Assembly (NCBI GenBank): GCA_001797335.1
Contig: MGPE01000001.1
Location: forward strand, 1 to 64,000
Source of the DNA: Deltaproteobacteria bacterium GWA2_38_16
GTDB taxonomy: Bacteria; Bdellovibrionota; JACOXK01; 2-02-FULL-40-11
Reading direction: 5' to 3'
Length of the DNA: 64,000 nt
Of the stretch, positions 1-64,000 are shown in pieces. Made by a program: the position numbers and the translations under genes. A model generated the notes under the pieces. The model did no database searches, was not told the DNA's origin, and saw only the letters and a list, made by a program, of their open reading frames with translations. The first letter of the stretch is position 1. Each line of letters opens with the position of its first letter.

Positions 1-2
1 AT

Positions 3-593
3 CTTCCTCTTCATGTGGTTGGCTTTATGCCCATTACGAACAATATGCCCAGTGGAAAAGCAACTGTTCCCGGAGATATTGTAAAATCTTATCTTGGAAA
101 AACCATAGAAATTTTAAATACAGATGCAGAAGGGCGATTAATTTTAGCAGATGCAGTTGCTTATGCAGATAAAAATTATAAACCAACGCTTCTCATGGAT
201 TTTGCAACCCTAACAGGAGCATGTGTGATTGCCCTGGGAGAAGCAGGTGCAGGGATTATGGGGACAGATCAAGCCTCAATGGATAAACTAAAAAAACTTT
301 CTTGTTTTACAGGGGATAAAGTATGGCAACTGCCACTATGGGAAGAATATCGAGAAGAATTAAAAAGTGACATTGCTGATTTAAGAAATATTGGAACGGG
401 TCGAGGTGCAGGCTCTTCTAAGGGGGGAATGTTTATCCAAGAATTTATCAGCTCTAAGACTCCCTGGATTCATTTTGACATTGCAGGCTCGGCTTTTATT
501 TCAAAACCTACACATCGATATTATCCTAAAGGTGCAACGGCAGCCTGTGTTCGTTTAGTCAGTGAATTCTTAATTAATTGGCCCCATCACTAA
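3..593 (+). CDS. pepA: Leucyl aminopeptidase (M17 family), 3' part only
   Basis: The reading frame is open from the first bases of the window, so the start codon and the N-terminal domain lie upstream; about 196 C-terminal residues are visible. The M17 signature NTDAEGRL is present, whose Asp and Glu are metal ligands in the family. The residues before it (VGFMPITNNMPSGKATVPGD) and after it match the catalytic domain. M17 enzymes are cytosolic hexameric two-metal peptidases that remove N-terminal residues from peptides. The last 20 bases overlap the end of the convergent response-regulator gene. The family is clear; the N-terminal half cannot be judged. Confidence 0.93.
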   Translation, partial: LPLHVVGFMPITNNMPSGKATVPGDIVKSYLGKTIEILNTDAEGRLILADAVAYADKNYKPTLLMDFATLTGACVIALGEAGAGIMGTDQASMDKLKKLSCFTGDKVWQLPLWEEYREELKSDIADLRNIGTGRGAGSSKGGMFIQEFISSKTPWIHFDIAGSAFISKPTHRYYPKGATAACVRLVSEFLINWPHH

Positions 594-1866
594 GTTCTTC
601 AATTTTTCGATAGAGTGAAGAAAGAGAAAGCCCAAGATCTGTAGCGGTTTTTTTCTTATCAAACTGATTTTTTTCTAACACTTGCTGAATGTGCTTGGTT
701 TCATATTGACGCATAGCCTCTTTAAAATTAAAAGGGGAAGCATAATTTCCCATCGATACAATTTCTAAAGGAAGATGAGGAATATCTAAAAATTGAGTGC
801 TCATGTCTGCCAGTAAAATAGCTTTTTCTAATACATTTTGAAGCTCTCGAATATTTCCTTTCCAAGGATAATTCATTAAAGACTCTAGGGCACGATCCGT
901 CACATATTTTACTTTCTTTCCCAATTCTTCTGAAATGGTTCTAACAAAATATTTAATTAAAAAGGGAATATCATTTTTTCTGGCTCTTAGAGGAGGAACC
1001 TTTACTTCAATAACATTAATTCTATAATATAAATCTTCCCTAAAAGTCCCTTCTGAAATATTGCGCATTAAATCTTTAGAAGAAGAAACAATGAGTCTTA
1101 AGGAATGTCCTTTTTGGAGCGCTTGAAGAAATTTTAATTGTATCTCTTTGGGCAATTCTCCAATTTCATCTATAAACAGCGTTCCTTCTTTGGGAGATGA
1201 AAAGACCCCTTCTACACCAAATAAAGTTTGATCTAGTTGATCTGGGCTATAGCTACCACATCGGATTAAAATAAAAGGATGATCTTTTTGAGAAGATCGA
1301 TAGTGAATAGCTCTTGCTAATTTTTCTTTTCCAACTCCTATTTCCCCCGTAATTAAAATTGTTGTTTGAGTTGCGGCTACTTTTTGAATGAGCGAATAAA
1401 CGGCCTTCATTTCTGGCCCTTGGCCCAAAATATTATCAAACGCAAATTGCTCTATAACAGATCCTTTGAGCAATCGATTTTCTACGCTTAACTTTTTAAA
1501 TTCTAAAAGATGTTTTAATTTTAATAAAATATCATCAAAAATGAGTGGCTTAATGACATAGTCATGGGCACCTTTTTTAATAGCCTCCAAAGTGGTTTCC
1601 ATAGAACCATAAGCTGTCATGACAATAAAAACAGTATTTGAAGACTCCTTTTCTACATAAGATAAAACTTCGAAACCATCAACTTTAGGCATTTTTAAAT
1701 CACAAAAAATAACATCAAATTTTGTGTTTTTAATTTTTTCTATGGCTTCTGGGCCATCAAAAGCCACTTCGGTTTGATATCCTTCATCTCGTAAAACTTC
1801 TGCCATGGTTTCACAGAGAGTTCTCTCATCATCCACTATTAAAATATGTGCTTTCTTTTCTACCAT
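574..1866 (-). CDS. NtrC-family response regulator lacking the GAFTGA loop
   Basis: A 430-residue protein with three domains: receiver (about 5-120, acidic pair D12/D13, phosphoacceptor D56 in FCDLKMP), AAA+ (about 140-370, Walker A GEIGVGKE, Walker B TLFIDEIGELP, arginine-finger region FREDLYYR) and a C-terminal Fis-type helix-turn-helix (about 390-425). Between LFG and the Walker B strand only VEGVFSSPKEG is found, so the GAFTGA loop that contacts sigma-54 in normal NtrC proteins is missing. The sensor I segment is also shortened (IVSSSKDL instead of the usual AATN motif). It probably regulates sigma-70 promoters or acts without remodelling sigma-54 (inference; Rhodobacter capsulatus NtrC is a precedent). 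A GGGAG ribosome site precedes the ATG. It is last in the operon after two histidine kinases, its likely phosphodonors. Confidence 0.88.
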   Translation of the reverse strand: MVEKKAHILIVDDERTLCETMAEVLRDEGYQTEVAFDGPEAIEKIKNTKFDVIFCDLKMPKVDGFEVLSYVEKESSNTVFIVMTAYGSMETTLEAIKKGAHDYVIKPLIFDDILLKLKHLLEFKKLSVENRLLKGSVIEQFAFDNILGQGPEMKAVYSLIQKVAATQTTILITGEIGVGKEKLARAIHYRSSQKDHPFILIRCGSYSPDQLDQTLFGVEGVFSSPKEGTLFIDEIGELPKEIQLKFLQALQKGHSLRLIVSSSKDLMRNISEGTFREDLYYRINVIEVKVPPLRARKNDIPFLIKYFVRTISEELGKKVKYVTDRALESLMNYPWKGNIRELQNVLEKAILLADMSTQFLDIPHLPLEIVSMGNYASPFNFKEAMRQYETKHIQQVLEKNQFDKKKTATDLGLSLSSLYRKIEELSDGAN

Positions 1867-1875
1867 ATATACTCC

Positions 1876-3027
1876 CTATAAATATTTCTTTAACAAGATC
1901 TCAAACTTACTGCCCTCACCCACAATAGATTCTACTCGAATATCTCCCCCAAAACTTTTAATAATCCCATAACTCACCGATAGTCCTAATCCTTGCCCCT
2001 TCCCTACTTCTTTGGTTGTAAAAAAAGGCTCAAAGATTTTTCTCATATTTTCTTTTGGAATTCCACGCCCAGAATCTTTAATAGAAATTTGAACCATATC
2101 CTTCACAAAACATTGAGCAAAAATTTCTAATTTTCCTTCTTCTCCCATCGCTTCAAACGCATTTATAAAAATATTATTAAATGCTTGTGACAGTTGGCTG
2201 GCCTCTGCACTCACTCGAGGAAGATGAGGTTCAAATTTAGTTTGAATTTCAATGCGTTTTTCATTGCGTTGCAAACAAATTCTCTGAAGAGAATTTCTTA
2301 AAATTTCTTCTAGATCTACTGCCATGAAACTTTGTTGATCTTCTTTGGTAAAATCTCTCACATTTTGAATAATCCAACTTATTCTTTGGACATGCCCTTG
2401 AATGTTTTCGAGACTTTCAGCTATTTTTTCATCTGGTTTTTTTCTCTGTAACAACTGCACTAAAGAAGAAATCGAGGCCAAGGGATTGCCAATTTCATGT
2501 GCTAGCCCTGCTGACAGTACTCCCACTGCAGCTAATTTTTCCGTCCGAAGAAGTTGTTCTTGAGTTTTCCGAAGTTCTTGGTTAGCTTTTTCTAATTTCT
2601 TTGCATAAGACTCTAATTCTTCTTGCTCTTTTTTTTGTTCTGTAATGTCTCTTGAAATTCCAGTCATCCCAATGGGTTCTCCCCGTTTATTTCTTACCAA
2701 GGCTGTTTTTAGATAAGCACAATACTCATGCCCCTCTTTTGTGACATTAATCACTTCTCCTTCCCATATATAAGGAGGTTCGAGGGTTTTTTGTAACACC
2801 TCTTCTCTTAAATTTTTTGGGTTTCGCTCCGACATAATAAGTTTTCCTGTTTTTCCAATGAGCTCTTCTCTGGTATAGCCCAGTTTTTTAAGGGCCGCAG
2901 GATTGGCATAGATAAATCGATCTTTAAGATCTGCAATAAATACCAAATCTAAAACTGACTCAAAGGTGGCCGCCATCCATCCCAAACGTTCTTCTTCTAA
3001 TGGTTTAATTTCTCTTATTAATGACAT
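1876..3027 (-). CDS. PAS-domain sensor histidine kinase, soluble
   Basis: A 383-residue kinase: PAS domain (about 18-130, ending in the PAC-like GMTGISRDITE), a coiled-coil linker (about 130-162), HisKA with the phosphoacceptor H177 in AHEIGNPL, and an HATPase_c domain with N-, G1- (DSGRGIP), F- (FEPFFTTK) and G2-type (GQGLGLSV) boxes. No membrane segment is visible, so the signal is presumably cytoplasmic and read by the PAS fold. Its ATG overlaps the last 10 bases of the upstream hybrid kinase gene, and 9 bases separate its stop from the response-regulator start, so the three are very likely co-translated. The ligand cannot be guessed. Confidence 0.9.
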   Translation of the reverse strand: MSLIREIKPLEEERLGWMAATFESVLDLVFIADLKDRFIYANPAALKKLGYTREELIGKTGKLIMSERNPKNLREEVLQKTLEPPYIWEGEVINVTKEGHEYCAYLKTALVRNKRGEPIGMTGISRDITEQKKEQEELESYAKKLEKANQELRKTQEQLLRTEKLAAVGVLSAGLAHEIGNPLASISSLVQLLQRKKPDEKIAESLENIQGHVQRISWIIQNVRDFTKEDQQSFMAVDLEEILRNSLQRICLQRNEKRIEIQTKFEPHLPRVSAEASQLSQAFNNIFINAFEAMGEEGKLEIFAQCFVKDMVQISIKDSGRGIPKENMRKIFEPFFTTKEVGKGQGLGLSVSYGIIKSFGGDIRVESIVGEGSKFEILLKKYL

Positions 3028-4100
3028 GTTTTTCGAATAACCTCTGCAATATCTTCAAAGAGACAGGGTTTTTGAAGCCAGCCATCGATATTAAGCGCTT
3101 TCATTTTGGTATGATTTAAGGGCTCTCCAAAACCAGAAATTAAAATAATTTTAGTCCCTTTATGGCGAGATTTTACATGTTGTGCCAATTCACATCCGGA
3201 TAATTTAGGCATTTTGACATCGGATAAAATAAGATCAAATTTTTGATGATTTAATTTTTGAAGGGCTTCTTGGGCATCTTGGGCTTGTTCTACTTCGTAG
3301 CCTTCTAATGATAAAAATTCTGCTGTAGACTCCCTATAATCTTTCTCATCATCTACGAGCATAATACGTTTTGCTGTTACAGGTATTTTTTGTAATTTTT
3401 TTTGAGTACAATTTTTAGGAAGCGGTAAAGAAATAATAAATGTCGCCCCCATTCCAGGAGTACTTTGAACTTCTAAGACGCCTTTATGCTTTTGAATAAT
3501 ATCGTAAGACGCCATCAGCCCTAATCCTGTCCCTCTTTGTCCCTTGGTTGTAAAATACGGCTTAAAGAGTTGCTTTACGGTCGCTTCACTCATTCCAATG
3601 CCATTATCTGAAATAGAAATTTTTAAATGCTTCCCTTGTACTTCTGTTTGAACAATAATCACGCCTTCTTTATTTTGAGAAAGAGCATCCACAGCATTTA
3701 AAATAATATTCATAAACACTTCTCGAAGCGCCGTAGCCCATACAAAAATCTTAGGAATCATTCCAAACTGTAAAGAAAGTCGAATGGCATTTTTAAAATG
3801 AGGATCCGTCATTTCAATGACTTCTGACAAAAGCTCATTTAAATTAATCCATTCTTTTTTTCCAAAAACGTGGCTCTTTTTGGAACGAGGTTTTTGTAAC
3901 CGCCTTAATACATGAGAGGCTTCTTGAGCTGCTTTTTGAATAATATTAAGATCTGAAAGGATATGAGAATCTTCAACCTTTGTCTTTAAAAGAGTCGCTC
4001 GAGAGACAATCACAGACAGCAAATTATTAAAATTATGAACCACTCCTTCGGCCAAATGATTTAGTTTTTTATTTTGAAGATATGCTCTTTTTTTAGGCAC
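3018..4100 (-). CDS. Hybrid histidine kinase with C-terminal receiver, no sensor domain
   Basis: A 360-residue protein that begins almost at the histidine box (H22 in VVHNFNNLL), followed by HATPase_c (about 85-228, DNGIGM and GTGLGLM boxes) and a receiver domain (about 244-358, phosphoacceptor D294 in LSDVKMP). There is no N-terminal input domain and no membrane segment, so it must be controlled by a partner or act as a phosphorelay module. The start is a GTG at 4100 preceded by an AAGGGG ribosome site. A TTGACA/TAATAAT promoter lies about 120-145 bases upstream. It is first of a three-gene signalling operon and overlaps the PAS kinase start. Confidence 0.87.
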   Translation of the reverse strand: MPKKRAYLQNKKLNHLAEGVVHNFNNLLSVIVSRATLLKTKVEDSHILSDLNIIQKAAQEASHVLRRLQKPRSKKSHVFGKKEWINLNELLSEVIEMTDPHFKNAIRLSLQFGMIPKIFVWATALREVFMNIILNAVDALSQNKEGVIIVQTEVQGKHLKISISDNGIGMSEATVKQLFKPYFTTKGQRGTGLGLMASYDIIQKHKGVLEVQSTPGMGATFIISLPLPKNCTQKKLQKIPVTAKRIMLVDDEKDYRESTAEFLSLEGYEVEQAQDAQEALQKLNHQKFDLILSDVKMPKLSGCELAQHVKSRHKGTKIILISGFGEPLNHTKMKALNIDGWLQKPCLFEDIAEVIRKTCH

Positions 4101-4216
4101 CTTTATTTCCCCTTTTCAGGAAAAATTAGCATGCAATCAATGTGCCAAAAAAGAAGGCAAAAATATGATTATTTATTTAATAAAATCAATGACTTATTGT
4201 TATCTTTTGGAATTCT

Positions 4217-4245
4217 ATTATTAAAAATAGGAATTTTTGTGTCAA
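4217..4245 (-). promoter_or_regulatory. Putative sigma-70 promoter of the signalling operon
   Basis: On the minus strand TTGACA (4245-4240) is followed 16-17 bases later by TAATAAT (4223-4217). It starts only four bases after the mtnA stop codon and would give a leader of about 110 nt before the hybrid kinase GTG. The consensus -35 box makes it credible in AT-rich sequence; no experiment supports it. Confidence 0.55.
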
Positions 4246-4249
4246 TTTA

Positions 4250-5266
4250 CTATGCGCTGTTTAGCCTCAATACGCCTTTTTCAGTGATAATGGCCAAAAT
4301 CAACTCATGGGGAGTCACATCAAAAGAAGGATTATACACATTCACTTTCTTTAATCCCACTGGCTGATTTTTGATGTGTGTTACTTCTTTTGGATTTCGT
4401 TCTTCAATAGGAATATGACTTCCATCGGGACAGGTAGAATCGATCGTAGAGGTAGGCGCTACCACATAAAAAGGAATGTGATGATATTTCGCTAATACTG
4501 CCAAAGAATATGTTCCTACTTTATTGGCTGTATCCCCATTTTTAGCAATACGATCAGCCCCCACAAAAATAGCATTGATCTTATTTTTAGCCATCACGCT
4601 GGCTGCCATATTATCGCAAATGACGGTTTGAGAAATTCCTTCTTTGTAGCATTCCCAAGAAGTCAGTCTTAATCCTTGTAAATAAGGTCTGGTTTCACAC
4701 ACATAAACATGAATTTTTTTCCCTTCCTCATGTGCCGCACGAATAACCCCTAGGGCAGTTCCATATCCAGCCGTGGCCAATGCTCCCGTATTGCAATAGG
4801 TCATGACATTAAAACCATCTTGAATAAACTGCTTGCCATTGGCACCCATTTTTCGATTGATCTTTATATCTTCTTCATAAATATATAGCGCTTCTTTCTC
4901 TAACGTTAATTTAATTTTTTCTAAAGAAGTATTTTTAAGACTATAAAATAGTTTTTTCATTCTTTCTAATCCCCACCGTAAGTTTACGGCGGTTGGACGA
5001 GAAGCGTAAAGTATTTCATAAATTTTTAAAAATTCTTTTTTTAAAGAAGAGTAATTTTTAGCCTTTGATTTTTTTACTCCTAAAGCAATTCCCATGGCAG
5101 CAGCTACCCCAATGGCAGGGGCTCCTCGAATCACCATAGTTTGTATTGCACAAGCAATGTCTTTATAGGTTTTACACTGAACAAAAATTTCTTGATGAGG
5201 CAAAAGCCTTTGATCAATCATCATTACATGATTGTTTTTCCATTCAATGGTTCGAATTTTTTCCAT
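4250..5266 (-). CDS. mtnA: S-methyl-5-thioribose-1-phosphate isomerase
   Basis: A 338-residue member of the MtnA / eIF2B-alpha-like family. The ATG at 5266 gives the typical N-terminus MEKIRTIEW; an upstream in-frame start would run into the asmA-like gene. Motifs seen are VIRGAPAIGVAAA, RPTAVNLRWG, the catalytic-Cys stretch YCNTGALATAGYG, and VGADRIAKNGDTANKVGT with the catalytic Asp. The enzyme converts methylthioribose-1-phosphate to methylthioribulose-1-phosphate in methionine salvage; some homologues also act on 5-deoxyribose-1-phosphate. No other salvage genes are in the window, so the pathway is not established from this locus. It is the last gene of the gat-asmA-like run. Confidence 0.93.
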   Translation of the reverse strand: MEKIRTIEWKNNHVMMIDQRLLPHQEIFVQCKTYKDIACAIQTMVIRGAPAIGVAAAMGIALGVKKSKAKNYSSLKKEFLKIYEILYASRPTAVNLRWGLERMKKLFYSLKNTSLEKIKLTLEKEALYIYEEDIKINRKMGANGKQFIQDGFNVMTYCNTGALATAGYGTALGVIRAAHEEGKKIHVYVCETRPYLQGLRLTSWECYKEGISQTVICDNMAASVMAKNKINAIFVGADRIAKNGDTANKVGTYSLAVLAKYHHIPFYVVAPTSTIDSTCPDGSHIPIEERNPKEVTHIKNQPVGLKKVNVYNPSFDVTPHELILAIITEKGVLRLNSA

Positions 5267-5270
5267 GAAT

Positions 5271-7292
5271 TTAAAAAGGTAGCTCGACGGGCAAATCAAT
5301 TCCCATTTTTTCTTTTACTTTTTTGCCTAAGGCTTTTTGGAGGGCTCCTTTAGTTGCCATTTGAGCTACTTTAGCGGCATCCACATTAAAAGAAAATTTT
5401 GGTAGTTTTCCCGTTAAGGTAAAGGGAAACCCAACCATTCCTTTAGAATCTGCCAAAGAAGCAAGTTCTCGACCTAATTTCTTAGCAGGGATTAAAAGAT
5501 TACCTTGATAATCCACATCTCTTTCAAAAGACGCATGCCCTTTGAGCGTCGCTCCATATCCGGGAGCATCTAGCACGGCATCTGGATTATGCAGCTTTCC
5601 ATTTTTAATGACTAAAGAAGAGCGAATAAAATTAATTTTACTGTCCAATTTTTCATTTAAGATTTCTGAGCCTGAAAAAATTGAAACCAATTTTAATTTT
5701 TCCTGAAGCGATTTTCCCATATTAAGTCCCTTAAGCTCTGCTTCTTTTATTTCTACCTTCCCATTGCCAATTAAATATGTTTTTATATCTTCAAAAGAGG
5801 CTCCTTGCCCACTCATGTTTAGGCTTGTATTTAACGTTCCAAAAAACACATCTTTCATGGTTGGAGAAGCCATCGTTAACAATGGATTCATTTGAAAATT
5901 TTGAATCGTAGTTACCATTTCATATTTAGGTTTTTGGGTAGAAACTCTAAAATTTCCTTTTAAATCCATGCTACCTTGAAAAGCCTTCAGATTAAATTTA
6001 GAAAGTGTAAATTCTAGATTTTCAAAACCAAATTGTCCTTGAACATTGGTAATTTCTGCCTTCCTAAAAATAATTTTTTTAATGTCTACCCTTCCATTGG
6101 CCGATAATCCTTGAGCAATGGAATTGGTTCGAAGAAATTCAAAAATATCTTTACCTTCTTTTTTCTCTGCCCATGCACTTTTTTCTGTTAAAAGATCCCA
6201 AAGAGAAGCTTGTTTTTTAGGTAAAAGTTCATCTAAATTTAAAACAGACGATTCAACAATAAAGTCGCTTTTTAATCGACTCAAGGTATCTGATAATGTT
6301 GTTTTAAATAAAAAATCAGTTTGTTTGGACTTTAGTAAAAGCTCTAGTTTCCCCGAAACTAAACATTGTTCCAGATGTTTTAAGGGCCCCTTGACGCTGC
6401 CATTGAGCATCACTGTTCCTTCCACATTATACTTTTTCAAAGGGCCAAAAGAATTTTTAAGTTTTTCTAAGGCCAAGGAAGGAGTAGCAATGGTAAAATC
6501 TGTTTGAAGATTTTCAAAATTTGAAATTTTTCCTTTAAGATCTACGGCTAATTCCCCAAATTCAACTTTAGATTTTATTTCTACAGATTTTAGACTTCTA
6601 GATCCATTGGCTTGAACTTTAGCCGTTCCCGTTAAAGATAGTTTTCCCTCTAATAGGGCTTCTTTATCCGCATCAGAAGATAAGAGCGCTGTGACTTTAA
6701 AATCAATGGGACTATTAAAAGAAATATTATTAAGGGCAATGTTTAAATCTTCAATAGACGTTACCGCATTGGTTTTTTCATCAATATACTTTAAGAGTGC
6801 TGATTGAGCCTGAAAAGAAATTTTAGCTCCTAAAACAAGAGCAGGCAATTTTGTGGTTTTTGAAGAGGCTTCTTTTGATTTTTCTGATGTGTTCTCCGAA
6901 GATTCCTCTTTCGTCGCCCTCGGAAGTTCTGTCAAATTCAGCTTTCCTTCGGAATTTTTAACCAAAACAATTTTTGGACTTTTTAAAATCAGCGTAACTT
7001 TTGGATTGGCTGTTAAAAGAGAAAGGAGAGAAATTTTTATCCGAACTTCCCCTACTTTTAAAAGGTCTTTATGTTGAAAATCGCCCTTAGATGAAAGCTC
7101 AATATTTTGGAGCGTCACTCCTAATCCACGAATAGAAATTCGCCCAATATCAAATTTACCATCAATCTTTTTTTCAACTTCTTGAACAATTTGGGTTTTA
7201 TATTTATTAAGATCAATCAAAAACGGTAAAGAAATAATGACAATCCCAAAAACAAGACAAATAACTGATAATACAATCAATACTTTTTTCAT
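5271..7292 (-). CDS. AsmA-family envelope protein
   Basis: A 673-residue protein with one N-terminal membrane segment (about 3-25), short charged cytoplasmic start, a Ser/Glu/Lys-rich linker near 130-150, and long beta-repeat regions typical of AsmA/TamB-type bridge proteins. The C-terminal third (around GNGKVEIKEAELKGLNMG and the following domain) resembles the AsmA C-terminal domain. Relatives are anchored in the inner membrane and extend into the periplasm, where they affect outer-membrane lipid or protein homeostasis. The start at 7292 has an AAGGAG site lying inside the end of gatB. Exact subfamily and function are uncertain. Confidence 0.8.
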   Translation of the reverse strand: MKKVLIVLSVICLVFGIVIISLPFLIDLNKYKTQIVQEVEKKIDGKFDIGRISIRGLGVTLQNIELSSKGDFQHKDLLKVGEVRIKISLLSLLTANPKVTLILKSPKIVLVKNSEGKLNLTELPRATKEESSENTSEKSKEASSKTTKLPALVLGAKISFQAQSALLKYIDEKTNAVTSIEDLNIALNNISFNSPIDFKVTALLSSDADKEALLEGKLSLTGTAKVQANGSRSLKSVEIKSKVEFGELAVDLKGKISNFENLQTDFTIATPSLALEKLKNSFGPLKKYNVEGTVMLNGSVKGPLKHLEQCLVSGKLELLLKSKQTDFLFKTTLSDTLSRLKSDFIVESSVLNLDELLPKKQASLWDLLTEKSAWAEKKEGKDIFEFLRTNSIAQGLSANGRVDIKKIIFRKAEITNVQGQFGFENLEFTLSKFNLKAFQGSMDLKGNFRVSTQKPKYEMVTTIQNFQMNPLLTMASPTMKDVFFGTLNTSLNMSGQGASFEDIKTYLIGNGKVEIKEAELKGLNMGKSLQEKLKLVSIFSGSEILNEKLDSKINFIRSSLVIKNGKLHNPDAVLDAPGYGATLKGHASFERDVDYQGNLLIPAKKLGRELASLADSKGMVGFPFTLTGKLPKFSFNVDAAKVAQMATKGALQKALGKKVKEKMGIDLPVELPF

Positions 7293-7296
7293 ATGG

Positions 7297-8703
7297 CTAT
7301 TCTCCTTTAGAATCTAATTTTTTCTTTAAAATCTCATGAATGGTGGCTGGATTTGCTTTTCCTTGGCTTTTTTTCATGATTTCTCCCACAAAAAATCCCA
7401 AAAGCTTTGTCCGACCAGCGCGATACTCATCGACAAATTTTTGATTATTCTTAAGCACTTCTTCTACCCATTGACGAATAACGTTTTCATCAGAAACTTG
7501 TACCAATCCTTCTTTTTCTACAATGGTTTTAGGGGATTGTCCAGAATTCCACATCTTTTCAAAAATAGTTTTTGCAATTTTTCCAGAAATAGTCCCTTTT
7601 TGAATAAGTTTAATGAGTTCTCCCAAATGTTTTGAAGAAATAGGAGATGCCGCTATCTGCGTGGCCGTTGTTTCACGAAGAAGTTCAGATAAAATCCAAT
7701 TACTGGCTAGTTTAGGTTGCTGACATATCTGAACAACTTCTTCAAAGTATTGAGCCAATTCTTTTTCCTGAACTAAAAGCCCCGCATCGTATTCTGTCAA
7801 TCCATATTGATTCATAAACCGTTCTTTTTTTTGTGCTCCCAGTTCAGGAATGCTCTTTTTAACATCTTCTATCCAAGTATTTGGAATTTGAAGAGGCAAA
7901 AGATCCGGATCTGGAAAATATCGATAATCATGTGCTTCTTCTTTACTGCGCATAGAAAAGGTTTGATTTTTCTCAGAATCCCAAAGCCTAGTCTCCTGAA
8001 CAACCCTTTTTCCACTTTCTAACACTTCTTTTTGTCTTTCAATTTCATACTCGATGGCTTTTTCAACAAATCTAAAAGAATTAATATTTTTAATTTCTGC
8101 TCGAGTGCCGTATTCCTTTTGTGTCAGAGGTCGAATAGAAATATTCACATCACACCGAAAACTTCCTTCTTCCATATTGCCATCACAAATATCTAAATAC
8201 CGAAGCATAGATCTTAATTCTCTTAAATATTCTCCCGCCTCTTGACTGGAACGCATGTCTGGCTCAGACACAATTTCAATAAGTGGAATCCCAGCTCGAT
8301 TTAAATTCACATAACTTGAAACAGTTCCATGAATATTTTTTCCTGCATCTTCTTCCATATGAATTCTGTGAATCCGGACCTTTCCCACTTTTCCTTGTAC
8401 TGCTAAAGGTTTATCATATTGAGAAATTTGATATCCTTTCGGCAGATCCGGATAAAAATAATTTTTTCGTGCAAAAATAGACTTTTCATGAATAGTACAT
8501 TGAGTGGCCATGGCCATTTTGAGTGCAAATTCGACTGCTTTTTTATTTAATACAGGAAGGCTGCCGGGCATACCCGTACATACAGGACATGTATTTTCAT
8601 TTTCTTTGGCATTAAATTCAGTAGAACAGCCACAAAAAATTTTACTTTTTGTTTTAAGTTGAGCATGGACTTCAAGCCCAATCACGGCCTCATAAGAAGT
8701 CAT
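7297..8703 (-). CDS. gatB: Asp/Glu-tRNA amidotransferase subunit B
   Basis: The 468-residue product starts at the ATG at 8703, which overlaps the gatA stop as ATGA and gives [16 protein letters not shown], the family N-terminus. The cysteine pairs FCGC and NTCPVC near the start, then MPGSLPVLN, and the tRNA-binding C-terminal YqeY-like tail are all visible. GatB is the tRNA-binding, ATP-using subunit that activates misacylated Glu-tRNA(Gln) or Asp-tRNA(Asn) for amidation. With gatC and gatA immediately upstream this is a full GatCAB set, implying indirect synthesis of Gln-tRNA and/or Asn-tRNA in this organism. Confidence 0.97.
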
Positions 8704-10160
8704 ACAGTAGGTTTCCTTTGATGCCATTCGGTGGATTGCTCATATGCATAGGCTAAATGAAATATTTTTTCCTCTTTAAAGTGTGGCCCTAAAATTTGGA
8801 GACCAATGGGTAAATTTTTCTCATCAAACCCACACGGAAGCACAAGTCCTGGAAGTCCTGCCAAATTGGCAGAAATGGTAAAAATATCCGAAAGATACAT
8901 TTGAAGGGGATCTTCCATTTTTTCTCCCAACTTAAACGCTGTTGTTGGAGAGGTAGGCGTTACAATTAAATCACAGTGTTTAAAAGCTTCGTCAAAATCT
9001 CTCTTAATCAATGTTCGCACTTGGCTTGCTTTTTTATAATACGCATCATAGTAACCACTACTTAAAACAAAAGTTCCGAGCATTATTCTTCTTTTAACTT
9101 CTCTTCCAAATCCTTCGCCCCTAGTTTTTCGATACATCTCTTGAAGGGTTGAAGCCTTGGCTCGATAGCCATATTTAACACCATCATATCTGGCCAAATT
9201 AGAACTCGCTTCAGCCGTTGCAATTAAATAATAGGTAGGAACTGCATAGGATGTATGGGGAAGTGAAACATCTATAATTTTAGCTCCTAGTTTTTTGAGA
9301 TGATCAATAGCTTTGTGAACTACTTTTTCTGTTGATGCTTCCATGCCTTTTATAAAATATTCTTTAGCAATCCCAATTTTTAATCCCTTAATATCTTTTG
9401 TTAAAAATTGTGTGTAGTCCGGGACTTTCATATCTGCAGACGTAGAATCCATGGAATCTCTTCCTGCCACCGCTTTTAAAAGATGGGCTACATCTTTAAC
9501 TCTTTTTCCAAAAGGGCCTACTTGATCCAGCGAAGAAGCAAAAGCAATAATGCCATAACGACTCACCCTTCCATAGGTGGGTTTTATCCCTACCACTCCA
9601 CATAAAGAAGCAGGCTGACGGATAGATCCTCCTGTGTCTGTTCCAAAAGCTCCCAAACACTGTGATGCCGCAACAGCCGCAGCCGATCCCCCAGAGGATC
9701 CTCCGGGCGTTCTTTCTAAGTCCCAAGGATTTTTAACGGGTCCAAAACAGGAATTTTCATTTGAAGATCCCATGGCAAACTCATCCATGTTGAGTTTTCC
9801 CACTAAAACCACATCATTCTGTTTAAGTCTTTTAACAACGGTAGAATCATAAGGAGGAATGAATTGAGATAAGATTTTTGAACAGCAGGTAGTTTTAATC
9901 CCTTGAGTTAAAAAAATATCTTTTAATGCAATGGGAATACCGGCCAAAGGAGAAAGCACTTCCCCTTTTATACGTTTTTGATCGACGGTTTTAGCGGTTT
10001 GAAGGGCACTTTCTTTAGTCAATGTAATAAAGGTGTTTAGCTTTGCTTTTGTTTCTTCTATTCTCTTTAAAACAGATTGCGTGAGTTCTACAGAACTCAC
10101 TTCTTTTTTTTGAAGTTTTTGAGAAAGCTCATCTAAACTATAATCATACAGAGGTATCAC
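8700..10160 (-). CDS. gatA: Asp/Glu-tRNA amidotransferase subunit A (amidase)
   Basis: A 486-residue amidase-signature protein. The catalytic Ser-cisSer-Lys triad is visible as K80 (PIALKDIF), S155 ([12 protein letters not shown]) and S179 ([10 protein letters not shown]), at spacing matching characterised GatA proteins. GatA hydrolyses glutamine and delivers ammonia through a channel to GatB. It follows gatC by two bases and shares an ATGA overlap with gatB, so the subunits are translationally coupled. Nothing about it looks unusual. Confidence 0.97.
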
Positions 10161-10162
10161 GG

Positions 10163-10456
10163 TTATCCCACATCAATAATCTTAGGAACTTTAATGGCTC
10201 CCTCTTCTTGCTGAGGCACAACTTTAAGCCATTCTTCCCGCTTAAAAGATTCTTGAACACTATCTTCTCTAAAAACAATAGCTTCTGGTACCACCTGATA
10301 GGTGGGCTCAATATGCGTTGTATTTAATTCATTGAGTTTTTCAAAATATCCAATCAAAGAATCCAACTCTCGAGTATAGCGGGTAACTTCTTCTTCTGTT
10401 AACTCTAAAAGGGCTAATTTTGCTAAATGTTCAACCAATTCTTTTGTAATATGCAT
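10163..10456 (-). CDS. gatC: Asp/Glu-tRNA amidotransferase subunit C
   Basis: A 97-residue product from the ATG at 10456 ([19 protein letters not shown]). A longer frame to 10501 would add a hydrophobic, non-homologous start, so the internal ATG is preferred. GatC is the small belt subunit that stabilises GatA and its contact with GatB. The [14 protein letters not shown] stretch and the closing region ending PKIIDVG fit the family. It is first in gatC-gatA-gatB and divergent from pilM; 119 bases hold both promoters. Confidence 0.93.
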
Positions 10457-10505
10457 AAATTTTTTAATTACCATTACCGAAAAAAAGAAACAAGTAATCA
10501 TTTCC

Positions 10506-10534
10506 TTGCTGTTTGAATGAAAATTTGCTATAAA
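10506..10534 (+). promoter_or_regulatory. Putative sigma-70 promoter of the pilM operon
   Basis: TTGCTG (10506-10511), a 17-base spacer and TATAAA (10529-10534) with an extended -10 TGC directly before it. It would give a leader of about 35 nt before pilM at 10576. Inferred from sequence only. Confidence 0.5.
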
Positions 10535-10575
10535 ATTAGTAACTTAGCGTATTTTTTATTTATGGGAAATAAACC

Positions 10576-11640
10576 ATGTCCTGGTTCAATAAATGGGGTG
10601 GTCAATCTAATGTTGTCGGCCTTGACATGGGTTCTCATACCTTAAAACTGGCCTCTCTTATTCCTAAAAAGTCTTCCTTTGTTTTGGATGCTCTCCACAC
10701 GGTAAGTCTTCCCCATGGAACCATTGTGGATGGAGATATCTTAGATTCTTTAACTCTCGAAAAAGGGATTCAAGAACTTTTTTCTAATGAAAAAAAAGGA
10801 TCAAAATCGATTGCATTTGCAGTATCTGGGTCTGCTGTTTTCTCTAAAAAAATCACCATCCCCTTTCTTTCAGAAAAAGAATTAGAGGATCAATTGCCTG
10901 TTATTGCTGCTCAATATGTCCCTTTTCCGATCGAAGAAGCCAATATGGATTATCAACTTTTATCCCCACTTCAAGATAAAACCCAAGAGCTTGATCTCGT
11001 CATTACGGCTGTTAAGAAAAAATTTTTAGAAAATTATGTGTCTTTACTAAAAACATGTAATTTAAAACCCGCCGTTGTAGATACCGTCGCAACGGCCTTA
11101 GCGAATACATTTTCCCTTGCTTATCCAAATCAAAAGTCGGCCGTTCTTATTCACATTGGAGCATGTTTAACTCAAATAGTGGTTATTGAAAAAGGGGTGC
11201 CGGTATTTAGTGATGCTATTTCTGCTGGCGGAAATAATATTAGTTACAATATTCGAGAAAAACTAAAACTTAGTTTTCAAGAAGCAGATGCGTTAAAAAT
11301 AAATTGCACAAAAGACCAACATTTACCCGAAGAAACGATGGTAGCCGTCAAAGAAGCGTGTGATCATCTCTATAATGACATTCAGCTTTCTTTAAATTCT
11401 TATGTGCGCCAATTTCCTCAATCGCACATTGAAGCCATTTATCTTTCAGGGGGCTCGGCTAAAATTGTTCCTCTGATTGAGTGGCTAAGTAACAGCTTAA
11501 GTCTTAAAGTTTCTTATCTTAATCCCTGGAATTTTATTTCCTATGATCCTAAAAAATTTCGCCAATCTGAGCTTGAAGAATTATCTCTCATGATGCCCGT
11601 TGCTCTAGGCCTTGCGAGTCGGAGTAAAGCGCATGACTAA
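10576..11640 (+). CDS. pilM: Type IV pilus inner-membrane platform protein PilM
   Basis: A 354-residue actin-like ATPase-fold protein. The N-terminal phosphate-binding strand VVGLDMGSHTLKLASL and the later GACLTQIVVIEKG and YLSGGSAKIVPL motifs are those of PilM. It is cytoplasmic and binds the N-terminal tail of PilN, forming the inner ring of the alignment complex PilMNOP. It opens the run pilM-N-O-P-Q, overlapping pilN by 8 bases. The gene looks intact. Confidence 0.92.
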   Translation: MSWFNKWGGQSNVVGLDMGSHTLKLASLIPKKSSFVLDALHTVSLPHGTIVDGDILDSLTLEKGIQELFSNEKKGSKSIAFAVSGSAVFSKKITIPFLSEKELEDQLPVIAAQYVPFPIEEANMDYQLLSPLQDKTQELDLVITAVKKKFLENYVSLLKTCNLKPAVVDTVATALANTFSLAYPNQKSAVLIHIGACLTQIVVIEKGVPVFSDAISAGGNNISYNIREKLKLSFQEADALKINCTKDQHLPEETMVAVKEACDHLYNDIQLSLNSYVRQFPQSHIEAIYLSGGSAKIVPLIEWLSNSLSLKVSYLNPWNFISYDPKKFRQSELEELSLMMPVALGLASRSKAHD

Positions 11641-12232
11641 AACACAAATTAATTTACTTTCTCAAATGAGACCTTCCGGAGGAGGTCCAAAACCACCACA
11701 GTTTGTTCGTCCTATGAAATCTTCTCTATTTGTTCTTTTATTTGCTTTTATTATTATTGGCTTTGAAATTGCTTTTGCATTTACTTTCTACCAAAACCTT
11801 TCTCAAAAAGAGGCTTCCGTTCAAAACACCCATGGAGATTTGCAAGAAAATATTTCCGCACTCGAACAAGAAGTAGCTAAATTAAAATCTCAACCTACCG
11901 CTTCTCTTGAAGATAAAAAAAGAGAGGCCAGGCTGTTGCAACTCTCTTATCAATTAAAAACCGACAGCAAAAATCTTATTAAAATTTTAGAAACGGTGGG
12001 CCTTACGCTTCCCGCTCAGGCGTGGATGAGCGAGCTTTCCCAAAAAGAAACAGCTATTACTATTCATGGATTTGCAACAGATAACGAAGCTATTTCTAAT
12101 TTCTTAGAAAAACTCAAGCAATCTAACTCTTTTGATAATGTAAAACTTGTTGTTTCAGAACATATAGCCAATACCCGTTCATTAAAAAAATTTACCATTA
12201 CCTGTGATGTGGGAGAAAAAGCACAGCTATGA
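11633..12232 (+). CDS. pilN: Type IV pilus alignment protein PilN
   Basis: The 199-residue product is taken from the ATG at 11633, which gives the cytoplasmic peptide MTKTQINLLSQMRP; the INLL motif is the PilM-docking segment of PilN proteins. A single membrane helix (about residues 28-51) is followed by a coiled coil and a small ferredoxin-like periplasmic domain. It forms heterodimers with PilO. It overlaps pilM and shares ATGA with pilO, consistent with stoichiometric translation. Confidence 0.88.
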   Translation: MTKTQINLLSQMRPSGGGPKPPQFVRPMKSSLFVLLFAFIIIGFEIAFAFTFYQNLSQKEASVQNTHGDLQENISALEQEVAKLKSQPTASLEDKKREARLLQLSYQLKTDSKNLIKILETVGLTLPAQAWMSELSQKETAITIHGFATDNEAISNFLEKLKQSNSFDNVKLVVSEHIANTRSLKKFTITCDVGEKAQL

Positions 12233-12777
12233 GCTCTCTTTCTTCTTTAATCCGATTATTTCTTCTTTTTATCTTAGCTATTTTTATTCTTCTCTTCTTT
12301 TATGTGGGCCTTTACTCTCCTAAAGAGAAAAATATTTCTGCCTTACAAAAAGATACTCAGCTTTTAGAACAAAAACTTCTTTCTTTAAAACAAAAACAAT
12401 CCTCTTTAAAAGAAGCTCCCATGCCACAAAAACGTTCAACCTTAGACGTTCCCTTGGAGCTGATTAACTCTTTTCCCTCCACCAATGATATTCCTGAACT
12501 TTTATCTAGCTGGACGCGCCAGGGGAAAAAAATGGAAATAGAATTTTTACTCTTTAAACCTTTGGAAGAAAATAATTTAGGTTCTTTAATCGAAATGCCC
12601 ATTGAGATGACATTAAGAGGAACGTATCAACAAACACTGGAGTTTTTTAATAGTTTGGCTTCTTCCCAAAGAAAAATTTTACTTTCAAATATCGAAATGT
12701 CTCGCCCTGAAAATAAAAATGGGCAATATGTTATTTCTACACATGCTTTGGCAACCACATTTCGAAAAGGAGATTAG
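12229..12777 (+). CDS. pilO: Type IV pilus alignment protein PilO
   Basis: A 182-residue bitopic protein: membrane helix at about 8-28, a coiled coil (about 35-65, rich in Leu/Lys/Gln), then a periplasmic alpha/beta domain with the PilO-like core (MPIEMTLRGTYQQTLEFFNS). It partners PilN and contacts PilP. Assignment rests on position, topology and this motif; sequence conservation of PilO is generally low. Confidence 0.87.
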   Translation: MSSLSSLIRLFLLFILAIFILLFFYVGLYSPKEKNISALQKDTQLLEQKLLSLKQKQSSLKEAPMPQKRSTLDVPLELINSFPSTNDIPELLSSWTRQGKKMEIEFLLFKPLEENNLGSLIEMPIEMTLRGTYQQTLEFFNSLASSQRKILLSNIEMSRPENKNGQYVISTHALATTFRKGD

Positions 12778-12779
12778 AC

Positions 12780-13133
12780 ATGAAAAAGAGATTCTTCACT
12801 GCGTTCAGAATGACGTTTATTCTTATGTGTTTCTCATCTAGTCTCACTTTTGCAGTAGAAAGAAATCCTTTTGAACCCCTAGTTACTTCTCCAGACAAAT
12901 TATCTCAAACCGCTTCTCCCGAACAGTACGCATTGGGACAACTCTCTTTAAAAGCCGTTATTTGGGACACTGAAAAAAAGTTAGCCCTATTTCAAACGGA
13001 CGATGGAAAGACGCTTATTGTAAAACCTGGCAATAAAATAGGCAAAAAGGGTGGCATCTTAACCTCGATTGGTGATAATATAGTATTTATTAAAGAAGGA
13101 ACCAAAGAAGTTAAATTTAGGCTTAAAAATTAA
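12780..13133 (+). CDS. pilP: Type IV pilus assembly protein PilP, with repeat-like signal peptide region
   Basis: A 117-residue secreted protein. After a signal peptide (cleavage likely after LTFA, about residue 25) comes RNPFEPL and the small beta-sandwich domain seen in PilP (GQLSLKAVIWDTEKK, VKPGNKIGKKGG). It normally links PilNO to the periplasmic domain of PilQ. It is shorter than typical PilP (about 170 residues), lacks the usual lipobox, and its signal peptide reads MKKRFFTAFRMTFIL, where RFFTAFRMT is the translation of a short repeat-like DNA motif (see 12788-12814). The core domain is intact. Confidence 0.85.
   Translation: MKKRFFTAFRMTFILMCFSSSLTFAVERNPFEPLVTSPDKLSQTASPEQYALGQLSLKAVIWDTEKKLALFQTDDGKTLIVKPGNKIGKKGGILTSIGDNIVFIKEGTKEVKFRLKN
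12788..12814 (+). repeat. Short repeat-like motif inside the pilP signal peptide
   Basis: The stretch contains ATTCT and AGAAT arms (12791-12795 and 12807-12811) around TCACTGCGTTC. It closely resembles a dispersed motif recalled from many bacterial genomes that translates as RFFASLRMT-like peptides. Only one copy was noticed in this window, so repeat status is inferred from recollection. Confidence 0.4.
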
Positions 13134-13137
13134 CCCT

Positions 13138-14697
13138 ATGAATAAAAAGCCTTTTTTTACGATGGGTCTTAAAAGCGTCTTGGTCGGTTTTTTACTGATT
13201 CTGGTTTCCTGTTCCAGTCATCGTCCTCGGGATCCTAATATTATCTATTTAGATGAGGTCAAATACACACAAAAACGGGATACCTCTTTCATCGGACTTT
13301 TTACGACACAACCTGTTACTAATTTTTCGGCAGATAAAGTTTTAAAACCTTTATCTCTTGTTGTCAATATGGATGCTGTCAATGTTTCTGACGTTAAATT
13401 CCCAAAACGATTTAAAGACGACGCCATTATTTCTTTTAAAACCAATACCGAAAGAGATGTTCAAGGAAGGCAATATGGTCAACTCATTGTTTATCTTAAA
13501 AAAGATATCGATTTTGCCATTAAATCTACAGAATATGGGCTGCGACTAGACATTAAAGAAGGTTCAGGGGCAGTGGCCAATTCCGCTGTGCCAGAAGCCT
13601 CTCCTACACCATCTTTAGAAACGCCTAAAAATATAGATCTTGATGAAGTTCAAAAAACTCACGAACAAGATGAACTGGCCCGAGCTGAGGATATGAAAGA
13701 ACTTCAAGAAACTGAAAAAGAATCTAAGGCTCCCACTATTGAAACTCCGATTGTTCACGAACCAGAACCGGCTGAGCCTCAAGTTCCAGAGCCTGATTCC
13801 CCAATTTCACCTACTCCTTTTTCAAAGAAAAAACTAGATTCTATTACTCGAACCTCTATAGATGGCAAAGAACGCATTATTTTAACCTGTTCTGAGCCAA
13901 TAGAGTTTCAAAAAAGCGTTCTTGACAAAGAAGCTATTCTTGAACTTAAAAATGTTCAATTAGGTCCTTCGATTTCAGATCTGACGATTCATGAAGAAAA
14001 TAGCTTTTTAACACAAATTACACCTTCTTTTTCAGACTCTCCTTATGCATCCACAAAAGTAACTTTTTATTTTAAAGATTCCATTGCTCCAAAAATTACT
14101 CAAAGTGCAAATCTTATTTATGTTGATCTAGAAAGACCAAAACTCGCAAAACGCCTAGAAGATGAGGAAGAATATGTCATTGATTTTGGAAATTATTTAA
14201 TTTCTCCTTCAAAGCTTCCTGGACGAAAAATTTCTTTAGAAGCTAAAGAAACAGATATTAGGGACATCTTAAGACTCCTGGCAGAAACCAGTGATTATAA
14301 CATTATTGTTGGGCAAGGAGTCAGTGGTAAAGTCACCATCCGCTTAATTAAAGTGCCCTGGGATGAAGCTTTAATCGGCATTTTACAATCCCAAGGATTG
14401 GGTTTTGTAAAACAGGGAAATATTATTCGAATTGCAACTCTAACGGCTCTTAAAGAAGAAAAAGAAAAGGCTGTTGAAGCGCTCAATGCAAAAGATCTCT
14501 TAGAGCCCCTTCAGGTGTTATTTATCCCGATTAGTCATAAAAAAGCGCAAGATTTGGTCCGACACTTATACCCCTTTCTTTCAGAACGGGGTTCTCTCTC
14601 CATTGACAGATCATCAAACACGATTATTATGAGAGACATTTCAGGCGTCCTAACAAAAACAAGTAAATTTGTTTCCTCGCTTGATGTAAAGAAATGA
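13138..14697 (+). CDS. pilQ: PilQ-like protein without the secretin domain
   Basis: A 519-residue protein with a lipoprotein-type signal (LILVSC, Cys about 25), a first AMIN domain (about 40-140), a Pro/Glu-rich linker (about 150-225), a second AMIN-like domain (about 230-335), an STN/N0 domain (about 355-425, KETDIRDILRLLAETSDYN) and an N1 domain (about 430-516). It stops right after N1 (FVSSLDVKK), where ordinary PilQ continues into the roughly 200-residue secretin gate and barrel. The stop overlaps the aroC start as ATGA, so the missing part is not simply out of frame in the next bases. It may work with a separate secretin or mark a changed or lost pilus; both are inferences. Confidence 0.85.
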   Translation: MNKKPFFTMGLKSVLVGFLLILVSCSSHRPRDPNIIYLDEVKYTQKRDTSFIGLFTTQPVTNFSADKVLKPLSLVVNMDAVNVSDVKFPKRFKDDAIISFKTNTERDVQGRQYGQLIVYLKKDIDFAIKSTEYGLRLDIKEGSGAVANSAVPEASPTPSLETPKNIDLDEVQKTHEQDELARAEDMKELQETEKESKAPTIETPIVHEPEPAEPQVPEPDSPISPTPFSKKKLDSITRTSIDGKERIILTCSEPIEFQKSVLDKEAILELKNVQLGPSISDLTIHEENSFLTQITPSFSDSPYASTKVTFYFKDSIAPKITQSANLIYVDLERPKLAKRLEDEEEYVIDFGNYLISPSKLPGRKISLEAKETDIRDILRLLAETSDYNIIVGQGVSGKVTIRLIKVPWDEALIGILQSQGLGFVKQGNIIRIATLTALKEEKEKAVEALNAKDLLEPLQVLFIPISHKKAQDLVRHLYPFLSERGSLSIDRSSNTIIMRDISGVLTKTSKFVSSLDVKK

Positions 14698-15761
14698 CGT
14701 TTCGATTTTTAACAGCGGGTGAATCTCATGGGCAAGCCCTAACAGCCATTGTAGAGGGATTGCCCAGTGGGGTACCTTTAAATATAGATTCCATTAATCA
14801 CGAGCTTTCTTTACGACAATCTGGCTTTGGCCGAAGCCAAAGAATGACCTTAGAAAAAGATACCGTTCAAATTCTTTCGGGCATTAAAAATCATCAAACG
14901 TTGGGATTTCCAATTACGCTTCTTATTTCCAATAAAGACACTAAAAATTTAGATGCCTTACCAAAGCTTACATCTCCTCGCCCAGGCCATGCAGATCTTG
15001 TGGGAACTTTAAAATTTAATCACGATGACGTACGAAATAGTCTTGAGCGAGCCAGTGCTAGAGAAACAGCCATTCGAACGGCGGTGGGCGCTTTATGTCA
15101 AAATTTTTTAAACGAATTTCATGTTTCTTTTTTAGCTCGAGTAATTCAAATTGGCCCCCTGCCCGCTACTTCAAAGACAGAAAAAAAAATAAAAAACCTC
15201 ATTCAAACGTGTAAGTCCAAAGGAGAAACCTTGGGAGGAATTTTTGAAATTTGTGTCAAGGGTTTACCCCTGGGACTTGGAAATTTTAGCCAATGGGATT
15301 TAAAACTCGATGGACGCTTGGCACAAGCCGTCATGTCCATTCCAGCCATTAAAGGAGTAGAGTTTGGAGCAGGATTTCAAGGGGCTTCTCTTTTAGGATC
15401 CAAAGCACACGATGATATTTTTTATGATAAAAAATCCAAAAAAAATTTTGGATATGTTCGAAAAACACTTAGATCTGGAGGGCTTGAGGCTGGAGTGACT
15501 ACCGGACAAGATCTTATCCTTCGAGCAGCCATGAAGCCCCTTTCAACACTCACTCAAAAACCGCTCAATTCAATTAATATGGTTACCAAAGAAAAAACAA
15601 AAGCGCTTGTTCAACGTACCGATACCTGCGCTGTTTGGGCAGCTTCGATTGTAGCCAAAAATGTAGTGGCCATTGAACTTACCCGTGCCTTCTTAGAGAA
15701 ATTTGGAGGAGATTCTTTAGAAGAAACTAGGAATAATTACAAAAACTACCTTGTTCCATGA
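14694..15761 (+). CDS. aroC: Chorismate synthase
   Basis: A 355-residue FMN-dependent enzyme that eliminates phosphate from EPSP to give chorismate, the last shikimate step. Seen: the N-terminal FRFLTAGESHGQALTAIVEG, RPGHADL, the SLERASARETA block and the later GVTTGQDLILRAAMKP region. It is fused to the pil run by an ATGA overlap with pilQ and shares another with aroB. Pilus-shikimate gene adjacency is known from other proteobacteria, usually with aroK rather than aroC. Confidence 0.97.
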   Translation: MTFRFLTAGESHGQALTAIVEGLPSGVPLNIDSINHELSLRQSGFGRSQRMTLEKDTVQILSGIKNHQTLGFPITLLISNKDTKNLDALPKLTSPRPGHADLVGTLKFNHDDVRNSLERASARETAIRTAVGALCQNFLNEFHVSFLARVIQIGPLPATSKTEKKIKNLIQTCKSKGETLGGIFEICVKGLPLGLGNFSQWDLKLDGRLAQAVMSIPAIKGVEFGAGFQGASLLGSKAHDDIFYDKKSKKNFGYVRKTLRSGGLEAGVTTGQDLILRAAMKPLSTLTQKPLNSINMVTKEKTKALVQRTDTCAVWAASIVAKNVVAIELTRAFLEKFGGDSLEETRNNYKNYLVP

Positions 15762-16861
15762 AAACAATTACTATCCGCACCCAAAGCCATACTTACCCTG
15801 TTTATATTGGATATAAAACGGCTCTAAAACAATTTCATTATTGGATAAAATCATTGCCCAAAACACAAAATATAATTGTTATTACATCACCTAAAATTAA
15901 CCCTCTATATAAGATAGGAAATTTTAAAAAAATTATCATTGCAGATGACGAAAAAAATAAAAATCTAAAAACAGCACAAAAAGTCATTCATCAACTCATT
16001 TGTCTTAAAGCGGATCGCCATACCCTTCTGGTTGCTTTTGGAGGAGGAGTCATAGGCGACCTAACAGGATTTATTGCTTCTATTTACTTAAGGGGCATTC
16101 CCTTTGTTTCCATTCCCACAACTCTTTTATCTCAAGTAGATAGTTCCATTGGGGGAAAATGCGGAATTAACTTCCCACAGGGGAAAAATCTTATCGGTTC
16201 TTTTTATCATCCCAAGGCCGTGTTTTGTGACCCTTCTTTTTTACGTTCCCTTTCCGAAAGAGACTTTAAATCTGGATTAGGAGAAATCATTAAATATTCT
16301 ATTTTAGATAGGTCTCTATATAAAGATTTGCTTCAACACAAAAAAGAAATCTTAGAAAGAAAACCTGATATTTTAGAAAAAATTATTTTTAAATGCCTTC
16401 AGATTAAAAAAAAATACATTGAATGTGATGAAAAAGATTATTCAAAAAGACACGCCCTAAATTTAGGCCACACTGTTGGACATGCTTTAGAAACTTCTAC
16501 TCATTATTGTCATTTGACCCATGGAGAGGCCATTGCCCAAGGACTTTATTTTGCTTCTGCCTTATCCTTAAAGAAAAAACTTTGTCGTCAAAAAACAGCT
16601 AAGCAGATTCATGCTTTACTAAGACAATACGAATTTTACCCTCAAAAAATTTCTTCCCAAGTTTTTTCCCACATCACGCAAGACAAAAAAAGAATGGGTA
16701 CTGTTATTCCTTGGATTTTAATTAAAGACATCGGCACCGTCTGCCAATATCCCCTGCCCATACTTTCACAAGAAAATCTGGAACGAATTAAGTCATGGAA
16801 AGCACATAAAGAAATTGCTGGTACTCTCACCTTAAACGATATTCGGCTTAACTCAGATTAA
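15758..16861 (+). CDS. aroB: 3-Dehydroquinate synthase
   Basis: A 367-residue NAD- and metal-dependent enzyme converting DAHP to 3-dehydroquinate. Recognised motifs are AFGGGVIGDLTGFIASIYLR, FVSIPTTLLSQVDSSIGGKC, INFPQGKNLIGSFYHP and the metal ligands in LNLGHTVGHALE and HGEAIAQG. It ends the pil-aro operon; its TAA overlaps the stop of the convergent gene in a shared TTAA. The dehydratase aroQ for the next step is at 27.9 kb. Confidence 0.97.
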   Translation: MKTITIRTQSHTYPVYIGYKTALKQFHYWIKSLPKTQNIIVITSPKINPLYKIGNFKKIIIADDEKNKNLKTAQKVIHQLICLKADRHTLLVAFGGGVIGDLTGFIASIYLRGIPFVSIPTTLLSQVDSSIGGKCGINFPQGKNLIGSFYHPKAVFCDPSFLRSLSERDFKSGLGEIIKYSILDRSLYKDLLQHKKEILERKPDILEKIIFKCLQIKKKYIECDEKDYSKRHALNLGHTVGHALETSTHYCHLTHGEAIAQGLYFASALSLKKKLCRQKTAKQIHALLRQYEFYPQKISSQVFSHITQDKKRMGTVIPWILIKDIGTVCQYPLPILSQENLERIKSWKAHKEIAGTLTLNDIRLNSD

Positions 16862-17313
16862 GGAGAGATTTTAGTAAGGGTGCCGGAGAGACCATAGAGA
16901 ACCCTTTTATTAACAATATATTGCTCCTGATACTGAAGATGTTCAGCATCAATTCGAATAAGCATTTGTTCTATAAAAATAGTGCCTGTCGCATTTTTAA
17001 CTTCATAAAGAATATGAATAGCACTATCCGAAATGCTTCCTACTTCCTTTTGATCTAAAAATAGCCTTCCTTCTTGAATAGTATATCGATCGGGACCCCA
17101 CTTTTTTTGAACGCCCTTAGAGGAAAATACCCCTTCTTCTAAAGAATATTCAGAATCTGTTTGTTGTAAAGCAAGACTCAGTGTTCCATAAATAGACGTA
17201 AAATTGGATCTTTCTGTTGCACGCCCTGACCACTCGCCACTCCAATAGCTGGCCCAAAGTATAGAAAGAGGACAAAATAGAAAGAATAAAAATAAAATAA
17301 AAATCTTTTTCAT
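16858..17313 (-). CDS. Secreted protein of unknown function
   Basis: A 151-residue protein with a clear signal peptide (Lys at 2-3, hydrophobic 4-20, cleavage probably near LWAS). The mature part reads as beta-strand rich, with short repeats of charged turns and no Cys. It may be a small lipocalin-like or beta-barrel periplasmic protein, but no family is recognised. It lies three bases after the DUF192 gene, so the two are likely co-expressed. Confidence 0.65.
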   Translation of the reverse strand: MKKIFILFLFFLFCPLSILWASYWSGEWSGRATERSNFTSIYGTLSLALQQTDSEYSLEEGVFSSKGVQKKWGPDRYTIQEGRLFLDQKEVGSISDSAIHILYEVKNATGTIFIEQMLIRIDAEHLQYQEQYIVNKRVLYGLSGTLTKISP

Positions 17314-17316
17314 GTT

Positions 17317-17790
17317 CTAATATTCTCCTTTCATTTTTTTAATAGAGTAAGAAAAATGAACAACATCCCCTACTTGAATGCCATTTTTTTCAAACCATCC
17401 CATATTGGTTTCAAGTGCATATCGTACTTTTTCCTGAGAACTATACGTATCTAACTTCCCATCAAAATGATCTGGCTGCATATGAGTAATTTGAATAATT
17501 TCCCCATCGTTTTTAATAAAAGCTACGGATAAAGGGATAAGGGTATTTTTCATCCAAAAAGATTGAATATTTTCTTCGGGGAAAATAAAAAGCATCCCCT
17601 TATTCCAATCGAGCTCGGTTCGTCCCATCAAGCCTTCTTTCCTTAAATAGTCATTATGCGCCAATTCCACCTCTAAGGAAATTCTTCGAATGGTTAAGAC
17701 ATTACCATGCCCCCAAAAATAATGAATAAAAGAATAGGCTAAGACAGAAAAAATAAGAAAAAAGAGCACCCCTAAAATAGTTCGTTTCAT
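17317..17790 (-). CDS. DUF192 family periplasmic protein
   Basis: A 157-residue protein with an N-terminal membrane/signal segment (about 5-24) followed by a DUF192 domain: VELAHNDYLRKEGLMGR, GMLFIFPEE, SFWMKNTLIPLSVAFI and ETNMGWFEKNGIQVGD. DUF192 proteins are small exported proteins of unclear function in most bacteria. The ATG at 17790 lies 8 bases after a TATAAT sequence, so its transcript may have almost no leader. It is divergent from the phosphatidyltransferase gene. Confidence 0.85.
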   Translation of the reverse strand: MKRTILGVLFFLIFSVLAYSFIHYFWGHGNVLTIRRISLEVELAHNDYLRKEGLMGRTELDWNKGMLFIFPEENIQSFWMKNTLIPLSVAFIKNDGEIIQITHMQPDHFDGKLDTYSSQEKVRYALETNMGWFEKNGIQVGDVVHFSYSIKKMKGEY

Positions 17791-17798
17791 CCATATTG

Positions 17799-17827
17799 AT
17801 TATAAGAAAAATGAATTGATTTTGGAA
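17799..17827 (-). promoter_or_regulatory. Putative -10 element for the DUF192 gene
   Basis: On the minus strand a perfect TATAAT occupies 17804-17799, with a weak -35-like TTCCAA 17 bases upstream (17827-17822). The start codon follows only 8 bases after the -10 box, leaving no room for a ribosome site. AT-rich context makes a chance match possible. Confidence 0.35.
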
Positions 17828-17854
17828 GTCTTAAACTGATACACTTTTCTAATT

Positions 17855-18613
17855 ATGAACTGGATTACCACTATCACCTTTGTCATCTATGCCACTATTT
17901 CTATTCTTCTCATGGCTTCTTATTTTTATTTTGTTTTCTTTCAAAAAGATAAACATGCTAAAGATCAAGAATTAAAAGAACTTTCTGCCTCCAAATTGGT
18001 TAATCGTGTTACGCGTGAATGGTGGATGTGGATTACTAATCCCGTTGAAGAATATTTAGTCCAAAAAAAATTTCATCCTAATACTCTCACTTTTTTAGGA
18101 CTCGCTATTACAACCCTTAGTTTCATTGGATATAGTTTTGGTTGGTTTGTTTTTGCTGGATGGTGCGTCCTCATTGGAGGCACTATGGATATTTTTGATG
18201 GCCGAATTGCCAGACGTTTGGGAAAAACTTCTAAAAGTGGGGAATTTTTAGATGCCAATATGGATCGGATTGGTGAATCGCTTATTTTTTTAGGCCTTTT
18301 AAATTATTATACAAACACTCTTTTTTTCTACATCGTCTTTACTGCCTTTGTAGCTTCTCAAATGGTAAGCTATGCCAAAGCTCGGGGAGAATCCTTGTCC
18401 ATAGAAGCCAAAGTTGGCTTAATGCAACGTCCTGAAAGAATTGTGTGGATTGGCGTTCCTTCTGTGTTAAGCCCTTTATTTGCGACTGGGGCACATTATT
18501 TTTTTCCCATTTCAAATACTTGGCTTGCTTCCGTTGGAATTACAGTTGTTGCCATCATGAGTAGCTATACTTTCTACGAACGCTTTACGTACATTTCTAA
18601 AAAATTAAGCTAA
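17855..18613 (+). CDS. CDP-alcohol phosphatidyltransferase family protein
   Basis: A 252-residue membrane protein with a first helix at about 5-28 and several more from about 75 on. The full family signature is present: D-x2-DG-x2-AR-x8-G-x3-D-x3-D, seen as MDIFDGRIARRLG...GEFLDANMD. Such enzymes transfer a phosphatidyl group from CDP-diacylglycerol to an alcohol, for example glycerol phosphate, inositol phosphate or serine. The alcohol cannot be told from sequence. The N-terminal cytoplasmic stretch (about 30-70) is longer than in PgsA. Its stop overlaps the end of uvrD. Confidence 0.85.
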   Translation: MNWITTITFVIYATISILLMASYFYFVFFQKDKHAKDQELKELSASKLVNRVTREWWMWITNPVEEYLVQKKFHPNTLTFLGLAITTLSFIGYSFGWFVFAGWCVLIGGTMDIFDGRIARRLGKTSKSGEFLDANMDRIGESLIFLGLLNYYTNTLFFYIVFTAFVASQMVSYAKARGESLSIEAKVGLMQRPERIVWIGVPSVLSPLFATGAHYFFPISNTWLASVGITVVAIMSSYTFYERFTYISKKLS

Positions 18614-20859
18614 ATTCTTTCAAATTGGGTTTGGGTGGCGAGAAATTTTTTAATGGCACCATTATCAAATTTAATCGTGACTTTTAGATTTTCTTCTTGT
18701 CCTTCTACTCGACAAATAACACCACTGCCAAAATGAGGATGACGAAGACGAATGCCAGGGGAAAAAGGATTATCACTAACTCTCTGATCAAAATCCCACT
18801 CATAGCCTTCCGGGTCCTGTCGCCGAAGGACGCCCTCCATCGTCCGTCCTCGCATGCGCTCCGGTCGCGGCGATGGAGCCTCTCCTTCAGCGCCACCCGC
18901 CCACACAGACAAACGCCTATTGCCCACTCTTCTTCTTAAATCTATCCTCTTAACAAATTCCTCTGGGATTTCATCCAAAAATCGTGAGGGTAAATTATAT
19001 TGAGGAGAACCATGAATCCGCCTTGAATTCGCATGGCTCATATACAATGCTTCTTTAGCCCGTGTCATCCCCACATAACAAAGCCTTCGTTCTTCTTCCA
19101 TATCTTCAAAATCCAACTCTCCCCGACTATGAGGAAAAAGCCCTTCTTCTACTCCAACCATAAACACATAGGGAAACTCAAGCCCTTTGGCTGCATGAAG
19201 CGTCATTAACTTTACATGATCTTCATTTTCATCCATAGAATCTAGATCTGAAATTAAAGAAATTTCTTCAAGATAGGTTTCAAGCGTTGCTTCTCTTTTT
19301 TGTTTTACAAATTCTCCCAGAGCAGAATCCAATTCTTCCAAGTTTTCAAGCCGACTTAAAGATTCTATAGTATCTTCTCCTTTTAAAAAATGAGAGTACT
19401 GCGTTTTATCTAAAACAGCATGATACAAAGCTTGAGGATTTAACTCTTCTTTTTTTTGGCGAAGTTCTTGTATAATCCCTATAAAATCTAAAATCTTTTT
19501 AGCCGTCCCAGCGTTCAGCGTATCTCCCTGAATAATTTTTTGTGCCGCCTCCAAAAAGGGTAGATTGTTTTCATGTGAATAAAGCTCAATTTTATCTACT
19601 GTCGTTTTTCCAATGCCTCGAGTAGGCACATTAATAATCCTTAAAAAACTTACATCATCTTTTGGATTTGAAAGAAGCCTAAAATACGCCATGATGTCTT
19701 TAATTTCTGAGCGATTATAAAAGTTCATTCCCCCATAAATTTTATACGCTATTGTATATTGCCTTAAAATCTCTTCAAAAACACGAGACTGTGCATTGGT
19801 TCGATAAAAAATAGAAAATTGATTTAAACTAATTCCTGCTTCTAGCGCTTTTGAGATTTCTCCCACAACAAATCTTGCCTCATGATATTCATCTTCTAGT
19901 TGCACCAGATGAAGAGAGGCCCCTTCCTCCCTTTGTGTCCACAATTTCTTGGGTTTTCGACTTTTATTATGAGAAACTACCGCAGAAGCAGCCTCGATAA
20001 TATTTTTAGTAGACCTATAATTTTGTTCGAGTTTAATTACTTTGGCCTTTGGAAAATCCTTTTCAAAAGATAAAATATTAGAAATATCTGCGCCTCTCCA
20101 ACTATAAATAGATTGATCTTCATCTCCCACCACACAAATATTGTGATGTTTATCTACTAAAAGTTTCATAAAAAGATATTGAATGTGATTGGTGTCCTGA
20201 TATTCATCCACTAAACAATATTTAAAAAGATTTTGATATTTTTCTAAAATATTTGGGTGTTTTTGAAAAAGCTGAACCGTTAATAATAAAAGATCATCGA
20301 AATCTAAGGCATTAGCCTTTTGAAGAATCGCTTGATATCGCTTATAAAGTTCTGCCATTTTTTCATCGTAAGAAGACAAGGCTTTTTTTAAAAATTTCTC
20401 GGGAGTTAGTCCACAATTCTTAGCATGAGAAATTCGAGATTGTGCCGCTCTGGGATGAATGACTTTTTCATCCCAATTTAATTCTTTTAAAGTCTTTTTA
20501 ATGGCTGAAAGTTGATCTTGTTCATCATAAATCGTAAAGGCAGGTGTATACGTTCCCAGTACTTCAATTTCTCGCCTTAAAATTTTAACACAACTTGAAT
20601 GAAAGGTAGAAACCCACAGTTGGTCACTGGGAAGAGAAAGAATTTTTTGAACCCTTTCTTTCATTTCACGAGCAGCTTTATTGGTAAACGTTACTGCTAA
20701 AATTTCATTGGGTCTTGCTTTTTTTTGATCGATTAAATTGGCAATGCGATAGGTTAAAACACGGGTTTTCCCACTTCCCGCTCCTGCCACTACTAATAAA
20801 GGCCCTTCTAGGTTTTCAACCGCCTCTCTTTGCCGTTCATTCAGTTCTGTTAATTTCAT
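18610..20859 (-). CDS. uvrD: UvrD/PcrA/Rep-type DNA helicase with an in-frame repeat insertion
   Basis: A 749-residue superfamily 1A 3'-5' helicase acting in nucleotide-excision and replication repair. Seen: Walker A VVAGAGSGKTRVL (about 23-35), AVTFTNKAAREMKER, Walker B YCLVDEYQDTN, VVGDEDQSIYSWRGA, LEQNYRST, VKLMTLHAAKGLEF and RRLCYVGMTRAKE. After the helicase core, residues about 654-683 (WAGGAEGEAPSPRPERM and following) are Arg/Gly/Pro-rich and encoded by GC-rich DNA matching the element at 61235-61320. The C-terminal module resumes with IRLRHPHFGSGVICRVEGQ. The frame is open throughout, so the insertion is tolerated in the linker. ATGA overlap with glmS. Confidence 0.93.
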   Translation of the reverse strand: MKLTELNERQREAVENLEGPLLVVAGAGSGKTRVLTYRIANLIDQKKARPNEILAVTFTNKAAREMKERVQKILSLPSDQLWVSTFHSSCVKILRREIEVLGTYTPAFTIYDEQDQLSAIKKTLKELNWDEKVIHPRAAQSRISHAKNCGLTPEKFLKKALSSYDEKMAELYKRYQAILQKANALDFDDLLLLTVQLFQKHPNILEKYQNLFKYCLVDEYQDTNHIQYLFMKLLVDKHHNICVVGDEDQSIYSWRGADISNILSFEKDFPKAKVIKLEQNYRSTKNIIEAASAVVSHNKSRKPKKLWTQREEGASLHLVQLEDEYHEARFVVGEISKALEAGISLNQFSIFYRTNAQSRVFEEILRQYTIAYKIYGGMNFYNRSEIKDIMAYFRLLSNPKDDVSFLRIINVPTRGIGKTTVDKIELYSHENNLPFLEAAQKIIQGDTLNAGTAKKILDFIGIIQELRQKKEELNPQALYHAVLDKTQYSHFLKGEDTIESLSRLENLEELDSALGEFVKQKREATLETYLEEISLISDLDSMDENEDHVKLMTLHAAKGLEFPYVFMVGVEEGLFPHSRGELDFEDMEEERRLCYVGMTRAKEALYMSHANSRRIHGSPQYNLPSRFLDEIPEEFVKRIDLRRRVGNRRLSVWAGGAEGEAPSPRPERMRGRTMEGVLRRQDPEGYEWDFDQRVSDNPFSPGIRLRHPHFGSGVICRVEGQEENLKVTIKFDNGAIKKFLATQTQFERI
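18812..18898 (-). repeat. GC-rich palindromic element, copy A, in frame inside uvrD
   Basis: Read on the minus strand this aligns to 61235-61320 with about 74 of 87 positions identical and one gap (hand count). The arms at 18892-18871 and 18842-18821 form an imperfect hairpin (17 of 22 complementary) around a 28-base loop. The GC content stands out sharply from the AT-rich flanks. The insert adds about 29 codons without a stop and lies in the linker between the helicase core and the C-terminal module. The behaviour resembles the Rickettsia palindromic elements, although no sequence relation to them is claimed. Confidence 0.8.
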
Positions 20860-22703
20860 TCGACGGTAACGCTTTTAGCCAGATTACGAGGCTGATCCAC
20901 ATCCGTCCCCTTTTTAACGGCAATATAATAAGCAATGAGTTGTACTGGCAGGGTCAATAATAGCGGCGTAATATTGTCACTTTTTTTAGGAATAGAAATA
21001 AAATAATCTGAAATTTTTTCCAAATGAGTATCTCCTTCAGATCCAATAGCAATCACAATCCCTTCTCTGGCCTTAATTTCTTCTAGATTGCTTAATACTT
21101 TTTCATAATATTTATCTTGAGGAGCTAAAATAATAACAGGCGTATCGTCATCGACCAAGGCAATAGGACCGTGTTTCATTTCTCCTGCCGCATATCCTTC
21201 TGCATTAATGTAAGAAATTTCTTTAAGCTTTAATGCACCCTCTAAAGCAATGGGAAAGCTTAATCCTCTCCCTAAATATAAAAATGTTTTTTTGCGATAA
21301 AATTTCTGAGCAATTTTTTTAATGTTCGGTTCTTGTTTTAAGATTTCTTCTACATAATAAGGGAGTCGAACTAAATCTTGCACATAGGGAGTGGCTTTTT
21401 CTAAGGACAATGTTTTTAACGTTAGCCCCAAATGAATGGCGAGCAAATTAAATACCGTAAGCTGCGTCATAAAGGCCTTGGTAGAAGCAACCCCAATTTC
21501 AGGCCCCGCATAGGTATAAATCGTAGAATCAGATTCTCGGTCAATAGAACTTCCCTTCACATTACAAATAGAAATAACCGTTGCTCCTCGTTTTTTAGCT
21601 TCTCTTAGAGCAGCAAGACTATCGGCCGTCTCCCCTGATTGAGAAGTGATAATCAATAAATCTCCTTTTTTAATAATAGGATCACGATATCGAAATTCTG
21701 ATGCTAAATCGAGTTCACAAGGAATTCTTGTCATCTCTTCAATTAAATATTTCCCCACCATGGAGGCATGAAAAGCAGTTCCACAGGCAACTAAGAAAAT
21801 TTTCCGAATATTTTTAATGTCGGCTTCTGAAAGTTTTAAGTCTTTTAAATAAAGCGCGTGTTTGTCCTTACTGACCCGATCTTGAAGCGTATTAATGATG
21901 GCTTGGGGTTGCTCATGAATTTCTTTAAGCATAAAGTGCTGGTATCCCCCTTTTTCAACCATCTCTTGCGTCCAGTTAATATAATTAATTTCTTTTTTAA
22001 TCTCTCTTCCTTCAATATTTTTCACTTGAAGATGGCCCGGCGTAAAAATAACCATCTCATGGTCATTTAAATACATAAAACGTTTTGTGTATTCCAAAAG
22101 TGCAGGAATATCAGAAGCAATAAAGTTTTCTTTTTCTCCCACCCCCACTACTAAGGGCGTCCCATTTCTAACAGCAATGAGTTTGGTGGGCTCTTCTTCA
22201 CATAAAATTCCTAAAGAATAAGATCCTTTTAATTCTTGAATAGCCAAAAACACTGCTTCTTCAAACGAAAGTCCTTTTTTAAAATAATCATAAATGAGAT
22301 ACGCTACTACTTCACTATCTGTTTCTGAAGAAAGTATGTGCCCTTTCGATAATAATTTTTCTCTCAATAAAGCATAATTTTCAATAATTCCATTATGAAC
22401 CAATACGATAGGACCGGCCTGGTGAGGGTGAGCATTTTTTTCAGATGGTTTTCCGTGAGTCGCCCAACGGGTATGCCCAATCCCTATATATGTATTTTGA
22501 GTTGGAGTAGAATGGTAAGAAGCTTCTTGTATGACTTCTTCTAATTGAGATAATTTTCCTAAGCATCGCTTAACCTGTATTTTCCCCTCTTGAAAAAGAG
22601 CAATGCCGGCAGAATCATAGCCTCGATATTCTAACCTTTTTAATCCCTTAAATAAAATTTCTTTAGGTTCTCGATACCCTAAATATCCAACAATTCCACA
22701 CAT
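20856..22703 (-). CDS. glmS: Glutamine-fructose-6-phosphate aminotransferase (isomerizing)
   Basis: A 615-residue two-domain enzyme making glucosamine-6-phosphate for peptidoglycan and lipopolysaccharide. The glutaminase domain begins MCGIVGYLGYR with nucleophile C2, followed by GHTRWATHG and NGIIENY. Two SIS isomerase domains follow (ACGTAFHASMVGKY, SQSGETADSLAAL) and the family C-terminus PRNLAKSVTVE. It starts one base after the glmU stop, so the UDP-GlcNAc genes are coupled. No ribozyme is expected at this internal position and none is seen. Confidence 0.97.
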   Translation of the reverse strand: MCGIVGYLGYREPKEILFKGLKRLEYRGYDSAGIALFQEGKIQVKRCLGKLSQLEEVIQEASYHSTPTQNTYIGIGHTRWATHGKPSEKNAHPHQAGPIVLVHNGIIENYALLREKLLSKGHILSSETDSEVVAYLIYDYFKKGLSFEEAVFLAIQELKGSYSLGILCEEEPTKLIAVRNGTPLVVGVGEKENFIASDIPALLEYTKRFMYLNDHEMVIFTPGHLQVKNIEGREIKKEINYINWTQEMVEKGGYQHFMLKEIHEQPQAIINTLQDRVSKDKHALYLKDLKLSEADIKNIRKIFLVACGTAFHASMVGKYLIEEMTRIPCELDLASEFRYRDPIIKKGDLLIITSQSGETADSLAALREAKKRGATVISICNVKGSSIDRESDSTIYTYAGPEIGVASTKAFMTQLTVFNLLAIHLGLTLKTLSLEKATPYVQDLVRLPYYVEEILKQEPNIKKIAQKFYRKKTFLYLGRGLSFPIALEGALKLKEISYINAEGYAAGEMKHGPIALVDDDTPVIILAPQDKYYEKVLSNLEEIKAREGIVIAIGSEGDTHLEKISDYFISIPKKSDNITPLLLTLPVQLIAYYIAVKKGTDVDQPRNLAKSVTVE

Positions 22704-22704
22704 A

Positions 22705-24108
22705 TTATTTTTTTCTTTTTTTACTTCTGGCCCACAGTTTTTTCATATATCCCTTTTTAGTCATTTGTTTTACTCGAGCAATGACTAAAGAATCTTTGGG
22801 AACATTTTCTGTTACGGTGGTTCCAGAAGCCACATAAGATCCCTTTTGAAGCGTTAGGGGAGCAATCAACTGACAATCACTTCCAATAAACGATTTATCT
22901 CCAATGACAGTTTTTGCTTTTCCTGAGTACCTAAGCCCTCCATCATAGTTACAGGTAATAACGCCACACCCCACATTGACATCTTTGCCAATCGTAGCAT
23001 CTCCCAAATAAGTTAGATGATTGGCTTTAGATTCTTCTCCCAATACTGTTTTTTTAAGTTCTACAAAATTTCCTACCCGAGCCCTTTTTTTCACTTTCGT
23101 TTCAGGTCTAAGTCTAGCAAAAGGCCCAATAATGGCTTGGTCTTCAATCGTACTTTCTTCAATCACGCTATATTCTTTAATGGTCACTTGAGCCCCGATG
23201 TGACTATCTGTAATGACGCTCCCTGTTTTTATCATGGTATTTTTACCAATGGTTGTTTTTCCATACAGATGAACCTGTGGATAAATTAAAACATCTTCGG
23301 AAAGCTTTACTTCGCTATCAATATAGGTTGTTTGGGGATCTAAAAGCGTTACTCCTTTAAGCATCCATGCTTGATTTATTTTTTCCCGAAATATTTTTTC
23401 ATGGCGAGATAGCTCTTCTCGTGTATTAATTCCCATCACTTCTTCCTTTTGTTGAATCACAAATGCGTGTTTACTTTCAATAAGCCCTACCATATCGGTT
23501 AAATAATATTCTTTTTTAGCATTATTAGGAGTAATCTTTTTAAGAGATTGAAATAAGGGCTCTACATTTACACAATATAATCCTACTCCCATTTCTGAAA
23601 TTTTTAATTCTTCTTCTGTGGCATCTTTGGCTTCCACCATTTTTACGACATGATCATGGGAATCCCGAACCACCCGTCCATAAGGATAAGATGCTTCTAA
23701 AATAGCCGTAGCCAAAGTTAATTCTTTTTTTGATGAAACATGTGCTTCTACGAAGGCCTTTAAAGTAGCAAGAGTAAGGCCCGGAACATCTCCAGATAAA
23801 ATAACCAGAGGAAGTTTAAAATTTTTAAATAAATGTTGGGTTTTTAAAACCGCATGGCCCGTACCCAAAGGAGTTTTTTGGTCCACAAAAATAAAAGGGG
23901 CTTTTGGATACTGCTTTTTAACATACGTTATAATTTCTTCCTTGTGATGACTTACCACAATAGCTGCTTTTTTTACTTTGGCCTGAATTAAAAGATCGAG
24001 CACATGCCCTATCAGAGGTTTTCCGCAGAGAGGATGAAGCATTTTGGGGGTTTGGGATCTCATCCGCGTCCCCAATCCTGCCGCCATGACAATCGCACCT
24101 ATATCCAT
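22705..24108 (-). CDS. glmU: Bifunctional GlcNAc-1-P uridyltransferase / GlcN-1-P acetyltransferase
   Basis: A 467-residue bifunctional enzyme making UDP-GlcNAc. The N-terminal nucleotidyltransferase domain shows MAAGLGTRMRSQTPKMLHPL; the C-terminal half is a left-handed beta-helix of hexapeptide repeats with the acetyltransferase motifs ARLRPETKV, NFVELKKTVLG, NHLTYLGDATIG and ITCNYDGG. The C-terminal Lys/Arg tail is ordinary. First gene of glmU-glmS-uvrD, with a good promoter 9 bases before its ATG and no ribosome site, suggesting a leaderless message. Confidence 0.96.
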   Translation of the reverse strand: MDIGAIVMAAGLGTRMRSQTPKMLHPLCGKPLIGHVLDLLIQAKVKKAAIVVSHHKEEIITYVKKQYPKAPFIFVDQKTPLGTGHAVLKTQHLFKNFKLPLVILSGDVPGLTLATLKAFVEAHVSSKKELTLATAILEASYPYGRVVRDSHDHVVKMVEAKDATEEELKISEMGVGLYCVNVEPLFQSLKKITPNNAKKEYYLTDMVGLIESKHAFVIQQKEEVMGINTREELSRHEKIFREKINQAWMLKGVTLLDPQTTYIDSEVKLSEDVLIYPQVHLYGKTTIGKNTMIKTGSVITDSHIGAQVTIKEYSVIEESTIEDQAIIGPFARLRPETKVKKRARVGNFVELKKTVLGEESKANHLTYLGDATIGKDVNVGCGVITCNYDGGLRYSGKAKTVIGDKSFIGSDCQLIAPLTLQKGSYVASGTTVTENVPKDSLVIARVKQMTKKGYMKKLWARSKKRKK

Positions 24109-24117
24109 AATCGTTTA

Positions 24118-24147
24118 AGTATAGTCGGGGACTAAAAAGTGAGTCAA
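24118..24147 (-). promoter_or_regulatory. Putative sigma-70 promoter of glmU-glmS-uvrD
   Basis: On the minus strand TTGACT (24147-24142), an 18-base spacer and TATACT (24123-24118). Only nine bases separate the -10 box from the glmU ATG at 24108, so the leader would be about 2-3 nt. Confidence 0.6.
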
Positions 24148-24151
24148 TACC

Positions 24152-25126
24152 TTATTCTGAAAATTCTGAAAAATGGCGAGATTCAAGCACATGCTCATGT
24201 TTTGAACACTCTTCTTTAGTAGGTTCTGGATGGATGGTAACTTCTGTATCTAAAATTTTCTTTTCAATTTCTCTTTCGATGTGGTCAATAATATCGTGTG
24301 CTTTTCCTAAAGACAATTTTTTACAAATAAAAAGTCTAAAATTAATAAGTTTTCGAGAACCCGATCGTCTAGATTGAAATCGATCATAGCCTAAAATCGT
24401 GGGGTAATGCTCTCTAATAATTTGAAAAATTTGTTCTTTTTCTTCTAGTGTTAATGATCGATCTGTTAAAACATCAAACGAAAGCCTTAACATCTTAAAA
24501 GAAATCCAAAGAATGTAGAATGCCACAATACAAGATGCAATAGGATCAAACATTGAAAATCCAAAATGAGACAAAATAAGGGAAACAAAAACAACTAAAT
24601 AAAGATAACTATCCATGAGAAGATGCGCTGCTTCTAAATGAAGAAGAGAGGAGCCTTCTTTTTTCCCCACACGTTCTACTTTATGCCCAACCACAAAGCT
24701 TAAAATAAAACTCACAATAATAACGCCGCCCCCGAGCCCAACATGATGTACCGTTTCATGTCCCATGAGCTTATAGATAGCTTTCCAAATAACAATCCCT
24801 GCAGAAACAACTAAAACCAAACTTTGAAGAAAAGAGGCAAAATTTTCAAACTTGCCATGGCCGTACGGGTGTTCTTCGTCAGGAGGATCTTGGGCCTTTT
24901 TCATAAAGGTATAATTAAAAATAGAAGATAAAATATCTCCAAATGAATCAACCGCCAGGGATATGATGGCAATAGAATTAGTAAACCACCCAACGGAAAA
25001 TTTTAAGATGGCCAACACAATGGCCGTGGCCAAAGACAGTAAAATAATATTGGTTTTATTATTCCCCGACGGCAATTTTAAGTCGGGCACGGCGTTTAAA
25101 TTTTTCTGACCGTTGATAGAGTGCAT
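24152..25126 (-). CDS. Cation diffusion facilitator, FieF/YiiP-like
   Basis: A membrane protein of up to 324 residues with six predicted helices (from about residue 27) and a cytoplasmic C-terminal domain. Metal-site residues match the FieF/YiiP pattern: D60 and D64 (SLAVDSFGDILSS) in helix 2 and H168 and D172 (AAHLLMDSYLYL) in helix 5. Such transporters export Zn2+ (also Cd2+ or Fe2+) by proton antiport. The ATG at 25126 overlaps the upstream TPR gene by 68 bases, and the first 22 residues lack CDF character, so translation may start later at GTG, TTG or a rarer codon near the TPR stop. Family confidence is high, start confidence low. Confidence 0.88.
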   Translation of the reverse strand: MHSINGQKNLNAVPDLKLPSGNNKTNIILLSLATAIVLAILKFSVGWFTNSIAIISLAVDSFGDILSSIFNYTFMKKAQDPPDEEHPYGHGKFENFASFLQSLVLVVSAGIVIWKAIYKLMGHETVHHVGLGGGVIIVSFILSFVVGHKVERVGKKEGSSLLHLEAAHLLMDSYLYLVVFVSLILSHFGFSMFDPIASCIVAFYILWISFKMLRLSFDVLTDRSLTLEEKEQIFQIIREHYPTILGYDRFQSRRSGSRKLINFRLFICKKLSLGKAHDIIDHIEREIEKKILDTEVTIHPEPTKEECSKHEHVLESRHFSEFSE

Positions 25127-25628
25127 CTGCTTTATTTTTTTGTCCTAACAGTAAGTATGCCATAGCACAAATTTCATAAGAAGCTAAATATTGAGGATTA
25201 AGCCGAATGGCTTTTTCTAAATTTTCAATGGCTAAATCTATTTTCCCCTGGTCAAAATAGGTAGAGCCTAAGTTAAAATAAGCATACGCATAATGAGGGT
25301 CCCATTGAATCGCTTTTTTAAAATACTCTAACGCCTTTGGTTCATTTTCTTGATATAAATAACAAATTCCTAAATTAAGAGCCGTAGGAGCACTTTTAGA
25401 TTTTAGCTTTAAAGCCTTTTGATATGCCACAATAGCTTCTTGGCTTTCGCCTAGCTGTCGATGTACTAATCCCAATTCATGATGTGCCTCGGCAAATTTC
25501 GGCCATGTGTTTAAGGATACTCGAAGCGCATTCAGAGCTTTTTGAAAACGCCCTTGTTTTCGATATTTTTGCGCTAAGACTAGATAATCATTGGCTATTT
25601 TTTGTTTTATCCCCTCTTTTCTCATCAT
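25059..25628 (-). CDS. TPR-repeat protein
   Basis: A 189-residue protein made almost wholly of tetratricopeptide repeats (about residues 12-175, five units such as AEAHHELGLVHRQLGESQEA and AYAYFNLGSTYFDQGKIDLA). No signal peptide or membrane segment is visible, so it is probably a cytoplasmic scaffold. It overlaps the cation-efflux gene by up to 68 bases on the same strand. Whether the two act together is unknown. Confidence 0.8.
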   Translation of the reverse strand: MMRKEGIKQKIANDYLVLAQKYRKQGRFQKALNALRVSLNTWPKFAEAHHELGLVHRQLGESQEAIVAYQKALKLKSKSAPTALNLGICYLYQENEPKALEYFKKAIQWDPHYAYAYFNLGSTYFDQGKIDLAIENLEKAIRLNPQYLASYEICAMAYLLLGQKNKADALYQRSEKFKRRARLKIAVGE

Positions 25629-25685
25629 TTAATATATCGTCTTTTTTTGAATAAATCTTTAGAGGAAATTTTAGATGCCCCAAAC

Positions 25686-25714
25686 TTGACAAAAAAATAG
25701 GCAACAGGTATAGA
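25686..25714 (+). promoter_or_regulatory. Strong-looking sigma-70 promoter for the 25.7 kb secreted protein
   Basis: A consensus TTGACA (25686-25691), exactly 17 bases, then TATAGA (25709-25714), giving a leader of roughly 25-27 nt before the ATG at 25748 with a weak AAAGGA ribosome site. One of the best promoter matches in the window. Confidence 0.65.
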
Positions 25715-25747
25715 TGCTCATCCCCTTTTTCAAGAAAGGATTTTTTC

Positions 25748-26905
25748 ATGAAAAAACTAACCTCAAGTCTTCTTTTAACTGCTATTTTATTTCTAGGAAC
25801 CATTGCCTCTGCAGATCCCTTTGTTGTAGAAATTCCCTGGACCCCAGATAGCACCTCTTTGGCAGCTGTTTTATTTAACTCTCTCCATGAATATGATTTT
25901 TTGTTAACACGAGAAACTGAAAGATTGGTTCAGGTTAATGGTAATGGAAATACCATTATTTTAAATGATGGGGCTAGTAGAATCGAATGTAATCTGTGGA
26001 GTAGGGGCGCTAAAGTTAGTGTCCAATATAGCTTATCTTTAAGTTTAGATTTGGATTCTTTAAAAAGATCTAAACCCATAGTAACGATGGCTTCTCTTCT
26101 TTATCGTGCTTTTGAACAATATTTGTCAGATTCCAGAAATGCTAGAAATGATGTACTAACAAATGCAGGAGAAACCATATTTTTAAAAACTCCCGAATTT
26201 TCTGCTGCCTTAAGCCTTAAGGGGCGCCAAGTTACTTTAACTTCTCTTCCTACTTCTGTTATGGCCACTCTTTTGGATCGCGACTTCCGAAAAGCCATGT
26301 TTGGTGCATTTGAAGAAGCAGGTCTTTCCACCCCTGTATTAGATAGTGTTCAACAAGAATCTCCTCAACGTTTTCTCTTCTCATTTATAGAAGAAAATCC
26401 AAATATCAACACTGACAATGCGGTAGCAATTGATGTGAATGTTAAAAATCTTAAGGTAGAAGTCCTCGATGTAACTATTATGTCAGCTGCTCATGCCCTA
26501 GAGAAGGGCGTTATTCAACCCGTGGATGATATTATGGGAATAGATTCTGATGTAGTCTCTCCTCTTTTAAATGAAGATTTCAGGGCAAGGGGTCTTGGTA
26601 AGGGTCTTCAAGACTCTATTTTAAGGCTTAAAGGCGCATTAACAGAAGCTGAATGTGTTGAAATTAGCCGTGTGTTTTCTAACCGTTATGTAAGAGAAGT
26701 AGAAAAACTACGAATGGAACCTCATTTCACCTTTGAAGAAGCTTTCCGAAATACTGCTCGATCTCTTCAATGGGAAGATAGACTTACTGAAAAAATGCTT
26801 AATCAAGAAGGCTTTTTAAGGAGCTTAAGAAATCTTCGGGGGGAAAGATTATCCACTCCTCAAGTCATGCGCCTTGTTTTCCGACATTTAAAAGACGTTA
26901 AATAA
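25748..26905 (+). CDS. Secreted protein of unknown family
   Basis: A 385-residue protein with a classical signal peptide (MKKLTSSLLLTAILFLGTIASA, cleavage about 22). The mature region contains a beta-rich first half (LVQVNGNGNTIILNDGASRI) and a more helical, charged C-terminal half (LRMEPHFTFEEAFRNTARSL, SLRNLRGERLSTPQVMRLVF). There is a single Cys pair far apart (one near 80, one near 300). No domain is recognised. It is monocistronic in appearance, between a divergent TPR gene and ssb, with its own strong promoter, so it may be well expressed. Codon use looks like that of its neighbours. Confidence 0.7.
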   Translation: MKKLTSSLLLTAILFLGTIASADPFVVEIPWTPDSTSLAAVLFNSLHEYDFLLTRETERLVQVNGNGNTIILNDGASRIECNLWSRGAKVSVQYSLSLSLDLDSLKRSKPIVTMASLLYRAFEQYLSDSRNARNDVLTNAGETIFLKTPEFSAALSLKGRQVTLTSLPTSVMATLLDRDFRKAMFGAFEEAGLSTPVLDSVQQESPQRFLFSFIEENPNINTDNAVAIDVNVKNLKVEVLDVTIMSAAHALEKGVIQPVDDIMGIDSDVVSPLLNEDFRARGLGKGLQDSILRLKGALTEAECVEISRVFSNRYVREVEKLRMEPHFTFEEAFRNTARSLQWEDRLTEKMLNQEGFLRSLRNLRGERLSTPQVMRLVFRHLKDVK

Positions 26906-26914
26906 ACATCCCTC

Positions 26915-26942
26915 TTGACAGGGCCCAAGAAAGAGCTATGTT
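26915..26942 (+). promoter_or_regulatory. Putative sigma-70 promoter of ssb
   Basis: TTGACA (26915-26920), a 16-base spacer and TATGTT (26937-26942), about 35 bases before the ssb ATG, followed by a full AAGGAGG ribosome site at 26966-26972. Confidence 0.6.
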
Positions 26943-26977
26943 TGGCTCAGCTCAAACATTCATACAAGGAGGCAATA

Positions 26978-27421
26978 ATGGCTGGAGGAGGAGTTAATAA
27001 AGTTATTTTAGTGGGACGTCTTGGGGCAGATCCAGAAATGAAATATACAAGCTCAAGTCTAGGTGTGTGTCGTTTTAATCTCGCCACATCTGAAAGCTGG
27101 GTTGATAAAGAAGGCCAAAAAAAAGAAAGAACTGAATGGCATAGAGTGGTGGCATGGGGGAAATTGGCAGAAATTTGCAACGAATACCTCAAAAAAGGTC
27201 GCCAAGTATATGTAGAAGGTCGCCTTCAAACCCGTTCTTGGGATGATAAAAACGGAAATAAACGTTACACCACAGAAGTGGTAGCCAATACAGTTCAATT
27301 CTTGGGTTCTAATGATTCCAAATCTGCCGCTCCTCAAGATGTTTTAGAAGATTCTACATTTGTAGAAAACCCTGCAAGTGAAGCTGAAAATCAAGCTGGA
27401 GACGAAGATATTCCCTTCTAA
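26978..27421 (+). CDS. ssb: Single-stranded DNA-binding protein
   Basis: A 147-residue protein from the ATG at 26978, which has a full AAGGAGG site six bases upstream and the family N-terminus [20 protein letters not shown]. An in-frame start further upstream adds unrelated sequence lying over the promoter and is rejected. An OB-fold spans about 5-110 ([32 protein letters not shown]), followed by a flexible acidic tail and the conserved C-terminal tip DEDIPF that binds partner repair proteins. It forms tetramers coating single-stranded DNA. Confidence 0.96.
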
Positions 27422-27451
27422 ATTTTTTAGTTTTCTTATCTCTAAATCCAT

Positions 27452-27460
27452 TGTTATAAT
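27452..27460 (+). promoter_or_regulatory. Putative extended -10 promoter of the TPR-aroQ run
   Basis: TGT followed by a perfect TATAAT (27455-27460) forms an extended -10 element; the -35 region (TTTCTT at 27432) is poor. The ATG of the next gene is only six bases downstream, so the predicted start site falls at or next to the A of the ATG: a leaderless message. Confidence 0.5.
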
Positions 27461-27466
27461 GGTAAA

Positions 27467-27946
27467 ATGGATTTTAAAGAAAAAAATCTAGAGCTTTTGG
27501 ATTATTATTCTCATCTCTATAAAAAAAATCCAAGATCTAAATATTTTGTGCCCTTGGCAGAAGTACATCGTTCTTTAGACAATTTAGAAACTGCTTCTGA
27601 GGTTCTAGAAAAAGGCTTAAAATGGCATCCCAATTATTTTATTGGCCGAGCTCTATTGTCCCAAATTTATTATCAGCGGGGCCATTTTACAAAAGCCCAT
27701 ATAGAATCCCAAAAAGTATTAGAACATGACAAAAATAATTTAACAGCACTTCGAATTGCGATGCTTTCTTCAGCAAAGCTCAATAAGCATGAGAAAGCGC
27801 AAAGCTTTGCACAGGCCTTTCTAAAACATTGCCCCGAAGATAAAGAAGCGCTTTATTTTCTTGCTGAGAAATCTGTTCCTGAATATAAGCTCAGCTTTAA
27901 AAAAGTAACTCTTTTAAAAAACCTTCTTCAAAAAATACAAAAATGA
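27467..27946 (+). CDS. TPR-repeat protein upstream of aroQ
   Basis: A 159-residue protein with about three tetratricopeptide repeats (SKYFVPLAEVHRSLDNLETA, YFIGRALLSQIYYQRGHF, NNLTALRIAMLSSAKLNKHE). No export signal. No ribosome site precedes its ATG, matching the leaderless promoter call. It shares an ATGA overlap with aroQ and opens a run of ten genes that ends at uvrA. Its partner is unknown. Confidence 0.78.
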   Translation: MDFKEKNLELLDYYSHLYKKNPRSKYFVPLAEVHRSLDNLETASEVLEKGLKWHPNYFIGRALLSQIYYQRGHFTKAHIESQKVLEHDKNNLTALRIAMLSSAKLNKHEKAQSFAQAFLKHCPEDKEALYFLAEKSVPEYKLSFKKVTLLKNLLQKIQK

Positions 27947-28389
27947 AAAAAATACTGGTTATCCATGGCCCCAACTTAAATCTCTTAGGAAAAAGAGAGC
28001 CCAACCTCTATGGCACCACCACATTAAAATCCATTAATGACCGTATTCAAAAAGCTGCCAAACAAAAATGCTATAAAACCCTTTTCTATCAATCTAATAT
28101 TGAAGGACGCATTGTTTCTAAAATTCAACAATCTTTTAAAAAAGTATCGGGCATTCTTATTAATCCCGCTGCCTATACCCACACAAGTGTTGCCATTCGA
28201 GATGCTTTACTAACGGCCCATCTTCCCACCGTAGAAGTTCATCTCACCAATATCCACCAACGAGAACCTTTTCGAAAACACTCTTTAATTTCAGATATTG
28301 TGAATGGTCAAGTCATCGGATTTGGAGTAAAAAGCTATGAACTTGGGCTAAGCGCCCTTATTCAAACCATAGAAAGGTCTTTAGAATGA
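27943..28389 (+). CDS. aroQ: 3-Dehydroquinate dehydratase, type II
   Basis: A 148-residue dodecameric-type enzyme removing water from 3-dehydroquinate. Seen: VIHGPNLNLLGKREPNLYG with the catalytic Arg/Tyr loop, FYQSNIEGRIVSKIQ with the conserved Asn and Glu, LINPAAYTHTSVAIRDAL and VEVHLTNIHQREPFRKHS with the catalytic His. It is linked by ATGA overlaps to both neighbours. The gene complements aroB and aroC of the pil-aro operon. Confidence 0.96.
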   Translation: MKKILVIHGPNLNLLGKREPNLYGTTTLKSINDRIQKAAKQKCYKTLFYQSNIEGRIVSKIQQSFKKVSGILINPAAYTHTSVAIRDALLTAHLPTVEVHLTNIHQREPFRKHSLISDIVNGQVIGFGVKSYELGLSALIQTIERSLE

Positions 28390-29450
28390 ATCCGTTTATA
28401 CAAAAATATTTTAATGACTATCATATTTCGGCTTTGCTGATTTCTAATATGGAAAATGTTCGGTATTTATCTGGCTTTACAGGATCTACAGCCACACTTC
28501 TCATTACCCACAAAAGTTCTTTTTTCTTTTCAGATTTTCGTTACATGTCTCAAGCCAAAGAACAAGTTAAAGGATTTACCATCATACAAGTGGCCCGAGA
28601 TTCTACGGCTTCTATTGCTTTAGAACTAAAAAAATTAAATCTTTCTCGGCTTGGTTTTGAAGCGGGATCTTTAACCTACGGTCAATACCTACATTATAAA
28701 AAGGGGCTTTCAGGTGTAGAATTGGTACCCATTACCCAAGATCCTGCTTATATTCGAATGGTTAAAACCAAAACAGAAATTCAAAAAATTCAAAAAGCCA
28801 TTCATGTCAATAAACTTGCTTTTGAAAAGATTTTTCCGCACATAAAACCTGGCCTCACAGAAGAAGAGATTGCATTTATGTTAGAACGTGCCATCCGAGA
28901 AAGCGGGGGAGAAAAACTGTCTTTTGATACTATTGTTGCTTCTGGAAAAAGGGGCGCCCTTCCGCATGGAAGAGCGTCTTCAAAAAAAATAAAAAAAGGA
29001 GAACTTATTACCATTGACTTTGGTACCATCGTGGAAGGGTATTGTTCTGATGAAACCTGCACGATTGGCCTGGGAAAGATATCTTCTCTTCAAAAGAAAA
29101 TTTATACCATTGTCAAAGATGCTCATGACCTAGCTACTGAAAAAATTTATCCCGGGAAAAAAGGAAAAGAAATTGATAAAATAGCCAGAGATTATATCGA
29201 AAAAAAGGGGTATGGAAAATATTTTGGCCATAGCCTAGGACATGGCATTGGGTTAGCTGTTCATGAACGCCCCATGTTAAGTCATGTCAGTGAAGATATT
29301 TTAGAAGAGAATATGGTTTTTTCAGTAGAGCCTGGCATTTATATTCCCGACTGGGGAGGCGTTCGAATAGAAGACTTGGCTGTTTGTACCCCTCATGGTG
29401 GAAAAATTATTTCAGAGGTTAATAAAAATCTTAGAGTAATTAATGGATGA
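28386..29450 (+). CDS. Xaa-Pro aminopeptidase (M24B family)
   Basis: A 354-residue creatinase/prolidase-type protein. The N-terminal domain (about 1-125) is the usual creatinase_N fold (ENVRYLSGFTGSTATLL). The catalytic pita-bread domain shows all five two-metal ligands: Asp in TIDFGT, Asp in YCSDETCT, His in FGHSLGHGIG, Glu in VEPGIYIP and Glu in GVRIEDLA. It releases N-terminal residues preceding proline. The aroQ-pepQ-type order is common in bacteria, often followed by efp; here a TPR gene follows instead. Confidence 0.92.
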   Translation: MNPFIQKYFNDYHISALLISNMENVRYLSGFTGSTATLLITHKSSFFFSDFRYMSQAKEQVKGFTIIQVARDSTASIALELKKLNLSRLGFEAGSLTYGQYLHYKKGLSGVELVPITQDPAYIRMVKTKTEIQKIQKAIHVNKLAFEKIFPHIKPGLTEEEIAFMLERAIRESGGEKLSFDTIVASGKRGALPHGRASSKKIKKGELITIDFGTIVEGYCSDETCTIGLGKISSLQKKIYTIVKDAHDLATEKIYPGKKGKEIDKIARDYIEKKGYGKYFGHSLGHGIGLAVHERPMLSHVSEDILEENMVFSVEPGIYIPDWGGVRIEDLAVCTPHGGKIISEVNKNLRVING

Positions 29451-30705
29451 ATATGCCCTCCTAGATGAAATTTCTGAATTTTTAAAACAAAAAAAATATT
29501 CTGATGCTGCCTATTTGTACCAAAAAGTAGGAGATCTGTTTTTTAAAAAAAATTCTTACAAAAAAGCTATTGCCGCCTATGAAAAGGCCATTCCCTGGTT
29601 TTCTTCCTTAGATCCTGCTCTATATTTATCTTTGGCTTCAGCCTATGAACATTTACACTTAAATTTTTCTGCTTATGAAGTTTTTAAAAAAGCCCTTGAG
29701 TTATTTTTAAAAAATCATGCCTTTGACCAAGCCTTAGAAATAAGCATGAGAATGAACACCCTAAATCCCAATGATTTTTTTTCTCATGAAAAAATGGGCG
29801 AAATATATGTCGAGCTAGGGCACACTGCAGAGGCGTTTCAAGAATTTAAGCTGGCCCATGAAAAAGCTATTGCACAAAATCTTTATTCTAAAGCCCTTTT
29901 ACTCCTATATTATGCTTTTAAGCTTTTTCCGAAAAATCGAGATATATGGAAAAAACTAAGAACGCTGAATTTAGAAAAACACAATCTAGCTAAACTAGAT
30001 ATTCTTTTAGGAAAACCACCCGAAATTGAACAAGCAAAACTTTTAGAAGAAGAAAATTTATTAGATGATGCTCAAAAAGCATATGAAACTATTCTTAAAA
30101 AAATTCCCCAACAAGAAGAAGCTCACCAAAAAGCCAAAGAGGGTTTAGCCCGCATTGATAAACAAAAAGAAATTTTTTTTGGACAAAAAGAAAGCCCTTC
30201 TCCAGAAGACCTAATCCGCTCCTTAGAGGAAGATTTAGGCTTCTTGGTATCCAAAAAAGAAACTTCTGCTCCTATTTACCTTCATACCCCCTTAGAAGAG
30301 CTCTCGGCCGATGCCTTATATGATGTGGCCATTGCCTATAAAGAAATGGGCTTATTTTCTGAAGCTATTTCTTTATTACAAAAAACTACCAACAAAATTC
30401 CACAAACAGACTTCCTAAAACAGCTTAACCACTCTTTATTGATGGGCATGTGTTACCTTGAAAATAGAGAGTTCTTTAATGCTATTTCTATTTTAGAAAA
30501 AACTCTCTATCAAAATACGTTATCTTTTGATAAACTTCCCAAAGAACAAAGACTTGCACTACTTTATGTCTTAAGCCAAGCCTTTGAATTGAGTGGCAAC
30601 ATGTCTAAGGCATTATCTTGTCTTAGACAGATTGAAAAAGAAGATAAATATTATCGAGACATTGCAGATAAAATTAGAAAAATTCGAACAAAAATTACAT
30701 CATAA
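29443..30705 (+). CDS. Large TPR-repeat protein
   Basis: A 420-residue protein with many tetratricopeptide-like helical hairpins (about 15-200 and 285-410) split by a charged linker (about 200-285, Glu/Lys rich). No signal peptide or membrane segment. The ATG overlaps the last eight bases of the peptidase gene and the stop lies three bases before tamB. TPR proteins preceding envelope genes often act as assembly scaffolds, but a role with TamB is only inferred from position. Confidence 0.78.
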   Translation: MDEYALLDEISEFLKQKKYSDAAYLYQKVGDLFFKKNSYKKAIAAYEKAIPWFSSLDPALYLSLASAYEHLHLNFSAYEVFKKALELFLKNHAFDQALEISMRMNTLNPNDFFSHEKMGEIYVELGHTAEAFQEFKLAHEKAIAQNLYSKALLLLYYAFKLFPKNRDIWKKLRTLNLEKHNLAKLDILLGKPPEIEQAKLLEEENLLDDAQKAYETILKKIPQQEEAHQKAKEGLARIDKQKEIFFGQKESPSPEDLIRSLEEDLGFLVSKKETSAPIYLHTPLEELSADALYDVAIAYKEMGLFSEAISLLQKTTNKIPQTDFLKQLNHSLLMGMCYLENREFFNAISILEKTLYQNTLSFDKLPKEQRLALLYVLSQAFELSGNMSKALSCLRQIEKEDKYYRDIADKIRKIRTKITS

Positions 30706-30708
30706 CCC

Positions 30709-33700
30709 ATGAAAAAACTCTTAAGTTGGTTTCTTCCATTGTTTATTGGTGTAGGATGTATTCTTTTTTATATAGGGCATGGAAATCTTCTTGATTATCT
30801 TCTAAAACCCTACCTCGAAGCAGTTTTAACTCGCGAACTTAATTTAAAAGTTACTATTAAAAAAATAAACCTTTCTTTGCTGAGGGCTCGTTTAAACATC
30901 CATGATATTGATATTATTGATTCTGCCAATCCAGAGGCTTCTAAAACCCACATTCATATCCCCCGCATAGGCGCTTCCATTCAAATTCGTCAACTTTTTT
31001 TAGGACAAATTGCTCTAAGTAAAGCTGTTTTTGAAAAACCCTCTCTTGAAATATATTTAAAATCTTCTAAAGAAAAAACCCCTAAAAAATCTCGTCTTTC
31101 TATTCCTTGGACGCCTATCTTCAGCTTTGATTTTCATGAAATAAAAATTGTAGATGCTTTTCTTCACTTTAAAAATAACGACATAGAAGCTAAAAGCACT
31201 TCTTTAACCCTTCAAATTAATTCTCAAAAGAATAAAAAATATTTTTTAAAACTTCTCTCAAAGCCCCTTGATGCTGTTTATAAAACTACCTCTTTTGGCA
31301 TAGAAAGTCTCTCTGTTGAGGGGCTTATTACGCCAGCTCTAAAAATAAATGGGAAACTTGAGCTTCAAGGAACGCGGGTGCAACGGCATACATTTAAAAC
31401 GCTCTCCTCTTCCTTTTCATTAAGTTCTACATCGCTGGATATTTCTAATTTTTTATTTATATCTGATTTCGGTGATTTAAATGCTTCTGCTTCTTTTAAG
31501 CTGGGCGCTCAATATAAAATTGAATCCGCATCACTGCTAATTAATGATGTGCCTTTTATGATTAAGGCCCTGGCTTCCGATACCAAACAATTTCATTTTT
31601 CATCTGAAAATTTTGATTTAGAAAAAATCTTCACAAAAAAATATAAGCTTAAAGGAAAGGGATTGTTAGAAGGGGATGTTTTATCGGGTTTTTCACAGTT
31701 TAATTTTCGTTCTTCTCTAAAAGATGTTTTTTTTGAAAATACTTTTTTAGGTAATATGGATGCCTCTTCTTCTTTAAAAAATGACCTATTAACCACTAAA
31801 ATAAATTTTAAGCACCCCACTCGACTTGCTCAGGGCATTATAGAAGCTTCCTTAGATTTAAAAAATTCTCTTCATGGATCTTTAACCATGGAGGTTAAAG
31901 ACTTTAATATTGCGCAAGAACACTTTTCTTCTTTGTCCATTCCTCTTATCTTTTTAAATAATACTATTTCTATTCGAAAATCCAGACTACAAAAAAAAGC
32001 AGGTTTTTTAGAAATAGAGGGTGAGTATAAAAATGCCCAACTTACTCTTTTGGCTGAATCTCAAAATCTTCGCCTAGAAGAATTTGATTCTTTACCCTCT
32101 TTTTTAAGAGGGCCTTTAAAACTTAAACTAATGGTTGGTGGTTTTCTTAATAACCCCTCAGGACATCTGTATGTTGATGTGCCGGACGCATCTTTAAACG
32201 GAGAAAAAGTAGGTCCTTCCTCTTTTAAGGCTGAATTAAAAAATCACCTTTTAACTCTTTCAGCATCTTTATTTGATAAACAGCTCTTAAGTTCAGGCCA
32301 ATTAACTCTCGATTCCTCTTTTTCTTATCAGCTTACTTCTACTTTTGTTCATTTTGATCTCGGACACTACCTACAATTACGTCAAAAAAAAATTTTCGAT
32401 ATAAAAATCCTTTCTTCCGGATCTTTAAATGTAAAAGGACAACTCATGCCCTCGAAATTAAATACAGCTTCGCTTAAAATATCAGAGTTGAATCTCACAG
32501 GCTCTAATACCTCCTATACATTAGCCAATCCCCTTCTCTTAGAAATTAAAAATAACACTCTAAAACTTTTTCCAACAACTCTATTGAGCCAAAATACAAA
32601 ACTATTAATTCAGGGAGAAAAAGACGCCCAAGAAAATATTTCCTTTTCCCTGGAAGGGCCTTTTAATCTTCAGCTCTTGCAGATTTTAGTTCCACACCTA
32701 GAAAAGAGTGAGGGAGAAGCCAAGGTGTTTGTTCGCATCCAAGGGAAAACAACGGCCCCTCTTTTTTCTGGAAATCTCTTAATTACAGATGGGAAATTAA
32801 AAACTATGTGGTTTTCTGCTCCCCTAGAGAATATCTCTTCTAATGTTAGCTTTAGCCAAAATAAAGTTTCTATTGATAAATTTAAAGGGTTTTTAGGGGG
32901 CGGGGATTTTGATTTATCGGGGGATGTTCTTTTTGTTTCTAATAAAAATCCCCTTTTGGATCTTCATGTAAGCCTTAATCATGTTCATATGCAATATCCT
33001 GATTGGATAAATAGCACTTCTTCTGGAGAGCTCTTTGTTCGGGGAGACCATTTACCCTATCAATTCACAGGAAAAATTTTAATTCATGAAGCACTTTATA
33101 AAGAAAATATAAATTGGCAATCTCAAATTATTTCTCTAAGAAAATCTCGATATCTTCCCAAAATTCAAGATATAGAAAAACCTATTTTTGAATTTAATAT
33201 CGCCTTGGAAGCACCTAAAAATATTTTTGTTAAAAATAACCTCGCCCATTTGGAAACTAAGGGCTCTCTACGCATCATTGGTACAAGCACCCTTCCCAAC
33301 GTTTTAGGAGATATTGATTTAATTTCTGGAACTGCTCAATTTAAAGGAAATGATTTTTCTCTTACTTTTATTAATATGCATTTTGATAATCCTGTTGAAA
33401 TAAATCCTAGATTTTTAATTAATGCCGAAACCTCCGTTAAAGAATATAAAATATCTCTAGGCGTAGATGGAACTCTAGCAGAATATAATATTCATCTTTC
33501 CTCCCAGCCCTCTCTTCCAGAAGCAGATATTTTTTCACTTCTTGCTTTAGGTTCTACGCGAGCAGAAATTGAAAAACATGGTACTTTAGATGTTGCTTCT
33601 TCAGAACTAGGATCCCTTTTCTTAGGAGGAGTTCAAGAAAAATTTCAAGCCGCTACTAAAAAATCCTTGGGCGTTACTTTTCGCCTGTCTCCTTCGTATT

Positions 33701-33945
33701 CTGATACAAAACATGCAACCGTTCCAAGAATTTTTATTGCTAAAGAGCTTGGAAGAAAAATTGATACCACGTTTACGTCCACGCTGGATAAAACATCTAT
33801 TTTTGCAGACAAAGAATTTAACTTAAAGTTTAATATTAATAAAAATCTTTCTATTCTTGGGCTGTGGGAAGATTTAAGCGATGAAGAATTGCAGGATAAT
33901 TCGAGCTTAGGGGTGGATTTAAAAGCTCAATTTGAATTCAGATGA
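30709..33945 (+). CDS. tamB: TamB-like translocation and assembly module protein
   Basis: A 1078-residue inner-membrane-anchored protein: one N-terminal helix (about 5-25), long beta-taco repeat region, and a C-terminal TamB domain (about 790-1075, with GDIDLISGTAQFKGNDFSLT, FSLLALGSTRAEIE and LGVTFRLSPSYSD). TamB spans the periplasm and works with an Omp85 partner in outer-membrane protein assembly or lipid transfer. Its stop overlaps the start of the Omp85 gene by ATGA, the classical tamA-tamB pairing in reversed order. It is somewhat shorter than E. coli TamB (about 1259). Confidence 0.88.
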   Translation: MKKLLSWFLPLFIGVGCILFYIGHGNLLDYLLKPYLEAVLTRELNLKVTIKKINLSLLRARLNIHDIDIIDSANPEASKTHIHIPRIGASIQIRQLFLGQIALSKAVFEKPSLEIYLKSSKEKTPKKSRLSIPWTPIFSFDFHEIKIVDAFLHFKNNDIEAKSTSLTLQINSQKNKKYFLKLLSKPLDAVYKTTSFGIESLSVEGLITPALKINGKLELQGTRVQRHTFKTLSSSFSLSSTSLDISNFLFISDFGDLNASASFKLGAQYKIESASLLINDVPFMIKALASDTKQFHFSSENFDLEKIFTKKYKLKGKGLLEGDVLSGFSQFNFRSSLKDVFFENTFLGNMDASSSLKNDLLTTKINFKHPTRLAQGIIEASLDLKNSLHGSLTMEVKDFNIAQEHFSSLSIPLIFLNNTISIRKSRLQKKAGFLEIEGEYKNAQLTLLAESQNLRLEEFDSLPSFLRGPLKLKLMVGGFLNNPSGHLYVDVPDASLNGEKVGPSSFKAELKNHLLTLSASLFDKQLLSSGQLTLDSSFSYQLTSTFVHFDLGHYLQLRQKKIFDIKILSSGSLNVKGQLMPSKLNTASLKISELNLTGSNTSYTLANPLLLEIKNNTLKLFPTTLLSQNTKLLIQGEKDAQENISFSLEGPFNLQLLQILVPHLEKSEGEAKVFVRIQGKTTAPLFSGNLLITDGKLKTMWFSAPLENISSNVSFSQNKVSIDKFKGFLGGGDFDLSGDVLFVSNKNPLLDLHVSLNHVHMQYPDWINSTSSGELFVRGDHLPYQFTGKILIHEALYKENINWQSQIISLRKSRYLPKIQDIEKPIFEFNIALEAPKNIFVKNNLAHLETKGSLRIIGTSTLPNVLGDIDLISGTAQFKGNDFSLTFINMHFDNPVEINPRFLINAETSVKEYKISLGVDGTLAEYNIHLSSQPSLPEADIFSLLALGSTRAEIEKHGTLDVASSELGSLFLGGVQEKFQAATKKSLGVTFRLSPSYSDTKHATVPRIFIAKELGRKIDTTFTSTLDKTSIFADKEFNLKFNINKNLSILGLWEDLSDEELQDNSSLGVDLKAQFEFR

Positions 33946-36731
33946 AACACATCTTACACATAATTCTTTGGGGACTGCCCAATGCTACCCGTCCAATAAT
34001 TTGTTTCTTCTTCCTATTATTTTCTTCTTTTTCCGCAGCGGCTCAAAATTTTGAGGGCGCCTTGATTCAAAAAGTATCTATTGTGGCTCCGAAGGAGTTT
34101 GATACCTCAGAAGTGATACAGGATCTTCAAAAATTAAAGGGTTCCCCTTTTTTAGAAAAGAAAATAAATGCTAAAATTAAAGCCCTCTATCTCTCCCAAA
34201 AATTTCATAATATATCTGTTCACCTAATCCCCATTAAAGATAACTCCCTAGAGCTCTCTTTCGTATTAGAGCTTTCCAAACGAATTGAAAGTATTGAATT
34301 TAAAGGAAATTCTTTATTCTCCTCTATTGTGCTTTCCCGCACCATCCGTTCACGGGAAGATTCTTTCTTTTCTGAACAGGCCATTATGGATGACAAAACT
34401 GCCATTGAAAATTTGTATCAAGAATCTGGCTACTTTCAAACTTCTATCCAAGTAAAATTTTTTGCTCCTCAAAAGCCCCATGAGCTTCATATTCTTTTTG
34501 AAATTACAGAAGGAGTTCCGGCCATCATCGAACATATTATCGTTGAATCTATTGGAAAACCGAAATCTAAAGAAGTAAGACGCCTTCTTTCGTTGGATGA
34601 AGGGGATCTATATTATCCTCAAGAAGTAGAACAAGAAATCTTAAGTCTAAAAAAATACTTTTTTAAAAAACGCTATATTTCTGCTCATTTTTCGCCGGAA
34701 AAGATCATTTTTTCTCCGGACAAAAGAAAAGTAAGTTTATTTTTAACCATTACCCCAGGCCCCCAATTTTCTTTTGAATTCAAAGGAGCTAGTGAATTTA
34801 ATGATTACACCCTATTGTCTCCCATCGTGGCCAACGAAGAAATGCTTCCTAGTGTTTCTATCGAAGATATTGTTAAACACATCATCACCCTATATCAAAA
34901 AGAAGGCTTCTTTCATGTTAGAGTATCCTATGATTCCTTCTTAGATGAAAAGGATAATACTAAAAAAATTATTTTTAATATTTCTGAATCGGAGCCTGTT
35001 AAGATTAGAGGATTTATTATTTCTGGTAACAAAACATTTGATGCTGACTATTATCAATTTTGGATCAAGCGCCTCTCTCCCCCTATTATTTTAAAAAAAT
35101 ATTATAGCCCAGATGATTTTGATGAATTGCCACAGCTTTTAATTGATCATCTTAAAACTCAGGGCTTTTTATTTCCGAAAGTTTCTATTCAAAACTTGAA
35201 TTGGGACATGGACAGAAAAAGTATCGAGCCAGAATTTTATATCGAGGAAGGCTATCAAACTTTCATTAAAGATATTAAACTATCTGGGAATTCCTTTTTC
35301 TCTGAAAAAGAATTATTAGAAGCACTAAATTTGCCCGGCGAAGCTCCTTTAAATTTATTCCAACTTGAAGTTCATTTAAATAACATTCTTACCCTTTATA
35401 AAGAGCATGGATTTTTAAAATGCCAAATTGAGCACTTAGGAACAGAAAAACTCATCGCCTATTCAAAAGATTTAACCTTTGCTTTTTTAAATATTCACAT
35501 TATTGAGGGCCCTCAAACAAAAATTGGTGCTATCTTATTTCGGGGCATGGTTCGCACGAGAAATCGTGTTTTAGAAAGAGAACTCACAATCAAAAAAGGA
35601 GATGTGTGGAATCCAAAAGAAATTCAGCGTTCTGAAAATCAACTCCTAAAACTTGGTCTCTTTAGTAGCCTTAAAATTCGCCCTTTAAAAGAGGATTTTA
35701 CAGCCGGTGAAAATGATGTCCTTATTGAAGCAACGGAACGGATGCCTGGCCTCATGGAACTTGGAAGTGGTTATAAAACAGATGATGGAATTCATGGATT
35801 TTCAGGACTTGCATATCGAAATATTGGAGGTTGGAATCGTGTCGTTTCTCTCCGAGGAGAACTTAATAGGAAAATTCAAGGATATCGTTTTTTAGAAAGA
35901 GATATTCAAATGGGGATTTCAGAGCCTTATTTAGGGGGGATTCCTTTTGTGGCACGTCTTAATGCATCTCATAAAAAAGAATCTACTCTTCCCTTTGATG
36001 AACGTTCCTGGTCTGGCAAATTTAGCTTAGATAAAGGCCTATGGGATTTTTTACGTTTATCCATTCAATATCTTTTTGAATATAGGGATATTTTTAGAGC
36101 GATAGATATTCGAGACGTACAAGATAAATATATTGCTTCCTTGGGGCCTTCTTTGTTATTGGATTTTAGAGATAATGCTTTTAATCCATCCAGGGGGTCT
36201 TCTCATTCTATTTCAAGCTCATTTTTTTCTCCAGTTATAGGTTCTGATCCAGATATTAGTTTTAGCAAAACGCTTCTTTCTACCAGCTGGTACTTTACCC
36301 CTTGGCCGTGGATAACTCTGGCCCTATTAGGAAGGGGAGGATATGCACATGCTTTTTTTACTGATTTTCCTATTCCTGTAGATCAACGTTTTTATTTAGG
36401 GGGGCGAGCCTCCATTCGAGGATTTAGAGAAGATATTATTGGTTCAGATACAAAAAATAGACAGATTTTTGAAACCTCTTTTATTAATTATAAATCTGAA
36501 CTTCAATTTCACGTTTATTCTGGATTTGGACTTGCATTCTTTTTTGATGGTGGAAATGTGTTTTTTGATAATCCTGTTAAGGGAAATAAATTTCGAAATT
36601 CTTTGGGTCCAGGCCTTCGCTATGACACTCCTATTGGCCCTTTAAGCTTAGATTATGGATTTATCCTTCACCACCAAAAAGAAGTCGATGAGCCTCGTGG
36701 ACGTCTCCACTTTTCTATTGGCATCTTTTAA
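33942..36731 (+). CDS. Omp85-family outer-membrane assembly protein (TamA/BamA-like) with many POTRA domains
   Basis: A 929-residue protein with an export signal (hydrophobic stretch about 20-34, then AAAQ) and six to seven POTRA-like units (roughly 38-100, 115-185, 192-265, 272-345, 350-432, 438-515 and 530-605, with cores such as IRGFIISGNKTFDADYY and IKDIKLSGNSFFSEKEL). A C-terminal 16-strand barrel follows. The L6 lock motif is visible (GGRASIRGFRE, about 820) and the chain ends in Phe, as expected for an outer-membrane beta signal. BamA and TamA are usually shorter (about 810 and 577 in E. coli) with five and three POTRAs. Adjacent tamB favours TamA function, surA favours BamA; not resolved. 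Confidence 0.88.
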   Translation: MKHILHIILWGLPNATRPIICFFFLLFSSFSAAAQNFEGALIQKVSIVAPKEFDTSEVIQDLQKLKGSPFLEKKINAKIKALYLSQKFHNISVHLIPIKDNSLELSFVLELSKRIESIEFKGNSLFSSIVLSRTIRSREDSFFSEQAIMDDKTAIENLYQESGYFQTSIQVKFFAPQKPHELHILFEITEGVPAIIEHIIVESIGKPKSKEVRRLLSLDEGDLYYPQEVEQEILSLKKYFFKKRYISAHFSPEKIIFSPDKRKVSLFLTITPGPQFSFEFKGASEFNDYTLLSPIVANEEMLPSVSIEDIVKHIITLYQKEGFFHVRVSYDSFLDEKDNTKKIIFNISESEPVKIRGFIISGNKTFDADYYQFWIKRLSPPIILKKYYSPDDFDELPQLLIDHLKTQGFLFPKVSIQNLNWDMDRKSIEPEFYIEEGYQTFIKDIKLSGNSFFSEKELLEALNLPGEAPLNLFQLEVHLNNILTLYKEHGFLKCQIEHLGTEKLIAYSKDLTFAFLNIHIIEGPQTKIGAILFRGMVRTRNRVLERELTIKKGDVWNPKEIQRSENQLLKLGLFSSLKIRPLKEDFTAGENDVLIEATERMPGLMELGSGYKTDDGIHGFSGLAYRNIGGWNRVVSLRGELNRKIQGYRFLERDIQMGISEPYLGGIPFVARLNASHKKESTLPFDERSWSGKFSLDKGLWDFLRLSIQYLFEYRDIFRAIDIRDVQDKYIASLGPSLLLDFRDNAFNPSRGSSHSISSSFFSPVIGSDPDISFSKTLLSTSWYFTPWPWITLALLGRGGYAHAFFTDFPIPVDQRFYLGGRASIRGFREDIIGSDTKNRQIFETSFINYKSELQFHVYSGFGLAFFFDGGNVFFDNPVKGNKFRNSLGPGLRYDTPIGPLSLDYGFILHHQKEVDEPRGRLHFSIGIF

Positions 36732-36752
36732 AGTTTTTGATAGAACGGCCAC

Positions 36753-37682
36753 ATGTTGCATAAACTTTTGTTTTTATTGGTTTTTTTCTTTGTTTTTCCT
36801 GCTCGTTCGGCCTTAGTGGATCGTATTATGGCTATTATTAATGATGACATTATTACTCTTTCGGATATTCAAGAGTTTAAAAAAAATGTCCCAACATCAG
36901 AGCTTCCATCAGATAAAGCTATTTTAGACATTTTGATTGAAGATCGCCTCACTAAACAACTCATTAAAAAATTGAACCTCGCAGCAGATGAAGAAGAAAT
37001 TTCTTCGCAAATTAGCTCTATTTTAAAAAATCAGGGATTAACACAAAAAGATCTTCAAGATTTTCTAAAACAACGGGGGATGAGCTATAAGCAATATAGA
37101 GACAATATTAAACAAAGCATTGAGCAACAAAAACTCTTAGAACGAGAAATAAAATCTTCCATCACTATCAAAGAAGAAGATATTCGCTCTTATTATTATA
37201 CCTTTGTGAAAGGAAAATCGTTAAAAAAAAGCTACCATTTGCGCCAAATTTTTTTCCCAGCAGAAACCGCTTCTGACAAAAAGAAAAAAATGGCCCTGGC
37301 CCAAGAAGCATATACAGATTACAAAAATGGCTCTTCTTTTGAAGCTCTTTTAAATAAATATTCTACATCCTTAGATCCTTCCACAAAAGAAAATAAAGGA
37401 GACGCTGGCACCCCCAATGAAGAAGATTTAAGCCCTTCATTTAAAAACGTTCTCTCTAATTTAAAACCAAAAACCCTAAGTGCCCCTTTTGAAACAGGCG
37501 CCGGAATTCACCTAATTGAACTTTTAGAAATTCATTCTCAAGGAGAAAAAAGTTATTCTGAAACAAAAGATGAAATACAAAAAATGTTATATGAAAAAGA
37601 ATTCAAAAAAATTCTAGCCCAATGGATAAAAACAAAAAAAGAAGAAGCGTACATTAAAATTCTTAAAAACAATCTTAAATGA
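36753..37682 (+). CDS. surA: SurA-like periplasmic chaperone / parvulin PPIase
   Basis: A 309-residue exported protein with signal peptide (to about residue 20), a SurA N-terminal helical domain (VDRIMAIINDDIITLSDIQE) and one parvulin domain (about 165-275, YHLRQIFFPAE and SPSFKNVLSNLKP). E. coli SurA has two parvulin domains; only one is seen here. It escorts unfolded outer-membrane proteins to the BAM complex, which fits its place just after the Omp85 gene. No good ribosome site precedes the ATG. Its stop overlaps the pdxA start, preserving the surA-pdxA pairing known from enterobacteria. Confidence 0.85.
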   Translation: MLHKLLFLLVFFFVFPARSALVDRIMAIINDDIITLSDIQEFKKNVPTSELPSDKAILDILIEDRLTKQLIKKLNLAADEEEISSQISSILKNQGLTQKDLQDFLKQRGMSYKQYRDNIKQSIEQQKLLEREIKSSITIKEEDIRSYYYTFVKGKSLKKSYHLRQIFFPAETASDKKKKMALAQEAYTDYKNGSSFEALLNKYSTSLDPSTKENKGDAGTPNEEDLSPSFKNVLSNLKPKTLSAPFETGAGIHLIELLEIHSQGEKSYSETKDEIQKMLYEKEFKKILAQWIKTKKEEAYIKILKNNLK

Positions 37683-38605
37683 TGCTGCCCATTATTGGCA
37701 TTACCCAAGGTGAAGAAAAGGGCATTGGTCCAGAAATTATTCAAAAAGCCTTATCTGACCATTCTCTTTTTAAGATATGTCGCCCTCTTGTCATTGGGAA
37801 ACCGACTTTATTCAAATTTCCAAAAAGTTGTTCTGTTTCCATTGTTCCCCCTCTTACTTCCCAAACCTCTTCTTTAGGGGCCCTAAAACAAGCATTTTTT
37901 CTTTGGACTCAAGGAAAAATTTCTGCAATTGCGACTGCTCCTGTTGATAAATACGCTATTAGCCGACAAGAAAAAATTCATTTTCTGGGACATACAGGCT
38001 TCTTTAAAAAAGAATGTGAGCATTATTTTAAAAAATCTTTTTATCCAATCATGTTTTTTGTCTCTGGTTACTATCGATTAGCCTTGGCCACAACGCATAT
38101 TCCTTTGTCTCAAGTTCCAAGAACGATTACAAAACCTCTTCTTAAAAAAACGATATTAACCGTTCATAAAAATCTAAAAACATATTTTGGAATAAACCAT
38201 CCAAGGCTTTCTATCTTAGGGTTAAATCCCCACGCGGGAGAGGGTGGCCTTTTAGGGATGGAAGAAAAAAATATTCTGCACCCTATTGTTTTATGGGCAA
38301 AAAGAAATCATATGTCTCTTGAAGGTCCTTTCCCTACCGATAGTTATTTTTCTATTTATTGGCGTTCCGTGATCCCTTCTTTTGATGCAACCATTGCTCT
38401 TTATCATGACCAAGGCCTTTCAGCCTTTAAATTAAAACATTTCCATCATGCCGTAAATGTAACCCTTGGGCTTCCGCTCATTAGAACTTCTGTTGACCAC
38501 GGGGTAGGATATGATATTGCTAACACTCATAAAGCAAATCCTATAAGCATGATTGAGGCCATAAAGCTGGCTTCTTTTTTAGTAAAAAAGAGGAAATCGC
38601 AATGA
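37679..38605 (+). CDS. pdxA: 4-Hydroxythreonine-4-phosphate dehydrogenase
   Basis: A 308-residue NAD-dependent enzyme of pyridoxal-5'-phosphate synthesis by the DXP-dependent route. Recognised: GIGPEII near the start, IATAPVDKYAI, FLGHTGF, LNPHAGEGG, ALYHDQGLSAFK and the metal/substrate stretch IRTSVDHGVGYDIA. The usual GDPAGIGPE turn is GEEKGIGPE here. It sits between surA and the phosphohexomutase with ATGA overlaps on both sides. Confidence 0.92.
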   Translation: MMLPIIGITQGEEKGIGPEIIQKALSDHSLFKICRPLVIGKPTLFKFPKSCSVSIVPPLTSQTSSLGALKQAFFLWTQGKISAIATAPVDKYAISRQEKIHFLGHTGFFKKECEHYFKKSFYPIMFFVSGYYRLALATTHIPLSQVPRTITKPLLKKTILTVHKNLKTYFGINHPRLSILGLNPHAGEGGLLGMEEKNILHPIVLWAKRNHMSLEGPFPTDSYFSIYWRSVIPSFDATIALYHDQGLSAFKLKHFHHAVNVTLGLPLIRTSVDHGVGYDIANTHKANPISMIEAIKLASFLVKKRKSQ

Positions 38606-39969
38606 CATCTCAAACCGTAAATCCTTTAATTTTCCGAGAGTATGATATTCGAGGACTCGCAGATTGTGATTTTTCAGATTCTTTTGCTGAAGATCTAGGA
38701 AAGGCTTTAGGAACCTTGCTTCATGAAAAAAATGAATCCCATATGGCCGTTGGAAGAGATTGTCGCCTAACTTCTGAAAAATATGCCAAAGCTCTTATTC
38801 GCGGAATTTTAAGTACAGGAACCCATGTGATTGACCTTGGAATTTGTCCAACCCCCTTAATGTACTTTTCGGTTTTCGATCAAGAATTTGACCATGGTGT
38901 TTCTATCACAGGGAGCCATAATCCAGCAGAATATAATGGCTTTAAAATTTGCCTTAATAGAAATTCTCTGTATGGTCACCAAATTCAAGACTTAAAAGAC
39001 CGTATTCAGAAAAAAATTTTTTATAAAAGTTCCAAAAAAGGAAATATATCTCTTTTTAATATTATGGATGTCTATGCTCAGTTTATTCTTAAAAATTTTT
39101 CTTTAAAAAAATCTTTGAAAATTGTTGTGGATGCGGGAAATGGAGTGGCTGGTCCCATTGCTCCTCATCTTTTTAAAAAACTAGGCTGTAACGTCACTGA
39201 ACTTTTCTGCACCATGGATGGTCGTTTTCCAAATCACTTTCCAGATCCAACCGTCATCGAAAATCTTTCTTCTTTGATAGCTACTGTTAAAGAAAGGGGC
39301 GCTGATTTGGGCATCGCTTTTGATGGAGATGCCGATAGAATTGGAGTGGTTGATAACGAAGGTTCTATTTTGTGGGGAGATAAGCTTTTAATCTTATATG
39401 CCCGCCAAATCTTAAAACAACATCCTGGGGCTCCTATTATTGGGGAAGTAAAATGCACCCATCAGCTTTTTTCAGAAATTAAAAAAAATGGTGGCCGGCC
39501 CATCATGTGGAAAACGGGGCATTCTCTCATTAAATCTAAAATCAAAGAAGAAAAAGCATTGCTTGCGGGTGAAATGAGTGGGCATATGTTTTTTGCAGAT
39601 CGTTATTATGGTTTTGACGACGCTATTTACGCCGCATGTCGACTTTTAGAAATCTTGTCTAATTCTAAAGAATCCCTTTCTCATCTTTTAGGAACGCTTC
39701 CTAAAACATTTTCAACTCCAGAAATTAGAATTCCTTGCTCAGATGAAAAAAAGTTTTTGGTAGTAGAAAAAGCAAAACATTATTTTAAATCTCGATATGA
39801 CACCATTGATATTGATGGCGTAAGAGTAGAGTTTTCAGATGGATGGGGACTGATTCGTGCTTCAAACACACAGCCTGTATTGGTATTACGATTTGAGGCT
39901 TCTTCACAAAAACGCCTTGAAGCCATTCAAAAGTTAATAGAAACCACCCTCCAGGCTATTTCTCAATAA
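38602..39969 (+). CDS. Phosphomannomutase/phosphoglucomutase
   Basis: A 455-residue alpha-D-phosphohexomutase of the AlgC-like class. The phosphoserine S105 is in [15 protein letters not shown], the Mg2+ loop is [13 protein letters not shown], the sugar-binding loop GEMSGHMFF and the phosphate-binding loop [12 protein letters not shown]. It interconverts hexose-6- and -1-phosphates, supplying GDP-mannose or UDP-glucose precursors for surface polysaccharide. It is not GlmM by motif (GEMSGH with F rather than the GlmM pattern). Substrate range is inferred. Confidence 0.92.
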
Positions 39970-39973
39970 AAAA

Positions 39974-42541
39974 ATGACCTTATTCTCAGAGTCTCAACAC
40001 ATTGTAATCGTTGGAGCTAAAGAACATAATTTAAAAAATATTAGCCTAAAAATTCCTAGAGATCAGTTGGTCGTGATTACCGGGGTCAGCGGTTCTGGAA
40101 AATCTTCCTTAGCATTTGATACACTTTATGCAGAAGGACAACGTCGCTACGTAGAGTCTCTGTCCACCTATGCTCGACAATTTATAGAACAACTTAAAAA
40201 GCCCGATGTAGAATCTATCGATGGTCTTTCCCCTTCTATTGCCATTGATCAACGAAGTGTTTCTAAAAATCCTAGATCTACTGTTGGAACTGTTACAGAA
40301 ATTTATGACTATCTACGGCTTCTTTTTTCTAAAATCGGCCATGCCCATTGTCCTCGGTGTAAAAAAGAAATTACCTCTCAAAGCATTGATCAAATGGTAG
40401 ATCAAATTCTTAAAATTCCCCTGGAGGAAAAAATAAATATTTTAGCTCCCCTTGTTCGAGAAAGAAAAGGAGAATATCAAAAAGAGCTTCGAGAATTAAG
40501 CCTTCGCGGATTTGTAAAAGTAAAAATCGATGGGGAAACAAAAGATCTTTCCCTGCCTATTTATCTAAATAAAAACATTAAACATTCTATTGATGTTTAT
40601 GTGGATCGCATTATCTTAAAAAATGCCTCATTATCTTCTCGAATTTTTGATTCTTTAGAAACAGCATTAAATCTTGGAAATCAGCTGGTTAAAATAGAAA
40701 GAGAAAAAAGTGGAGAAGAGTGGCTTTTAAGTGCCACTTCTGCATGTATTGATTGTGGAACTAGTTTTCCAGAAATTGAACCTAGATTTTTCTCTTTTAA
40801 TAGTCCCATGGGAGCATGTCCCCAATGTTTAGGAACTGGCTTTAAAGATATTCAAACTCAATTAGATGAATTCTTGGATTCACCAGATGAAGAAGCTGTG
40901 GAGTCCTTTGATTTTTTCCACCCTGAACTATGTTCCTTGTGTAGAGGAAGTCGTCTTAAACAAGAAGCACTTTCTATTACGCTCCATGGATTTTCCATCG
41001 ATCGCATTTGTGCCCTCTCCCTAGATCAAGCGTTAGCCTTTTTTAAAGATATTTCTCTATCAGAAAAAGAATTTTTTATAGCTGCGCGCATTTTAAAAGA
41101 AATAAAAGAGCGTCTACAGTTTTTAATTAATGTGGGCGTTCACTATTTAACTTTAGCCCGGCCTGCGGCTAGTCTTTCTGGCGGAGAGAACCAACGAATT
41201 CAGTTGGCCACTCAAATTGGTTCTTCTCTCATGGGAGTTTTATATATTTTAGATGAGCCAAGTATTGGTCTTCATCCTAAGGATACCCATAAATTAATCT
41301 CTGCTTTAAAAGATCTAAAAGCCCAAGGAAATACTGTTTTAGTTGTTGAACATGACGAAGAAACCATTCGAAATGCAGATTATATTATTGATATAGGACC
41401 AGGAGCAGGGCGTCACGGAGGGGAAATCGTATCTTGTGGAACACTTCAAGAAATTATGAAAGATCCTTCTTCTTTAACCGGATCTTATTTAAGCAGAAAA
41501 AAAGAAATTCCCATTCCTCAAAACCGAAGACCTTCCACTGGGAAATATTTATTTATTGAAGGGGCTCAAGAAAATAATCTTAAAGATTTATCTGTTAAAA
41601 TTCCCTTGGGATTATTGACCTGTATTACGGGCGTTTCTGGTTCAGGAAAAAGCTCTCTCATTATAGATACCTTATATCGAGCGCTCTCTCAAAAATTATA
41701 TAATACAAAACAAAAAGTGGGCCTTTATAAAAATTTAAGTGGCATTGAACATATAGATTCTGTCATTGATATTGATCAGTCTCCTATTGGAAGAACGCCC
41801 AGATCTAATCCTGCAACCTATACAGGTGTTTTTTCTTTGATTCGCAATTTTATGTCTCAGCTTCCAGACTCTAAAGTACGTGGATATAAGCCTGGTCGAT
41901 ATTCTTTTAACATTCCGGGGGGGCGGTGTGAAACCTGTGGAGGGGCAGGTCTCATTAAAATTGAAATGCATTTTTTACCCAACGTGTATGTTCAATGCGA
42001 AATCTGTCAGGGGCAACGATACAACCGAGAAACATTAGATATTCACTATAAAGAAAAAAATATTTCTGAAATTTTAGAAATGACGGTTGATGAAGCACTT
42101 GTATTTTTTGATCGTATTCCTCAAATTAAATCAAAATTAAAAACATTGGCTGAGGTGGGCTTGGGCTACATTCATTTAGGGCAACAAGCAACCACCCTCT
42201 CTGGAGGAGAAGCACAGCGCATTAAGTTAGCTAAAGAATTAAGTCGAAAAAATACAGGAAAAACCATTTTTATTCTAGATGAGCCCACTACTGGGCTTCA
42301 TTTTGATGATATTCAAAAATTACTTCTCGTTCTCCAAAGACTTGTCGAAGTAGGAAATACAGTTATTGTAATTGAACATCATTTAGATGTCATTAAGTCC
42401 TCTGATTATATTATAGATATGGGGCCCGAAGGAGGAGAAAAAGGAGGATATGTTCTCGCCCAAGGTACACCCGAACACTTAATGACACAGCCATCTTCAG
42501 AAACAGGTCAATTTTTAAAAAAGATATTAAATTTTTCCTGA
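39974..42541 (+). CDS. uvrA: UvrA excinuclease subunit lacking most of the insertion domain
   Basis: An 855-residue protein, about 85-100 residues shorter than usual (about 940). Both ATPase modules are intact: Walker [13 protein letters not shown] and [12 protein letters not shown], signatures LSGGENQR and LSGGEAQR, and Walker B ILDEPS and ILDEPTTG. Both zinc modules are intact (CIDC-x20-CPQC and CETC-x19-CEIC). Only 34 residues separate CPQC from the following CSLCRGSRL, against roughly 130 in E. coli UvrA, so the insertion domain that contacts DNA is almost gone. The UvrB-binding region (about 130-245) looks present. UvrA finds DNA damage for UvrB loading. The 3' end overlaps atpE by 15 bases. 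Confidence 0.95.
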
Positions 42542-42883
42542 AAGCATGAACGCAATGACCAAGGCATAAATAACCAGTGACTCAATCAGTGCTAGTCCAA
42601 TAATCATGGGAACAAAAATTTTGTCTGATGCTCCCGGATTTCTCGCAATGCCTTCAAGCGCTGATGAAGCTGCTTTTCCTTGTCCAAGCGCTCCACCAAA
42701 AGAAGCCAGCGCAATTCCAAAGCCAGAGGCCAAAGCCAGCGCTGCTTTTACGGTAGAATCTGTGCCAGAATTTGTTGCATGAGCAGTCTCTTCAGCTGCA
42801 AACGCAACTATTCCAATACAGTTTACGAAAAAGAAGGTTTTAAGTGCGACGATCCATTTATTTATCGTTTTACTGTTTTTCAT
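42527..42883 (-). CDS. atpE: ATP synthase Fo subunit c with N-terminal signal extension
   Basis: A 118-residue protein: a Lys-rich, hydrophobic N-terminal stretch (about 8-30, ending FAAEE) that looks like a cleavable targeting signal, then the two-helix hairpin. The ion carboxylate is E101 in [10 protein letters not shown]68 in GALGQGKA, S102 and Y106 are also present, the Thr next to Ser in Na+ enzymes being Leu. The polar loop is RNPGA. A ring of these subunits rotates in Fo. An AAGGGG ribosome site is eight bases before the ATG. F1 genes are not in the window. Confidence 0.94.
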
Positions 42884-42898
42884 CGTTTTTCCCCTTTC

Positions 42899-43591
42899 TT
42901 AATGATCATGAGATGTTGCTAACGATATATACACCATCGACAGCAACGTAAACACAAATGCTTGTATAAACGATACAAACAACCCTAAAAATAAAAAGAT
43001 AACAGGCACACCTATAGGAATAAGGCTAGAAAAAATACCTAGCACCGTATGATCTCCAGAAATATTTCCAAAAAGACGAATACTTAATGAAGCAGGGCGA
43101 ACCAAATGGCTAATGACCTCAATAATAACCATCATGGGAGCTAACCACCAGACAGGGCCCATAAAATGTTTTAAGTATTTAATGCCATGCACTTTAAATC
43201 CTTGATAGTTGTAATATAAAAATACGGTGAGTGCACAGGCAAAATTCGTATTTAAATTATTAGTGGGGGGAAGAAAGCCCGGGATAAGACCTAAAAAATT
43301 TGAAATAAAAATATAAATAAATAGCGCCCCCAATAAAGGGAAAAATCGTTTTCCATCGTGCCCCATAATACTTTCTGAGAGCGCAAGTATTTTTTCTACA
43401 GCCACGTCAAAAATACTTAAAAGAGAAAAATCTCTTTCGGGAACCAACAAAGAGGTTTTCTTTTTTAAGGCCCTATTAACCAAAATAGAGAGAATAGAAA
43501 TAAAACTAAAAACAAGAATGGATCCGGCTACCCAAGAAGGAAGAAGATTCAATCCCGGGATAATTTGATACCAATTAAAACCGTGTTCCAT
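42899..43591 (-). CDS. atpB: ATP synthase Fo subunit a
   Basis: A 230-residue multi-helix membrane protein. The essential Arg lies in SLSIRLFGNISGDH, and the C-terminal LGLFVSFIQAFVFTLLSMVYI helix is characteristic. It forms the ion half-channels against the c ring. The first 43 bases overlap the AtpI-like gene, which is unusual for this pair but compatible with coupled translation. Confidence 0.94.
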   Translation of the reverse strand: MEHGFNWYQIIPGLNLLPSWVAGSILVFSFISILSILVNRALKKKTSLLVPERDFSLLSIFDVAVEKILALSESIMGHDGKRFFPLLGALFIYIFISNFLGLIPGFLPPTNNLNTNFACALTVFLYYNYQGFKVHGIKYLKHFMGPVWWLAPMMVIIEVISHLVRPASLSIRLFGNISGDHTVLGIFSSLIPIGVPVIFLFLGLFVSFIQAFVFTLLSMVYISLATSHDH

Positions 43592-43914
43592 ATAATTGCT
43601 ATTACTAAGGTGGATATTCCTATCAATAATCCCCCTACATGTAAATTAAAATAAGTGATAGAAATTCCTATTAAAGCAAGCAATAAAACATATTTTATTC
43701 CAAGCACCACAGCAAGTCTTAATTTATTGGATTTTTCTTGCAATAACTTAAAAATAATTGTTTTTAAAAGCCAAAAGTTAATAAAAACAATAAGAAAGCC
43801 TGCCAATATAGAAAAAGAAAGTTTTGGCGATGTCCAGTAAAGGCTCCCTAAAAGAGCCATTCCCCCTAAAATAAAATTTATTTTTTCTATTTTTAAAAGT
43901 ATTTCTTTGGTCAT
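43549..43914 (-). CDS. ATP synthase subunit I-like protein
   Basis: A 121-residue protein with four predicted membrane helices (about 13-30, 35-52, 68-85, 92-112). Position between AtpZ-like and atpB genes and topology fit the AtpI family, which assists c-ring assembly or Mg2+ supply. Sequence motifs in this family are weak, so the call leans on context. Confidence 0.7.
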   Translation of the reverse strand: MTKEILLKIEKINFILGGMALLGSLYWTSPKLSFSILAGFLIVFINFWLLKTIIFKLLQEKSNKLRLAVVLGIKYVLLLALIGISITYFNLHVGGLLIGISTLVIAIIWNTVLIGIKLSRD

Positions 43915-44129
43915 TTGAGAAATCTTTTGGCATCTATATAGAATTTATAAATTCCTGCGGCAAAACCTAAAATGACTCCCAGGGCTAATAAGAGATTATG
44001 AGCATTCAGTTTTTGGTCTACATATTTTCCAATCCAAAAACCAACCACAACAAAGGCAATGATTTCAAATACTAAGACGGTAGCAATCCCATATTTTCTA
44101 AAATATTTTGTTCTAATATCTTCTTTCAT
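43911..44129 (-). CDS. AtpZ-like small Fo-associated protein
   Basis: A 72-residue protein with two membrane helices and the AtpZ-like signature VGFWIGKYVDQKL then GVILGFAAGIYKFYIDAKR. AtpZ proteins precede Fo genes and, with AtpI, form a small channel-like complex reported to bring Mg2+ or Ca2+. It overlaps the next gene by ATGA and the upstream GDT1 gene by four bases. Confidence 0.8.
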   Translation of the reverse strand: MKEDIRTKYFRKYGIATVLVFEIIAFVVVGFWIGKYVDQKLNAHNLLLALGVILGFAAGIYKFYIDAKRFLK

Positions 44130-44398
44130 AGCTTATCCAAAAACATGAGTACCCCTAAAACAATAAAAAGAATGGCGCCACCATATCTCAAATATTCTGG
44201 TTTCAAATAGCCTCCTAAAATTGTCCCCAATAAAACCGAAATGGCTGTCACAATAGCATACGCCCCTACAGATCCTAGATAAACAGACCAGGGCTTTAAG
44301 GATTTCGAGGCCATCCCTATTCCCACCAGCTGTGTTTTGTCTGCCATTTCAGCAAAAAATACTGCAGTAAACGTAGCGATGACAATTTTCATATCCAT
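44126..44398 (-). CDS. Half-size GDT1/UPF0016 family transporter
   Basis: A 90-residue membrane protein with three helices and one family motif AEMADKTQL (E-x-x-D-K-T). Full members (about 190-220 residues) have two such repeats in antiparallel arrangement and move Mn2+ or Ca2+. This gene carries one, so it must dimerise or pair with a second half-gene elsewhere. A strong GGAGGA site lies before the ATG at 44398. It sits just upstream of atpZ and could be co-transcribed with the Fo genes. Confidence 0.82.
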   Translation of the reverse strand: MDMKIVIATFTAVFFAEMADKTQLVGIGMASKSLKPWSVYLGSVGAYAIVTAISVLLGTILGGYLKPEYLRYGGAILFIVLGVLMFLDKL

Positions 44399-44414
44399 AT
44401 TTTTTCCTCCTCCC

Positions 44415-45662
44415 CTAATTTTTAAAATATTTCTCTATGCTTCCTAGTGTTGCATCTAAATCTTTTTTTGTGTGTGCCATCGAAATAAAGCTGGCTTCAA
44501 ATTGAGAGGGAGGAAAATAAATTCCTTCTTTTAAAAGAAAGTGAAAGAATCGTGCATAGGCTTTTGTATCAGAAGCACTGGCTGTATCAAAATTATACAC
44601 TGGAGAAGAATTAAAAAAGAGCGTAAAAAGTCCTGTTGTCCAATTGAGTTGGCATGGGCTTTCTGCTTTTTTTAAAATACGAGCAAATTTTTGACAAAAA
44701 TACGCGGTTTTTTGATGAAGCTTTCGATATATTCCAGGCTTTAATAATTCTTTTATCGTTGCTAACCCTGCCGCCATTGCCAAGGGGTTTCCAGAAAGTG
44801 TTCCTGCCTGATACACCTTCCCTAGTGGAGAAAGACAATTCATTATTTCTTCTCGCCCCCCATAAGCTCCCACAGGCAATCCCCCACCAATAATTTTTCC
44901 AAGACAAGTTAGATCGGGCTTAATATTAAATATTTTCTGAGCCCCTCCAGGGCCTACCCGAAATCCCGTAATCACTTCATCAAAAATTAAAATAGACTTA
45001 AATTTTCTGCTTAAGGCTTCAAGTTTTTTTAAATAGTTTTTCTTAGGAAAAACAACGCCCATGTTAGCAGCAATGGGCTCAACAATGACAGCTGCAATGT
45101 CTGTTCCATAAATTTTAAATGTTTCATCTAGTTCTTCCTCATCATTGTAAGAAATAACCAATGTGTCTTGTATTAAGCTTTCTGGAATTCCTTGACTTGA
45201 AGGAACCAAAAGAGAATCTGAATGTCCATGATAACATCCCTTAAATTTAATAATTTTATCTCTTCCGGTAAATCCTCTGGCTAATCGAATAGCGCTTTGA
45301 GTCGCTTCTGTCCCGGAATTAACCAGGCGTATTTTTTGCATTGAAGGAAATGCCTTTTGAATTATTTGAGATAAAAAATATTCTAGCGCGGTAGGAGCAC
45401 CGAAGCTTGTACCATTTTGTGCAGTTTTTTGAATAGCTGAAATAATAGAGGGATGTGCATGTCCCAAAATAAGTGGGCCCCAGGAATTTACAAAATCAAT
45501 ATAAACATTCCCATCTTCATCATAAATCTTTGATCCCTCTCCCCTTTTAATAACAAGCGGGGTTCCTCCAACAGCACCGAAAGCTCGGACAGGACTATTA
45601 ACGCCACCTACTAAAATTTTTTTAAATTTTTTAAAAAGGCTTTCTGAGGTTAAAATATTCAT
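44415..45662 (-). CDS. hemL: Glutamate-1-semialdehyde 2,1-aminomutase
   Basis: A 415-residue PLP enzyme making 5-aminolevulinate in the C5 heme pathway. Seen: GGVNSPVRAFGAVGG, YIDFVNSWGPLILGHAHP, VNSGTEATQSAIRLARG, KGCYHGHSD, LIFDEVITGFRVG and the PLP lysine in CLGKIIGGGLPVGAYGG. The start overlaps the gyrA stop as ATGA, a rare pairing. Other heme genes are not in the window. Confidence 0.95.
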   Translation of the reverse strand: MNILTSESLFKKFKKILVGGVNSPVRAFGAVGGTPLVIKRGEGSKIYDEDGNVYIDFVNSWGPLILGHAHPSIISAIQKTAQNGTSFGAPTALEYFLSQIIQKAFPSMQKIRLVNSGTEATQSAIRLARGFTGRDKIIKFKGCYHGHSDSLLVPSSQGIPESLIQDTLVISYNDEEELDETFKIYGTDIAAVIVEPIAANMGVVFPKKNYLKKLEALSRKFKSILIFDEVITGFRVGPGGAQKIFNIKPDLTCLGKIIGGGLPVGAYGGREEIMNCLSPLGKVYQAGTLSGNPLAMAAGLATIKELLKPGIYRKLHQKTAYFCQKFARILKKAESPCQLNWTTGLFTLFFNSSPVYNFDTASASDTKAYARFFHFLLKEGIYFPPSQFEASFISMAHTKKDLDATLGSIEKYFKN

Positions 45663-48178
45663 GCGGTTGTTGTTGAATCGTCTTCATCGTCAGATTCAAC
45701 AACGGGAGTTATTGCGACAACTTTTTCTCCAGAAGAAAGATTAATGAGGCGCACACCTTGTGTATTTCTTCCAATAACAGAAATATCTTTGGCTTTCATC
45801 CGAATGACTTGTCCCTGATCAGTAATAATCATTACCCCTGATTCATCGTCTGCTTTCACAATGCCCACAACACTTCCATTTCTATCGGTCGTTTTAATGG
45901 TAATAATTCCCTTCCCCCCCCTGGATTGAGAACGATATTCATCTGCCTCTGTCCTTTTTCCATATCCATTTTCTGTAACCGTTAAAATATTGGCTTTGTT
46001 TTTGGGATCTAAAATTTCCATTCCAACGACTTTATCTCCTTTTTCAAGCGTTATGCCTTTAACTCCCATCGCCACTCTTCCCACGTCGCGCACTTGCGCT
46101 TCAGAAAAACGAATAGATTGTCCTATGGACGTAGATAAGAAAATATCATGCTTTCCATCAGTTAAGGCTACCGCAATTAAAATATCGCCTTCATCAAATT
46201 TAATAGCCTTAATTCCTCCAGCGCGGATATTGCTGTACTCCATAAGCTCTGTCTTTTTAATAAGCCCTTGTCTGGTGGCCATGACAACGTGTTTTCCTTC
46301 TTCAAATTTTTCAATGGGTAAAATGGCACAAATTTTTTCGTTCTCTTCTAAGTGGAGAAGGTTCACAATGGCCTTCCCTTTGCCGGCCTTACTTGCTTCT
46401 GGAATTTCATGAACCCTAAGCCAATAAAGTTTCCCAAGACTCGTAAAACAAAGTACATAGCTATGAGTTGTGGCCGCAAAAAGCTGCTCAACAAAATCTT
46501 CTTCTCGAGTTCCCATGCCTTTTACGCCCTTTCCTCCTCTTTTTTGAGTGCGATAGGCTTCTTGGGGGAGCCTTTTGACATAACCAGAATGTGTTACCGT
46601 TACAATAACATCTTCTTTGGCAATAAGATCTTCAACAGTTACTTCTTCGGCTCTGGCAATAATTTTCGTTCTTCTTTTATCTCCATAATTTTTGATGATT
46701 TCTTCTAATTCTGTTTTAATAATTTTAAATATAAGTTTTTCATCTGCTAAAATATCTTTTAGCTCTTTAATAAATTTTACCGTGTCTTTGTGCTCTTGAA
46801 TAATTTTATCTCTTTCAAGGCCCGTTAAGCGTTGTAATTTTAAATCCAAAATGGCTTGAGCTTGAATTTCAGAAAGCTCAAATTTCTTTATTAAAGCTTC
46901 TTTAGCTACTTGAGGTTCTTTAGATTTTTTAATAAGGGCTATAACTTCATCAATATTTTCAACTGCAATTTTAAGCCCTTCTAAAACATGTAGTTTTTCT
47001 TGCGCTTTCTTTAAATCAAATGCCGTTCTTCGAGTAACCACTTCTTTTCTGTGGCTCACAAAAAGCTGGAGCATTTCTTTGATATTTAAAACTTTGGGGA
47101 CATAATTATCAAGCGCTAGCATAATAATCCCAAAAGAAGATTGCATCTGGGTCATTTGAAATAGTTTATTTAAAACAACTCCAGCAACGGCTCCTCTTTT
47201 AAGATCAAAAACAATTCTCATCCCTTTTCTATCGGACTCATCTCGAATATCTGAAATGTCTTCAATTTTTCGATTGCGCACAAAATCAGCAACACTTTCA
47301 ATAAGTTTTGCTTTATTCACCAGATAGGGAAGCTCAGTAACAATAATAGACTCTCGATCTCCTCTTTTTTGTTCTTCAATTTCAGCCTTAGCGCGCATTT
47401 GAATAATGCCTCGCCCTTCTGTATAGGCTTCTTTGAGTCCCTTCTTCCCATAAATAAATCCATAGGTTGGAAAATCAGGTCCTGGAATAATTTTTATAAG
47501 CTCTTCAACCGAAGTTTCAGGGTGATCAATGAGCGCAATACATCCTTGAACAACTTCAGAAAGATTATGCGGCGGAATATTAGTGGCCATTCCAACGGCA
47601 ATCCCAGAAGAACCATTAATCAGTAAATTTGGAATTTTAGATGGAAACACCAGGGGCTCTTTTAAAGAGCCGTCATAGTTTGGACCAAAATCAACCGTTT
47701 CTTTTTCTAGGTCTGCCAAAAGTTCTTCGGCAACTTTTGCCATCCGAACTTCTGTGTATCTCATATGGGCTGCATTATCTCCGTCAATAGATCCAAAGTT
47801 TCCTTGCCCCTCGATTAAAGGATACCGGAGAGAAAAATCCTGCGCCATTCGAACAATGGTTCCATACACGGGGGCATCCCCATGGGGATGATATTTACCA
47901 ATAATATCCCCAACAACTCTTGCAGACTTTTTAAAGGGCTTATTGTGAAAATTACTTAAATCATACATGGCGTAAAGGCTTCTTCTGTGAACGGGCTTTA
48001 GTCCATCTCTGACGTCTGGAAGTGCTCGCCCGACAATGACGCTCATGGCATAATCCAAGTAACAGCTCTTCATCTCATCATCAATATTAACGAGTAAAAC
48101 ATTCGACGCAGGTGGCAGTGGTGGAGGTGCGCCTTGGGCTAATTTTACGGGCTTATTTTCTTTTTCATCTGCTATCAT
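45659..48178 (-). CDS. gyrA: DNA gyrase subunit A
   Basis: An 839-residue subunit. The breakage-reunion domain contains [36 protein letters not shown] and the catalytic Tyr in [11 protein letters not shown] (about 130-140). The six-blade C-terminal domain has the gyrase-specific GyrA box [11 protein letters not shown], supporting gyrase rather than topoisomerase IV, and it ends in an acidic tail. It introduces negative supercoils with GyrB. A 30-residue Pro-rich N-terminal extension precedes the usual start region. fabH lies between it and gyrB. Confidence 0.96.
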
Positions 48179-48181
48179 ATT

Positions 48182-52694
<4,513 letters not shown>

Positions 52695-52707
52695 GGAATA
52701 GAAAAAA

Positions 52708-53823
52708 CTAAATCCTCATAGGCATAACAACACAGACATAGTTGCTGTCCCCTTCTCCTCTTAAAATTCCGGGACTTAACTTATCATTGAGTTCTAAAGT
52801 CACTTGATCTGTATTCATTGCATTTAGAGCGTCCATAAAATACTTAGCATTAAATCCTGTTTCTAAGGCTCCGCCTGTATAAGAAATTTCAATTTCTTCT
52901 TTGGCCTCCCCTAACTCTGGATTACTGGTTGAAATTTCAAGGAGGTGAGGTTTAATCGTAAATTTAATGGCCTTAGATCTTTCATTAGATAGAAGAGACA
53001 CTCTTTTTAAACATCCTAAGAATTTTTCTCTATTTAGGGTGATTTTCTTTTTATTATTAGAAGGGATTACCTGTTCATAGTCTGGATATTCACCATCAAT
53101 AAGTCTAATAAAGAGAACTACTTTTTCTTTTTTAATAATGACATTACTGGTATCAAACCCTATTTGATAGTTTCCTTCCTCTTCTTCTAATAGCTTTTTA
53201 AGCTCCGTTAAGCCCTTCCTTGGAATAATAACACCTCTGGTAAAGGTTAGCTCCTTTGAGAAATCTAACGCCTTATTAATGAGGCTTAATCGATGCCCAT
53301 CTGTGGCTACCATGCGAACCATTTCTCCTGCTTTTTTAGGTTTTTCAAAAAAAACACCATTTAAATGATACCTGGTTTCATCATTTGAAACAGAAAAGAT
53401 GGTTTTAGAAATCATTTCCTGAAGATCTTGAGGCTTAATTTCATAAAATTTCTTATCTTTATAATTCGCAATGGTTGGATAATCTTCAGCAGATAAGCCC
53501 ACAATATTAAAAAGAGCTTTCCCTGAAATAATTTCAACCCAAAAGTTTTCTTTTTTTCTAAAAGAAACCTTTCCTTCTGGTGCCTCTCGAACAATGTCAT
53601 GCAGGTTCCTAGCTGGGAGTGTAATGCTGCCTTCTTTTGTTACAGAGGCTGGATAGCTTCCTCGAATACCTACTTCTAAATCTGTTGCAGTAATGACAAG
53701 CTGCCCTTTTTTTGCTTCTAAAAGAACATTTGCCAAAATAGGCATGGCTGTTCTTCTTTCCACAATTCCTTGTACTCTGTGCAATCCTGTGAGTAGTTCA
53801 TTTTTATCTATTGTAAATTCCAT
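52708..53823 (-). CDS. dnaN: DNA polymerase III beta clamp
   Basis: A 371-residue sliding clamp of three similar domains. Seen: MEFTIDKNELLTGLHRVQGIVERR, PILANVLLEA, TATDLEVGIRG, LPARNLHDIVREAPEG, FVATDGHRLS-like MVATDGHRLSL and the C-terminal YVCVVMPMRI. It tethers polymerase III and many repair proteins to DNA. An AAGGAG ribosome site precedes the ATG, directly downstream of the unwinding side of oriC. Confidence 0.97.
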   Translation of the reverse strand: MEFTIDKNELLTGLHRVQGIVERRTAMPILANVLLEAKKGQLVITATDLEVGIRGSYPASVTKEGSITLPARNLHDIVREAPEGKVSFRKKENFWVEIISGKALFNIVGLSAEDYPTIANYKDKKFYEIKPQDLQEMISKTIFSVSNDETRYHLNGVFFEKPKKAGEMVRMVATDGHRLSLINKALDFSKELTFTRGVIIPRKGLTELKKLLEEEEGNYQIGFDTSNVIIKKEKVVLFIRLIDGEYPDYEQVIPSNNKKKITLNREKFLGCLKRVSLLSNERSKAIKFTIKPHLLEISTSNPELGEAKEEIEISYTGGALETGFNAKYFMDALNAMNTDQVTLELNDKLSPGILRGEGDSNYVCVVMPMRI

Positions 53824-54365
53824 AATTCACTCTCCTTTAATGAGTTATCCCCAATGATAGGGGATACTGTTGTTTCTTTATAAATATAATATATAAATAT
53901 AGTAGTAGTAGTAGTACCTGTGGATTTGTTCATAACACAGCTAACTCCACGTATCCAATGAATAATCTCTTGTGCACAATCTGTGTATAGAAAAGGGGAT
54001 AAAAAAGCAAGATCTGTGGATATGTAAAATAGTGAACAGCCATACACACCCTTTTAATAAGTTTATCCACAGGCGGATATGTTTTTTTAACATGTGAATG
54101 ATTTTTATTCATAGTTATGCACAAAAAATATTTTTTAGAAAGTAAATTTTATAGTTATCCACAGAAAATGGACAAGAGGTCTCTCTTTTTTTTGTTGTAA
54201 ATATAAAGTAGCTCTTTTTATATATGTGGAAAAAGAATGTAACATATTGAAATAACATACATTTTTTATGTGAACAAAATGTTAATAAAGAAAGGATTAG
54301 TTTTGATAAAAAATAATTATACACAGCTTTTCCACAGCGTATCCACAGTGTTATAAACATTGATA
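53824..54365. other. oriC: Chromosomal replication origin (oriC) between dnaN and dnaA
   Basis: The 542 bases hold no credible gene. Perfect DnaA boxes TTATCCACA lie at 54063-54071 and 54155-54163. Single-mismatch boxes lie at 53845-53853, 54015-54023 (reverse), 54115-54123, 54225-54233 (reverse), 54317-54325, 54328-54336 and 54339-54347; weaker ones lie at 53919-53927 and 53982-53990 (reverse). A DnaA-trio sits at 53900-53914, followed toward dnaN by a 20-30 base stretch of A/T only (about 53877-53900) that is the likely unwinding element. Gene orientation switches around this locus. Start of bidirectional replication here is inferred but strongly supported. Confidence 0.92.
53900..53927 (-). 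promoter_or_regulatory. DnaA-trio basal unwinding element
   Basis: On the minus strand a DnaA-box-like AAATCCACA (53927-53919) is followed by GGTA and then five tandem CTA triplets (53914-53900), leading into A/T-only sequence. This is the order described for the bacterial basal origin unwinding system (DnaA box, GC-rich spacer, 3'-GAT-5' trios, unwinding region), here unusually regular. Confidence 0.8.
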
Positions 54366-55733
54366 TCAACAGTTTTGGCTTTCTACAATTTTTTCTATGG
54401 AGTCGAGATCTTTCTTAAATACGGGATCTTCTTGAGCCATCTGAGATATTTTCCGAACTGCATGCATGACTGTTGAGTGGTCTTTTCCTCCAAATGTTTT
54501 TCCAATCTCAGGAAATGATTTTTGAGTATATTTTCTACAAAGGTACATAGCTACCTGTCTTGGATGTGAAAGAATTTTTAGTTTTTTCTTAGATTTTAAG
54601 TCTATCACCTTTACATTATAAAACGTGGCTACGTTTCTTTGGATGTCTTCCAAAGAGATAGAAACGGGTTTTTGTTGAATAACATTTTTTAGAACTTCTT
54701 TAGCCAAATCAACACTTACTTCCATCCCTGTAAGAGAGGCAAAAGCGCCAATTCTAATAAGAGAACCCTCTAATTCTCGCACATTAGACTTAATATTTGT
54801 GGCAAGATAAATCGCCACATCATCGGGAAGATAAATATCATCGCTTTCGGCTTTGTTTTTAAGAATGGCAATGCGCGTTTCCATCTCGGGGGGTTGAATA
54901 TCTGCAATAAGCCCCCATTCGAAACGCGTTCGCAGGCGCTCTTCTAATCCCTTAATATCTTTTGGAAATTGGTCGCTCGTAACTACAATTTGTCTTCTAG
55001 AGCCATGAAGCGTGTTAAACGTATGAAAAAACTCTTCTTGAGTTCTATCTTTTCCAGCCAAAAATTGAATGTCATCCATTAAAAGAGCATCACATTGGTC
55101 TCTGTATTTTTTTCGAAAAAACTCCATTTTTTCATAACGAAGACAATTAATGAGCTCATTCATAAAGCGCTCTGAAGAGATATAGCAAATCCTGAGTGAT
55201 GGATTTTTCTTGAGCATGTGGTTCCCAATGGCATTTAAGAGATGAGTTTTTCCTAATCCAACACCCCCAAAGACAAAAAGGGGATTATAGCTTCCACCGG
55301 GCTGTTCGGCGGCAGCATAGGCAGCAGCATGAGAGAATTGATTACTGGCCCCCACTACAAAATTTTCAAAAGTATATTTCGGATTTAAAGCATCCCCCGC
55401 ATTATTTCTTTGAGGAGAAACCTGAACAGAAATATTAGAGGTCTCTCCGGGAGTAAGTACGGCGGATACGGTTTTTTCGGAGGGCTCGGGAACGGCACCC
55501 ACTTTAAAAATAAGCTCATAGCTTCTGCCCGTCATTTGTTTTAAAGAGTCTTTAATAAAAATAATATAATTATTATCGAAAAACCAATCTTCATAAAATT
55601 TATTTGGAACGCCAATTTCAATAGCAGAGTCTGTAACGGAAAGTGCCTTAGTTGGATCTATCCAGTTTTTATAACTTTGTGGAGCTATTTTTTCTTTGAT
55701 TTTATCGAGAACCTGATCCCACAGTTGATTCAT
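54366..55733 (-). CDS. dnaA: Chromosomal replication initiator protein DnaA
   Basis: A 455-residue initiator from the ATG at 55733 (MNQLWDQVLDKIKEKI); a TTG two codons upstream is less likely. Domain I (about 1-80), a short linker, AAA+ domain (Walker A GGVGLGKTHLLNAIG, Walker B LLMDDIQFLAGK, arginine finger region RLRTRFEWGL) and domain IV helix-turn-helix with the DnaA signature GGKDHSTVMHA. It binds the boxes in the adjacent intergenic region and melts oriC. Transcribed toward oriC and dnaN. Confidence 0.97.
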   Translation of the reverse strand: MNQLWDQVLDKIKEKIAPQSYKNWIDPTKALSVTDSAIEIGVPNKFYEDWFFDNNYIIFIKDSLKQMTGRSYELIFKVGAVPEPSEKTVSAVLTPGETSNISVQVSPQRNNAGDALNPKYTFENFVVGASNQFSHAAAYAAAEQPGGSYNPLFVFGGVGLGKTHLLNAIGNHMLKKNPSLRICYISSERFMNELINCLRYEKMEFFRKKYRDQCDALLMDDIQFLAGKDRTQEEFFHTFNTLHGSRRQIVVTSDQFPKDIKGLEERLRTRFEWGLIADIQPPEMETRIAILKNKAESDDIYLPDDVAIYLATNIKSNVRELEGSLIRIGAFASLTGMEVSVDLAKEVLKNVIQQKPVSISLEDIQRNVATFYNVKVIDLKSKKKLKILSHPRQVAMYLCRKYTQKSFPEIGKTFGGKDHSTVMHAVRKISQMAQEDPVFKKDLDSIEKIVESQNC

Positions 55734-55798
55734 AAACAATACCTATTAAAAAGAAAATAAATTTTAATGGCTGAAGGTATCAAAAAGAAAAAGTCATA

Positions 55799-57421
55799 TC
55801 AAGGCAAAAAATGATGGCCACAGAGATTTAATTTATCATCAATGAGTTTATGGCCCCCTTCTATTCCACTACATCCTAAAACAGTATGAAAAAAATTATC
55901 ATGAGAAAGTGGTGCGGGGATTTTTTTAGCTTTAATAAGGTTCTCAAATTTATGTTTATTGGCACCTGTTTTTAAAAACGCATCGGAGGCCCAAATTATA
56001 AAAGGAACCTGAAGTTGTTCAATGGGAGCCATTTCAAGTGGAGCGCCATGTAAGAAAATCCCCTTTTCACCTAGAGATTCACCGTGATCAGATGTGTAAA
56101 GTAAGAGAGCATTTTTATTCGTCAAAAGAGAGATAACCTCATCAAGAAAAAAATCTGTGTAAGCAATAGAGGCGTCATATGTATTATTAAGTTCTTCGCT
56201 TGTGCACGACTTAATATCGCTCTTTCGGCACATATTTTGAAAAGAGTGTCTAAAGTTATCAGGAAAGCGATCTAGGTATTTATGGTGGGAGCCAACAGTA
56301 TGTAAAATAATGAGTTGATTTCCGTCCTGCTTTAACGCCTCTGTTAAGGGCTGTATCAGCAATTCATCTGTTAAAATGGGTTTGCCAGAGTCTACAAGAA
56401 TTGAATATTTCATTTTAAGCACATCATAGCCCCAATATTTCTGATATAAATAATTGATGATTTGAAGCGAATATATATGTGTTTTAAAATGAAGGTTTTT
56501 AAAAATAGAAACAAATGAAGTCTCAGTAATGGGCTGACTTATGTCCTTGCACATTCGGCGATTAAAAAGAAGGCTTAGGGACGATGTAGTAAAGGTTGCG
56601 CACGCCATGGTTTTTTGAAAGGAGATTAGATTTTTTCTAAGACTTAATTTTGGGTTAGTATTTTTGTTATAGCCATTTAATGAAAAATGATCCCACCTAG
56701 CACTTTCCCCAATAACGATAACAATTTTTAAATTATTCGTTTTGGGGGGCAATTTAAAAGTATCTAATTGGCTTATATCTTTTAAATGGGGCGCCTTAGC
56801 TTCTGGACGAAATTTAGAAAAATAGGTGTATGTGGCAGCAACAAGATCTAAGGGGGAATGAGAATACATCATATAAACTTTTTTTGGGGATCGAACCGCT
56901 CCTTTTTCTTCAGACAAAGTACCTGTTACAAAGAGAAGAAGAATGGCCAGACAGATTGAAACAATAGTTGAGATTAAGCCATAAACGATGTTTTTCTTAT
57001 TTAATTTTTTAAATTTAAGAAGCAAGATAAAAATGGATGGAAGCAAAGCAGTGGGAAGGAGCCAAAAAAACAATGAAGACGAAAGAAGCTCCATACCTAA
57101 ACCTATGTCTGTGGTTAAGCTAGTCCCAATTAGCTCCCCTGTTATTATAGAGCCATAATTTAACCGGTAAAAAACAATGATAGATGTAATCCATATTATT
57201 GTAATGGAAGTTATTTTTAGAACATGTTTTTGAAAGGAAAAAAAATTAATAATGGGGAAAAAACAGAAAAAAAAGATCAAAGAATATTGTAGTATTATTG
57301 AGAGCGGATCAGCATCATGTCTTACAATATTGATTATATTTAAAACTAAAATATAGAAAGAAAAACAAGCAGCATAAAAAATTCGCGAAGCAGAAATAGT
57401 AAACATGGGGCCATAAAACAT
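55799..57421 (-). CDS. Phosphoethanolamine transferase (EptA-like sulfatase fold)
   Basis: A 540-residue membrane enzyme with about five N-terminal helices (about 10-180) and a periplasmic alkaline-phosphatase-fold domain. Zn/catalytic motifs are visible: VIVIGESARWDHFSLNGY, nucleophile Thr in MACATFTTSS, HTVGSHHKYLDRFP and YTSDHGESLGEKGIFLHG. Family members move phosphoethanolamine from phosphatidylethanolamine to lipid A or glycans, often giving polymyxin resistance. An alternative ATG at residue 6 (57406) follows a TTGACA-17-TTTTAT promoter-like pair by six bases. It separates dnaA from rpmH, which are adjacent in many bacteria. The acceptor is unknown. Confidence 0.88.
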   Translation of the reverse strand: MFYGPMFTISASRIFYAACFSFYILVLNIINIVRHDADPLSIILQYSLIFFFCFFPIINFFSFQKHVLKITSITIIWITSIIVFYRLNYGSIITGELIGTSLTTDIGLGMELLSSSLFFWLLPTALLPSIFILLLKFKKLNKKNIVYGLISTIVSICLAILLLFVTGTLSEEKGAVRSPKKVYMMYSHSPLDLVAATYTYFSKFRPEAKAPHLKDISQLDTFKLPPKTNNLKIVIVIGESARWDHFSLNGYNKNTNPKLSLRKNLISFQKTMACATFTTSSLSLLFNRRMCKDISQPITETSFVSIFKNLHFKTHIYSLQIINYLYQKYWGYDVLKMKYSILVDSGKPILTDELLIQPLTEALKQDGNQLIILHTVGSHHKYLDRFPDNFRHSFQNMCRKSDIKSCTSEELNNTYDASIAYTDFFLDEVISLLTNKNALLLYTSDHGESLGEKGIFLHGAPLEMAPIEQLQVPFIIWASDAFLKTGANKHKFENLIKAKKIPAPLSHDNFFHTVLGCSGIEGGHKLIDDKLNLCGHHFLP

Positions 57422-57454
57422 ATATTTTAGGTGTTTGTCAACGAGTCCACATCC

Positions 57455-57483
57455 TTGACAAAAAAATGAAAATATGGTCTACG
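57455..57483 (+). promoter_or_regulatory. Putative promoter of the rpmH-rnpA-yidC-mnmE run
   Basis: A perfect TTGACA (57455-57460) precedes a weaker -10 region around TCTACG (57478-57483), ten bases before the rpmH ATG. The -35 is convincing, the -10 is not. Confidence 0.4.
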
Positions 57484-57493
57484 CTAAAGCCAT

Positions 57494-57643
57494 ATGAAGA
57501 GAACTTATCAGCCCAGTAACCTTCGCAGAAAAAGAACGCACGGCTTTTTAAAACGTCAGTCTTCTCCGGGGGGAAGAAATGTTTTAAGAAGACGAAGGGC
57601 TAAAGGGCGACACGTTCTTGTCCCACAAATTGCCACCAAGTAA
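57494..57643 (+). CDS. rpmH: Ribosomal protein bL34
   Basis: A 49-residue basic protein, [18 protein letters not shown] at its start and a run of Arg/Lys ending VPQIATK. The family is typically 44-50 residues; the end is slightly extended. It belongs to the large ribosomal subunit. It lies six bases before rnpA in the classical rpmH-rnpA order. Confidence 0.97.
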
Positions 57644-57648
57644 ATGAC

Positions 57649-58050
57649 ATGCCCAAGGCGCAATTTACGAAACAGCAACGACTTTTAAAGCAAAATGAAT
57701 TTCAGTACACATTGAAATGTGGTGTAAGACAAGAAACCACACATTTTATAGTGTTTTTTTCTAAAAACGACTGCGAAACACATCGGCTTGGAATTATTGT
57801 CAGCAGAAAAGTAGGGAATGCGGTTATAAGGAACAGAATTAAAAGAGTGGCAAGAGAATATTTTAGGCAATTTAATACAGAACATCTTTTTAAAAATTCT
57901 TTTTATGATATCGTTTTAATTGGGAAAAAAAATTTAAACGTAAATTTGGGATTAGAACAAGTATGTAAAGAAATGCAAAGTGTATATGAAAAAAATCCTT
58001 ATTGGTTTTATCACGATGTATCAATGGACGTTGGCCGGGCTATTGCCTAG
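57649..58050 (+). CDS. rnpA: Ribonuclease P protein component
   Basis: A 133-residue basic protein that assists the RNase P RNA in trimming tRNA 5' ends. The RNR-type motif SRKVGNAVIRNRIKRVARE is complete, and HRLGIIVSRKVG precedes it. It overlaps yidD by about 71 bases, as seen in many genomes. Confidence 0.94.
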   Translation: MPKAQFTKQQRLLKQNEFQYTLKCGVRQETTHFIVFFSKNDCETHRLGIIVSRKVGNAVIRNRIKRVAREYFRQFNTEHLFKNSFYDIVLIGKKNLNVNLGLEQVCKEMQSVYEKNPYWFYHDVSMDVGRAIA

Positions 58051-58201
58051 GCAATGTCGATTTTTGCCCTCTTGTTCTTGCTATGCCAAAGAAGCCATCC
58101 GTGAAAGGGGCGCCGTGAGAGGATTATATATGAGCATCTTAAGGATTTTAAGATGTCATCCTTGGGCGGAAGGCGGGATAGATCCTGTTTTAAGGAAATA
58201 A
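57980..58201 (+). CDS. yidD: Membrane protein insertion efficiency factor YidD
   Basis: A 73-residue protein with an amphipathic N-terminal helix (ILIGFITMYQWTLAGLLP) and the family motif CRFLPSCSCYAKEAI, then GLYMSILRILRCHPWAEGGIDPV. It helps YidC-dependent membrane insertion. A second in-frame ATG lies two codons in. It overlaps rnpA and ends three bases before yidC. Confidence 0.93.
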   Translation: MYMKKILIGFITMYQWTLAGLLPRQCRFLPSCSCYAKEAIRERGAVRGLYMSILRILRCHPWAEGGIDPVLRK

Positions 58202-58204
58202 CTT

Positions 58205-59821
58205 ATGGATCAAATGGAAAAAAGAGCATTTTTGGCCGTTGTTTTATCTTTGGCTATCCTTATTTTTTGGCAAATTTTCTTTTTAAAGAAAAATGTGCCC
58301 CCTCAAGAAGTATCCGCTCCCAAAACAGCACAACCAGAAAAACAAACTAAAAAGACAGAAGTACCACAAATAGTGGAGAAAAATACAGAAGCACCAATAG
58401 GAGCGTCTTTTCAGGGAGAAAAAGAAGAGGAGGTTATTTTAGAAACGGAGCTTTATCGGGCCACATTTTCTTCTTATGGAGGAACGCTTAAAAGCTGGAA
58501 GCTTAAAAAATATAAAAATAAAACTGGAAAAGAAGGAGAGTCTATTGAGCTTGTAACTCAAAAAGATCCTCAGTTTTATCCTTTTTTTCTTCGATTTTCT
58601 CGCCCAGCCCTAGAATATGTACAAACGCTTCCTTATGAAATAAGGCAACAAACACCCACTACTATTACTTTTTTATATCGAGAAAGAAAAATTAAAATAG
58701 AACGCACCTATGAGCTTTATACAGACAAATATGAAATTAATCATACCACTAAAATTTGGCCACAAAAGGAAGATTTTAAAGGGGATGTATTCTTAGGAAC
58801 ATCTGAGGGCGTGATGGATGCCCCCAAACACAATATTTTAACGGCGCCCTACGCCGATGTCCGAAATTTTATTTTTCATACACAGGATAAAACGACGCGA
58901 GAAAAAGTATCTGATCTTAAAGAAAATCAAGAAATAAAGTCTGTTATCAGTTGGGCGGGGAGTGAAAACCAATATTTTATTTCTGCTTTTATCAATACAT
59001 CCTTTGTAAAGCCCTACTTATTTATTTCATCGTCTCAGCTGGGCGGCGGAAATATTGAACTTCAATACCCTTTTTATCGAGAAAAAAATGAAGAAATGTT
59101 CGAACTTAAGGCAAAGGCATTTTTTGGCCCAAAGGAAATGGGGGCTTTAAAAGCGGCGGGATCGGATTTAGAAGAAGCCATTAATTTTGGCGTTTTTTCT
59201 GTTTTTTGTATCATTCTTTTAAAGACGTTAAATTTTCTTTATTTTCTTATCCCAAATTATGGAGTGTCTATTATTCTTCTTACGGTTTTAATTCGTATTC
59301 TTTTTCATCCACTGACGAAAAAAAGCTATGTTTCAATGAGAGAAATGCAACGCATTCAACCCCAAATTGCAAAGATTAAAGAAAAATTTAAAGACGACAA
59401 AACACAAATGAATAAAGAAGTGATGGATCTTATGCGAGCCAACAAGGTAAATCCCCTGGGGGGATGCCTGCCACTTCTGGTACAAATGCCCGTTTTCTTT
59501 GCTCTGTATCGAGTGCTGTATAATGCGATTGAACTTTACCAAGCGCCCTTTTTTGGCTGGATTCAGGATCTTTCTACCAAAGATCCCTATTATGTATTGC
59601 CTGTTCTCATGGGAATTTCCATGTTTGTTCAACAAAAAATGACTCCTTCGACCACCATGGATCCCGCTCAACAAAAAATGATGCTTTTTATGCCCATTAT
59701 TTTTTCTTTTTTTATGGTTGCCCTTCCCTCGGGGCTTGTGCTTTATATTTTATTTAGTACAGTTCTTCAGCTTGCCTCCCAATATTTAGTCAATAGAGAC
59801 CTGATTAAAAAGGGGCTCTAA
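58205..59821 (+). CDS. yidC: Membrane protein insertase YidC
   Basis: A 538-residue inner-membrane insertase of the Gram-negative type: N-terminal helix (about 7-25), Lys/Glu/Pro-rich linker, large periplasmic beta domain (about 75-310) and five-helix core from about 340 on, with LIRILFHPLTKKSYVSMREM, NPLGGCLPLLVQMPVFFALY and LPSGLVLYILFSTVLQLASQ. It inserts membrane proteins alone or with SecYEG. The long periplasmic domain supports a diderm host. Confidence 0.96.
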   Translation: MDQMEKRAFLAVVLSLAILIFWQIFFLKKNVPPQEVSAPKTAQPEKQTKKTEVPQIVEKNTEAPIGASFQGEKEEEVILETELYRATFSSYGGTLKSWKLKKYKNKTGKEGESIELVTQKDPQFYPFFLRFSRPALEYVQTLPYEIRQQTPTTITFLYRERKIKIERTYELYTDKYEINHTTKIWPQKEDFKGDVFLGTSEGVMDAPKHNILTAPYADVRNFIFHTQDKTTREKVSDLKENQEIKSVISWAGSENQYFISAFINTSFVKPYLFISSSQLGGGNIELQYPFYREKNEEMFELKAKAFFGPKEMGALKAAGSDLEEAINFGVFSVFCIILLKTLNFLYFLIPNYGVSIILLTVLIRILFHPLTKKSYVSMREMQRIQPQIAKIKEKFKDDKTQMNKEVMDLMRANKVNPLGGCLPLLVQMPVFFALYRVLYNAIELYQAPFFGWIQDLSTKDPYYVLPVLMGISMFVQQKMTPSTTMDPAQQKMMLFMPIIFSFFMVALPSGLVLYILFSTVLQLASQYLVNRDLIKKGL

Positions 59822-59834
59822 AGTTATTTTTTAT

Positions 59835-61208
59835 ATGAAAAATGTAGAAGATACGATTGCTGCTATTGCTACGGCCCAGGGTGAGGCCGCTATTGGTATT
59901 ATAAGGCTTAGCGGAAACAGCGCTTTTAATATTGTCGATAGTTTTTTTGTATCCACAAAAAAAAGAATTCACAAACCATCACGCAAGTTAATCCATGGAA
60001 TTCTTCAAGACAAAAACCGAATTTTAGATGAAGTATTGGTGAATTATAGGCGGGGCCCTAAGTCTTATACCGGGGAAGATATGGTAGAAATTTATGCCCA
60101 TGGAGGCACAGTAGTTCTATCAGAGATTTTAACCCTTTTTCTGACGAACGGAGCAAGGCTTGCTGAGCCAGGAGAATTTACGTTTCGGGCTTTTTTAAAT
60201 GGAAAAATGGATTTGGCCCAAGCTGAAGCTGTTATTGATGTTATTCAAGCCAAAAATAAAGAAGCCCTAAAAATTGCACAACAACAACTTCAAGGAAAAC
60301 TCTCTAAAGAAATTTTAAGTATCAAAGAAATTTTAGTAGAGGTTTTGGCACACACAGAAGCAGCTATTGATTTTTCAACCGAGGATATTGATGTTTTTTC
60401 GTCTGAAGAAATGGCACAAAAAATTAAAAAAGCGGAAACAAAAACACAAATAATTTTAAATACTTACGAGAGAGGAAAGCAGTTACAAGAAGGCATTCGA
60501 GTGGCCATTATTGGAAGGCCTAATGTCGGAAAATCTTCTTTGTTAAATGCTTTTTTAAATAGAGAAAGAGCCATTGTGACAGAAGAAGAAGGGACAACCC
60601 GAGATACCATTGAGGAAGAATTTTTTTATCAAGGGGTAGGGTTTCGATTTATTGACACAGCAGGAATTCGAGAAGCACATAATAAAGCTGAAAAAATAGG
60701 GATTGAACATTCTTTTGAAAAAATGAAAACAGCAGATGTAGTTTTAATTGTTATCGACGGAAGCTCCTCTCTTTTTCCACAAGATAGAGTCCTCCTAGAC
60801 ATGTCTTTTTCGCAGAAAAAAATAGTTGTTTTAAATAAAATAGATGTCCCCCAAAATACTTATATAGAGATAGAAGTAAAAAAATTTAGATACTCAACGC
60901 TTAGAAAAGTTTCAGCGCTCAAAAAAGAAGGAATTAAAGAACTTTTAAGTGCCATCCATCAAGAAGCCACCGCTCAACATATTAACTCAGAAGATGTTTT
61001 AATTACTAAGGAACGGCACAAAATGGCACTAGAAAACGCCACGCGATATTTAAATGATTATTTGGAAGGAGCAAAAGAAAAAAGAGCGTTAGAATTTTTA
61101 GCCCTGGATTTAAAAAGTGCAGTAAATGAACTAGAGCTTATTTTAGGACGAGTGACAACGGAAGACGTTTATGACAAGATCTTTAGTTCGTTTTGTATAG
61201 GGAAGTAA
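59835..61208 (+). CDS. mnmE: tRNA modification GTPase MnmE
   Basis: A 457-residue GTPase making cmnm5U34 in tRNA with MnmG. The N-terminal folate-binding domain begins DTIAAIATAQGEAAIGIIRLSG, the G domain (about 216-375) has GRPNVGKSSLLNAFL, TTRDTIEE, DTAGI and NKID, and the C-terminus is the required FCIGK. No clear ribosome site is seen before the ATG. The palindromic element follows the stop codon by 26 bases. Confidence 0.97.
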   Translation: MKNVEDTIAAIATAQGEAAIGIIRLSGNSAFNIVDSFFVSTKKRIHKPSRKLIHGILQDKNRILDEVLVNYRRGPKSYTGEDMVEIYAHGGTVVLSEILTLFLTNGARLAEPGEFTFRAFLNGKMDLAQAEAVIDVIQAKNKEALKIAQQQLQGKLSKEILSIKEILVEVLAHTEAAIDFSTEDIDVFSSEEMAQKIKKAETKTQIILNTYERGKQLQEGIRVAIIGRPNVGKSSLLNAFLNRERAIVTEEEGTTRDTIEEEFFYQGVGFRFIDTAGIREAHNKAEKIGIEHSFEKMKTADVVLIVIDGSSSLFPQDRVLLDMSFSQKKIVVLNKIDVPQNTYIEIEVKKFRYSTLRKVSALKKEGIKELLSAIHQEATAQHINSEDVLITKERHKMALENATRYLNDYLEGAKEKRALEFLALDLKSAVNELELILGRVTTEDVYDKIFSSFCIGK

Positions 61209-61234
61209 TTGGCTTAAGAATTATGTAACTAGGT

Positions 61235-61320
61235 GGGTGGCATCGAAGGAGAGGCTCCATCGACGCGACCGGAACGAAGTGAGGACGAACGATGGAGAGC
61301 GTCCTTCGATGACAGGACCC
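61235..61320 (+). repeat. GC-rich palindromic element, copy B, between mnmE and mnmG
   Basis: Second copy of the element found in uvrD, about 85% identical over 87 aligned columns. Arms 61241-61262 and 61290-61311 pair over 18 of 22 positions (10 and 8 bp blocks with a 4-nt internal bulge) around a 27-base loop. Relative to copy A, two arm pairs change together (A-T to G-C and T-A to C-G), so the hairpin looks maintained. It would be transcribed in the 136-base mnmE-mnmG spacer and could affect the message; there is no T-run after it, so a simple terminator is unlikely. Confidence 0.8.
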
Positions 61321-61344
61321 ATGTATTTTCTTGGTTAGGGGGAT

Positions 61345-63219
61345 ATGAGTAATAAATATAAAGTCATTGTTATTGGTGCGGGCCACGCGGGAATAGAAGC
61401 CGCCCTCGCTTCTGCTCGCATGAATGTCTCTACATTACTTTTAACAATGAACCTAGATCGCGTTGGTTGGATGTCTTGTAATCCTGCCATTGGTGGAATT
61501 GCCAAGGGACATTTAGTTAAAGAGGTGGATGCCCTGGGCGGCGAGATGGCTAAAAATATTGATCATACAGGCATTCAATTTCGAAGGCTTAATACAAAAA
61601 AAGGTCCGGCTGTTCAGTCCACCAGGGCCCAAGCGGACAAGGTGTTGTATGCGCAGAGGATTAAAAAGGTAGTTGAGTCTCAACAAAATTTAGATTTACG
61701 TCAAGGAACCATTGAAAATATTAGAATTGAAAGTGGTAAAGTAAAAGGAGTGACTACTCAAATTGGTGAATATATTGAAACCGAAAGCGTTATTGTAACC
61801 ACCGGAACCTTTCTAAATGGTTTAATTCACATAGGAAATATAAATTATTCTGCAGGCAGAGCTGGAGATTTTCCTTCCATAGGACTAGCACAGAGCTTTA
61901 AAGAGCTTGATTTTAAAATGGGACGCCTAAAAACAGGAACTCCACCTAGACTTAATGCCAAGACCATTGATTTTAGTAAGCTTATTCCTCAATGTGGGGA
62001 TAATCCGCCACCACCCTTTTCGTTTTCTACAGATAAAATTACTCAACCACAAGTAGCGTGCCACATGACGTATACAAATGAAAAAACACATGAAATTATT
62101 AAAGAAAACATTCATTTGTCGGCCATGTATAGTGGCAATATTAAGGGCATTGGGCCTCGATATTGCCCTTCTATTGAAGATAAAGTAGTTCGATTTTCCA
62201 GTAAATTAAGGCACCAAATATTTTTGGAACCAGAAGGGCTGAGTACTCAGGAAATATATGTAAATGGAGTATCCACGAGCCTTCCTGTGGATACTCAGTC
62301 TGAGTTTTTAAAAACGATTGAAGGGCTTGAGCATGCCGAAATGATGAGGCACGGCTACGCCATTGAATACGACTTTATTTTTCCAACGGAATTAAAAGAA
62401 ACGCTAGAAACAAAAAAAATTGAAGGTTTATTTTTGGCAGGACAAATTAATGGAACTACGGGTTATGAAGAAGCCGCAGCCCAGGGGCTTATGGCAGGAA
62501 TTAACGCAGCGCTTAAAATAGAAAATAAAGAGCCGCTTATTTTAAAACGGCATGAATCATATATTGGAGTTTTAATTGATGACTTAATTACCAAGGGAAC
62601 GCAGGAGCCTTATCGAATGTTTACCTCTCGGGCAGAATATCGGCTTTTGTTAAGAGAAGATAATGCTGATTTAAGGCTTAGAGAATATGGGCGAAAACTT
62701 GGCTTGGTAAATGAGACAGAATACCAAAAATATATAACAAAAAAAGAAAGCATTGAAAAGGCCACCGCTTTTTTACAAACCACAAAAATATCCCCAAAAG
62801 AAGAAATTAATAAAAAACTTTTAGAGAAGGGCCTTTCTCCTATAGAGAATCAAATAAATTTAGATAAGCTCTTAAGAAGGCCAGAAGTTAATTTTGAAAT
62901 GCTTCGAGATCTTGGTTTTGTACAAGAGGAATATTCTGAAGATGTTATTTATCAGGTTGAAATGAATGTAAAATATAAGGGTTATATTGATAGACAATGG
63001 GACGATGTTCAAAAATACGAAAAATTAGAAAAAATAAGTATACCTAAAAACATGGATTTTTCTTCTGTTCCCGGCCTTTCTCATGAAGTTAAAGAAAAGC
63101 TTGTGCAGTTTAGGCCTGCTTCCATTGGGCAAGCGCTTAGAATTTCTGGAATTACCCCAGGATCTATTGCGGCCCTTATGGTTGGAATCAAGAAAAATGT
63201 TTCACGTGAAACATTTTAG
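61345..63219 (+). CDS. mnmG: tRNA uridine-5-carboxymethylaminomethyl modification enzyme MnmG
   Basis: A 624-residue FAD/NADH enzyme, partner of MnmE. The FAD-binding start is [20 protein letters not shown]; also seen are [20 protein letters not shown], the [14 protein letters not shown] block, [11 protein letters not shown] and the C-terminal helical domain with [23 protein letters not shown] site precedes the ATG. The final codons (NVSRETF) are encoded by a perfect parS site. Confidence 0.97.
63198..63213. promoter_or_regulatory. parS: parS centromere site
   Basis: A perfect 16-base TGTTTCACGTGAAACA, the consensus ParB-binding site, inside the 3' end of mnmG. The palindrome extends four bases further on each side (63194-63217). 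It lies about 9 kb from oriC and 57 bases before parA, the normal neighbourhood for chromosomal parS. Confidence 0.95.
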
Positions 63220-63269
63220 TCACTTTTTTATTTACAAAAAATTTCATCTTCGTTACAACTAAAAGAGTC

Positions 63270-64000
63270 ATGTCGGACAAGTCTCCAAAAATCATTACAG
63301 TAACCAATCAAAAGGGCGGTGTTGGAAAAACAACAACTGTTATTAATTTGGGGGCATCTTTAGCCGCTGCTGAAAAAAAGACACTTTTGTTGGATTTAGA
63401 TCCCCAGGGAAATGCGGGAAGCGGCCTTGGAGTTGATAAGCTCTCTCTCACTGGAAAAACTATTTATAATGTTTTGGTTCAAGAACGAAAAATGTCAGAA
63501 GTAATCATTAAAACAGAGCTAGATGGGCTTGATATTGTCCCCTCTAATCAAGATCTGATTGGTGCTGAAGTAGAGCTTGTGACAGAAATTGCTAGAGAAA
63601 CACGGCTTAAAGTATCTTTAGAAGAAATTTTACCCCTATATGATTATATTTTAATAGATTGCCCTCCGAGCTTGGGGCTTTTAACCATTAATGCGCTTAC
63701 GGCGTCTGATTCTTATTTAGTTCCTATGCAATGTGAATATTATGCCATGGAAGGACTTTCCCAATTGGTTAAGTTGGTTGGGCTAGTTAATAAAAGTTTA
63801 AATCCAAAATTGTCTCAAGAAGGAATTTTATTAACCATGTTTGATAGTCGAAATAATTTATGCCACCAGGTGGCGGCAGAAATTCGAGAACATTTTAAAG
63901 GGCAGGTATTTCAATCGGTCATTCCAAGGAATGTAAAGCTGAGCGAATGTCCGAGCCATGGAAAACCTATTTTGCTGTACGATGTAAACTCCAAAGGAGC
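63270..64000 (+). CDS. parA: Chromosome-partitioning ATPase ParA/Soj, 3' end outside window
   Basis: An open frame from the ATG at 63270 through the window end (243 codons, no stop). The deviant Walker A NQKGGVGKTTTVINLGA is near the N-terminus, with LLDLDPQGNAGSGLG, IDCPPSLGLLTINAL and the C-terminal-side IPRNVKLSECPSHGKP. This is the chromosomal Soj type without an N-terminal regulatory extension. With parS it segregates the origin; parB is expected just downstream but is not visible. Confidence 0.94.
   Translation, partial: MSDKSPKIITVTNQKGGVGKTTTVINLGASLAAAEKKTLLLDLDPQGNAGSGLGVDKLSLTGKTIYNVLVQERKMSEVIIKTELDGLDIVPSNQDLIGAEVELVTEIARETRLKVSLEEILPLYDYILIDCPPSLGLLTINALTASDSYLVPMQCEYYAMEGLSQLVKLVGLVNKSLNPKLSQEGILLTMFDSRNNLCHQVAAEIREHFKGQVFQSVIPRNVKLSECPSHGKPILLYDVNSKG

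Follow-up and report, generated by a model that had tools for sequence, protein, structure and literature searches.

The insertion of RPE palindromes within Rickettsia genes (Ogata et al. 2000) and the fusion of Correia elements to ORFs have been reviewed, and in one tested case, Gmk, the product of the RPE-bearing gene was still enzymatically active (PMC2229807). GTAG- and CGTC-tagged REPs also lie inside genes of several species, many of them repair genes, the tagged genes including UvrD/Rep helicases, uvrA, uvrB and recB, the last with a REP at about the same site in two Xanthomonas, according to a 2013 survey by Di Nocera et al. (PMC3733652), which sets a mutator hypothesis against the alternative that flexible linkers accommodate the repeats. 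Given these intragenic REPs and the RPE and Correia fusions, the kind of event described here, a palindrome inserted in frame within a uvrD gene, is already known, and an earlier note on this DNA went too far in calling it uncommon outside Rickettsia.

The element lies in a window of 64,000 nucleotides from Deltaproteobacteria bacterium GWA2_38_16. Like the Rickettsia RPE it is a long hairpin of ~100 nt, dispersed both between genes and in frame within conserved protein genes; however, RPE are reported to measure 105-146 bp and to have 12-bp terminal repeats, the phylum, the sequence and the ends are different here, and a search confined to exact matches gave neither an occurrence in Rickettsia nor sequence kinship to a described RPE family. 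A second class of repeats in the same genome, short and with a GTCAT start, shares with the CGTC-tagged REPs, RPE-4 and RPE-6 included, the presence of intragenic units, and in both cases repair genes are tagged, a UvrD/Rep helicase among them, and there is no dedicated transposase. The CGTC-tagged REPs have an 8-9 bp stem, a 4-5 nt loop and a CCA tail, unlike the short repeats, which have an outer stem of ~5 bp, an inner GAGCGAAGCGA part and a ...GATC end without CCA. The Correia/NEMIS elements of Neisseria fall into two size classes, one gene-fused with an open frame and the other almost only intergenic (PMC2229807), which recalls the gene-borne and intergenic subfamilies reported below, but neither their 24-bp terminal repeats nor their target duplication is seen here.

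An in-frame palindrome in the UvrD linker

The uvrD/pcrA gene (18610-20859, minus strand) matches PcrA/UvrD and encodes 749 amino acids, comprising a helicase core and a C-terminal tudor domain, in an ORF that is open throughout. The palindromic element occupies exactly 18812-18898 (minus strand) from box to box, reading GGGTGGC...GACAGGACCC on the gene strand and corresponding to residues 654-683; its 5′ end box GGGTGGC is at 18892-18898 (GCCACCC on the plus strand) and its 3′ end box GACAGGACCC at 18812-18821 (GGGTCCTGTC on the plus strand). It is 87 nt long, that is 29 codons, and introduces no stop, which bears out the earlier proposal of an in-frame insertion of about 29 codons. The GC content of the element is 71%, against 36% across the window, and copies elsewhere in the genome, at loci unrelated to uvrD, match its DNA over ~90-100 nt with up to 92% identity. 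A wider match to these copies, from TGTGTGGGC... to ...GGAAGGC, covers 18805-18910 (minus strand, residues ~650-685), which is probably the full extent of the insert.

As the earlier note had it, the insert falls between the helicase core and the C-terminal module, namely in the linker that precedes the PcrA/UvrD tudor domain (residues 704-742; 18634-18750, minus strand), which is intact downstream of it. The alignment of PcrA (1pjr) to UvrD reaches residue 660 and then appears again, weakly, over the tudor domain. An AlphaFold2 model built from the window UvrD together with 39 homologues from viral contigs averages a pLDDT of 87.5 but drops below 50 over residues 644-695 (18775-18930, minus strand), with a well-formed tudor domain behind them, so that the insert is predicted to lie in a disordered linker. 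With the tudor domain intact and the linker of such low pLDDT, tolerance of the peptide, one of the two outcomes that the note envisaged, is probable. The other, a new basic surface, finds no such backing, since the encoded peptide (residues 654-683, AGGAEGEAPSPRPERMRGRTMEGVLRRQDP) has 6 Arg and 5 acidic residues when read from the sequence, no net basic patch being evident, and is predicted to be disordered.

Comparison with relatives was expected to reveal a clean insertion of 29 residues, which was seen in part. UvrD orthologues of the same family, at 59-68% identity, do not have the residues of the 29-codon insert, and the suspicion that relatives without the repeat might share them is thereby answered; the repeat peptide is likewise missing from the linker in the uvrD of three relatives (G002, G004 and G006). 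The borders are blurred, however, and compared with relatives that lack the element the window UvrD is longer by a net 20-25 residues or so. The linker varies in length across the phylum, and this hypervariability makes the insertion borders and any target duplication in uvrD unreadable, just as the distance of the relatives makes the empty site unreadable.

The long element in its own genome

In the genome to which the window belongs (G000; 2.0 Mb, 19 contigs), a similarity search returned 16 near-full copies and additional fragments, and an exact search yielded 17 box-to-box units, one of them with a different interior, against 0 in the reversed control; a pattern search of the same genome gave no further interior variant. 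All full copies have the end boxes GGGTGGC and GACAGGACCC in common, and the element measures 87 nt from box to box and ~106 nt with its flanks. The second copy that had been noticed in the window, at 61232-61320, is real: it is a box-to-box match at 61235-61320 (plus strand), intergenic and upstream of a mnmG/gidA-like start, and between its boxes it does not differ from four further copies, which are intergenic as well. Identity of these five intergenic copies over 86 nt points to a recent spread.

The element is internal and in frame in uvrD, mutL and the gene of a GAF/diguanylate-cyclase-like (GAF/GGDEF) protein, and it lies at the C-terminus of lipB and prmC (intragenic counts in this genome rest on fetched stretches of it), so that the scan for similar inserts in other proteins, as suggested in the note, was fruitful. 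These five copies make up one subfamily with the same strand and frame (GGAEGEAPSPRP...), and most copies outside it are intergenic or at gene ends. As 2-5 frames are open in each copy, the identical frame use is suggestive but not decisive.

In the alignment of the long element (A1), nested stems of 10 and 8 bp are found, without the 4-5 nt loop of the CGTC-tagged REPs. Across the copies 99.5% of the pair cells are complementary, and double-sided changes occur in 10 of the 28 pairs, compared with 4.5 in shuffles; 0 of 500 shuffles and 0 of 6 slid controls came near the observed value. Paired changes together with such consistent pairing indicate co-evolution of the two arms, or else their renewal together in palindromic form. 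Folding of single sequences, taken alone, is only moderately unusual (z -2.3). The GGGT/ACCC ends pair in all copies, and the flanks carry no readable target duplication. As for the unpaired CGTC or TGTC tag that CGTC-tagged REPs have at one end, the long element reads TGTC-ATCGAAGGA in one orientation and the short repeats begin GTCAT.

A DNA similarity search of 144 genomes of relatives gave no match outside the own genome. The subfamily pattern, sought as exact matches only, had a single and apparently chance match (Muribaculaceae) among 84,980 species genomes and none in viral contigs. A scan of the window at Rfam gathering thresholds returned no family; microRNA matches obtained by E-value at loci of the superfamily described below were set aside, as they fall under the gathering scores and look like artefacts of long hairpins.

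We found no transposase that could be linked to the element. Y1/RAYT enzymes were considered as mobiliser and rejected, because the genome holds only a broken Y1 (IS200/RAYT-like) transposase (G000:C19:6497-6840; L352, L358) and no box pair lies beside the Y1 genes examined; the element ends also lack the GTAG of the GTAG REP/RAYT systems.

A possible superfamily with fixed ends

The box pair recurs in a few other genomes. With a spacer of 62-92 nt it is found 17 times in the own genome and 10 times in G007, and with a spacer of 30-60 nt there are 7 pairs in G055 and 11 in G067, which makes 4 of 389 genomes, the only other box-pair match among the relatives being a single chance-like one in G191. 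Most of the G055 and G067 units lie within flanking arms of 20-34 bp that are copy-specific, yet complementary within each copy. In these units (L286-L297, e.g. L295:1471-1593) the apical stems are copy-specific as well. In viral contigs, the end boxes gave 49 matches in a first set, with stem scores expected by chance except for L234 (7-bp stem), and 40 in a second, unscored set.

We tentatively suggest, as a reading that we hold to be somewhat less probable than its negation, that the uvrD insert belongs to an undescribed hairpin superfamily defined solely by the asymmetric boxes GGGTGGC and GACAGGACCC, the rest being a copy-specific, near-perfect palindrome, down to the flanking arms of 20-34 bp in two of the genomes. 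The attC sites of integrons also have fixed boxes around a copy-specific palindrome, and the G067 and G055 members resemble them in this respect, by analogy only; the boxes are different, there is no cassette array and the insertions are in genes. If the superfamily holds, the copy-specific arms would not be explained by copying of one master element, and one would have to consider insertion into existing hairpins, formation of the palindrome where the element lands, or selection for a structured hairpin in RNA or DNA. G055 harbours another dispersed palindrome family of ~137 nt with GAGCCTATCC...GGATAGGCTC ends (L348:11506-11642, L349:10201-10339).

Short repeats and different palindromes in the same linkers

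The short repeat, searched as GTCATYCYGARCGAAGYGARGRATC with at most 3 mismatches, is present 69 times in the own genome and 5-23 times in each of the seven nearest relatives, with 0 in the reversed control. Thirty of the 69 lie within ORFs of at least 120 aa (for example L262:1328-2428, L276:819-1706 and L147:2-3001), of which some are at ORF ends and may fall outside the true gene. Repeat peptides lie between Pfam domains in E2 (twice), in ParB (between HTH and dimerisation domains) and in CarB (between the halves), and further repeat-bearing proteins are DapB, ArgS, ThiI, LolCE, LysA, NAD(P)H-hydrate dehydratase, LpxK, IleS and pantothenate kinase, where the repeat seems to replace residues instead of being cleanly added. 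The window itself has a short repeat, GTCATTCTGAACGCAGTGAAGAATC, at 12790-12814 (minus strand), which codes on the plus strand for the N-terminal start of the ORF at 12780-13133. This ORF and two others (L274:1481-3499 and L139:872-1588) have a repeat-coded, RFFTAFRMTF-type start of a signal-peptide-like N-terminus, and all three are exported or lipoprotein-like. On the upstream side of the tmRNA gene (2718-3067), ~20 nt away from it, lies another short repeat (L144:2674-2698).

Different short palindromes, of the GTCATYC...GRATC type, occupy the same UvrD linker in three relatives and in two reading frames: GTCATCCTGAGC...GTCATCCTGAGCGAAGCGAAGGATC in G005 (peptide HPERSEGSP), CGTCATTCCGAGCGAAGCGAGGAATC in G001 (HSERSEESP) and, in a different frame from these two, GTCATCCCGAGCCCGAAGGGCGAGGGATC in G003 (SSRARRARDLP). 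The MutL linker holds palindromes in four genomes. In the own genome it is the long element, at residues 365-396, which follows a domain whose last residue is 353 and precedes MutL_C, whose first is 440; in G005 it is a short repeat (HPERSEGS), in G006 the peptide reads SFAYAQDD and more, and in G007 it is a superfamily member with degenerate end boxes, a different interior and the opposite orientation. The E2 acyltransferase of the own genome has two short repeats, one per linker, and that of G001 has one. The G001 E2 linker (L343) reads SHPERS...SEGSR, as though a further insert of ~17 residues had split the short repeat.

Tolerance, benefit and other explanations

Our main reading, to which we give a probability of about 0.78, is that the uvrD insert is a non-autonomous, dispersed, REP/RPE-like palindrome that survives near-neutrally in a disordered linker. 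The element would have moved into uvrD, presumably mobilised in trans by an enzyme encoded outside it, and would now be translated as part of UvrD. Since it entered a disordered linker in frame and without a stop codon, UvrD would remain whole, the copy would escape purging and the effect on the protein would be near-neutral. The presence of unrelated palindromes in the same linkers and of repeat peptides in the linkers of other housekeeping proteins suggests that linker tolerance mainly governs survival. Recurrence in two DNA-repair proteins could nevertheless reflect more than tolerance, and the insertions may be adaptive, retained because they alter how active UvrD and MutL are or how they contact their partners, for instance by giving rise to mutator lineages, an idea that the 2013 survey raised for REPs in repair genes (PMC3733652). 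The repeated arrival of different elements in the UvrD and MutL linkers of related genomes would fit such a benefit, as would the prominence of repair genes among REP-tagged genes (PMC3733652), but we consider it unlikely, given that the UvrD peptide is predicted to be disordered, that uvrD does without it in G002, G004 and G006, and that many proteins outside repair (ParB, CarB, DapB, ArgS, LysA, ThiI, LolCE, E2) carry repeat peptides, several of them in interdomain linkers.

The strong covariation of the arms and the stable fold could also mean that the hairpin acts in the mRNA, through stability, RNase III cleavage or ribosome pausing, with the peptide as a by-product. However, intergenic copies keep their palindromes just as well, the covariation accordingly being a property of the element itself and not of a role in uvrD, and no Rfam family matches, which leaves this reading slightly less likely still. 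That the residues are ancestral UvrD linker merely resembling the repeat would suit a linker of variable length, but is highly improbable in view of the DNA identity to copies at unrelated loci, the contrast in GC content and the absence of the residues in relatives. A repeated element could in principle have been stitched into uvrD by the assembler, and we regard such a chimera as just as improbable, since an element of ~100 nt is shorter than usual reads, uvrD is in frame on both flanks, other genes have in-frame copies and relatives show analogous inserts.

Near-neutral survival of a dispersed palindrome thus remains our preferred reading. The literature searched contained neither the same element nor recurrent linker insertions, and the host phylum Bdellovibrionota, the recurrence in the same linkers, the gene-dwelling subfamily and the fixed-end superfamily are apparently new. 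The finding extends protein-coding palindromes to a lineage of the Bdellovibrionota, and a superfamily whose ends are fixed while its palindromic arms vary freely would have a spread that simple copying does not explain. Orthologous linkers of UvrD, MutL and E2 carry different palindromes in related genomes, which had earlier been seen only for recB of two Xanthomonas, and, with the same linker bearing different inserts or none, the question of whether such insertions are tolerated or beneficial becomes testable by comparison.
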